NCBI GenBank assembly: GCA_011089965.1
Contig: JAANAU010000031.1
Span: 1-39,998, forward strand
DNA length: 39,998 nucleotides
Reading direction: 5' to 3'
Origin: Magnetococcales bacterium
Lineage (GTDB): Bacteria; Pseudomonadota; Magnetococcia; Magnetococcales; Magnetaquicoccaceae
Shown here: positions 1 through 39,998 of the stretch, piece by piece
Layout: every line of letters starts with the position of its first letter
Numbering within the stretch: position 1 is the first letter of the stretch
Translations under genes and position numbers: made by a program
The notes under the pieces: generated by a model
What the model was told of the DNA's origin: nothing
The model's input: the letters and a program-made list of their open reading frames with translations, nothing else
Databases searched by the model: none

Positions 1-228
1 AACCAAAACCATTTTGGAATGTGGAATTTGTTTTGTTGGGGCGTTGCCCCAAACCCCACCAAGGGCGTTGCCCTTGGATCCCACCAGGGGCCATTGGCCC
101 CTGGACCCCCTTGACATAAACGACGCATCCAGAAATGGGTGCGGTTTAAATTTTTTAAAACATTAAAACATGAAAACATTAAAACCCTGGGGAATGAATT
201 CCCCAGACCCCTTCTTTTTTTTCAATCG
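1..228. repeat. Modular intergenic repeat, copy A (two abutting partial elements)
   Basis: No gene is seen here. Bases 1-105 hold three GC-rich hairpins: GGGGCGTTGCCCC at 38-50, one at 59-77 centred on GCGTTG, and CCAGGGG...CCCCTGG at 84-104. Bases 1-90 are identical to 31744-31833. From about 120 an A/T-rich stretch of ACATTAAA units leads to the hairpin CTGGGGAATGAATTCCCCAG (187-206) and a T-run, the same right end as the other copies. It looks like the tail of one inverted element, cut by the window edge, next to the right half of another. It faces the 3' end of the LysR gene and could terminate transcription. Confidence 0.85.
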
Positions 229-242
229 TTTGTCCCAATGGT

Positions 243-1166
243 TTATAAACCAGTCCTATCCTTGATCTTGACACACTCCCCCTGGGCATAAGCCAAAAAC
301 TCTTCCACAGCCTTGGAACGAAACTTCTGCTTTTGATAGACAAAATTCAACCGCCGCTTCATGGAGCCTTCCTTGATGCGGCGAATCACCAAGGTATTCA
401 ATGCCAACTCCTTGCGTAACGCAATCATCGAAACAATACTGTACCCAACCCCCCCCTCCACTGCCGCCTTGATCGATTCCGTGGAACCCATCTCCAGAAT
501 CATGTCCAACTGCTCATACTGAATCCCGAACTTGCCCAACTGCTCGGTAATCACCGCCCGCGTGCCGGACCCCTCCTCACGGGAAACAAAAGGATACTCC
601 TTGAGCCGCTGAACCGGGATATCATCCAACTTGGCCAAAGGATGGGTCGGTGCCATGATCACCACCAACTCATCCTCCATGCAGGGGGCGACGACGATAT
701 TTTTATTGTTGACCGGACCTTCCACCATGCCAATGTCAATGGTGGCATCCTCCAGCTTGCGTACCACCATGCGTGTGTTGTGTACGGTCAAACGAACCTG
801 TACCCCAGGAAAACCATCATGATAACCACTCAAAATACGTGGAAGAAGATATTCACCCAACGTGGTGGTGGCCCCCAACTTGATCACACCACGAGTCACC
901 CCGGTCATCTCGTTGATGGCTTTTTCGGTCTCCCGATACAGCTCCAAAATGCGATCCGCATAGTTGAATACCAGTTGACCCGCCTCGGTCAATGAGATCC
1001 GATTGTGATGCCGGTCAAACAACCGCGTGTTGAAATGCTCCTCCAGTTGACGGATCTGAAAGGTGACTGCCGGTTGCGTCAGATACAACTCTTCGGCAGC
1101 ACGTGTGAACGAAAGATGCTTGGCAACCGAGTAGAAGACACGCAGACGAGTATCCGAGAAGCTCAT
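243..1166 (-). CDS. LysR-family transcriptional regulator
   Basis: This 307-aa protein has the standard LysR length and layout. An N-terminal winged helix-turn-helix spans residues 5-65, with the typical AAEELYLTQPAVTFQIRQLE recognition-helix region. It is followed by a linker helix and a periplasmic-binding-protein-like effector domain from about residue 92 (GVIKLGATTTLGEYLLP). The effector region resembles the CysB/CbbR side of the family, but the ligand cannot be named. The gene is divergent from the HAD phosphatase gene across about 245 bp, the usual place for a LysR operator, so it may regulate itself and that neighbour. Its 3' end abuts repeat copy A. The family call is firm; the target is unknown. 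Confidence 0.93.
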   Translation of the reverse strand: MSFSDTRLRVFYSVAKHLSFTRAAEELYLTQPAVTFQIRQLEEHFNTRLFDRHHNRISLTEAGQLVFNYADRILELYRETEKAINEMTGVTRGVIKLGATTTLGEYLLPRILSGYHDGFPGVQVRLTVHNTRMVVRKLEDATIDIGMVEGPVNNKNIVVAPCMEDELVVIMAPTHPLAKLDDIPVQRLKEYPFVSREEGSGTRAVITEQLGKFGIQYEQLDMILEMGSTESIKAAVEGGVGYSIVSMIALRKELALNTLVIRRIKEGSMKRRLNFVYQKQKFRSKAVEEFLAYAQGECVKIKDRTGL

Positions 1167-1410
1167 GGGATGTACCTATTCTGGCAGGGGAAAGCCATGG
1201 AGAGATGGACCGTGTCCGGTTGGATTCCTGGATCCGTCATGCGGTTACGGTGGAGAATATACTAAAAAAAAATTTGATGGATGTATAGTAAAAAATGGTG
1301 CCAAACTGAAAAAGGTTTCACGTGAAACATATGCCTTGGGCAAGAGCAGCCGTTGGGGTATAGTGGCCACCAACAGCCAACCTGTCAGAAGATCACAGAT
1401 CCTCAATGCC
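1167..1410. promoter_or_regulatory. Divergent intergenic region between LysR and HAD genes
   Basis: This 244-bp stretch separates the start codons of the divergent LysR and HAD genes. It contains an A-run (about 1262-1272) and A/T-rich sequence to about 1300, which would suit promoters in both directions. The open frame of the HAD gene extends back through this region to 1165, but the predicted residues there are not conserved-looking, so it is treated as non-coding. No operator could be pinned to a defined motif. Confidence 0.4.
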
Positions 1411-2364
1411 ATGAAACCCAAAATCGCTTCACAAGACTCCTTGACCCCACGTTATGCCGTCTACCGGCAACGACTGTGCGCCCGGGATGCCCGACTGGAT
1501 GACCGATTGCACCAGGGCCGCATGGTTGTGACAACACTGGGAGCACTCGTGCCCAGGTATGAGGTGATTCTGTTGGATGCGTTCGGAGTGCTGAATCTGG
1601 GAGAAGAGGGAATCCCGGGCGCACCGGAGGCTGTTGGGATGATGCGTGCTTGCGGTAAGATGGTGCGGGTGGTTTCCAACAACGCCTCGCAATCCCCAGT
1701 GAGCATGATCAAGAAATTGCACAAGCTGGGTTTTGATTTCCGGGTTGAGGAGATCATCTCATCCGGCATGGCGGCGCATGCCTATCTGGCGCAATCTGTG
1801 TGGCAAGGGCGTCCATACCTGCTGATCGGCAGTGAAGAGAGTGCCGCTGTGTATGCGTATCAGTCAGAGCGTTACATGGTCAATCGTTTGGATACTCCCT
1901 GGAAACTGGAGGATGCGGAGTTTATCCTGTTTTGCAGCAATCGGGATTATCACGGCCAGCAACAGGAACAGGATGCCCTGCAATTGTTGCAGCACAAGCG
2001 TGTGCCGATCCTTTTGGCCAATCCGGATCTGGCCACCCCAAAACCGGATGGTCGTTTGGAGCCGGTGGCTGGTTTTGCGGCCATGGAACTGGTGGAACGG
2101 TTTGATCTGACCATTGAAGGGATCGGCAAACCGTTTGCGCCGATTTTTGACGAGGTGGTGCGTCAGTTTCCCGAGGTGCCGCGTACACGGATTCTGATGA
2201 TCGGTGATACTTTGGATACCGATGTGCTGGGGGCTGCTGCCATGGGATTTGCCTCTTGTTTGACCTTGTCCGGGGCTTGTGCTGGTTGGGGTGAGCGGTT
2301 GTCTGAACTGTGTACGGCACGGGGCATTTGTCCGGATTGGGTGATTGAGTCACTGGGTCACTGA
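1411..2364 (+). CDS. HAD superfamily (subfamily IIA, NagD-like) hydrolase
   Basis: The gene encodes a 317-aa HAD phosphatase resembling the TIGR01459-type IIA group. Motif I is VILLDAFGVLNLG: the nucleophile Asp is present, while the second Asp of the classical DxD is Phe. This subfamily commonly has an aromatic there, so it is not evidence of inactivity. RVVSNNASQS supplies motif II (Ser/Asn), and IGKPFAPIF plus MIGDTLDTDVLGA supply the motif III Lys and the motif IV acidic residues. The start at 1411 was chosen because the upstream in-frame 82 codons overlap the divergent promoter region and look non-coding. The substrate is unknown, probably a small phosphorylated metabolite. Repeat copy B follows directly. 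Confidence 0.85.
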   Translation: MKPKIASQDSLTPRYAVYRQRLCARDARLDDRLHQGRMVVTTLGALVPRYEVILLDAFGVLNLGEEGIPGAPEAVGMMRACGKMVRVVSNNASQSPVSMIKKLHKLGFDFRVEEIISSGMAAHAYLAQSVWQGRPYLLIGSEESAAVYAYQSERYMVNRLDTPWKLEDAEFILFCSNRDYHGQQQEQDALQLLQHKRVPILLANPDLATPKPDGRLEPVAGFAAMELVERFDLTIEGIGKPFAPIFDEVVRQFPEVPRTRILMIGDTLDTDVLGAAAMGFASCLTLSGACAGWGERLSELCTARGICPDWVIESLGH

Positions 2365-2374
2365 GTGGCCAAGA

Positions 2375-2595
2375 GTAAATATCCAATGATTGAAAGAAAA
2401 GAGGGGGTCTGGGGGATTCATCCCCCAGGGTTTTATATTTTGTGTTTAAAAAAAAATAATTAATTAATATTTTTGTTTAAAACATTAAAACATAAAAATT
2501 TTAAAAGATTAAAAGTCAAAAGATTAAAAGTCCCAGGGGTTTCACCCCTGGACCCCACCAGGGGGGTAACCCCCCTGGACCCCTGATCATGGTGC
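2375..2595 (-). repeat. Modular intergenic repeat, copy B
   Basis: The element lies in minus orientation 10 bp after the HAD stop. From left to right it has ATATCCAATGATTGAAAG, GAGGGGG, the hairpin CTGGGGGATTCATCCCCCAG, an A/T-rich middle with ACATTAAAA and AAGATTAAAAGTC units, then CCAGGGGTTTCACCCCTGG and CCAGGGGGGTAACCCCCCTGG hairpins and the end GGACCCCTGATCATGGTG. It fills the gap before the fumarase gene and could act as a terminator for the HAD gene. Confidence 0.88.
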
Positions 2596-2634
2596 GTTTT
2601 TCTCGGTAAACGGGAGAATCACAGCCCCTGACAT

Positions 2635-2655
2635 ATTCCGTGATGCACGCGGAAT
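2635..2655. promoter_or_regulatory. Inverted repeat upstream of fumarase
   Basis: ATTCCG (2635-2640) and CGGAAT (2650-2655) form perfect 6-bp arms around a 9-bp spacer, 22 bp before the fumarase start. The position suits an operator or a 5'-UTR hairpin just ahead of the ribosome binding site AGGTGA at about 2669. No regulator can be assigned. Confidence 0.35.
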
Positions 2656-2677
2656 CACTCCTGAATATAGGTGACAT

Positions 2678-4288
2678 ATGGCCGAGTTTCGTTATGGAGA
2701 ACTGTTCCAACTGACCCACGACCACACCGAATATCGGCTGGTCAGCACAGAAGGGGTGCATACCGACTCCTTTGCAAATGGTACAATGGTGATGGTCGAT
2801 CCGTCGGCCTTGACCTTGTTGGCCCAGGAAGCCTTCCGGGATGTGTCGTTTTTACTCCGATCTGGTCACCTGCAACAGTTGCGTACCATCCTGGACGACC
2901 CCCAAGCCTCAGCCAATGATCGCTACGTGGCCCTGGAACTCTTGAAAAATGCCAATATCGCAGCCGGCATGGTGTTGCCAGGTTGTCAGGATACGGGAAC
3001 CGCTACCGTGGTGGCCAAAAAAGGGGCACGCATCTGGACCGGTGGCAAGGATCGGGAAGCTCTGGCACGGGGTGTCTTCAACGCCTATGCAAACAATAAT
3101 CTGCGCTATTCCCAGGTGGCCCCGATCACCCTCTATGATGAAAAAAATACCGGCACCAATCTCCCGGCCCAAATCGATATCGAAGCGGTCGATGGAGAAA
3201 GCTATCAATTCCTGTTCCTGGCCAAAGGGGGTGGCTCGGCCAATAAAACCTTTTTGTTCCAACAGAACAAATCCCTGCTGAACCCCGAATCCCTGGCCGC
3301 CTTTGTGGCGGAAAAATTGAAAGGATTGGGAACATCAGCCTGTCCGCCCTATCATCTGGCCTTGGTGATCGGTGGATTGTCTCCGGAAATGACCTTGAAA
3401 ACGGTCAAACTGGCCTCGGCCCGCTATCTGGATGGGTTGCCGGAGACAGGAGATGGCATTGGCGGGGCCATGCGGGATCGGGCGTTTGAGGCCGAAGTGC
3501 TGGAGATGGCCCGGGAACTGGGTCTCGGGGCGCAGTTCGGAGGGAGATATTTTGCCCATGACGTGCGGGTGATCCGTTTGCCAAGACATGGGGCATCGTG
3601 TCCTGTGGGTTTGGGGGTGTCGTGTTCGGCAGATCGGAATATTCTGGGACGCATCGATAGTCAGGGAATCTGGCTGGAGCAGATGGAACGGGATCCGGCC
3701 CGTTTTCTGCCTGAGGTGGAACTGGCGGGAGATGAGGCGGTGCGGATTGATCTCAATCGTCCGATGTCCGAGATTCGTGCCGAGTTGAGCCGTTATCCGA
3801 TCAAAACCCGTTTGTCGTTGAGCGGACCGATTGTGGTGGCGCGGGATATTGCTCATGCCCGCATCCAGGAGCAGTTGGATCAAGGGGCAGGGATGCCGGA
3901 ATATTTCAAAAATCATATCGTCTATTATGCCGGACCTGCCAAAAAACCGGAAGGATTGCCTTCCGGCTCGTTTGGTCCCACGACAGCCGGTCGCATGGAC
4001 AGCTATGTGGATCGTTTTCAACGGGCGGGCGGTTCGCTGGTGATGTTGGCCAAGGGGAACCGGGGACGGCAGGTGACCGAAGCCTGTCGGGCCAATGGAG
4101 GTTTTTATTTGGGTTCCATCGGTGGTGCTGCGGCCTCTTTGGCCCAGCAAAGCATCAAAAAAGTCGAGGTGATCGATTTTCCCGAGTTGGGCATGGAAGC
4201 GGTTCACCGCATTGAAGTCGAGAATTTCCCGGCTTTTATTGTTGTGGATGACAAGGGTGGGGATTTCTTTGCAGAGTTGGGGTTGTAA
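2678..4288 (+). CDS. fumA: Class I (iron-sulfur) fumarate hydratase
   Basis: This 536-aa protein is close in length to E. coli FumA/FumB (about 548 aa) and reads through the whole family. It interconverts fumarate and L-malate in the TCA cycle in the cytoplasm. The N-terminal alpha domain carries [12 protein letters not shown] (C103). C222 ([10 protein letters not shown]) and C316 (GVSCSADRN) are the other expected [4Fe-4S] ligands, matching FumA Cys105/224/318. The C-terminal beta domain includes the swivelling segment around [16 protein letters not shown] and [14 protein letters not shown]. The start at 2678 has AGGTGA just upstream. The class I enzyme is oxygen-labile, consistent with a low-oxygen lifestyle. 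It stands alone between repeat copies B and C. Confidence 0.96.
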
Positions 4289-4308
4289 CCGGAACAGCCG
4301 GAAGTCAT

Positions 4309-4585
4309 ACACCATGATCAGGGGTCCAGGGGGGTTACCCCCCTGGTGGGGTCCAGGGGTGAAACCCCTGGGACTTTAATCCTTTAAATCCTTTAAATCC
4401 TTTAAATTTTTTAAATTTTTTAAATTTTTTAAATTTTTTAACAAAAATATTGATAAATTATTTTTTTAAACATTAAAACATTAAAACATTAAAACATTAA
4501 AACCCTGGGGGATGAATCCCCCAGACCCCCTCTTTTTTTTCAATCATTGGATATTCATGCTCGGCTCAGGAATCACCAAACAGCC
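4309..4585 (+). repeat. Modular intergenic repeat, copy C (longest full copy)
   Basis: The element begins ACACCATGATCAGGGGTCC 20 bp after the fumarase stop. It then has CCAGGGGGGTTACCCCCCTGG and CCAGGGGTGAAACCCCTGG hairpins, a run of TCCTTTAAA and TTTTTTAAA units, an A/T-rich stretch, ACATTAAA units, the hairpin CTGGGGGATGAATCCCCCAG, ACCCCCTC and a T-run. It ends with the extended module ATTGGATATTCATGCTCGG plus CTCAGGAATCACCAAACAGCC. The ATG inside the last hairpin opens a frame that runs into the histidine kinase gene, but this is probably fortuitous. Confidence 0.9.
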
Positions 4586-4628
4586 GCTGAGAAATCTTCA
4601 GCACTTTTTCGATCACGTTGATGCCTCG

Positions 4629-6890
4629 ATGACCAACTTGCTGCTGGACCACATCATTCTGCGCATTTTGTCATGGACCCCGGTGCAAATCCTGGCTGCG
4701 AGTCTGTTGTTTTCCGAATTGGGGAGCGTTGTCGTGGTGTCGGCCATGAGTTTGTGGTTGCATGGTACGATTCGTAACGATTTTATTATAACTGGTATTG
4801 TTACTGCTCTGCTGGTCTCTGTGGTCGTGGTGTTCATTTTGCTGCGCATGATGCATCTGTTGCGCGGACGTACCCATGAGTTGCAACAACTCAATGCCGA
4901 TCTGCATCAGGTCCGGGATGCGTTGTTGCTGATGAATGACCGCTTGGCTTCATCGATGCGGCGCATGCCTGTTGCTTTTATCGTGTGGGATACGTCGTTT
5001 CGCGCGGTGGAGTGGAATCCGGCTGCGGAACGAATCTTCGGGTATGAGCGCCAGGAGGCATTGGGACACACCCCATTGGAGCTGTTCGTTCCGCCTGCTG
5101 CGTATGAACCGGTGGCAGCAGCCATGGCCAATCTGCTGCAAGGAGAGGAGGCCGGATATTCTGCTCCTGGCAACAACATCACCAAGGATGGACGGATCAT
5201 CTCCTGCTTGTGGTTCAATGTGCCTTTGTTCACCCCGGAGCGCAAGGTGCATGGGGTGTTGTCCATGGCACTCGATGTGACGACTCAGGAGGAGATGGGA
5301 CGGGCACTGCAAGAAGCGAAAGAGAAAGCCGAAGCGGCCAACCAGGCCAAATCGGATTTTCTGGCCACCATGAGCCATGAAATTCGTACCCCGATGAATG
5401 TGGTATTGGGGATGTCTGAGCTTTTGTTGGAGAGTGAGCTGAATCCGGAGCAGCGGCGTTATGTTCAAACCATGCACCATTCGGGTCGTGCCTTGCTGGG
5501 GGTGATCAATGATATTTTGGATTTTTCCCGCATCGAGGCCGGACGGATTCCATTGGTGGATCTGGTGTATGCCCCGGCCCAGGTGGTGCAAGAGAGTGTG
5601 CGTCTCATGCAGATGGCAGCAGAGGAGAAGGGCTTGATTGTGGAGGAGTCCATTGGTTCGGCAGTTCCTGGGGCCATGCGTGGTGATGAGGGACGGTTGC
5701 GGCAGATATTGATCAATTTGTTGGGCAATGCGATCAAGTTCACGGACCGGGGACGGGTGGAGGTGCGTTTGGATCTGGCCAAGAGCGCTCCGGAATGGCT
5801 GCAATTCACGGTGGCGGATACCGGCATTGGCATGACGGAAGAGCAGTTGTCAGCCATTTTCGAGCCGTTCGTGCAGGCAGATGGGGGCATCACCCGACGT
5901 TTCGGAGGGACCGGGTTGGGCTTGGCCATTACGCGGCGCCTGGTGCGGCGGATGGGTGGTGAGATTTGGGTGGAAAGCGGTTTGGGTCAGGGCAGCCGGT
6001 TCATGTTCACTTTGCCGATTCGGGTTGCAGATGTGACTGAGCTGACCCATCCGTTGGCTGAACCGGTCCTGGAGCGTGAGGTTTCCAGTCTGCGTATCTT
6101 GTTGGCAGAAGACCAGGAGATCAATCGGATGGTTTTTGCCGGGTTTCTCAATCGGACTCCGCATCGTCTGGTCATGGTTCACGATGGTCAGGAGGCGGTG
6201 GAGCGTGTGATGAGGGAGTCGTTTGATTTGATCTTCATGGATGTGCGCATGCCGCGTTTGGACGGCTATGCGGCCACGCGCCGGATTCGTGCCTGGGAGC
6301 AGGAGAGCGGACACATTCCGGTTCCGATCATCGCCTTGTCGGCCCATGCGGCCCAGGATGAACAGCAGCGGTGTCAGGAGGCTGGATGCATGGCGTATCT
6401 GGCCAAGCCGATCCATCGCAAGGTGTTGTTGCGGCATATTGATCAGATGGCCAGGCAGCTTGCCACGGGTGGTGTGTTGTCCGGATTGCGGATTTTGTTG
6501 GTGGAAGATACGGAAGAGAACCGCATTCTGTTTGCGGCTTATCTGCAAGATTCGCCGCATCGTGTGACCATGGCGCATGATGGTTTGGAGGCTGTGGCCA
6601 AGGTGGCAGAGGAGGTGTTTGATGTGGTGATCATGGATGTGCGCATGCCGCGCATGGATGGTTACACGGCGACCACCCGGATTCGTCAATGGGAGGCAGA
6701 GCGGAATCGTTCCCCCATGACCATCATTGCCTTGACTGCGCATGCCATGGAAGGGGAGAGCGAACGCAGTCGGCAGGCCGGGTGTGATTTTTACCGTTCC
6801 AAGCCCATCAGCAAGAAACAACTGTTGACCATGCTGGCGACCATTGGTCAGCAGCGGGCGGTGAACATGTCGGAATGGCTCAATTATTGA
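4629..6890 (+). CDS. Membrane hybrid histidine kinase, PAS-HisKA-HATPase-REC-REC
   Basis: The gene encodes a 753-aa sensor kinase. Two hydrophobic segments near residues 20-70 should anchor it in the inner membrane. A short coiled coil and a PAS domain (about 105-225, [23 protein letters not shown]) follow. The HisKA box [10 protein letters not shown] puts the phospho-acceptor at H250. The HATPase domain shows the N box ([13 protein letters not shown]), G1 (VADTGIGM) and G2 ([10 protein letters not shown]). Two receiver domains have phospho-acceptors D538 and D670 in near-identical MDVRMPRxDGY contexts and conserved Lys (AKPI, SKPI), suggesting an internal duplication. The frame stays open upstream to 4512 and 4557, both inside repeat copy C. 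The start at 4629 is preferred but lacks a clear ribosome binding site. No separate regulator is adjacent, so the output is unknown. Confidence 0.9.
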
Positions 6891-6947
6891 AAGAAAGAGG
6901 GGCTGAGGGATTCATCCCCCTGACCCTCCTCTTTTTTTCAATAATTG
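6881..6947. terminator. Long inverted repeat (repeat copy D), likely bidirectional terminator
   Basis: CAATTATTGAAAGAAAGAGGGG (6881-6902) pairs imperfectly with CCTCCTCTTTTTTTCAATAATTG (6925-6947) around GGGATTCATCCCCCT. The kinase stop codon lies in the left arm. One arm matches the minus-oriented right end of the repeat family and the other the plus-oriented right end, so this is a minimal, nearly palindromic form. A GC-rich hairpin with A-runs before and T-runs after suits termination in either direction. Confidence 0.7.
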
Positions 6948-6975
6948 GATACCCAACCGCATGCGGTTTAACCAT

Positions 6976-7003
6976 TTTCAAGAAGCTGCGATAACGGTAG
7001 AAT
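6976..7003 (+). promoter_or_regulatory. Possible sigma-70-like promoter for ubiEJB
   Basis: TTTCAA (6976-6981), a 16-bp spacer and TAGAAT (6998-7003) resemble a -35/-10 pair, with a good -10 and a weak -35. It lies 44 bp before the preferred ubiE start and inside the alternative longer open frame, which supports the shorter start. Confidence 0.3.
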
Positions 7004-7047
7004 GCCCCCTCACTTCTGCCTGCCCAACCCTCTTTGGAGCCGTCCCG

Positions 7048-7797
7048 ATGACAGGATCGTCCACCACCCATTTCGGTTTCAGCGAAATCCCCCTGGGAGA
7101 AAAGGTTGACAAGGTCCGCCAGGTCTTTGACTCCGTGGCCCAGAACTATGACCTGATGAACGACCTGATGTCCATGGGAATCCATCGTCTGTGGAAACGG
7201 TTTGCCGTGCGTCGCCTGCGCATCAAACCCGGAGATGCCCTGCTGGATGTGGCAGGCGGCACCGGGGATCTGGCCAGATTGATGCACGAAAGACTTCGTG
7301 GCCAGGGTGATATCACCATCTACGACATCAATGCCGCCATGCTCGAACAGGGACGTGGCCGCCTGGCAGATCAGGGGTGCGTGGCCGGCATCCGTTGGGT
7401 CCAGGGAGATGCCGAACAACTCCCCTTTCTTGATCACAGCTTCCATGCCGTGACCATTGGATTCGGGATTCGCAATGTCACGCAAATCGATGTGGCCTTG
7501 CGGGAAATGGTGCGGGTGCTGCGTCCTGGCGGACAGTTCATGTGTCTGGAGTTTTCCCGCGTGGCCATTCCTCTGCTGCGGCCCTTGTACGAAGCCTATT
7601 CGTTCCGGATATTGCCGGAGATCGGTCACTGGGTTGCCAAGGATCGGGATGCCTATCAATATCTGGTGGAGTCGATCCGCCGTTTTCCGGATCAGGAACG
7701 ATTCAGCGCCATGCTGACCGAAGCCGGGCTGTTTCAGGTACGTCACCACAATCTGAGCGGCGGCATTGCCGCTGTCCATGTCGGTTACAAGGTGTGA
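7048..7797 (+). CDS. ubiE: UbiE C-methyltransferase (ubiquinone/menaquinone synthesis)
   Basis: This 249-aa SAM-dependent methyltransferase makes the C-methylation of the benzoquinol (or demethylmenaquinol) ring. Early UbiE hallmarks are FGFSEIPLGEKVDKVRQVFDSVA and YDLMNDLMSMGIHRLWK. The SAM-binding motif is LLDVAGGTGDLA, followed by GDAEQLPF, the signature IGFGIRNVT, and the C-terminal LSGGIAAVHVGYKV. The start at 7048 has GGAG upstream and gives the normal family length. The frame is open to 6961, but those residues are not UbiE-like. It leads a tight ubiE-ubiJ-ubiB cluster with 3-bp and 10-bp gaps, the classical proteobacterial order. Confidence 0.96.
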   Translation: MTGSSTTHFGFSEIPLGEKVDKVRQVFDSVAQNYDLMNDLMSMGIHRLWKRFAVRRLRIKPGDALLDVAGGTGDLARLMHERLRGQGDITIYDINAAMLEQGRGRLADQGCVAGIRWVQGDAEQLPFLDHSFHAVTIGFGIRNVTQIDVALREMVRVLRPGGQFMCLEFSRVAIPLLRPLYEAYSFRILPEIGHWVAKDRDAYQYLVESIRRFPDQERFSAMLTEAGLFQVRHHNLSGGIAAVHVGYKV

Positions 7798-7800
7798 ACC

Positions 7801-8484
7801 ATGCTCTCGTCCATACTGGCCATGCCGTTGCAGGTGATCCCCAAACCGGTGACAGCCGTGACCTTGGGGATTGTTCTCAATCTCTTTTTCAAACGCTATC
7901 CGGAACTCAAACAACGTCTGATCGAGTTGTCCGGCAAGATTTTCGAGTTTCATGTTGAAGATCAGTCGCAATCGTTCTTCATGGAAGTGACCCATGAGGG
8001 GGATGTGTTGATTCACACCTATTCCGACTCTTTGCCCCATGTGGTGATGTCAGGCCAGGCAGCAGCCTTTTTGGCGCTGCTTTTTGCCACGACCGATCCG
8101 GATTCGCTCTTTTTTTCACGCCAGTTGCAACTTTCCGGGGAGACCGATACGGGTCTGCGTTTCAAGAACATCCTCGATAACGTGGAGATCGATTGGGAAA
8201 AGGAGTTGGCACTGTTTTTTGGCCAGGCAGGGGCGCGAGCGTTATTGGATCTGGCCAAACGTGCGCAAAAAGGGGCGGATCATGGCAAGGCCAAACTTGA
8301 ATCCGCCCTGGAGCAGTGGATTGTCACGCAGGATCCACCCCGTGCCGGTCAACTCCAGGCGATCAAAAACCAGGCCGATGCCATGACCAAGGATCTGGAC
8401 CGTCTCGATGCCAGAGTGGTTCGTCTGGCCAAGCGGATCGCATTGGCTGCTTCACACCCGCAGCGGTCCCACGTCTCGGAATAG
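7801..8484 (+). CDS. ubiJ: UbiJ-like SCP2-domain ubiquinone biosynthesis accessory factor
   Basis: The 227-aa product has an N-terminal SCP2 (sterol carrier) fold at about residues 15-125. It includes the hydrophobic-pocket strands and the FSRQLQLSGETDTGLRFKNI segment typical of UbiJ/UbiT proteins. A charged C-terminal coiled coil (about 170-220) follows. UbiJ is an accessory lipid-binding protein of the soluble Ubi metabolon and does no chemistry itself. The gene starts 3 bp after ubiE and stops 10 bp before ubiB, an arrangement strongly diagnostic of ubiJ over the anaerobic ubiT. Confidence 0.88.
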   Translation: MLSSILAMPLQVIPKPVTAVTLGIVLNLFFKRYPELKQRLIELSGKIFEFHVEDQSQSFFMEVTHEGDVLIHTYSDSLPHVVMSGQAAAFLALLFATTDPDSLFFSRQLQLSGETDTGLRFKNILDNVEIDWEKELALFFGQAGARALLDLAKRAQKGADHGKAKLESALEQWIVTQDPPRAGQLQAIKNQADAMTKDLDRLDARVVRLAKRIALAASHPQRSHVSE

Positions 8485-8494
8485 AACGTTACCC

Positions 8495-10132
8495 ATGTCG
8501 TTTACCAATATTCGCACCATTTTTCGTTTGATCGGCATTCTGGCCATCCTGGCCCGCTACGATGCCGAGTTGTTGTCGCAGCGGTTCTGGCCATTGCGTT
8601 TGCTGACCTGGGTTGTCGGTTTGTTGCCCTGGATACGTCGGGAGCGTCGGATGCTCTCGCCATCCGTGCGGATGCGCACCATTCTGGAGGAGTTGGGGCC
8701 GACCTTCATCAAGTTCGGGCAAGCGCTCTCCACCCGGATGGACGCTTTGCCTGAAGAGATCGGACTGGAGTTGAAAAAACTTCAGGACAAAGTGCCGCCT
8801 TTCCCCATTGAAACCGTGCGCAAAATCATTGCCGAGGATCTGGATGGTCCGGTGGAACACCATTTTGTGCAGTTTGATCCCATTCCCGTGGCTTCGGCTT
8901 CCATGGCTCAGGTCCATCGGGCGATCACGCGCGATGGGCAGGATGTGGCAGTCAAGGTGATGCGTCCGAATGTGGAATCCGTGGTGGAGCAGGATATTCG
9001 CATGTTGACGGCCTTGGCCAATCTCATTGATGCGCATGTTCCGGAGTGGCAGCGTTTTCAGGCGCGGCGTGTGGTGGATGAGTTTGCCGCCACGATTCGC
9101 AATGAGATGAATTTCCTGGTTGAAGGTGGACGGGCGCAGAAGTTTCGCGACCATTTCAAACAAGATCCGGAGATGCATGCGTTGGCGGTGATCTGGCCTT
9201 TGACCACCCGTCGTGTGCTCACCATGGAGTGGTGTGACGGGATTCCCATCGATGAACTCTCCAACCATCCGGAGTTGGGGTTGAATGCGGAAAAGATTTC
9301 GCGCAACATCATCACCAGTTTTTTCAAGCAGGTCTTTCGGGATGGTTTTTTCCATGCGGATCAGCATCCTGGTAACATTTTCGTGCGTCCGGACGGCACC
9401 TTGACCATTCTGGATTTTGGCATTATCGGGCGCGTTTCGATGCGTGACCGGGTGTTGTTGGCTGAGTTGATGCGTGGATTTCTGGATCGCAACTATCGCA
9501 AAGTGGCAGAGGTTCATTTGACGGCTGGATTTGTGCCGCGTCACACCAATTTGGATGAGTTTGAGGATGCCTGTCGGCAGATTGGGGAGCCGATTTTTGG
9601 TCAGCCTTTGAAGGAAATTTCCATTGCCAAGTTGTTGGCGCAACTTTTCAAGGTGACCGAGCAGTTTGACATGCCGGTACAACCACAATTATTATTGTTG
9701 CAAAAAACCATGTTCACTCTGGAAGGGGTGGGACGGGAGATCAATCCGGATTTGAACATGTGGGTTTTGGCTGAGCCATTGATTCGCGACTGGATGATGG
9801 AGCATCTGGGGCCGTTGGGCAAGGTGCGCGAGATGGGGGAGCGGGTCAAAAAGATCAATGATTCTGCTGCTATGATACCGGATTTACTGTTCAACGGTTT
9901 GGAGCGGTTGGCCACGGATCGGGTGCGTTTGCACATTCATGCATCGTCGTTGGCGCGTTTGGAGCGACGGGTGGGGGTAGGGTTTCAGCGGCAGGCAGCG
10001 GCCATCACGGGTGGGACATTGTTTATCGGGGCAGCGATCATGGTGGCAGCAGGTTTGTCTGTCTGGTGGTATGTTCCTCCGTTTGTTCTGGCTGCACTTT
10101 ATTTCATGCGCGGCATGCGTTCTGTGCGCTGA
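8495..10132 (+). CDS. ubiB: UbiB-type atypical kinase (ubiquinone biosynthesis)
   Basis: This 545-aa member of the ABC1/ADCK/UbiB family is needed for ubiquinone synthesis. It is an ATPase thought to help move lipophilic intermediates at the membrane. The family KxGQ motif appears as TFIKFGQALSTRMDALP near residue 71. The Ala-rich nucleotide loop is VASASMAQVH, the VAIK-like Lys is in DVAVKVMRP, the catalytic loop is FHADQHPGNIF and the metal-binding motif is LDFGIIG. Two hydrophobic segments close the protein (about 500-540), as in bacterial UbiB. The start at 8495 follows ubiJ by 10 bp. Upstream in-frame codons overlap ubiJ and are discarded. Tandem repeats E and F follow. Confidence 0.95.
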   Translation: MSFTNIRTIFRLIGILAILARYDAELLSQRFWPLRLLTWVVGLLPWIRRERRMLSPSVRMRTILEELGPTFIKFGQALSTRMDALPEEIGLELKKLQDKVPPFPIETVRKIIAEDLDGPVEHHFVQFDPIPVASASMAQVHRAITRDGQDVAVKVMRPNVESVVEQDIRMLTALANLIDAHVPEWQRFQARRVVDEFAATIRNEMNFLVEGGRAQKFRDHFKQDPEMHALAVIWPLTTRRVLTMEWCDGIPIDELSNHPELGLNAEKISRNIITSFFKQVFRDGFFHADQHPGNIFVRPDGTLTILDFGIIGRVSMRDRVLLAELMRGFLDRNYRKVAEVHLTAGFVPRHTNLDEFEDACRQIGEPIFGQPLKEISIAKLLAQLFKVTEQFDMPVQPQLLLLQKTMFTLEGVGREINPDLNMWVLAEPLIRDWMMEHLGPLGKVREMGERVKKINDSAAMIPDLLFNGLERLATDRVRLHIHASSLARLERRVGVGFQRQAAAITGGTLFIGAAIMVAAGLSVWWYVPPFVLAALYFMRGMRSVR

Positions 10133-10141
10133 AACCTATCG

Positions 10142-10307
10142 ATACACCATCATCAGGGGTCCAGGGGGGTTACCCCCCTGGTGGGGTCCAGGGGTGAAAC
10201 CCCTGGGACTTTAAATTCTTTAAAAACAAAACATTTTCAAAATTGTTTGTTTTTAAAATCAAAACCCTGGGGGATGAATCCCCCAGACCCCCTCTTTTTT
10301 TTCAATA
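10142..10307 (+). repeat. Modular intergenic repeat, copy E (first of a tandem pair)
   Basis: A 166-bp unit runs from ATACACCATCATCAGGGGTCC to the T-run and CAATA. It carries CCAGGGGGGTTACCCCCCTGG, CCAGGGGTGAAACCCCTGG and CTGGGGGATGAATCCCCCAG hairpins around an A/T-rich core with the inverted words ACAAAACATTTTC and AAAATTGTTTGTTTTT. It starts 10 bp after the ubiB stop and is followed directly by copy F. Confidence 0.92.
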
Positions 10308-10490
10308 ATACACCATCATCAGGGGTCCAGGGGTGAAACCCCTGGGACTTTAAATTCTTTAAAAACAAAACATTTTCAAAATTGTTTGTTTTTAAAATCA
10401 AAACCCTGGGGGATGAATCCCCCAGACCCCCTCCATTTTTTCAATCATTGGATATTCATACTCGGTTCAGGAATCAGCCAACAGCCTCTG
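10308..10490 (+). repeat. Modular intergenic repeat, copy F (second of the tandem pair, one hairpin lost)
   Basis: This is almost identical to copy E through 10447, but 27 bp shorter. The span between the two GGGGTCCAGGGG words of copy E (10156 and 10183) is missing, removing one hairpin. The right end continues into the extended module ATTGGATATTCATACTCGG and TTCAGGAATCAGCCAACAGCC. That module overlaps the last codons and stop of cheV, which reads in from the other strand. Confidence 0.9.
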
Positions 10491-11420
10491 ATTGGCCTTT
10501 TCCATCTGCTCAATGACAATTTTCGCCATGTTGTTGGGCGTGAATTTCGGAATGAAATCATCCGCCCCCATCTGCCTGGCCTTGTCCTGGTTCGATTTGT
10601 TGCTCAATGAACTGTTGATGGCTACATACAAACTTTTGAAACGTGGATCGCTTTTGACCTTGCGCGTAAACGTGAAACCATCCATCACCGGCATCTCAAT
10701 ATCCGTGAATACCATGGTATAGCGGCTGGTGCCATCGGGAGTCAGCGACGCTTCCAAAAGCTGCAATGCCTTCGGAGCCTCATCCACCACAGTATGCTCA
10801 ATGCCCATCTGATTCAAAACCGCCTTGATCAACAAACAGGCCGCCTTGGAATCATCCACTGCCAGAATGTGATGACTCTTGCGCACCACCTGTCGTCCCT
10901 TTTCCACCAACTCCTGAGAAATCTGAATGTCAATCCCGACAATGTCATTCAACACCTTTTCCACATCCAACAGTTGAATCGGTACGCCTTCATGATAGGT
11001 GATGGCAGTTAAACAACTACTTTCATAAATATTTCCTGAGGGTTTGATGATCTCCTCCCATCCTTTTGTAATCAGGATGTTGGGTTGGGCCACCAGAAAC
11101 CCTTGGGTCGTGCCGCTGTATTCGCAAATCAACGTGTAACTGAGCTTCTTGCGGAAATCAATCGGATCAAGCCCCAGATACTCACTCAAATCAATGAGAT
11201 TGATCGGATGTCCGCGGAAATTGATTTCACCCTTGATGGTCGGATGAGACAGGGGAATCTTGGCAATCTCCTTTGGAGTTTCAACGATTTCAATAATTTT
11301 GAAAACGTTGAGTCCATAGAGCTGCCGATCCGTGAGATAAAAGGTCAACATCTCCATTTCATTGCTCAAGGCCAGTTGCGTGCGTTTGTCGATTTCAGCG
11401 AACAATTGATCTTGTTGCAT
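10467..11420 (-). CDS. cheV: CheV-type chemotaxis coupling protein (CheW-REC)
   Basis: The 317-aa protein has a CheW-like domain (about 20-165, EMLTFYLTDRQLYGLNVFKIIEIV, GEINFRGHPINLIDL) and a receiver domain (about 183-310). The receiver has the acidic pair in LAVDDSKAA, phospho-Asp in FTDIEMPVMDG and conserved Lys in FIPKF. CheV couples chemoreceptors to CheA and tunes signalling through phosphorylation. No other che gene is nearby, so this is an orphan CheV. The start at 11420 has GGAG upstream. Its last residues (RLLADS) and stop lie within the extended right end of repeat copy F, so the repeat has supplied or captured the C-terminus. gshA lies 40 bp upstream on the same strand. Confidence 0.93.
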   Translation of the reverse strand: MQQDQLFAEIDKRTQLALSNEMEMLTFYLTDRQLYGLNVFKIIEIVETPKEIAKIPLSHPTIKGEINFRGHPINLIDLSEYLGLDPIDFRKKLSYTLICEYSGTTQGFLVAQPNILITKGWEEIIKPSGNIYESSCLTAITYHEGVPIQLLDVEKVLNDIVGIDIQISQELVEKGRQVVRKSHHILAVDDSKAACLLIKAVLNQMGIEHTVVDEAPKALQLLEASLTPDGTSRYTMVFTDIEMPVMDGFTFTRKVKSDPRFKSLYVAINSSLSNKSNQDKARQMGADDFIPKFTPNNMAKIVIEQMEKANQRLLADS

Positions 11421-11460
11421 GGAGGGTCTCCGCTTGGAAGTTTATGAAAGGTGCAACAAC

Positions 11461-12849
11461 TCAACCACACTCGGCAAGAAAGGCTTCAAATTCCTGTTCC
11501 GCAAACACCGGATCCACGGATTGATTCCAACGATTGTGATAGGCATCCAGCAGCCGTTCTGCCGGTGTGATGCCGCTGGCTGCCGTGGCCAGCAGGGGTT
11601 TCAAGAACATGGTTTCATCACACCCTTTGGCATTCAAACGATTGTGGGCCGCCAGTCCGGCCTTGGCATGGGCAAGCACCTCCTGGGCCAGATCCTGCAA
11701 GGTGCGTTGCCCGGGAATCGGGGTGCGCAGCGCCAGACGAGGCACGGCAGCATGGATGGCCGCACGTTCGGCATGGCTCCACCCTTTGACCAGCTCCCAA
11801 CAGGCGTGCAAGGCGTCGTCATGATACAAAATCCCTTTCCAGAAGGCTGGAAGGGCACACAAGGTGGCTGAATTGCCGGCATCTGCCCCGCGCGTCTCCA
11901 GATAGTGTTTCAAACGCACATCCGGAAAAAGCGCAGTCAAATGCTGCTCCCAGTCGGCCAGTGTGGCATAAACTCCGGGCAAAGAGGGATGCCGCCCCTC
12001 CAGAAATGCCTGGAACGGAATACCCTCGGCAGGCAAGTAGGTTTTGTTGCGGTAAATGAAAAGCATGGGCGTGGCCAACGCATGCTCCACATAGCGGGCA
12101 AAACCGAATCCCGGCTCAAAGACAAAAGGCAACCATCCGCAACGCTCCGGATCGGTGTGCTGCCAGATGTGCGCCCGGTAGGAGAGATAGCCGGTTGGTT
12201 GACCATCGATGAAGGGGGAGTTGGCAAACAGGGCTGTCACCAGCGGTTGCAACGCCAGGGCCACGCGGAACTTGAGAACCATGTCCGCTTCATTGCCAAA
12301 GTCCACATTGGCCTGGACCGTGGCGGTACGGGTCATCATGTCCAGACAGAGTGCCCCTTTGGTGGGCAGATAGGCGCGCATCACCCGATAACGCCCTTTG
12401 GGCATCCAGGGAATGGCGGCAAATGGCCATTTGGGCTGCGCACCGATCCCCAGAAAGGCGATCCCCAGCGTGCGGCAGATCTGACCCAGTTGATGCAGGT
12501 GGGTATCGATCTCCTGCCAGGCGGCATGGATGTCTTTCATCGGTGCGCCCGACAGCTCCAACTGTCCGCCCGGTTCCAAAGTGATGGCGGCACCGCCCTG
12601 TTGCAAAGCGATGGGCAACCCGGCCTCATGCACCATCTCCCAACCGAACCGTTCGGCCATGGCCGAAAGCAGAGTCTCCACGCCGTGCGGTCCGGCATAC
12701 GGGATCGGAGAGAGATCCGGTTTGTAAAAACCGAATTTTTCGTGTTCGGTCCCGATTCTCCACGCTGTGCGCGGTTTGCACCCCTGTTCCATCCAGGCAA
12801 TCAGCCTCTCTTTGTCGAGCGGGGACGTGGTCGACTCATCCGTGGCCAT
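11461..12849 (-). CDS. gshA: Glutamate-cysteine ligase, plant/alphaproteobacterial type
   Basis: This 462-aa enzyme makes gamma-glutamylcysteine from Glu, Cys and ATP, the first step of glutathione synthesis in the cytoplasm. It belongs to the plant-like GCS2 group rather than the E. coli type. Supporting segments are RIGTEHEKFGF near residue 31, GGAAITLEPGGQLELSGAP near residue 84, MTRTATVQANVDFG and YRNKTYLP, plus a C-terminal LLDAYHNRW. The length matches the family (about 450-460). The reading frame is clean from ATG at 12849. The next gene, cheV, follows 40 bp later but is functionally unrelated. No gshB is in the window. Confidence 0.95.
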   Translation of the reverse strand: MATDESTTSPLDKERLIAWMEQGCKPRTAWRIGTEHEKFGFYKPDLSPIPYAGPHGVETLLSAMAERFGWEMVHEAGLPIALQQGGAAITLEPGGQLELSGAPMKDIHAAWQEIDTHLHQLGQICRTLGIAFLGIGAQPKWPFAAIPWMPKGRYRVMRAYLPTKGALCLDMMTRTATVQANVDFGNEADMVLKFRVALALQPLVTALFANSPFIDGQPTGYLSYRAHIWQHTDPERCGWLPFVFEPGFGFARYVEHALATPMLFIYRNKTYLPAEGIPFQAFLEGRHPSLPGVYATLADWEQHLTALFPDVRLKHYLETRGADAGNSATLCALPAFWKGILYHDDALHACWELVKGWSHAERAAIHAAVPRLALRTPIPGQRTLQDLAQEVLAHAKAGLAAHNRLNAKGCDETMFLKPLLATAASGITPAERLLDAYHNRWNQSVDPVFAEQEFEAFLAECG

Positions 12850-12954
12850 GGCACCACCCGCATGGCAGCATGAAATGCACGATCATGGTTTTGATCCTTG
12901 ATTCGGTTTTTTGCAACCCGTTCACTCCCCCGCACTCCAGAGTAGCAAACCACC

Positions 12955-12966
12955 TGGCGTACGCCA
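12955..12966. promoter_or_regulatory. 12-bp perfect palindrome between argB and gshA
   Basis: TGGCGTACGCCA is a perfect palindrome 106 bp before the gshA start and 27 bp after the argB stop. It could be an operator for gshA or a small hairpin ending argB transcription. There is no T-run, so termination is less likely. Confidence 0.25.
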
Positions 12967-12993
12967 AGTCATCGCTGTGCAAAGGGCAACCCC

Positions 12994-13899
12994 TCACCTC
13001 AGAATCGTACCGATCCCCTGATCCGTGAAGATCTCCAACAGCAATGCATGTTCAATGCGACCATCGATGATATGGGCCGCCTGCACCCCACCCCGTTGGG
13101 CGCTCAGACAGGTCTCCACCTTTGGGATCATGCCGCCGGCAATCACCCCTTCCTTGATCAGGCGTGTGGCTTCATTGGCTTCCAGGCGGCTGATCAGCTG
13201 TTTGTTGTGGTCGAGCACCCCTGGCACATCGGTCAGAAGGATCAGTTTTTCTGCGGTCAGTGCGGCAGCCACCTTGCCAGCCACGGCATCGGCATTGATG
13301 TTGTAGGTCTCTCCTTTCCGGTCCACCCCGACCGGGGCCACCACGGGAATGATATCTGAGTTTTTGAACATCTCCAGCAAGGTGGTATCGATCCGTTCCA
13401 CATCTCCCACCCAACCCAGATCCACCAGCTCTTCGATCTGTTCGGCAGAGGTCTGGGCCTTGCGGCGCGGCGGGCGTTTGCGCGCCAGAATGGTGTGTCC
13501 ATCCTTGCCCGACAGTCCGGCTGCCCGACCTCCGTTCAGGTTGATCAGATTGACGATATCCTTGTTCACCTTGCCGGCCAAGACCATCTCCACCACATTG
13601 ACCGTCTCTTTGTCGGTCACCCGCAGGCCATCGATCATTTGCGGTTGCAGGCCCATCTGTTTCATGGTCTGGTTGATTTGCGGTCCGCCACCATGCACCA
13701 CCACCGGATTGATCCCGACCTGACGCAACAGGATCACATCCTGGGCAAAGCTTTTTTTCAAAGCTTCATCCACCATGGCGTGGCCGCCATATTTGATCAC
13801 GAAGGTCTTGCCGTCAAAGCGACGCATGTAGGGCAAAGCTTCGATCAGAACCCGCGCTTTGCTTACATGGGTCTCCAGCGATATTTTGGTCTCTTGCAT
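12994..13899 (-). CDS. argB: Acetylglutamate kinase (arginine biosynthesis)
   Basis: The 301-aa protein phosphorylates N-acetylglutamate, the second step of arginine synthesis. It is a full-length amino-acid kinase. [10 protein letters not shown] gives the ATP-binding Lys/Gly loop, [10 protein letters not shown] the substrate Gly-rich loop, [23 protein letters not shown] the family-specific core, and [15 protein letters not shown] and [12 protein letters not shown] the C-terminal motifs. The start at 13899 is preceded by GGGAAGAT at good spacing. The open frame extends to 14007, but those 36 residues are not family-like. An N-terminal helix ([16 protein letters not shown]) suggests the arginine-sensitive hexameric form. 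It is divergent from the SH3-protein gene. Confidence 0.96.
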
Positions 13900-14057
13900 G
13901 GCGATCTTCCCTTTTATACAGTCCTTGAGCTGGTTTTGACTCCGAAATCCCCATCGTAAAAAAAAAAGCGGCATCGCACCGGATACCCGGTTGACTCTGC
14001 CCGTCAAGCAGGCATCATAAAGCGAATCGGATTTCTTTCAACGGATCAGGTGATCGG

Positions 14058-14681
14058 ATGAACGGATTTTTTTCCACAGCCCCTGTACGCCGCCACCCGG
14101 GAGTGGGCGTGTTGTTGGCCATGGGGCTGTTCATGGCCACGGGTGATGCGGAGGCCGAGGATCGGTATGTCACGGACGAACAGGTCAATCTGCGGCGTTC
14201 TGCGGCTTTGAGCGCGCCGGTCATACGCACCCTCAAGGCTGGCGACAAGGTGGAGTTGCTGGAGGCCAACAGTTCGGGTTGGGATCATGTGCGTTTGTCG
14301 GATGGTTCTGATGGTTGGGTGGCGCGTCGTTCCTTGTCGGCCAAGATTCCGGTGGAGATTGAGCGCAATCAACTGAAGGCGGAAATCGATGAGTTGCGCG
14401 CCAAGCTGGTCAGTCATGAGAAGCTTCAGAACGAACTCAAGCGCATTCAGGAGGTCTCACGCAACGCCTTGCGCATCGAGCAGGAGAATCAGGAACTCAT
14501 AGCCAAGGCCAACCGTTTGGAAAAAGAGTTGAAACAGGCTTCGGATGAAAACCGGATTCTGGAAAAACAGTCGGATACCCTCTTTTTTCTGGCCGGGGCC
14601 GGGGTGTTGATCTTGGGGTTCATCAGTGGTTTGTTGTCGAGGAGGCGGCGCAAGAGTTCATCCTATGGCAGTTTGGAGTAG
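14058..14681 (+). CDS. YgiM-like SH3-domain membrane protein
   Basis: The 207-aa protein has an N-terminal hydrophobic signal or anchor (about 14-32), a bacterial SH3 domain (about 37-95, VNLRRSAALSAPVIRTLKAGDKVELLE...GWDHVRLSDGSDGWVARRSL), a long coiled coil (about 98-172), a C-terminal transmembrane helix (about 175-195, LFFLAGAGVLILGFISGLL) and a short basic tail. This is the TIGR04211/YgiM architecture, an envelope protein of unknown role with SH3 and coiled coil in the periplasm. AGGTGA at 14048 supports the start. The P-II-like gene follows 14 bp later, so the two are probably co-transcribed. Confidence 0.85.
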   Translation: MNGFFSTAPVRRHPGVGVLLAMGLFMATGDAEAEDRYVTDEQVNLRRSAALSAPVIRTLKAGDKVELLEANSSGWDHVRLSDGSDGWVARRSLSAKIPVEIERNQLKAEIDELRAKLVSHEKLQNELKRIQEVSRNALRIEQENQELIAKANRLEKELKQASDENRILEKQSDTLFFLAGAGVLILGFISGLLSRRRRKSSSYGSLE

Positions 14682-14695
14682 GCAGGAGGTTGGGC

Positions 14696-15028
14696 ATGTC
14701 TTTCAAGGTGATTGTGGTGACGATTCGCGCGGACATGAGTGATCCCATTGTGACCGCAGCGCGCAAGTCCGGAGCCACGGGTGCAACCATCATTCCGGCG
14801 CGCGGTGTGGGTGTGCATGGAACGCGCACCATTTTCGGCATGACGTTGGATATCCAACGGGATGTGATCTTGTTGCTGGTTGAGGAGCATCTGGTCAAAC
14901 CGATTCTCAAGACCATCAAGAAGGTTGGGGCTTTTCATCAGCCGGGTGCCGGGATTGCTTTTGTGTTGAGTGTGGACAAGGCCGTTGGTTTGGAGAGTCA
15001 GGTGCCCAATTTCATCGATGAGGTGTAG
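14696..15028 (+). CDS. P-II-like small signalling protein with shortened T-loop
   Basis: This 110-aa protein has the P-II ferredoxin-like pattern: strand FKVIVVTIRADMSDPIVTAARKSGATGATII, a loop with GVGVHGTRTIFGM, strand VILLLVEEHLVKPILKTIKKV, and a B-loop-like GAFHQPGAGIAFVLSVDKAVGL. The T-loop is much shorter than in GlnB/GlnK and lacks the uridylylated Tyr context. The basic B-loop GKIGDGK is not kept, so effector binding may differ. AGGAGG at 14684-14689 sets the ATG at 14696; an in-frame TTG at 14690 is less likely. It follows the SH3 gene and has no amtB or glnA neighbour. A P-II family regulator is likely, the exact subgroup uncertain. Confidence 0.72.
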   Translation: MSFKVIVVTIRADMSDPIVTAARKSGATGATIIPARGVGVHGTRTIFGMTLDIQRDVILLLVEEHLVKPILKTIKKVGAFHQPGAGIAFVLSVDKAVGLESQVPNFIDEV

Positions 15029-15086
15029 AGTGGTTGGATATGCCATGATCATCGATGAGGTGTAGAGTGGTTGGATATGCCATGAT
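15013..15086 (+). repeat. 37-bp tandem duplication spanning the P-II-like stop codon
   Basis: Two perfect copies of a 37-bp unit (15013-15049 and 15050-15086), beginning CATCGATGAGGTGTAGAG and ending GCCATGAT, lie head to tail. The first contains the last codons and TAG stop of the P-II-like gene. The second is the non-coding echo and runs into repeat copy G. Confidence 0.95.
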
Positions 15087-15290
15087 TATGGGTCCAGGGG
15101 GGTTACCCCCCTGGTGGGGTCCAGGGGTGAAACCCCTGGGACTTTAATCTTTTAAATCTTTTAACAAAAATATTAAATAATTTTTAAACATGAAAACATT
15201 AAAACCCTGGGGGATGAATCCCCCAGACCCCCTCTTTTCTTTCAATAATTGGATATTCATGCTTGGCTCAGGAATTACCAAACATCCTCT
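15075..15290 (+). repeat. Modular intergenic repeat, copy G
   Basis: Starting GCCATGATTATGGGTCC, this copy has the two CCAGGGG hairpins, a short TCTTTTAAA/A-T core, ACATTAAA, the CTGGGGGATGAATCCCCCAG hairpin, a T-rich run and the extended module TTGGATATTCATGCTTGG plus CTCAGGAATTACCAAACATCC. It separates the P-II-like gene from the toxin-antitoxin pair and likely terminates the former. Confidence 0.88.
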
Positions 15291-15323
15291 AAGCTGTATA
15301 TGGATACAGAACTGGAGAAAAAA

Positions 15324-15605
15324 ATGTCAACACTGGATTTGATCCAACAGCAAGTTGTACAGCTTCCGGAAAGGATGCGGCAAAAGCTGTTGCGTCATCT
15401 ATTGGTTTTGATGCAACAAAATGATATGCATGCGCATGCTAACTCATTGTCATCCAATGAGTATGGCGAAGGGTTGGAACGGGCTTTGCGTGTGGCGACC
15501 AGTCGAAATCTGTTCCAGGAGATCACGGATCCTGTGGCATGGCAGCGTGCGATACGTTGCGAGCGTGACCTGCCTGGCCGGAATGGTTCTGAGCATGATG
15601 ATTGA
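15324..15605 (+). CDS. Putative antitoxin of a PIN-type toxin-antitoxin pair
   Basis: This 93-aa protein has an N-terminal helix LDLIQQQVVQLPERMRQKLLRHLLVLMQQ, similar in style to DUF2281/VapB-like antitoxins that begin with a leucine-rich, LPE-containing helix. It then has a polar, probably disordered tail that could wrap the toxin. It is assigned mainly by position: it ends inside the start of a PIN-domain gene (11-bp overlap), the standard antitoxin-first order. GGAG upstream of ATG 15324 supports that start. An in-frame ATG at 15300 is possible, and the still-open frame upstream lies in repeat copy G. The protein itself has no sure family signature. Confidence 0.65.
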   Translation: MSTLDLIQQQVVQLPERMRQKLLRHLLVLMQQNDMHAHANSLSSNEYGEGLERALRVATSRNLFQEITDPVAWQRAIRCERDLPGRNGSEHDD

Positions 15606-15975
15606 TACAAATATTATTATTTATGCTGTGCATCCAGATCGTGCCGGTTTGCGCGACTGGCTATGTCAACAGATGCCATGTTGTTCTGTGATTACACGTG
15701 TAGAGACGTTAGGATATCATCGCCTGACAGATGAGGATCGACAATCTTTGGAGGCGATTTTTGAATTTATGCCGATTTTGTACCCGTCGCGTGTCACCTT
15801 TGAGTTGGCGATCACCTTACGTCAAAAACGCAAGATTGCATTGGGAGATGCGTTGGTGGCTGCCACCGCCTTGGAACACCGTCAGACCTTGGCAACGGCC
15901 AATATCGTCGATTTTCAGTGGATTACAGGCTTGAGTTTGGTCAATCCCACCTCTGGTGCGGACAAAATGAAATGA
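15595..15975 (+). CDS. PIN-domain (VapC-like) ribonuclease toxin
   Basis: The 126-aa protein is a complete PIN domain. MMIDTNIIIYAV holds the first metal-binding Asp, VITRVETLG the Glu, IALGDALVAATALEHRQTLATANIVDF the second Asp and the final acidic residue. This is the layout of VapC-type Mg2+-dependent RNases, which cleave tRNA or rRNA when freed from antitoxin. Starts at 15595 or 15598 are both possible; both overlap the antitoxin 3' end, indicating translational coupling. The pair sits between repeat copy G and the ETF-QO gene and could be an acquired module. Confidence 0.88.
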   Translation: MMIDTNIIIYAVHPDRAGLRDWLCQQMPCCSVITRVETLGYHRLTDEDRQSLEAIFEFMPILYPSRVTFELAITLRQKRKIALGDALVAATALEHRQTLATANIVDFQWITGLSLVNPTSGADKMK

Positions 15976-15993
15976 ATCATCAGATAACCTTTC

Positions 15994-17592
15994 ATGGATA
16001 CACTCGCATTTGATGTGATCGTGATCGGGGCCGGGCCTGCCGGTCTGGCAGCAGCCTGGCGTGTGAGTCAACGACTGCCCGGCATACGTATCGCGGTTGT
16101 GGAAAAAGCGGCCCGTATTGGTGCCCATCAACTCTCCGGAGGATTGGTCGATCCGGCAGATCTGGCCGATGTGGCCAAGATTCCCTCCGCCCCATTGGGT
16201 CAACCGGTCATCCGGGAATCGCTGCATCTGCTCACCAGACGTTCCGCCTGGCCGTTGCCTCAGCTTTGGCCCCATGCCGGATGCCGGATTCTGGCACTTG
16301 GTCCCTTTTGCCGTTGGTTGGCGCACCAGGCCGAACATCATGGTGTGGAACTCTACCCCGGTTTCGTTGCCGCCCATCTGGTCTGGGAGCAGAACCGTCT
16401 GATCGGCATCACCACCGGACCCTTGGGACAGGATCCCAGGGGCCGCCCAAAACCCGGTTTTCAACCCGGAATCACCCTGCACGCCCCGGTCACCATTCTG
16501 GCAGAGGGGTGTCGTGGTCATCTCACCCGCAACGCCAGCGAACGGTTGGGTTTGGATCACCATCGGCCACCGCAGACCTATGGTTTGGGTTTCAAAGAGT
16601 TGTGGGAAATCCCCCCGGGAAACGATACCCAGGGATCCATCCTGCATACTGTGGGATTTCCCTTGACCTCTCAAAGCCATGGAGGTGGTTTTGTGTATGG
16701 GGTGGCAGCAAACCGGTTGGCAGTGGGTTGGGTGGTGGGGTTGGACTATCGGGACAGCCGGTTGGATCCGTTTGTCTGTTTTCAGCAGTGGAAAGATCAC
16801 CCCTGGATCCGTTCACGTTTGACAAGAGGTCGTCCGTTGGCTTTTGGTGCCCGCACTCTGGTGGAGGGGGGATGGCAGTGCTTGCCTCGTTTGGTGTTTG
16901 ATGGGGGGATGATCATTGGCGATGGAGCGGGATTTCTGAATGCTGCCCGTTTGCAGGGGATTGGCAACGCCATTCGTTCCGGTCTGGCCGCAGCGGATGG
17001 GGTGGTGGAGGCCTTTGAGAACAACGATTTTTCCAGTCATGGTTTGCAGGGTTATCCGCAGCGTTTGACTCAGGCCGACTGGTTCAAGGAGTTGCATCGG
17101 GTACGCAACGTGCGTCCGGGTTTTCGCGTTGGACGGATGTTGGGGGGATTGAATGCGGCGTGGGAGAAGGGAACGCGCGGAAGTGTACCCTGGACCTGGC
17201 GTTGGCAGGTGGCGGATCGGGACCGTTTGGGTGCTTCTGATGGGTTGGAAAAGGTTTCCCTGTCCTCTGCGGCACCTTGGATCTTGGATCGTTCCCAGGC
17301 TTTGGCTTTGGCAGCCGTGCGTCAGCGGGTGGATCAACCGGTGCATTTGGTGTTGGAGGATCCGGATCGATTCTTGAGTGATGCGGCGTGTCGTTTGGGT
17401 CATCCGGAGACCCGTTTTTGTCCTGCCGGGGTGTTTGAGGTCAAGTGGCCTCCGGTGGTGACGGAGCCGGTTTACCGCATCCATGCATCCAATTGTCTGC
17501 ATTGCAAGTGTTGTGACATCAAGGAGCCGTTTGGCAATATTCGTTGGACTCCGCCCGAGGGAGGAGGTGGACCGGATTATGGTGCCATGTGA
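15994..17592 (+). CDS. Electron transfer flavoprotein-ubiquinone oxidoreductase
   Basis: The 532-aa enzyme passes electrons from ETF to the ubiquinone pool at the inner membrane. The N-terminus has the FAD Rossmann motif VIVIGAGPAGLAAA. The middle carries the membrane/quinone-binding part and a second FAD region (GMIIGDGAGFLNAARLQGIGNAIRSG). The C-terminal ferredoxin-like domain has NCLHCKCCDIKEP, with C501, C504 and C507 in the family CxxCxxC spacing. A fourth Cys comes from RFCPAG upstream, for one [4Fe-4S] cluster. It ends in the characteristic PPEGGGGP...M tail. The extra C506 is unusual but probably harmless. No etfAB genes are in the window. It ends 1 bp before the convergent TauE gene. 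Confidence 0.94.
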   Translation: MDTLAFDVIVIGAGPAGLAAAWRVSQRLPGIRIAVVEKAARIGAHQLSGGLVDPADLADVAKIPSAPLGQPVIRESLHLLTRRSAWPLPQLWPHAGCRILALGPFCRWLAHQAEHHGVELYPGFVAAHLVWEQNRLIGITTGPLGQDPRGRPKPGFQPGITLHAPVTILAEGCRGHLTRNASERLGLDHHRPPQTYGLGFKELWEIPPGNDTQGSILHTVGFPLTSQSHGGGFVYGVAANRLAVGWVVGLDYRDSRLDPFVCFQQWKDHPWIRSRLTRGRPLAFGARTLVEGGWQCLPRLVFDGGMIIGDGAGFLNAARLQGIGNAIRSGLAAADGVVEAFENNDFSSHGLQGYPQRLTQADWFKELHRVRNVRPGFRVGRMLGGLNAAWEKGTRGSVPWTWRWQVADRDRLGASDGLEKVSLSSAAPWILDRSQALALAAVRQRVDQPVHLVLEDPDRFLSDAACRLGHPETRFCPAGVFEVKWPPVVTEPVYRIHASNCLHCKCCDIKEPFGNIRWTPPEGGGGPDYGAM

Positions 17593-17593
17593 T

Positions 17594-18415
17594 TTATTTT
17601 AATAATAATTTAATTCCAACAATCAATAAAAAAAATCCGAAACCTTTTTTGAGTTTGGCTGGATCCATGGCATGGGCGAGACGAACGCCGAGGGGGGTGG
17701 TGAGCAGGGATCCGGTGGCAATGCCGAAAAAGGCGGTTGGGAGGACGAATCCGACGGCGTCGGGTGGCAGGGTGTTCACCTGCCAGCCGGCCTGGATGAA
17801 TCCGAGGGTTCCGGCCACAGCCAGTGGTATGCCGATGGCAGACGAAGTGCCTACGGCCCGGGTCATGGGCAGGCCGGACAGCAGGGTGAGGGCTGGGACC
17901 GACAGGGTGCCGCCGCCGATGCCGAACAGGGCGCTCAATCCACCGATGCCGATGCCGATGGTTGAGGTGAGCCATTTGGGCAGGGGTGTGGGGGTGGTGG
18001 TTGTTGGGGTGGAGGAGCGGATCATTTTCAGACCGACGTAGATTTCAAACAGGCCGAACAACAAGATCAGCAGGGATCCGGACATGAGGGTGGCCAGTTT
18101 GGATCCCAGCCAGGCCCCGAGCAGACAACCGGGCGTATAGTGTCCTGCTGTGTGCCATTGTACGGATTGGCGGCGGTGGTGGTTCCAGGTGGCGGAGAGG
18201 TTGGTGATGATGATGGTTGCCAGTGAGGTTCCCACAGCCAGTTGCATGATGATATCCGGATGGATCTCATTGAGGTGGAACAGCAGCAGCAGGACCGGGA
18301 CCACGATGATGCCGCCGCCCACTCCGAACATGCCGGCAATGATTCCTGCGATCAGGCCGCAGAGGAGTGATCCAAAAAACAGGGAGAGGGAGAGGGAGAG
18401 GGAGGGGAGAGCCAT
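17594..18415 (-). CDS. TauE/SafE-family anion permease (putative sulfite/sulfonate exporter)
   Basis: This 273-aa inner-membrane protein has about eight hydrophobic segments in two homologous halves. Each starts with the family pattern: GLIAGIIAGMFGVGGGIIVVPVLLL near the N-terminus and IGIGGLSALFGIGGGTLSVPALTLL in the second half. These Gly-rich re-entrant motifs define TauE/SafE (DUF81) permeases, which export sulfite, sulfoacetate or related anions; the substrate is not fixed. The start at 18415 is chosen because the frame beyond it enters repeat copy H. Codons 3-10 are built from a GAGAGG hexanucleotide repeat (SLSLSLSL). It converges on ETF-QO with 1 bp between stops. Confidence 0.9.
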   Translation of the reverse strand: MALPSLSLSLSLFFGSLLCGLIAGIIAGMFGVGGGIIVVPVLLLLFHLNEIHPDIIMQLAVGTSLATIIITNLSATWNHHRRQSVQWHTAGHYTPGCLLGAWLGSKLATLMSGSLLILLFGLFEIYVGLKMIRSSTPTTTTPTPLPKWLTSTIGIGIGGLSALFGIGGGTLSVPALTLLSGLPMTRAVGTSSAIGIPLAVAGTLGFIQAGWQVNTLPPDAVGFVLPTAFFGIATGSLLTTPLGVRLAHAMDPAKLKKGFGFFLLIVGIKLLLK

Positions 18416-18435
18416 GTGCAGGAGATTATTCAAAG

Positions 18436-18590
18436 GTCGTTTGGTGATTCCTGAGCCGAGTATGAATATCCAATTATTGAAAGAAAAGAGGGGGTCTGGG
18501 GGATTCATCCCCCAGGGTTTAATATTTTAATATTTTAATATTTAAAAGATTAAAGTCCAAGGGGGTTTCACCCCTGGACCCCTGATGATA
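18436..18590 (-). repeat. Modular intergenic repeat, copy H
   Basis: A minus-oriented copy with the extended module first (GTTTGGTGATTCCTGAGCCG, GAATATCCAATTATTGAAAG), then CTGGGGGATTCATCCCCCAG, TAATATTTTAATATT repeats, one degraded AGGGGGTTTCACCCCTGG hairpin and the end GGACCCCTGATGAT. It separates the TauE gene from the end of the TPR gene. Confidence 0.88.
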
Positions 18591-18614
18591 GAAAAGATTC
18601 TTCTCAAATTCAGG

Positions 18615-20795
18615 TCAGGCCGTACTCAAAATCATCTCCGGGACTGGCACGCAACGTTTGATCGCCTCTGCAAGGATCAATGGCAAAGGGATATGCTCAG
18701 CCTCCGGCAGACCCATAAGGTGCGGTCTGCTTTTTTCCTTGAGGAATTGCCAATACGGATCCTCTCTGGCCTGGGGGTGCTTCACCCATTGACACAACCG
18801 GTCATGAATGGCGGCATCTTCGTTTTTGACCCGGAAAAGGCGTACCAGATCGATCAGCTCGCGCTCGCGGGGGAATCGTTCTGCCAACATCTGCCACTCT
18901 TCCGAAGTGGTGCCGGAATCGGCAACGGCAAGCTGCACGGCCAAAGCACGGGGAAACTCTCTGGCCTGCTCCTGCAACCGCTGACGCCAACTGCTCCGGT
19001 GCAACGCACCCACCACCCAGGCAAAAAGGTCGTTTTCGTCCGCATCGATTTGCGCCCGGATCCACTGATCCGCTTGTTCCTGACTCGCGCCATCGTTGCG
19101 CCGGAACCACAAATCTGCCCGCGCTACGGCACCGATGGATTGCAAGACCCCGGTCAGCCCCCCCTCCTGCTGCAACGCCCGTTCCTGTTCCATCCATGCA
19201 GCATGATCATGGCCGCGCTCTTCAAAATAAAAATTCTTGTTTGTTTTTTCAAAATGGTTGATTGCTTCACGTTGCCCATTCGGCCCGGCATCTATCCAGC
19301 GCGTGAGTCTGTTTTCGTTTTGATTCTCACCGAATCGTCTCCGGTAAACCGCCACGATTCCTTTGGCCTCTGACCCGTTTCCCTCGGCAATCCATAGACA
19401 AGCCAGAACATACAATCCGACCTGATCCAGCCCCTCTTGATTGGAACGCAACAGCGCGATGGCTGCATCTCTGTTGTCGCAATGGAGCCACAAATGAGCG
19501 AGTTCAATTTTGGCGTGGTGATTATCTGGATGCCGTTTCACCCCCTCCTGCAACAAAAGCAGTGCTTCGTCCAGACGGCCCTGTTTCCGCAACAGCCGTG
19601 ACAACTGCACCCGCACGGTGGCATCCTCCGGCAAACGGCGCATTCCCTCCCAGTATACCCACTCTGCCAAATCAGGACGGTGCAGTTGATAGAGCGCACG
19701 TCCACGCAGATCCCAGGCATAGGGAAGGTTCGGTCTCCAGGACAAGGCTTTTCTGGCCCACTCCAGTGCTTTTCCCGGAGCCTGCTGCACAATGGTCGCA
19801 CCGAGATTGCAGGCCGAGCGTACCAGAAAATCTTCATCCCCGGTCTGGTCTGCATAGTCTTCCAGGATGACCAGCAGCCCCTGCATTTCCTGGAGCAATG
19901 CTTTTGAAATTTCTTTTTTTGCTTTTTTTTGGAGATCTTCGATAATTTCTGGGATATTTAGTGGCACCTTGCGGGATGGCGGTGTGCTTTGTTTCAGTCG
20001 GTTTCCCAGCCCTGGTTCACTCTCGATGAGCCATTGATAGTAGGGTGGGGGCGGTTCCTGCTTTGTCTTCTCTTCCTTTTGATACCGGGCCAGCAGTTCG
20101 CTCCAGCGTTCGCGCCAGGTCTGGGGCGGATGGGGGAAACGGGCCTTGATGACGCGCCATTGCCACAGGAAGCGTTCTTTCTCATGGGAGGTATCTGACA
20201 ATTCAACAGCCCAGCGGGCCAACCCTTGCAGGAGAAGCTGCATCCGGGTTTTGTCGTTGACAGAGTCGGGTTGATGCGCCAGGCCGTTCAGGGCGGCATC
20301 CAGCAGAAACTCCTGTTGCGGATCAACAGCCTCCTGGCACAGCCGCCACCAGAAAAACCGCCAGGCCTGTTGGTCACGGATCACCTGCACCCCGGCCAGA
20401 AGCAGGTGGCGGGGCAGGTTCCAGACCGGAGGGATGCAGAGTGGAGCGGCCCAGTGGTAGAGGTCGATCAGGTTGTTGGCCAGCCAATCAGAGCTTTCCG
20501 GCAACTCCAGACGCCAGGTGGTGGCCAATCCTTCGCTGTATTCCGCGATGAAGCGGTGGAGTCCGTAGCGCCGCCGTTGCTCCGGTCCCATGGCGCGTCG
20601 CTGTTGCAGCCAACCGGTCAATGCCTGGTCCAATCTGGCGCGTGCCTCTGGATCGGCATGGCCAAAGAGATTGGCCAGAGCATCGCTGGCGGCTGCACGC
20701 TCCAGTCCGGGCAGATAAGCAGTACCGCTCAACAACCGGTTGAGCGCCTGGTCCGGGGAGTTTTGAAAGCGTAGCAGCCATGGATGGGTTGTCAT
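18615..20795 (-). CDS. Large TPR-repeat protein of unknown function
   Basis: The 726-aa protein has no signal peptide or membrane helix. The N-terminal third is helical and Trp-rich without a recognised domain. A charged, Lys-rich linker lies at about residues 240-300 (EEKTKQEPPPPYYQ ... KKAKKEISKALLQE). At about 330-470 TPR-like helical hairpins appear (ALEWARKALSWRPNLPYAWDLRGRALYQLHRPDLAEW, GRLDEALLLLQEGVKRHPDNHHAKIELAHLWL). The rest is alpha-helical and may hold further degenerate repeats. AAGGTGA before ATG 20795 supports the start. It begins 12 bp after the 199-aa gene and is probably in its operon. A scaffold role is inferred from TPRs only. Confidence 0.75.
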   Translation of the reverse strand: MTTHPWLLRFQNSPDQALNRLLSGTAYLPGLERAAASDALANLFGHADPEARARLDQALTGWLQQRRAMGPEQRRRYGLHRFIAEYSEGLATTWRLELPESSDWLANNLIDLYHWAAPLCIPPVWNLPRHLLLAGVQVIRDQQAWRFFWWRLCQEAVDPQQEFLLDAALNGLAHQPDSVNDKTRMQLLLQGLARWAVELSDTSHEKERFLWQWRVIKARFPHPPQTWRERWSELLARYQKEEKTKQEPPPPYYQWLIESEPGLGNRLKQSTPPSRKVPLNIPEIIEDLQKKAKKEISKALLQEMQGLLVILEDYADQTGDEDFLVRSACNLGATIVQQAPGKALEWARKALSWRPNLPYAWDLRGRALYQLHRPDLAEWVYWEGMRRLPEDATVRVQLSRLLRKQGRLDEALLLLQEGVKRHPDNHHAKIELAHLWLHCDNRDAAIALLRSNQEGLDQVGLYVLACLWIAEGNGSEAKGIVAVYRRRFGENQNENRLTRWIDAGPNGQREAINHFEKTNKNFYFEERGHDHAAWMEQERALQQEGGLTGVLQSIGAVARADLWFRRNDGASQEQADQWIRAQIDADENDLFAWVVGALHRSSWRQRLQEQAREFPRALAVQLAVADSGTTSEEWQMLAERFPRERELIDLVRLFRVKNEDAAIHDRLCQWVKHPQAREDPYWQFLKEKSRPHLMGLPEAEHIPLPLILAEAIKRCVPVPEMILSTA

Positions 20796-20807
20796 GCGTG
20801 TTTCACC

Positions 20808-21407
20808 TTATGCCGTCTCGCATTGTCCGAAATCTGTCCGGCCTGTTTCGGCCTGCAATTGCAGGATGTGCATGGCGCGCAGATCCTGTATGGGTGTATC
20901 AGGAATCGCGCGGGTGAGTACGCCGACCCGATGGATATGTCTTGGCTGATAGTCGATGCGCAGATGCAGGATTTCACTGATCATCGAAAGATCGCGTCCG
21001 GCGGCATGGTTGGCCAGGTCAATGGTGCGTCCATACTCTGCCTCTTTTGGCGAAGGGCAAAAGATGGCTGTGCATTCATGGTCCAGCACGGTGGGCATGG
21101 TGATGGGATGGATGGCAGCCGGTACTGTTCTGGCGGCCTGCAACAGATCCTTGACCGTATAACGCATCAATACCACCGGGATCGGACGTCTTTCTTTTTC
21201 AGGATCCAGATGGCGCAGCCCCAACCGGTCACGCAACCGGTGCGGCCAATCCGGATGTTCCATATCATCCACCAACGCCCCCTCGAACCCGGCAAAACGG
21301 GGGCGTCCTGCATTGGGATTGGCATTCAAGCTGCGCGCCAATTTTTCCATGCATGCGCGATTTTCTGCTGGTGAAACAATTTTCTTCCGGCTTTTGGTTG
21401 ATGTCAA
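20808..21407 (-). CDS. Hypothetical protein, paired with the TPR protein
   Basis: This 199-aa soluble protein has no recognised family. Its core (about residues 70-185) reads like an alternating beta/alpha fold: RRPIPVVLMRYTVKDLLQAA, then MPTVLDHECTAIFCPSP, then DLSMISEILHLRIDYQPRHIHRVGVLTR and IQDLRAMHILQLQAETG. His and Cys residues (LDHECTAIFC) could bind metal, but no known motif is met. The open frame begins with TTG at 21407, 6 bp after the fmt stop. ATG at 21350 is an alternative, and neither has a strong ribosome binding site. It lies 12 bp before the TPR gene, suggesting one functional unit. Confidence 0.6.
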   Translation of the reverse strand: MTSTKSRKKIVSPAENRACMEKLARSLNANPNAGRPRFAGFEGALVDDMEHPDWPHRLRDRLGLRHLDPEKERRPIPVVLMRYTVKDLLQAARTVPAAIHPITMPTVLDHECTAIFCPSPKEAEYGRTIDLANHAAGRDLSMISEILHLRIDYQPRHIHRVGVLTRAIPDTPIQDLRAMHILQLQAETGRTDFGQCETA

Positions 21408-21413
21408 TTGGAA

Positions 21414-22382
21414 TCAGGTCTGTTTCGGGAATGATTGATCTGCTCTCCCCCACTGCCTGCCCGGGTTGATGGCGCGACCGCGCAGCCAATCGGTGGCCGT
21501 CATGCGTCGCTTGCCTGCGGGTTGGAGTTCGGTCACCAGAATGGAGCCTGAACCACAGGCGATCTCCACCCCATCGGCATGCAGGGCCAGAGTGGTTCCA
21601 GGTTGACCGGAGCCGGAGCGTGCCACGCCGCGCAGGATTTTCAACGGTTGTCCATCCAGCCAGGTGGTGGCTCCGGGCCAGGGGTTCAAGGCCAGAATCT
21701 GTCGTTGTATCTCCAGTGCCGGACGTTCAAAAAGGATCGCTTCATCCGCCCGTGTCAGTTTGGGCGCCAGGGTCACCCCCTCTTCCGGCTGGGGTGCTGG
21801 TCGGACACTCCCGGCCTGCACGCCAACCAAGGTGCGCATCAACAGATCGGCACCCAATGTCGCCAACGCATCGTGCAACTCCCCTCCGGTCATGGTGGAT
21901 CCAATGGGTATGGACTCCATGGCCAGCATTGGCCCGGTATCCAATCCCGGATCCATCTGCATGATGGTGATGCCGGTGTGGGTATCCCCAGCCAGGATGG
22001 CCCGCTGGATCGGCGCGGCACCGCGCCAGCGCGGCAGCAGCGAGGCATGCACATTGATGCATCCCAAACCGGGCAGATCCAGAATGGCGCGCGGCACAAT
22101 CTGTCCGTAGGCCGCCACCACGATCACATCCGGTTGCAATGCCTGACACTCTGCCACCACCTGGGGATCTTTCAGCCGCTGCGGTTGCCAGATCGGGATC
22201 TCATGATGCAAGGCCAGCTTTTTGACCGGAGAATGGGCCATGGTCAAACCGCGTCCCGTGGGTCGGTCAGGCTGGGTGAACACGCCGATCACCCGATCCG
22301 GACCGGTCAGCAATGCAGACAAAGAGACCGCAGCAAACTCCGGCGTGCCCATGAAGAGGATGCGCAATCCTGTGCCGGACAT
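21414..22382 (-). CDS. fmt: Methionyl-tRNA formyltransferase
   Basis: The 322-aa enzyme formylates Met-tRNAi before translation initiation. The N-terminal formyltransferase domain has LRILFMGTPEFAAVSLSAL. It also has the catalytic triad N110, H112 (CINVHASLLPRWRGAAPI) and D148 (DPGLDTGPML). The C-terminal OB-like tRNA-binding domain includes RQILALNPWPGATTWLDGQPLKI. Its length is normal. It follows def by 3 bp, the common def-fmt pairing in which deformylase and formyltransferase are co-expressed. ATG at 22382 is the clear start. Confidence 0.97.
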   Translation of the reverse strand: MSGTGLRILFMGTPEFAAVSLSALLTGPDRVIGVFTQPDRPTGRGLTMAHSPVKKLALHHEIPIWQPQRLKDPQVVAECQALQPDVIVVAAYGQIVPRAILDLPGLGCINVHASLLPRWRGAAPIQRAILAGDTHTGITIMQMDPGLDTGPMLAMESIPIGSTMTGGELHDALATLGADLLMRTLVGVQAGSVRPAPQPEEGVTLAPKLTRADEAILFERPALEIQRQILALNPWPGATTWLDGQPLKILRGVARSGSGQPGTTLALHADGVEIACGSGSILVTELQPAGKRRMTATDWLRGRAINPGRQWGRADQSFPKQT

Positions 22383-22385
22383 CGA

Positions 22386-22901
22386 TCATTCTCCATTCTG
22401 TTTTTTCTTTTTCAATTTTTGTAAAATGATGCCCCGTTTCAGGCGCGACAGATGGTCGATGAACAAAATACCATCCAGATGATCGATTTCGTGTTGAAAA
22501 CAGACAGCGGTCAGTTCGTCGGCGGCAAACGATATCTCTTTATTTTCGTAGTCCAGTCCTTTGATCTGAATGAGGGCAGCCCGTGTCACCTCAGCCGTAT
22601 GTTCCGGCACGGACAGACATCCCTCATTGTATATGAATTCCCCGTGTTTCTGGAGGATCTCCGGATTGGCCAGACAGATGGGATGGCGTTGACCGTCATT
22701 TTTGGAATACTCCACATCCACCACGATCACCCGTTGGTTGACGCCGATCTGGGGTGCGGCCAGACCAATGCCTTGAGCGTGATACATGGTCTCCATCATG
22801 TCGTCCATGAGGCGTCGCACCTCCGGGGTGACGGCAGGTACGGGCAGAGCTTTGCGTTTCAGGCGGGGATCCGGAGCGGTCAGAATGGGGTGTCGTGCCA
22901 T
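22386..22901 (-). CDS. def: Peptide deformylase
   Basis: The 171-aa metalloenzyme removes the N-formyl group from new proteins. All three class motifs are intact: GIGLAAPQ (44-51), EGCLS (93-97) with metal ligand C95, and HEIDH (137-141) with two His ligands and the catalytic Glu. The start at 22901 gives the usual MARHPIL N-terminus and has AAGGAA upstream. The open frame extends 14 codons further without family similarity. The C-terminus ends in a Lys-rich tail (KLKKKKQNGE). It lies between priA and fmt on the same strand. Confidence 0.97.
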   Translation of the reverse strand: MARHPILTAPDPRLKRKALPVPAVTPEVRRLMDDMMETMYHAQGIGLAAPQIGVNQRVIVVDVEYSKNDGQRHPICLANPEILQKHGEFIYNEGCLSVPEHTAEVTRAALIQIKGLDYENKEISFAADELTAVCFQHEIDHLDGILFIDHLSRLKRGIILQKLKKKKQNGE

Positions 22902-22944
22902 AGGTGTGTTCCTTGATGAATAACTGCTGAAAAAGTGCATCATA

Positions 22945-25152
22945 TCAAAGAAAGTGTTGCGGGTCTACATCGAGTTCGCAGCGGATCTTGCGACCAGCCA
23001 GTGCCGTCACCTGGGCCATGAAACCGGTCAGAGCCTGATGCAACCGTCCGCCCTCCCGCTCCTTGATCAGCAGTTGCCAGCGATAGCGGTTGCGCAACTG
23101 AAACAACGGGGCCGGAGCCGGTCCCAGCCACTCCACATCCGGATCCGCGGGCAAGAGCTGTTTGAGCGTTTGACAAAAAGAGGCACCGTCTGGTTGCATG
23201 GCAGACGAAAAACGCAACAAGGCCAAACGTCGCCATGGGGGATAACCGGCCTGCCGCCGTATGGCCAGCTCCTGCTCCACAAAGCCGTCACCCGTTCCCA
23301 AAGCCGCAGCAATGGCATAATGGTGCGGATCCAGGGTTTGAACAATGGCACTGCCGGTTTGATCTTCGCGTCCGGCACGTCCGATCACTTGAGTAATCAA
23401 TTGCCAGGTGCGTTCGGCAGCGCGGAAATCGGGTTGACACAGACCGGTTTCGGCCTGGATCACCCCGACCAGGGACAATCCAGGGAAATGGTGTCCTTTG
23501 GCCACCATCTGGGTGCCGATGAGGATATCCAGTTGGTGCTGACCAAAGGCCTCCAGGGTGGCGGATAACAGATCGCTGCGCGCGCTGACCGCATCCCGAT
23601 CCAGACGGGCCAGACGGGCCTGGGGGAAGAGGCGTCGGCACTCCTCTTCCAGCTTCTGGGTGCCGGGTCCGAAGGCATACAGGCTCAACTGACCACAGGC
23701 AGGACAGATATCCAGGGGGTCGCGGCTGAAATCGCAATAGTGACAGAGCAGACGGGAGCGGTTTTTGTGCAGGGTGAGGGTGACCGAACAGTGGGGACAC
23801 TGGATGGCCTGACCGCACCGGTAGCAGAGCAAAGAGGGGGCAAAGCCGCGCCGGTTGAGAAACAACAAGATCTGTCGTTGCTGCTCCAGGGTGGCGGTCA
23901 TGGCTGCGGCCAGGGGCGGGGAGATGAGTCCATCCCGTCCCAGGGCGCGTCGCAGTTCCGGCTGGGTGAGATTGATGGTGGCCACACGGGGAGGGTGGCC
24001 ACCACCCACCCGTTGGGTGAGTTGCAGATGGGTATATTTGCCCCGTGCCACATTGGCCAAAGACTCCAGCGACGGGGTGGCGCTGCCCAACAGCAGGACG
24101 GCAGCGCACGCTCTGGCCCGGACTGCGGCCATGTCTCGTGCCTGATAGGGGAGGCTCCCTTCCTGCTTGTAGGATGGGTCGTGCTCTTCATCCACGATCA
24201 CCAGCCCCAGTTCGGTAAACGGAGCAAACAGGGCGCTGCGCGCTCCAACGGCCACCCTGGCTTCGCCCCGATGGATCCGCCACCATTCAAACGGGCGTTG
24301 GGCGCGACTCAAACCCGAGTGCAGCAATGCCAGACGGGTGGAAAAACGGGCTTGCAGGCGGCTCACCATCTGCGAGGTCAAGGCGATCTCCGGCACCAGG
24401 AGCAATGCCTGGCGTCCCAAGGCCAATGCCTGTTCAATGGCGCGGATATAGACTTCGGTCTTGCCGCTGCCCGTCACCCCTTCCAACAGGAACGGGGCGT
24501 ACGTGTGTTGGGTCAGTGCCCGGTGCAGGTGGGTGACGCAGTGGTTCTGTTCAGCCGTGAGGATGGGTGGAGGGTGGGTATGGGTTGGTGTGGGTGGTGT
24601 GGGTGGTCTGCTATCGGTTGGCAGGGTTGCCCGCCAGGTGGTTTCCAGGCGGATCCAGCCCCGTTGACGCAGGGTGCGCATGCCGTTGGTCAACTCCCGG
24701 CTGCCGAACTCCCGTGCCAGGGTCTCTTCGGACAGTCCTCCCGGACGTGCCTGCAAACGGGCAGCCAGCGGCAGCAAAGAGGCCGGGAGTTCCGCGGATG
24801 GGTTGGCGGGTTCCCAGATGAGGCGTCGTTTGCGTTGAAAGGCGATCTCTCCCGGCAGTGCCGCAGCCACCACCACACCCAGAGGCACCAGATAGTACCG
24901 GGCCATCCAGGCCAACAGATGGATGAGATCCGCACCCAGCAGTGGACGATCCCCCAGGGTGGCGGCCACTTCCCGGATGCGTTCTTCCGGCCAGGCGGGT
25001 TGGTCGGTCACCTCCCAGACCACTCCGGTCCGGTGCGTGTTGCCAGCCGGAACCAAAACCACTGAGCCGGTTTCAATCGTCATCCCGTCCGGCAGCGCAT
25101 AGGTGAACAGGGTATTCCCGGGCATGGGGAGAACGACTTGGGCAAACCGCAT
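22945..25152 (-). CDS. priA: Primosomal protein N' (replication restart helicase)
   Basis: The 735-aa helicase reloads replication forks at stalled or repaired sites. An N-terminal DNA-binding region is followed by a Pro/Thr/His-rich linker (about 180-197). The superfamily 2 helicase core has Walker A GVTGSGKT (K231), Walker B/DEEH box IVDEEHDPSYKQ and motif III LLGSATPS. The zinc-binding insertion carries paired Cys motifs (CYRCGQAIQCPHC, CHYCDFSRDPLDICPACG) and is followed by motifs V and VI (GTQMVAKGHHFPG, QVIGRAGR). It starts 10 bp after the Rpn-like gene and leads the priA-def-fmt run. Confidence 0.97.
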   Translation of the reverse strand: MRFAQVVLPMPGNTLFTYALPDGMTIETGSVVLVPAGNTHRTGVVWEVTDQPAWPEERIREVAATLGDRPLLGADLIHLLAWMARYYLVPLGVVVAAALPGEIAFQRKRRLIWEPANPSAELPASLLPLAARLQARPGGLSEETLAREFGSRELTNGMRTLRQRGWIRLETTWRATLPTDSRPPTPPTPTHTHPPPILTAEQNHCVTHLHRALTQHTYAPFLLEGVTGSGKTEVYIRAIEQALALGRQALLLVPEIALTSQMVSRLQARFSTRLALLHSGLSRAQRPFEWWRIHRGEARVAVGARSALFAPFTELGLVIVDEEHDPSYKQEGSLPYQARDMAAVRARACAAVLLLGSATPSLESLANVARGKYTHLQLTQRVGGGHPPRVATINLTQPELRRALGRDGLISPPLAAAMTATLEQQRQILLFLNRRGFAPSLLCYRCGQAIQCPHCSVTLTLHKNRSRLLCHYCDFSRDPLDICPACGQLSLYAFGPGTQKLEEECRRLFPQARLARLDRDAVSARSDLLSATLEAFGQHQLDILIGTQMVAKGHHFPGLSLVGVIQAETGLCQPDFRAAERTWQLITQVIGRAGREDQTGSAIVQTLDPHHYAIAAALGTGDGFVEQELAIRRQAGYPPWRRLALLRFSSAMQPDGASFCQTLKQLLPADPDVEWLGPAPAPLFQLRNRYRWQLLIKEREGGRLHQALTGFMAQVTALAGRKIRCELDVDPQHFL

Positions 25153-25162
25153 GGCTCAACCG

Positions 25163-26239
25163 TTACACCGGCTCTGCAAACAGGGCATCCAAGGATGCCG
25201 CATCCATCAAGCGCAGACTCAAGCTCTCCAGTGACGCTGCATCCGCCTGCATGATTTTGGTCTGGATCGCCTCCGGGATGACACCAAATCGCTGGTGCAA
25301 CAGATGCAACAGAATTTTGGCCGCACCGATCTGCTCTCCCTCCTGTCGTCCCTTTTGCCGTCCCTTCTGCTCTCCCTCCTGTCGTCCCTTCTGTTCTCCC
25401 TCCTGTCGTCCCTTCTGTTCTCCCTCCTGTCGCCCCTTCTGCTCTCCCTCCTGTCGTCCCTCCTGTCGTCCCTCCTGTCGTGTTTGCAGCAGCAGGTGTT
25501 CGAGTTTGGGAATGGCGAACAGCTCTTGTTCCGGTGTGGTATCCACCAGAAAATCCAGCCATTCGCGTCCGAGCAGGGCCACCTGTGCCGGGGTGATTCC
25601 TTCCATCTCGGGAATGTTGAATGCGTTGTGCATGAGTAACCTCCATAAACCGGCAATGGTCTGACCGAATGCGACCGAGAGTCGGAACAACCCGGTCTGT
25701 CGGATTGTGTTGAATGCCTTTCCTCTCTCTTCCTGACGACTGGCAAAGCACTTGAGCGGTGCATTGTGGGGGGTGTCTGCCAGTTCATTCAACAGGATCA
25801 GATGCAACGCGCCCCCCCAGAGCGGCTGGCTGGTGTACACCCCGTCCAAGCCGTTGGGCATAAAGGCGAACCGTTGCAAAAAATCGGGCTGCGGGGTGAT
25901 GGCACTGACAATCACGCTTTGCAAACGCTCCCGGGGCAGACCACTGTGGCGCAGAAACAGTGTGTCATACAGGGTCAGCCAGGAGAGCGTTTTTTCGTTC
26001 AGGCTCTCGGTGATTTTCAGCTCCAATAACACATGGTCTGCGGTCAGATTCCACAATCCATCGGCCAGGAGCAGGCGCTGTTCCGGGGTCCAGCTCTCCT
26101 TCTGGCGTCGGATCAGAATCAGGTCAGCCTTGGGGGGAGCAGAGGTGACCGGAACCTCCATGCGCACTTCAATGCCTGTCGGTTCCAGCAGCTCTTTCAA
26201 GGTGGCACCAATCAGATGATGCCAATAGGTTGTGCCCAC
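25163..26239 (-). CDS. Rpn-like PD-(D/E)XK nuclease/transposase-related protein
   Basis: The 358-aa protein starts with GTG after an AGGAGAGG ribosome binding site. It resembles the Rpn (recombination-promoting nuclease)/PDDEXK transposase-like and DUF4351-type proteins, which are soluble and often multi-copy. The N-terminal half has a likely PD-(D/E)XK active site: D39 in KADLILI and E73-L-K75 in VLLELKI. A middle segment includes LHLILLNELAD and IAGLWRLLMHNAFNIPEMEG. Residues 255-303 are a highly charged QEGEQKGR repeat, likely a coiled coil. The last 50 residues form a helical tail. Family placement is moderate, and nuclease activity is not shown. Confidence 0.65.
   Translation of the reverse strand: MGTTYWHHLIGATLKELLEPTGIEVRMEVPVTSAPPKADLILIRRQKESWTPEQRLLLADGLWNLTADHVLLELKITESLNEKTLSWLTLYDTLFLRHSGLPRERLQSVIVSAITPQPDFLQRFAFMPNGLDGVYTSQPLWGGALHLILLNELADTPHNAPLKCFASRQEERGKAFNTIRQTGLFRLSVAFGQTIAGLWRLLMHNAFNIPEMEGITPAQVALLGREWLDFLVDTTPEQELFAIPKLEHLLLQTRQEGRQEGRQEGEQKGRQEGEQKGRQEGEQKGRQEGEQKGRQKGRQEGEQIGAAKILLHLLHQRFGVIPEAIQTKIMQADAASLESLSLRLMDAASLDALFAEPV
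25331..25477 (-). repeat. In-frame tandem repeat in the Rpn-like gene
   Basis: The coding strand repeats a 24-bp unit encoding QEGEQKGR, flanked by half units encoding QEGR and QKGR, over residues 255-303. On the plus strand it reads as CTCCCTCCTGTCGTCCCTTCTG repeats with few substitutions. Near-identity at DNA level points to recent expansion, and copy number may vary between strains without shifting frame. Confidence 0.9.
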
Positions 26240-26320
26240 GGCACCTCTCCTGCCAGAGTTCCTGGTTTGTTGGCCTGATCATTGTGTTGCATCCATTGGT
26301 GTTACTGTATCTGGAACATG

Positions 26321-26339
26321 GATCCGGATCAACCGGATC
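26321..26339. promoter_or_regulatory. Inverted repeat in the divergent Rpn/cadherin-LamG gap
   Basis: GATCCGG (26321-26327) and CCGGATC (26333-26339) form perfect 7-bp arms around ATCAA. The site lies in the 228-bp gap between the minus-strand Rpn-like gene and the plus-strand secreted-protein gene, flanked by two copies of TTGTGTTGCAT. It may be an operator; no regulator is known. Confidence 0.3.
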
Positions 26340-26467
26340 TTTGTGTTGCATTTGTGCCCATGGCCGACATGAAAGAATGGCTTTATGGGTCAGTTATTGT
26401 TATACAGGGTATGTCGGAACAGTCTGTGGTGGGATTTATCGGTGCAGACGTGGTCATGGAGGGGATA

Positions 26468-28306
26468 ATGTACAAAAATTTTTTGATGATTTTGTTGTGG
26501 CTGGCGGTATCGATTGGTGGTGAGGTTGATGCAGCCATGCCGATCTGCGTCCAGCCGATTTCGGATCAGACCTGGAGCGGCAGTGGGACGCAGAGTTTTC
26601 AATTTTCGGCTCTGACCTTTCGGGATGCGGATTGGCATGATCTGACCTATACTGCCAGACAGGCCGATGGTTTGCCGTTGCCCTCCTGGCTTGTGTTCCA
26701 TGCCATGACCCGGACTTTTTCGGGCAATCCGCCTGCTGGCGAGGCCAAGTTGTCGTTGAAGGTCACGGCCAACGATGGTCACAACGGGTATGGGATTTGT
26801 ACGTTCGGGCTGAATCTGGTGAATGTCAACGATCTGCCCGCCGTGCGCACGCCCATCGCCGATCAAGCCTGGCGGCGTGGCAGCAGTCAATCTTTTCAGT
26901 TTTCATCTTTGACCTTTCGGGATCGGGATGGCGACCGGTTGACCTACACGGCGCGTCAATCCAATGGGTCGGCCTTGCCGAGCTGGTTGCGTTTTTCTGC
27001 CAGTACCCGGACCTTTTCCGGCACCCCTCCGGCCTATGCCAGTACGTTGACCATTCGGGTCACCGCCAGAGATGGCACAGGAGGAGCGGTCAACGATACC
27101 TTTCTCTTGACTTTTGCCAACCGGGCACCGGTGGCGGTGCATGATGCCGTGACCGTGATTGCGGGTCAGCCGTTCACCGATACCTTGACCGCAACCGATG
27201 CAGATCGTCACCCTTTGACCTATCGGATCATCGCCCAGGCTGCCAGGGGACGGGTGGTGTTGACCAATACCGCCACCGGGGCCTTCACCTATACTCCGAA
27301 TGCCGGAGCGTTGGGGAGTGACAGTTTCACCTTTCGGGCCAACGATGGCCGGGTTGATTCCAATCTGGCCACGGTCACGGTGATGATCGTGCCAGCCAAT
27401 CGCGCGCCGGTGGCCAGTTCCGGAACTTTGACGGTTGTTTCCGGGGCGGTGACGAACGGTCAGTTGGCGGGGAGTGACGCCGATGGAGACGGGTTGACCT
27501 ATACTCTGCTCTCCAACGGCGCTCAGGGTGTGGTGACCCTGGATAATCCGGCCACCGGCGCTTACCGGTATCAACCAAACGTGAATGCCAGTGGTACGGA
27601 TCGCTTCACGTTTCAGGTGAGTGATGGCCGTGTTCTTTCGGAGGTGGCCACGGTGGAGATCACCCTGCTGTCGGTGACGCCAACCGGATTGGTGGGGTAT
27701 TATCCGTTTGCGGGCCATGCCCGTGATGAAAGCGGTCAGGGGCGTCATGGCACGGTCAATGGAGCGACCCTGACCACAGATCGCATCGGGGCTGCCAATC
27801 AGGCGTATCGTTTTGCCTCGACCGGGCATTGGATCGATACCGGTTATTCTCAGGCAACGGAATTGACCAATACCGCCACCATTGCCGCCTGGGTGCAGTC
27901 GGATCTGGCGGGCAGTGAAACGCCGACCCGCGTCTGGGCCAGCAATGGCGGGGGTTGGGGACGCAAAGGGTGGTCGTGCGGGGCCAAGCATGGGGATACC
28001 CGCAATGTGCGTTTTCACTGGCAATCGGCAGGGGACGTCATGCTGGATACCACCTCCCGGCCTTTGCAGGCCGGTCAATGGGTCCATGTGACCTGTGTGG
28101 CCACAGCCTCCAGATTGCAGATTTATATCAATGGGGTTTTGGATATCGAGACCCCGATCTCCACTCAGAGCGTGAACAACGGCAATCGGGTGTGGATCGG
28201 CTCCAATCCGGTGGTGAGCAGTGCCAACTTTGTGGGAGCGGTCGATGATCTGACCCTCTATAATCATGCCCTGACACCGGATGAAATCCGGCGACTGGTG
28301 GATTGA
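26468..28306 (+). CDS. Secreted cadherin/Ig-like and LamG-domain protein
   Basis: The 613-aa protein has an N-terminal signal peptide (MYKNFLMILLWLAVSIGGEVDA, about 1-22). The start at 26468 was chosen because GGAGGGG lies just upstream and the signal then begins directly. Two cadherin-like (dystroglycan-type) domains follow at about 29-120 and 128-218, each with DQxW...QSFQFSxLTFRD and LPSWLxFxAxTRTFSGxPP. Two Ig/cadherin-like modules (about 219-310 and 312-402) share RAPVA...DADxxxLTY, ATGAFTYTPN and SDSFTFxxxDGR. A LamG-like concanavalin fold lies at about 408-613 (GLVGYYPFAGHARDESGQGRHGTVNGA). Such modules bind Ca2+, sugars or other proteins at the surface. It lies 21 bp before the CHAT-TPR-ATPase gene. 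Confidence 0.85.
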   Translation: MYKNFLMILLWLAVSIGGEVDAAMPICVQPISDQTWSGSGTQSFQFSALTFRDADWHDLTYTARQADGLPLPSWLVFHAMTRTFSGNPPAGEAKLSLKVTANDGHNGYGICTFGLNLVNVNDLPAVRTPIADQAWRRGSSQSFQFSSLTFRDRDGDRLTYTARQSNGSALPSWLRFSASTRTFSGTPPAYASTLTIRVTARDGTGGAVNDTFLLTFANRAPVAVHDAVTVIAGQPFTDTLTATDADRHPLTYRIIAQAARGRVVLTNTATGAFTYTPNAGALGSDSFTFRANDGRVDSNLATVTVMIVPANRAPVASSGTLTVVSGAVTNGQLAGSDADGDGLTYTLLSNGAQGVVTLDNPATGAYRYQPNVNASGTDRFTFQVSDGRVLSEVATVEITLLSVTPTGLVGYYPFAGHARDESGQGRHGTVNGATLTTDRIGAANQAYRFASTGHWIDTGYSQATELTNTATIAAWVQSDLAGSETPTRVWASNGGGWGRKGWSCGAKHGDTRNVRFHWQSAGDVMLDTTSRPLQAGQWVHVTCVATASRLQIYINGVLDIETPISTQSVNNGNRVWIGSNPVVSSANFVGAVDDLTLYNHALTPDEIRRLVD

Positions 28307-28327
28307 TCCTCAACTCAGGAAGCGGCC

Positions 28328-31300
28328 ATGAACATAAAACCATGTGACCATTATGTTGTGGCGTTGCGGATTGCCGCGTTGGCAGAGCAGCGTTGGGAGA
28401 TCTCTCTGGTGGATCGGTTCTGTCAGCGCATCTCCATGCCGGTGGTTGTGACCTGGGAGCCGGGGGCGTTGGTGGCCGAGCTGGCCGTGATGGAAGAGCG
28501 CATCGAGATGGGCCGTGTGCTGGCTGCCCGTTTGCTGGTCGGTCCGGTGTTGACCGCCTGGCAGGAGAGTGTCCGGCAATGTGCTGCTGCACAACTCCCT
28601 TTGCGGCTCGATCTGATCCTGCCGGATCATGCGTCGGCCTGGGACGCATTGCCCTATGAGTGGCTGGCCGATGAGACGGGATTCTGGTTTCGGGATGGCC
28701 TCTCTGTGCTGGTGCGCACCTGTACCGGTCTGTCTTCGAACGAGCTGCGTCTGGAATCGGGGGACAGGCTGGGAATGATCTGGGCCAATCCCGGCAAGGC
28801 CGCCGCAGATCGGTTGCCGCCACTGGTGATCGATGCCCATTTGCTCACCATCCGGCAGTCGGCCACGCTGTTGGAGATGGTGGCGGTTGAGCCGTGCGCC
28901 ACTGCCACCTCTGAAACCCTTTGGAATTACTGTGAAACCAGACAACCGTTGCAGGTGGTGACGCTGCTGGCTCATGCCAAAGGCGCGGGTGGTGCCATGC
29001 TGCTCCATCAGGAGAGCAAATCCTTTCCCAATGATGCCGGTGAGGTGCTGGATTCCGAGGATCTCCAGGGTGCACTGCGTGCAGCGCAAACCGGGTTGTT
29101 GCTTGCATGGACCGGATCTGCCAGTCAGTTGCGGCCTGTGGATCCTGTGCTCGTGCGTACACTGTTGGCACCCGATGGCGGGGATCTGGCCATGGTGATC
29201 CATGTGGCGGGCAGTGTGGCCGTGGAGAGCGGACCGCGTTTGGCAGCCGCCTTTTTGCAGGAACTGGCGCGCAGCCACGGGGATCCGTTGGTGGCAGTGG
29301 CCCGGGTGCATGGCCGGGAGGAGCTGGCCGGGTTGGCTCTGGTGTGTCATGCCCGGCCTGGGCCGGGGGCAGTGCGTTCGTTTGCCCGTTATGCAGAGGA
29401 TTATGGTGCCCGGTTGCTCATTCCGGAGGTTTTTCACGTCCACGAGGGGTCGGAACCGGAGGAGAGCTGGCCGGATGTGGATCCGGTGGCCTTGGCCTGG
29501 TTGGGGGTGTTGGATCTGTTCCGGCAGGGTCTCCCGGTGGGGGTGTTGCTGCCGGTATTGGGAGAGGTCGGGGAGCTGGCGATTCTGGCGTTGTTGCGAA
29601 ACTGTTGGGTGAGGCTGGTTGCAGATGGAGAGCGTCTGATGGTGACGGAATCCGGGCGTGCATTGGTCCGGGGACAGGGGGAATTGCTGGAGTCGGCATG
29701 GTTGCAGCCACTGCTGAATCAGTGCGTGAGGCGTTTTCAGCAGGCCAAGGGTTTGGAGGATGTGGCCTGTGGTCAGGCCCTGGTGCGGGCGGATGAGGAG
29801 CTGGTTCTGGTATGGACCCGTTGGATGCAGAGTTCAGGTGCGGGCAGGGTGACCCCATCCATGGCCGAGGATCTGGTCAGGCTGGTCAGGGATTGGATCC
29901 GGCTGGTCCATGGGCAGCAGGAGGTGATGCCGGAGGTGTTGGCTGTGGCCCAGGGGGCGCTGTCGGTTGCCCAGGGAGTGAGTCGGCAGGCAGAGATCGA
30001 TGCCCATGGCTTGTTGGCCGATTTGTATCATCGTCTGGGGCGCTGGGAGGAGGCGGAACAGGGGTATCAGGTGCTTTTGGCCGAGAGTCGTCGGCTGGGG
30101 AATCGGGTGTGGGAAACCGAAGTTCTGTTGGAATTGAGTGATTTGTATGGTCAATGTGCCCGTTTGGAGGAGGCGGAGCGCGGGTATCAGGCAGCCCTGC
30201 AACTGGCGCGCCGTTTGTGTCTCAACCATGAGTTGACCATTTTGCAGGCGTTGGGAGCGTTGCATGGTCGGCAATCCCGTTGGGAAGAGGCCGAGCAGGT
30301 GTGGTTGGAGGCGCTTTCTTTGGCGCGTCGGGATGGGGAGTCTCTGTCCGAGGCCCGGCTGTTGGTGGCGTTGGGGCGGGCGGCCATGCGCGCCTGGCGT
30401 CATGAGGCGGCCAAGGAGCATTTTCTGGGGGCTTTGCCGTTGTTGCAGCAGTGCGAAGAGTCTCAGGGTGAGGCAGAGGTGTTGCGGGAGTTGGGGGTGA
30501 TCTCCTTGCGTACAGGTCATCCGCGCGATGCCGAAACCTATGCTGGGTTGGCCCGTTCCCGTTTTCAGCAATTGGGGGATCGGGCGGGTGAGGCCGATGT
30601 GTTGGAGTTGTCCGGTCAGATTCATCTGGCCGAACGGCGCGATGTTGAAGCGGTTCAGGCGCGGCGTGACTGTCGCACGCTGCGTCGGCAACTGCGGGTG
30701 GAGCAGGCGGTGCGTTGGCGTTCGTTGGTGGTGCGTGATTTCCGGGGGATCGAGGCGTTGACCTTGGATTGGTCGGCGGAACGTATCCCTTGGATGGTGG
30801 TGGCTGGCGCAAGCGGTTCTGGCAAGAGTGCGGTGTTGGAGGCGTTGTTGATGTTGGTATGGGCGGTGACACGTCATCGGGAGTTGTCGTCGTTGCAAGA
30901 GATGGTCTGGTCAGACCGGTTGATTCGTTTGGGGTGTCGGCAGGCGCGGATCAACGGGGTGGTGCAGGTCAAAGAGCAGACGTATGCGGTGGGTTTGGTT
31001 GTGCAGCGTACCGGTGGGTGGAGTCTGGAGGGGGATGTGGAGCCTTTGGCCCGGTTGTGGCAGGAGTCGGCGGGATTGGCTCATCCGGGTTGTGTGTTCG
31101 AGGCGGAAGCGCCGTTATGGATTGGGGATTGTTTGTATGTTCCGGCGGCGCGACGGATGATTCCGGGGGCGGTCTCTTTGGGTGCCGTGATGGCGGACGG
31201 TGAAGCTGCTCCAGGGGTGGATCGGTTCAAGCGTTTGGCGTTGCGTGCGTTGTTGGGCAGCACCGGGCAGTTTGCCGAACTGGATCCTTTGGAGGCGCGC

Positions 31301-31663
31301 GATGCGGTGCAGCAGTTGGATGCGTTATTGTTGAAGCATACCGGATATGTGCTGGATGCGGTGCGCAGCCGGCCAGGGCATGCTTTGGAGTTGTGGGTCA
31401 AGTCGGGTTCTGTGCAGGGATCCATGCCGTTTGATGCATTGAGTTTTGGTCAGCGGGATTTGGTTGGTTTGTTGTTTCAGATTTGGCATGCCACCCGTCA
31501 CACGCCGTTGCTGGTCATGGTGGATGGAGTGGGTGTGCAGTCATTGTTGGATCATCTGATGAGCGGGATGCCGGACAATCGGTATCTTGTGACCACGGGT
31601 TCCAAGTCATTGGTGGAGTGGGTGGCGGCTCGTGGCGGGGTCACGCTCACGTTGACCCGTTGA
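28328..31663 (+). CDS. CHAT-like / TPR / SMC-OLD-like ATPase fusion protein
   Basis: The 1111-aa protein has no signal peptide. Residues 1-350 follow the CHAT (caspase-like) layout: WDALPYEWL, FWFRDGLSVLVRT, VVTLLAHAKGAGGAMLL with candidate catalytic H216, and MVIHVAGSVAVESGPRLAAAFLQELARSHGDP. W261 (GLLLAWTG) stands where CHAT proteases have LxxC, so protease activity is doubtful. Residues about 545-790 are TPRs (GRWEEAEQGYQVLL). From 795 an SMC/OLD-type ATPase follows: LVVRDFRGIEALTLDW, Walker A GASGSGKS (K833), ABC-like signature LSFGQ (1038-1042) and Walker B LLVMVDG (D1066, with Gly at 1067 where Glu is expected). AGGAAG precedes the ATG. It is a likely partner of the upstream secreted protein; function unknown. 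Confidence 0.72.
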   Translation: MNIKPCDHYVVALRIAALAEQRWEISLVDRFCQRISMPVVVTWEPGALVAELAVMEERIEMGRVLAARLLVGPVLTAWQESVRQCAAAQLPLRLDLILPDHASAWDALPYEWLADETGFWFRDGLSVLVRTCTGLSSNELRLESGDRLGMIWANPGKAAADRLPPLVIDAHLLTIRQSATLLEMVAVEPCATATSETLWNYCETRQPLQVVTLLAHAKGAGGAMLLHQESKSFPNDAGEVLDSEDLQGALRAAQTGLLLAWTGSASQLRPVDPVLVRTLLAPDGGDLAMVIHVAGSVAVESGPRLAAAFLQELARSHGDPLVAVARVHGREELAGLALVCHARPGPGAVRSFARYAEDYGARLLIPEVFHVHEGSEPEESWPDVDPVALAWLGVLDLFRQGLPVGVLLPVLGEVGELAILALLRNCWVRLVADGERLMVTESGRALVRGQGELLESAWLQPLLNQCVRRFQQAKGLEDVACGQALVRADEELVLVWTRWMQSSGAGRVTPSMAEDLVRLVRDWIRLVHGQQEVMPEVLAVAQGALSVAQGVSRQAEIDAHGLLADLYHRLGRWEEAEQGYQVLLAESRRLGNRVWETEVLLELSDLYGQCARLEEAERGYQAALQLARRLCLNHELTILQALGALHGRQSRWEEAEQVWLEALSLARRDGESLSEARLLVALGRAAMRAWRHEAAKEHFLGALPLLQQCEESQGEAEVLRELGVISLRTGHPRDAETYAGLARSRFQQLGDRAGEADVLELSGQIHLAERRDVEAVQARRDCRTLRRQLRVEQAVRWRSLVVRDFRGIEALTLDWSAERIPWMVVAGASGSGKSAVLEALLMLVWAVTRHRELSSLQEMVWSDRLIRLGCRQARINGVVQVKEQTYAVGLVVQRTGGWSLEGDVEPLARLWQESAGLAHPGCVFEAEAPLWIGDCLYVPAARRMIPGAVSLGAVMADGEAAPGVDRFKRLALRALLGSTGQFAELDPLEARDAVQQLDALLLKHTGYVLDAVRSRPGHALELWVKSGSVQGSMPFDALSFGQRDLVGLLFQIWHATRHTPLLVMVDGVGVQSLLDHLMSGMPDNRYLVTTGSKSLVEWVAARGGVTLTLTR

Positions 31664-31675
31664 GCAGGCGAGCAT

Positions 31676-31867
31676 CAAATGATTGAAAAAAAAGAGGGGG
31701 TCTGGGGGATTCATCTCCCAGGGTTTTCGATTTTTCATGTTTAAACCAAAACCATTTTGGAATGTGGAATTTGTTTTGTTGGGGCGTTGCCCCAAACCCC
31801 ACCAAGGGCGTTGCCCTTGGATCCCACCAGGGGGGTAACCCCCCTGGATCCCTGATGATGGTGTATG
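31676..31867 (-). repeat. Modular intergenic repeat, copy I (with extra GCGTTG hairpins)
   Basis: A minus-oriented copy that starts 12 bp after the CHAT-TPR-ATPase stop. It has ATGATTGAAAAAAAAGAGGGGG, a slightly degraded CTGGGGGATTCATCTCCCAG hairpin, then a 90-bp block identical to 1-90 with GGGGCGTTGCCCC and AAGGGCGTTGCCCTT hairpins, then CCAGGGGGGTAACCCCCCTGG and the end GGATCCCTGATGATGGTGTATGG. A further 15-bp echo of the extended module, GAATCACCAAACAGC, occurs at about 31889. The rest of the gap to 32060 shows no gene; it must hold the promoter of the secretion operon, which I could not place. Confidence 0.88.
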
Positions 31868-32060
31868 GACTCTCTGCGGATCCTCCAAGAATCACCAAAC
31901 AGCTTCTGATATCCAAAAGTGGGACTTGCCTTTTGCAAACGGGTTGCGTTATTGTTGATATGAATGGATTGGTTTCATGGAACGAGATCCTGTCATGGTC
32001 GAGGTGAATGTGCGTTAGCATGACGGATTGCCAATAAAATGATGATTCCGGGAAAAACAT

Positions 32061-33776
32061 ATGTTGCTTTCATGGGTGGCATCTAAAACTTCTTGGGGTA
32101 ATTTTTTGCGCAGCAACCTGCCGGGTTATCCGTCATGGGTTGCGGATTTATTCTCTGCCTCTTTGGCCATCAACCTCCTCTCTCTGGCTTTACCCCTCGT
32201 CCTCATCCAGGTCTATGATCGCATCATTCCCAATGCCAGTTTGCCGACCTTGGGAGTGCTGGTCGGGGGATGCGTGGTGGCCATCATCCTGGAAAATCTG
32301 TTACGCCTGGTCAGATCCTACATCAGCGGTTGGATGGCAACCCGATTTGAACATCTGGCTGGTTGCGAGGCCGTGGACAAGATTCTGGATGCGCCTCTGC
32401 CGATCTTTGAACGTCATGGGGTGGGGGTCCATTTGGAACGACTGCAAGCCCTTGATACTTTGCGGTCACTCTATGGGGGGCAGATTTTTCAGATTTTTCT
32501 GGATGTTCCTTTTGTTTTGTTGTATCTCCTGGTCATCGGCATTCTCGATGGACGGTTACTGTTGGCCTGTTTCGTGGTGCTGATTCTGTTTGGAGTTTTT
32601 TTTCATGTGTTCCGGCGCAATTTTGCCCGCTATCGTTCGGAACAGGTGGCCATCAATGATCGTCGTTACAATTTTTTGATCGAAATGCTCTCCGGCATTC
32701 ACCTGGTGAAGTCACAGGCCATGGAAGAGCAGATGTTGCGTCGTTACGAGCGATTGCAGGCGACTGCGGCGGAAAGCAACATGAACGTGAGTTTGTGGAG
32801 CGCCTTGCCGGTCAATGCCGGAGCATTCTTCAGTCAGGTCATGACTTTTGCCATGATCGGGGCCGGAGGTGAAAGCGTCATGAACGGCACCATGACTCTG
32901 GGTGTTTTGACCGCTGCCACCACGCTGGGCGGTCGGGTCATGCAACCGATTCAACAGGCGGCGGGCTACTGGTTGCGACTCTCCGATGCGGAAATTGCCC
33001 GCAAGCAGGTGGCGGAATTGGCAGCTCTGCCCACTGAGACCCCATCCGATGCCCTCCCTTTTCCCCCGGACATCCGGGGTGCTTTGCGTTTGAATCAAGT
33101 CAGCTTTCAATATCGTGAGGATGCCCCGTTCGTGATTGCCGGGGTCAATCTGGAGGTTCCCCCCATGGCCATGGTGGGAATCCGTTGCATGGGTTCGATG
33201 GGGATGACCACACTCTCTTTTTTGATGATGGGGATTCTCAAGCCCACATCCGGCAGTGTGTTTCTGGACGACTATGATCTTGCCGCTTGGGATCATCGAC
33301 AATTGCAAGGACGCATCGAATATCTTCCCCAGTATGGGGTTTTGTTTACCGGCACCATATTGGACAATTTGTGCATGTTCAATCCCAAACTCCGGGCGGC
33401 TGCCCTTGACGCTGCGGCCCTGTTCGATCTGGATGAGCAGATTGCCGCTCTGCCCAGAGGCTATGAAACCGAGATCACCGCTCAATCTGCCGCCAATCTG
33501 CCCATGGGTCTGGTGCAGCACATTGCCCTGACCCGGGCCTTTGTGGTGCGTCCCCGGGTGATTGTCTTCGACAAGGCCAACGCCTCCCTGGATCAGGACA
33601 GCCTGGAGGTTTTTATGAAATTTTTTCTGCGCATGAAAGGCCGTGCCACCCTGGTGTTGTTTACGGATAATTTCGCTCTGCTCGAAGCCTGTGACCAACG
33701 TTATACCCTGCACAATGGCACCTTGATTCCAGAGCCTCTGGAATCGTCCGCGCTTGTCGGGGAGAGACGGCCATGA
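32061..33776 (+). CDS. Type I secretion ABC half-transporter with degenerate ATPase
   Basis: The 571-aa protein is a membrane domain (about 25-310, six likely helices) plus nucleotide-binding domain (about 340-560), in the style of type I secretion permease/ATPases (LapB/PrtD group). The nucleotide domain keeps its overall shape, including the Q-loop region (EYLPQYGVLFTGTILDNL) and the CALP-type D-loop context. Its key residues are changed: Walker A is CMGSMGMTT with M382 for Lys, the signature is LPMGL (480-484), the Walker B Glu is K505 (VIVFDKA) and the switch His is D536 (LFTDN). It probably cannot hydrolyse ATP and is likely the silent half of a heterodimer with the ABC gene at 35612. 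Its stop overlaps the hemerythrin start by 4 bp. Confidence 0.85.
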   Translation: MLLSWVASKTSWGNFLRSNLPGYPSWVADLFSASLAINLLSLALPLVLIQVYDRIIPNASLPTLGVLVGGCVVAIILENLLRLVRSYISGWMATRFEHLAGCEAVDKILDAPLPIFERHGVGVHLERLQALDTLRSLYGGQIFQIFLDVPFVLLYLLVIGILDGRLLLACFVVLILFGVFFHVFRRNFARYRSEQVAINDRRYNFLIEMLSGIHLVKSQAMEEQMLRRYERLQATAAESNMNVSLWSALPVNAGAFFSQVMTFAMIGAGGESVMNGTMTLGVLTAATTLGGRVMQPIQQAAGYWLRLSDAEIARKQVAELAALPTETPSDALPFPPDIRGALRLNQVSFQYREDAPFVIAGVNLEVPPMAMVGIRCMGSMGMTTLSFLMMGILKPTSGSVFLDDYDLAAWDHRQLQGRIEYLPQYGVLFTGTILDNLCMFNPKLRAAALDAAALFDLDEQIAALPRGYETEITAQSAANLPMGLVQHIALTRAFVVRPRVIVFDKANASLDQDSLEVFMKFFLRMKGRATLVLFTDNFALLEACDQRYTLHNGTLIPEPLESSALVGERRP

Positions 33777-35557
33777 AAGAAGAGTCCTGGACCCGATGGA
33801 TTATTCAAACGGCCCGTTCATGGAAGGACATCTCGGAAGTGGTCCGTCAGACCGGGGTGGAGCATATTGACATCGATCATCGTCGTCTGATCGAAAGCGC
33901 CCTGGAGCTGAACCGGTTGATCGATGCCTTTGAGGATAACAGCATCGACCTGGATACCATTCGCCGGGAAGCGGTATTGCTGGAGCGTTTGCGGGATATT
34001 ACCGCTGCCCATTTCGAGTGGGAGGAACGGTTCATCCAGTTGCACGGCCTGCCCAATCTGGACAGACAGAAGGAGCAGCATAGAGCATTTCTGGTCATGG
34101 TGGATGGTCACCTGCGGGATTTCAAGGAAGGCCGGTTGTGGGTTTCGTTGTCTCTGAAGATGGCAGTGCTGCAATGGGTGGTGAATCATATCAACCATGT
34201 GGACTATGAAACCTTTTGCCTGGAAAACTGGGTGGAAAGGGTTTTGACCAATGCCGCCAAATGGCAGGATGTGGCGGATGTCATCAAACCAACCGGGTTG
34301 CATCTCTTTGATCAGGAACACAAAGATCTGGTGGTTCTCACCCTGCGGATGAACGAGTGGATTGAGCGGTATCAAAGCGCCGGCCACACGGAAGAGTCCC
34401 GGGAACCTGTCGCCACTCTGCTCCACCGCATCCGTCAATATGCGGAGGCCCATTTCAGTCATGAGGAACATTTTATCGCCCGCTACCAGATCCCAAACCA
34501 AAAGGATCAGGTTGCTAGTCATCATGTTTTTTTGACGACCGTTCAACAACTGGAAGATCGCATTCGTCAGGGAGAGAAGGTCGATCCCCGGCAGGTGAAA
34601 AAGCTGGTCATGAACTGGTGGGTTGAACACATCAACCGGATCGATTATGCCTCCTTCCGGCTGGAGAACTGGACCGACCGGTTGCTTGGGGTGTCCACCT
34701 CCTGGGACAACCTGGAGGAGTTGATCAAATCGACCGGTTTGGAAAGATTGGATCAAGAACATATGGATCTGATCATGCTGACCCTGGAGGCCAATGAGGT
34801 GGTGGAGGCCTGTCAACGGGGCAATCTGGATCCTGCCCTCAAGTCTCAGGGGATTGCCATTCTGCATCATCTGCACGAGTTTTCCGCGGCCCATTTTCAG
34901 GGTGAAGAGGCGTTCATCCGGACAAACGGCATTCCCGGTTATGAACGCCAGCAGCAGGAGCATCGGCGTTTTCTGGAGATGGTGCAACAACTGGAAGCGG
35001 ACATGGCCAATGGTCGTATCGTCTTTTCCTCCCAGATCAAGACCAGGATTTTGTCCTGGTGGATGCATCACATCAACGAGGTGGATTACAACACCTTCCG
35101 CATCGAACGGTGGGCCGGGGCCATGATCCTGGGTGCCAGGGAGTATCAGGATCTTGCCAATCTGGTCAAGCCCAGCGGCCTGGAGTGGGTGGATGCGGAT
35201 CATCGGCAGCTTGTCGAGGTGACCCTGAAGGCCTGTCGTCAGCTTGTGGATCGGGATCCGGGCGTGGTCAGGGGTCTGGAAGAGGTGATGCGTTTTTCCA
35301 GCGACCATTTCCATCGAGAGGAAAATTATTTTGTTGAGCATGGATTGTGGGGAATCGAGATCCATCGCGACCAGCACCAGGAGTTTCTGGCGACCATGCG
35401 GACCATGATCGACCATTCCGACCTGAACCGTCCGGAGGAGATCGAAACATTCCGGTTGTGGATTGTGCAGTGGTGGGTTCAGCACATCAATGAGGCGGAT
35501 TATCGTGCTTTCCAACAGATCGAGCGCATTGGAAAAGGTCATGATCAGGCAGAATGA
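33773..35557 (+). CDS. Tetra-hemerythrin protein inside the secretion operon
   Basis: This 594-aa soluble protein consists of four tandem bacteriohemerythrin domains at about 25-150, 175-300, 325-445 and 465-585. Each has the four-helix ligand pattern. Domain 1 has H36, H80, E84, H103, H139 and D144. Domain 4 has the full set: H477, H512, E516, H531, H535, H571 and D576. In domains 1-3 the first His of HxxxH is Gln (Q99 in domain 1), so one iron ligand is missing. Hemerythrins bind O2 at a di-iron site and serve in sensing, storage or iron handling. No signal peptide or output domain is seen. The ATGA overlap with the upstream ABC gene implies coupled translation and a secretion-linked role. 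Confidence 0.93.
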   Translation: MKEESWTRWIIQTARSWKDISEVVRQTGVEHIDIDHRRLIESALELNRLIDAFEDNSIDLDTIRREAVLLERLRDITAAHFEWEERFIQLHGLPNLDRQKEQHRAFLVMVDGHLRDFKEGRLWVSLSLKMAVLQWVVNHINHVDYETFCLENWVERVLTNAAKWQDVADVIKPTGLHLFDQEHKDLVVLTLRMNEWIERYQSAGHTEESREPVATLLHRIRQYAEAHFSHEEHFIARYQIPNQKDQVASHHVFLTTVQQLEDRIRQGEKVDPRQVKKLVMNWWVEHINRIDYASFRLENWTDRLLGVSTSWDNLEELIKSTGLERLDQEHMDLIMLTLEANEVVEACQRGNLDPALKSQGIAILHHLHEFSAAHFQGEEAFIRTNGIPGYERQQQEHRRFLEMVQQLEADMANGRIVFSSQIKTRILSWWMHHINEVDYNTFRIERWAGAMILGAREYQDLANLVKPSGLEWVDADHRQLVEVTLKACRQLVDRDPGVVRGLEEVMRFSSDHFHREENYFVEHGLWGIEIHRDQHQEFLATMRTMIDHSDLNRPEEIETFRLWIVQWWVQHINEADYRAFQQIERIGKGHDQAE

Positions 35558-35611
35558 GAGCCGGTTGCGAAGGGGGCGCAATCTTGCCCTGGAACAAGCG
35601 GGAGGGCAGCC

Positions 35612-37732
35612 ATGAAGAGCAGCCGGGAACTCTTCCATCCGCGCAGCGACATAGCCCGTTGTCTGATCCCTCTGCTGGATGCCATTGGTTGGCGGGGAAC
35701 ACGCATGCAATGGATGGAGGCTCTGCCTTATCAGCCGGATGAGATGGGTCTGGCAGATCTGTTGAACATTTTGGCCAGTTTGCATTTCACCTCCCGGACC
35801 GAGACGACCGTTATGAATCGGATCGATCCCCGGCTTTTCCCCTGCCTGTTCGTCCCGCCGTCTGCACCAGCCATGGTGATCCTGAAAAGCGGGGCCTCTG
35901 GGGATCTGTTGGTTTTTGACGGCCAGGAGGGGGGCTTTCAGCAGCGACCGGCGGACGATACCATCGGGGAATTGATTGTATTCACCCCCATTCGCAAGGG
36001 GGGGATGTCGCCACTGAATCAACAACCCCAATGGTTTCGCCGCTTGATGGAACGGTTTGTGGGCATCATGGGATGGGGTGCTTTGGTGAGCCTGTTCCTG
36101 AGTGTGGTGGCCATGATTGCCCCTTTGTTCACCATGACCCTGTATGACCAGGTGCTCAGCGGTCGGGAGTCCTACTCTCTGTATTGGTTCATCCTGGGGG
36201 CGGTGATGTTTTTCTTGGTGGAGTTCGCTTTTCGTTCTCTGCGTTCCTGGCTGTTCGGATTCATCAGTGTGCGTATCAATCATGTTGCCGGGACGGAAAT
36301 CTTTCGGCGCATTCTTTATCTGCCGCCTTCCTACACCGAAAGCGCCCCCCTGGGAGCACAGGTTTCCCGGATTCGCGATTTTGAAACGGTACGGGATTTC
36401 TTTGCCGGACCTGCCTTGATTGCCCTGTTGGAGTTGCCATTCACCCTGTTGTTGTTTCTGGCCCTTGTTGCCATTGGCGGAAACCTGGCCTACATCCCTC
36501 TGGGGGGGGGATTGCTGCTGCTGGTTTTCAGCGTGCTGATCCACCCCTGGGTGGCGCGGACCAATGCCCTGGCAGCGGAACACACCTCGGCGAAACGGCA
36601 ATTCCTGGTAGAGATCCTCACCAATTTTCGGGCCATCAAATCGACCGGGTCGTCGGGCTATTGGCGCAAGCGTCACGAGGCGCTCTCTGCCGAGTCAGCC
36701 GTGAGCAGTTTTCAGGCAGCGAACATGACCAGTCTGGTCAATGGCATCTCTCAAACCGTTGTGACTCTGGCCGGGATGGCAACTTTGGCCTTTGGGGTGA
36801 TGTCGGTGGTGGCCAACCAGTTGAGCGCAGGCGGGCTGATGGCCTCCATGATGTTGGTGTGGCGCATCCTGACCCCGATGCGTACCGGATTCGGGGTCAT
36901 CACCCAGTTGGACAAGATCAAAAAAAGCATTGGGCAGTTGGACCGGTTGATGAATCTCCCCATGGAAAGGGATCTGGAGGCTGCCCTGGACATCTCCCGG
37001 GAGTACGAGGGAACGGTTGAGTTTTCCCAGGTTTCCCTGCGTTATACCAGCGAATCCAACCCGGCTTTGTTGGGGGTTTCGTTCAAGGTGGTTCCGGGCA
37101 GGACGTTATTGTTGATGGGCCATGACGGAGCAGGCAAGTCCACTGTGCTCAAGTTGATTCTGGGCATGCATCAGCCTCAGGCCGGACGGGTGCTTCTGGA
37201 TGGGTTCAACGTTCGTCAGCTGGATCCTTCGTTGTTGCGGCGTGGTGTGTCCTATGCTCCCCAGAAAAGCGCTCTGTTTTACGGGACCATAATCCAGAAC
37301 CTGCGCTTTGCCGATCCCTCCGCAGCCATGGAGCGTCTGGAGGAGGCCCTGGAGCGGGCGGGAATCCGCGAGGAGGTCCAGAGGCTGCCACAGGGTATCG
37401 AAACCCGCATTGGCGATCACAACATCGGGCAGTTGTCTGCCTCGTTTCAGCGACGACTGGCTTTGGCCAGGGCCTTTGTGCGTCCTGGGAAAGTGTTGTT
37501 GCTGGACGAGCCGGAACGGGGACTGACCGGGGAGGAGTTGGCTCATCTTCTGGAAACTTTGAAGAAAATCAAGGGGAATGCCACCATGATCATCGCTTCC
37601 AATCATCCGGAATTCGGGCAACTGGCGGATGAGGTGTTGTGGTTGGACAAAAGCCGGGTGCGGGCCTGGGGACCAACCGGCAAGGTGTTGCCTGAGGTGG
37701 CCGGAATCATGGGATGGGGGAGAGGAGTATAA
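35612..37732 (+). CDS. Type I secretion ABC transporter with N-terminal C39-like region
   Basis: The 706-aa protein has a soluble N-terminal domain (about 1-140), placed like the C39-like domain of RTX/adhesin exporters but with no catalytic Cys-His pattern. A six-helix membrane domain follows (about 150-430), then a nucleotide-binding domain (about 470-690). Walker A GHDGAGKST (K509), Walker B VLLLDEPE (D632, E633) and switch H665 are intact. The signature is LSASF (608-612) rather than LSGGQ. This should be the ATP-hydrolysing half partnering the degenerate ABC protein. GGGAGG precedes ATG 35612. The adaptor gene begins 5 bp after the stop. The substrate is probably the product of the gene at 39103. 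Confidence 0.9.
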   Translation: MKSSRELFHPRSDIARCLIPLLDAIGWRGTRMQWMEALPYQPDEMGLADLLNILASLHFTSRTETTVMNRIDPRLFPCLFVPPSAPAMVILKSGASGDLLVFDGQEGGFQQRPADDTIGELIVFTPIRKGGMSPLNQQPQWFRRLMERFVGIMGWGALVSLFLSVVAMIAPLFTMTLYDQVLSGRESYSLYWFILGAVMFFLVEFAFRSLRSWLFGFISVRINHVAGTEIFRRILYLPPSYTESAPLGAQVSRIRDFETVRDFFAGPALIALLELPFTLLLFLALVAIGGNLAYIPLGGGLLLLVFSVLIHPWVARTNALAAEHTSAKRQFLVEILTNFRAIKSTGSSGYWRKRHEALSAESAVSSFQAANMTSLVNGISQTVVTLAGMATLAFGVMSVVANQLSAGGLMASMMLVWRILTPMRTGFGVITQLDKIKKSIGQLDRLMNLPMERDLEAALDISREYEGTVEFSQVSLRYTSESNPALLGVSFKVVPGRTLLLMGHDGAGKSTVLKLILGMHQPQAGRVLLDGFNVRQLDPSLLRRGVSYAPQKSALFYGTIIQNLRFADPSAAMERLEEALERAGIREEVQRLPQGIETRIGDHNIGQLSASFQRRLALARAFVRPGKVLLLDEPERGLTGEELAHLLETLKKIKGNATMIIASNHPEFGQLADEVLWLDKSRVRAWGPTGKVLPEVAGIMGWGRGV

Positions 37733-37737
37733 CACGT

Positions 37738-39066
37738 ATGGGTACTTCAACCACGCTGCTGGGGGAGCGTTCGACTCGGCATCTGGCCAAATCGGTGTTG
37801 TTGCAGGAAACGGGCAGTCCGTTGATCATCCGCATGATCATCTGGTTTGGTCTGCTGGTGGTGTTTCTGTTTGTCCTGTGGGCCACGCTGACCTCTGTGG
37901 ATGAGGTGTCCCGGGCAGGGGGGGAGATCGTTCCTTCTGGTCAGCTTCAGAAGATTCAACATCTGGGGGGTGGCGTGGTCCGGGAAATTCTGGTCCAGGA
38001 TGGGGAACGGGTGAAGGAAGAACAGGTATTGTTGCGGCTTGATTCTTTATCGTTTCAATCCCAGGTGGAGCAGGTCAAGGGAAAACGGGAGGGATTGTTG
38101 GCGCGGAAGCTGCGCCTGTTGGCTCTGGTGGACGGTGGGGAACCCAATTTTGATTCCTTGAATCCCAAGGTGGATGTGGTGGGCAGCGAACAGCGTCTGT
38201 GGCGTCAACTGGCCGATGCCCGGGAAGCGGCCAGCCAGGCTGTGACCAACGAGATCCGTCAGACCCAGGCCGAACGGGAGGAAAACCTGACCCAGGAAAC
38301 CTACCTGCGCCGTCAGTTGGAGCTGGTGACCGAAGAGCTGAAAATGCGTACTGACCTGATGGACAAGGGGTTGAATTCACGAACGGTCTATTTGGCCATC
38401 AAACGTCGGCAAACGGAAATTGAAGGTGAATTGGCCCGGTTGCCGTTTCAGCGCAACAAACTGACCGAGCGTATCGCAGGGCTGGAGAATCATGCGCGGG
38501 AGCAAGAAAAGATCGCCCTCGGCAAGTGGCTGGATGAATTGGCAATGGTCAATCGGGAACTGGGGGAGAATGAGGAGATCTTGCGTCGCCTTGAGGATAA
38601 CCTGGCCCACCTGGAGCTGCGAGCGCCTGTCGAGGGATATGTCCATGGATTGAGCAAGCATGCTGTTGGCGAGGTGGTCGCCAGTGGTGACACGGTGTTG
38701 TCCATTGTGCCGGGACAACGCCGTCTTCAGGCTCAGGTCAGAATTTCTCCCCGGGACATTGGCCATGTGCGCGTGGGACAGAAGGCGTTGATCAAGTTTA
38801 CCACCTATGATTTTTCCAGATATGGCGGTGTATTGGGGGAGGTGGAAGAGATCTCTCCCAGCTCCCTGTTGGATGAAAAGGGCGCGCCCTATTTTCAGGG
38901 GTGGGTCAGGTTGGCTCAGGAATATGTCGGGAGTCGTCCCGGGGAGAATCCCATTACGCCGGGTCAAACGCTTCAGGCGGAAATCACCACGGGCAGCAAG
39001 ACGGTGATGCAATATCTGTTGAAACCGATTTTTGCCTCGGCCAGGGAAGCCTTGATGGAGCGATGA
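37738..39066 (+). CDS. HlyD/LapC-type membrane fusion protein
   Basis: The 442-aa adaptor bridges the inner-membrane ABC exporter and an outer-membrane TolC-like channel. It has a short cytoplasmic N-terminus, one transmembrane helix (about 30-52, MIIWFGLLVVFLFVLWATL), a lipoyl/barrel part (GQLQKIQHLGGGVVREILVQDGERVKEEQVLLRLD), long periplasmic coiled coils (about 125-310) and a C-terminal beta-barrel region (VPGQRRLQAQVRISPRDIGHVRVGQKALIKFTTYDFSRYGGVLGEVEEIS), typical of the LapC/HlyD family. GAGGAG at 37722-37727 supports ATG 37738 over the in-frame ATG at 37714, which overlaps the ABC gene. No TolC homologue is in the window. Confidence 0.93.
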   Translation: MGTSTTLLGERSTRHLAKSVLLQETGSPLIIRMIIWFGLLVVFLFVLWATLTSVDEVSRAGGEIVPSGQLQKIQHLGGGVVREILVQDGERVKEEQVLLRLDSLSFQSQVEQVKGKREGLLARKLRLLALVDGGEPNFDSLNPKVDVVGSEQRLWRQLADAREAASQAVTNEIRQTQAEREENLTQETYLRRQLELVTEELKMRTDLMDKGLNSRTVYLAIKRRQTEIEGELARLPFQRNKLTERIAGLENHAREQEKIALGKWLDELAMVNRELGENEEILRRLEDNLAHLELRAPVEGYVHGLSKHAVGEVVASGDTVLSIVPGQRRLQAQVRISPRDIGHVRVGQKALIKFTTYDFSRYGGVLGEVEEISPSSLLDEKGAPYFQGWVRLAQEYVGSRPGENPITPGQTLQAEITTGSKTVMQYLLKPIFASAREALMER

Positions 39067-39102
39067 AGCGTTGTTGATCGGTCTTGCTGAAGGTGGAGAC
39101 AG

Positions 39103-39998
39103 ATGGATAAAACCCATTCAATAAATGTCATGGCCAAGGAAGAGCTGGATCAGATGACGGTGTTGCTGAATACCGATCAGGCTGATCTCCAGGCTCGTGA
39201 GCAGGAGCGCGTTGCTGCGTTGGTGGATGAATTCGGGACGGATGGCGGCCAGGTTGCCCATTTGGCGTTTGTTGAGAGCATGACACAGGCCGGGCGATCC
39301 ACCCTTGGATCAGACGATGACATGGGCGAGTTGCTGCCGGCTTCGGGTGCGATCAGGGTCGGAGAGGATCACACGTCTGGCCGGGATGTTCCTGGCGACG
39401 ATGCCAGGGAGGCACCCCTTGAAGATCGGGCATATGAACCGGCCACGGTTTCTCCGGAGACCACGACCTCCTTTGAAGTTGTGAACCAGGAGCCGATGTC
39501 GTTTCCTTCAGGTGCTTTGGTTGCGGAGAGTTCGACAGAAGGAGCATCTGGATTTCCGGTTGCGACGGGGCCAGGGCCAGGGCCAGGGCCAGGGCCAGGG
39601 CCAGGGCCAGGGCCAGGGCCAGGGCCAGGGCCAGGGCCTGAGACGCCGACATCCGGTCAACCTGAGACTCTGGCAACCCGTGAGCCTGAGATTTCAGAGG
39701 CAGCAGAGCTTGAGACTCTGACGACAATCCCGCCAGAACCTCCCGTATCGACAGCACCACCCGTGTCGGCAGAGGCGGAAACGCCCGTGTCGGCCGAGCC
39801 TGAGCCACCTGTGTCGGCCGAGCCTGAGCCACCCGTATCGGCCGAGCCTGAGCCACCTGTATCGGCAGAGCCTGAGCCACCCGTGTCGGCCGAGCCTGAG
39901 CCACCCGTGTCGGCCGAGCCTGAGCCACCTGTGTCGGCAGAGCCTGAGCCACCCGTGTCGGCAGAGCCTGCGCCACCTGTATCGGCAGAGCCTGAGCA
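39103..39998 (+). CDS. Repeat-rich acidic protein, probable type I secretion substrate (partial)
   Basis: The open frame begins at ATG 39103 (GGTGGAGA upstream) and is still open at the window edge, giving 298 complete codons. The N-terminal 130 residues are acidic and polar with no signal peptide (MDKTHSINVMAKEELDQMTVLL). Then come 12 Gly-Pro dipeptides, a Thr/Glu-rich stretch, and at least eight EPEPPVSA octapeptides. Such extended, unstructured, repeat-rich N-termini occur in giant adhesins, and the gene follows the ABC-hemerythrin-ABC-HlyD genes by 36 bp. A C-terminal secretion signal would lie outside the window. The substrate role is inferred from position. Confidence 0.75.
   Translation, partial: MDKTHSINVMAKEELDQMTVLLNTDQADLQAREQERVAALVDEFGTDGGQVAHLAFVESMTQAGRSTLGSDDDMGELLPASGAIRVGEDHTSGRDVPGDDAREAPLEDRAYEPATVSPETTTSFEVVNQEPMSFPSGALVAESSTEGASGFPVATGPGPGPGPGPGPGPGPGPGPGPGPETPTSGQPETLATREPEISEAAELETLTTIPPEPPVSTAPPVSAEAETPVSAEPEPPVSAEPEPPVSAEPEPPVSAEPEPPVSAEPEPPVSAEPEPPVSAEPEPPVSAEPAPPVSAEPE
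39568..39639 (+). repeat. GGGCCA hexanucleotide repeat (Gly-Pro tract)
   Basis: Eleven perfect GGGCCA units and a final GGGCCT encode twelve Gly-Pro dipeptides. Perfect identity at DNA level suggests slippage. Because the unit is 6 bp, copy-number change would alter linker length without shifting frame. Confidence 0.97.
39796..39987 (+). repeat. 24-bp tandem repeat encoding EPEPPVSA
   Basis: Eight successive 24-bp units (GAG CCT GAG CCA CCy GTr TCG GCm) encode EPEPPVSA. Differences are nearly all at third positions, except one E-to-A change in unit eight. The ninth unit is cut by the window edge. The synonymous differences suggest selection on the peptide as well as duplication. Confidence 0.95.

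Follow-up and report, generated by a model that had tools for sequence, protein, structure and literature searches.

The gene studied here lies in a 39,998-nucleotide stretch of DNA from a Magnetococcales bacterium (the window) and occupies a single open frame of 1111 codons without interruption (Table 1). The base composition was coding-like in every segment of this frame, with GC contents of about 0.64-0.73, 0.42-0.48 and 0.68-0.76 at the three codon positions, and the third-position values of its four segments (0.68 to 0.76) matched those of neighbouring genes such as PriA. The initial annotation had described a three-part CHAT, TPR and ATPase chain of 1111 amino acids; the architecture and the intact frame were both upheld, while the column of the catalytic Cys needed correction, and a STAND remnant and further losses in the ATPase had to be added.

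The upstream gene encodes a predicted secreted protein with Ig, cadherin and LamG domains, and it is possibly co-transcribed with the CHAT gene. Downstream on the same strand, a type I secretion cluster (ABC1, tetra-hemerythrin, ABC2 and HlyD) follows after a 397-bp gap that carries a repeat element. An exact 22-bp repeat (TTGGGGCGTTGCCCCAAACCCC), of which none would be expected by chance, was found at 36-57 and 31779-31800 (+), the second copy being located just downstream of the CHAT gene. Membership of the CHAT gene in a secretion operon was also considered and was rejected on synteny, since other Magnetococcia genomes have the conserved cluster but not the CHAT-TPR-ATPase gene; in the closest cluster-bearing genome (G016) the contig stops 309 bp upstream and is hence silent on its presence there. 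None of the ten neighbours scanned was identified as a recognised defence gene, a CRISPR gene or a vWA-MoxR, VMAP or iSTAND component.

The host genome (3.66 Mb, 80 contigs) is 98.9% complete. The order and class search sets consisted of the same 48 genomes, Magnetococcales bacterium DCbin4 among them, and the phylum set of 398; no orthologue of the fused gene was obtained from either the 48 or the 398. Genome contigs yielded no other fused copy and matched only the DCbin4 relative, viral contigs yielded none, and neither did plasmids, where one search matched the TPR region only. The initial annotation had taken a lack of conserved neighbours as an argument against its reading, and this argument holds in part: the adjacent secretion genes are conserved elsewhere without the CHAT gene, and the genomes searched yielded no second copy whose neighbours might be compared. 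In the literature search, no described example of this exact make-up (CHAT, STAND remnant, TPR and AriA-like ATPase) was found.

Table 1. Coordinates of the gene, its domains and motifs, and the upstream gene in the window
Feature	Position	Strand	Basis or remark
Upstream gene, secreted Ig/cadherin/LamG protein (likely start ATG 26468)	26468..28306	+	ends 21 bp before CHAT gene
Whole gene, 1111 aa: CHAT - STAND remnant - TPR - AriA-like ATPase	28328..31663	+	ORF and domain comparisons
CHAT-fold domain, residues 1-360	28328..29407	+	hhalign 97.8%, E 9e-13; controls; 30% identity to CHAT of DCbin4 relative (L032/L059)
His216, CHAT catalytic His position, kept	28973..28975	+	alignment
Gly263, column of CHAT catalytic Cys	29114..29116	+	alignment
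Segment 386-552, matching region after NTPase core of CHAT-STAND-TPR relative	29483..29983	+	blastp E 5e-5, segment alone
TPR array, about residues 552-775	29981..30652	+	Pfam TPR_12 E 1e-13 and others
AriA-like ABC/OLD-type ATPase domain, residues 786-1097, degenerate	30683..31618	+	101 bits, stand-alone family profile; tree
Walker A GASGSGKS (827-834), kept	30806..30829	+	alignment
ABC signature LSFGQ (1038-1042), kept	31439..31453	+	alignment
Walker B LVMVDG (1062-1067): Asp1066 kept, Glu replaced by Gly1067, D-loop after it deleted	31511..31528	+	alignment
Switch motif T-G-S (1090-1092) instead of T-H-S	31595..31603	+	alignment

The CHAT-fold N-terminus and the STAND remnant

The CHAT part escaped detection by the Pfam, NCBIfam and PADLOC scans, and profile-profile comparison was needed to reveal it. 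When a two-sequence profile of the window protein and its DCbin4 relative was compared by hhalign with 20 CHAT proteins of the same class, the match covered 279 columns, and column-shuffled and unrelated controls stayed at or below 0.7%; the window protein alone reached 92.8% against CHAT proteins that bear the catalytic Cys. The CHAT fold proposed for the N-terminus was thus borne out at the level of sequence profiles. Strong PF12770-type CHAT proteins of the class gave no alignment with this region (hhalign 0.1%), so the domain is assigned, as far as the profiles indicate, to a more divergent CHAT type. A PDB search with the CHAT profile returned no match, and the AF2 model of residues 1-372, for which the alignment held two sequences, was too low in confidence to be used (pLDDT 45).

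As for the catalytic pair, His216 is present, and the Cys column holds Gly263, because of which the N-terminus is assigned as a predicted CHAT pseudoprotease and not a CHAT protease. The initial annotation had rightly noted the absence of the Cys and had placed a Trp (W261) at its position; the correct column lies two residues further on, and Trp261 is common to the Cys-bearing relative, which reads LWSC. CHAT domains in which the catalytic His and Cys are both missing were also seen in six Magnetococcia genomes (L102, L103, L104, L105, L106 and L107), where they apparently form a separate, putatively inactive group.

The sole close relative found was a CHAT-STAND-TPR protein of 1135 amino acids from Magnetococcales bacterium DCbin4 (PEAN01000047.1, listed as both L059 and L032). 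The two proteins share 30% identity over residues 7-358, and residues 389-714 of the window protein aligned to 665-998 of the relative, so that the CHAT domain, the segment following the NTPase and the TPRs all have counterparts. However, the relative carries about 290 extra residues with a P-loop (GLPGIGKTE) between CHAT and the counterpart of segment 386-552, which gave weak Pfam matches to nSTAND3, AAA_16 and NB-ARC, as for a STAND-type NTPase. This core with its Walker A is absent between CHAT and TPR in the window protein, where only the following segment is left; by eye, the segment may resemble a winged-helix region. The relative further differs in keeping both the His and the Cys of CHAT, in lacking the C-terminal AriA-like ATPase, and in being followed by a metallophosphoesterase-like gene. 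The TPRs named in the initial annotation were readily recovered by Pfam, and the STAND-derived segment had gone unnoticed in it, as had the loss of the switch His (TTGS, G1091) and the deletion of the D-loop in the ATPase.

TPR and CHAT also occur in one chain in TPR-CHAT (Csx29 of Craspase, type III-E CRISPR), but in the window protein the CHAT domain lies at the N-terminus and has no Cys, the chain also carries an ATPase, and none of the neighbours scanned was identified as a CRISPR gene. Csx29 is described as an active protease that binds Cas7-11 (PMC9729208, PMC10028731, PMC9935389). A likeness in kind may also be seen in bacterial conflict systems, in which inactive caspase-like and STAND domains are common (Kaur et al., 2020, PMC7159879); there too, inactive peptidase and NTPase domains (inactive caspase-like effectors, iSTAND) are kept as binding modules, but the ATPase of the window protein is of another class.

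The AriA-like ATPase and its stand-alone relatives

The C-terminal domain scored 101 bits against a profile of 11 stand-alone proteins (350-475 amino acids) from the same class, with the window protein left out of the profile; the best PADLOC AriAB model gave 26 bits. In the tree, it nested inside the stand-alone family with modest node support (0.68-0.95), and its branch was the longest, at 2.1 substitutions per site against at most 0.9 for the others. A PDB search with the family matched PtuA and AriA; the AF2 model of the domain, made from the single sequence, was too low in confidence to be used (pLDDT 42). The earlier call of an SMC/OLD-like ATPase therefore stood and could be sharpened to AriA-like, that is, by sequence membership, OLD class 4.

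ABC-type ATPases have one set of residues for ATP binding and formation of the ATP sandwich and another for hydrolysis. The 11 stand-alone members share 78 invariant columns. The window protein has the family residue in 31 of these, G830, G832, K833, L1038, S1039, G1041, Q1042 and D1066 among them, and differs in 47; the losses include the Walker B Glu (G1067), the switch His (G1091) and the D-loop. On the general picture of ABC-type ATPases, the kept residues would be those of ATP binding and the ATP sandwich, and the lost ones those of hydrolysis. Residue alignment placed K833 (Walker A), LSFGQ (1038-1042), D1066 and G1067 exactly as the initial annotation had them. In Cran1, a member of the OLD family, activity survived Walker B substitutions (PMC12796447), so that such changes need not be fatal to an ATPase of this family.

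At E 1e-20, the AriA-like family comprised members of the same order only, in a search of the 398 phylum genomes. Most of the stand-alone genes have an AriB-like TOPRIM gene of about 300 amino acids directly after them, whose products keep TOPRIM-like LFVEG and DRD motifs with their E and DxD residues. These AriB-like genes matched DUF4435 or PADLOC AriB/AriAB models, and their AriA-like partners matched PADLOC AriA models. Judged by gene order and these matches, the arrangement is PARIS-like; PARIS belongs to OLD class 4 (PMC12796447), and its AriA is a hexameric sensor that holds and sequesters AriB (PMC12409363; PMC11455837). PARIS-like AriA/AriB pairs were seen at L034, L035, L037, L038, L039 (AriB intact), L041, L042 and L043, and AriB remnants at L036 and L033; among the sampled genomes, the pairs are apparently restricted to Magnetococcia. 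Shared synteny with the pair near PriA in G005 (L034) was also considered and was dropped, as the gene orders differ.

The window gene shares its ATPase lineage with these stand-alone genes, but it is fused to CHAT-TPR and lacks AriB, the Walker B Glu, the D-loop and the switch His. Its next same-strand gene is an ABC exporter instead of an AriB TOPRIM gene, and the host genome yielded neither an AriB-like match nor one to a second AriA-like gene. The link to defence drawn in the initial annotation is consequently supported for the lineage of the ATPase, whose relatives lie beside AriB-like TOPRIM genes, but not for the locus, which has neither AriB nor recognised defence neighbours.

Possible function and rival explanations

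We suggest, with about an even chance of being right, that the protein is a chimeric double pseudoenzyme that arose by exaptation; it would bind ATP and oligomerise without hydrolysis and serve as a sensor, decoy or dominant-negative scaffold. The initial annotation's proposal of a binding-only switch or scaffold is in line with the evidence, as are the domain make-up and the altered active sites that it described. The ancestor would have been a CHAT-STAND-TPR protein like that of DCbin4; we infer that its STAND NTPase core was lost, that an AriA-like ATPase, which is the sensor half of PARIS-like AriA/AriB toxin systems, was joined at the C-terminus without the AriB nuclease, and that catalysis was then lost in both enzyme domains with the frame staying open, in this order. 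In the present protein, the ATPase would bind ATP through Walker A, Asp1066 and LSFGQ and form ATP-held oligomers, and its hydrolysis is presumably poor or nil because the Glu, the D-loop and the switch His are missing. The TPRs may bind a client or a trigger; the CHAT domain, having no Cys, may hold a peptide or partner and leave it uncut. As read from the sequence, the most likely mode of action would be binding, through ATP-dependent self-assembly, client recognition by the TPRs and a non-cleaving CHAT. After a branch of 2.1 substitutions per site, a frame that is still this long and coding-like throughout speaks for the protein having been under selection. As there is a single copy, constraint on the gene is not measurable, and together with the low confidence of both AF2 models (pLDDT 45 and 42) this keeps our confidence moderate.

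The main rival explanation, which we hold to be possible and on the doubtful side, is that of a fused conflict-system gene with both enzymes dead, drifting as a relic whose frame is not yet broken. Relaxed selection is possible because 47 of the 78 family-invariant columns have changed; the longest branch in the ATPase tree, damage to both catalytic centres, the singleton status among 48 class and 398 phylum genomes, the decay of AriB in other family members and an adjacent secretion cluster unrelated to the gene are likewise what such drift would leave. However, all 1111 codons remain open at very high divergence, the four segments all have a normal codon-position composition, and random decay would not predict the retention of ATP-binding motifs alongside the loss of hydrolysis residues. 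It appears improbable that the protein is a regulatory pseudo-subunit, whose CHAT, lacking the Cys, would partner an active CHAT protease of the cell or compete with it. The host genome does contain four other CHAT genes, all 46 Magnetococcia genomes examined have 1-12 each, and the class possesses a separate set of CHAT domains without His and Cys; yet the N-terminal CHAT differs widely from the strong PF12770-type domains, and the gene was not seen to be linked to any other CHAT gene. An accessory or housekeeping role for the adjacent type I secretion cluster or the upstream Ig/LamG protein is suggested by the 21-bp spacing upstream and by the order of same-strand genes downstream, but it is very improbable, given that the cluster occurs elsewhere without the gene and that the gap with the repeat element lies in between. 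We know of no secretion role for CHAT, TPR or AriA-like ATPase domains.

Within the preferred reading of a chimeric double pseudoenzyme, a bolder proposal, which we think rather unlikely, is an exchange of the NTPase engine. The sensor ATPase of a toxin system, locked with ATP bound, would have taken the place of the STAND core, and the product would be an immune adaptor or decoy that neither hydrolyses ATP nor cleaves. Should the protein be functional, PARIS-type sensor ATPases would be reusable as binding-only modules inside CHAT-TPR receptors, and catalytic loss in both enzyme domains would be compatible with a maintained frame. The comparisons also suggest a family of PARIS-like AriA/AriB pairs that is apparently confined to Magnetococcia, and that CHAT catalysis has been lost repeatedly in this class.

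The secretion cluster itself showed two further features. Its first ABC exporter subunit (32061-33776, +) looks degenerate by eye, with Walker A GIRCMGSMGMTT (Lys replaced by Met), signature LPMGL and Walker B VIVFDKANASLD. The next gene (33773-35557, +) encodes four hemerythrin domains between the two secretion ABC subunits, and this ABC1 - poly-hemerythrin - ABC2 placement is conserved in several other Magnetococcia genomes.
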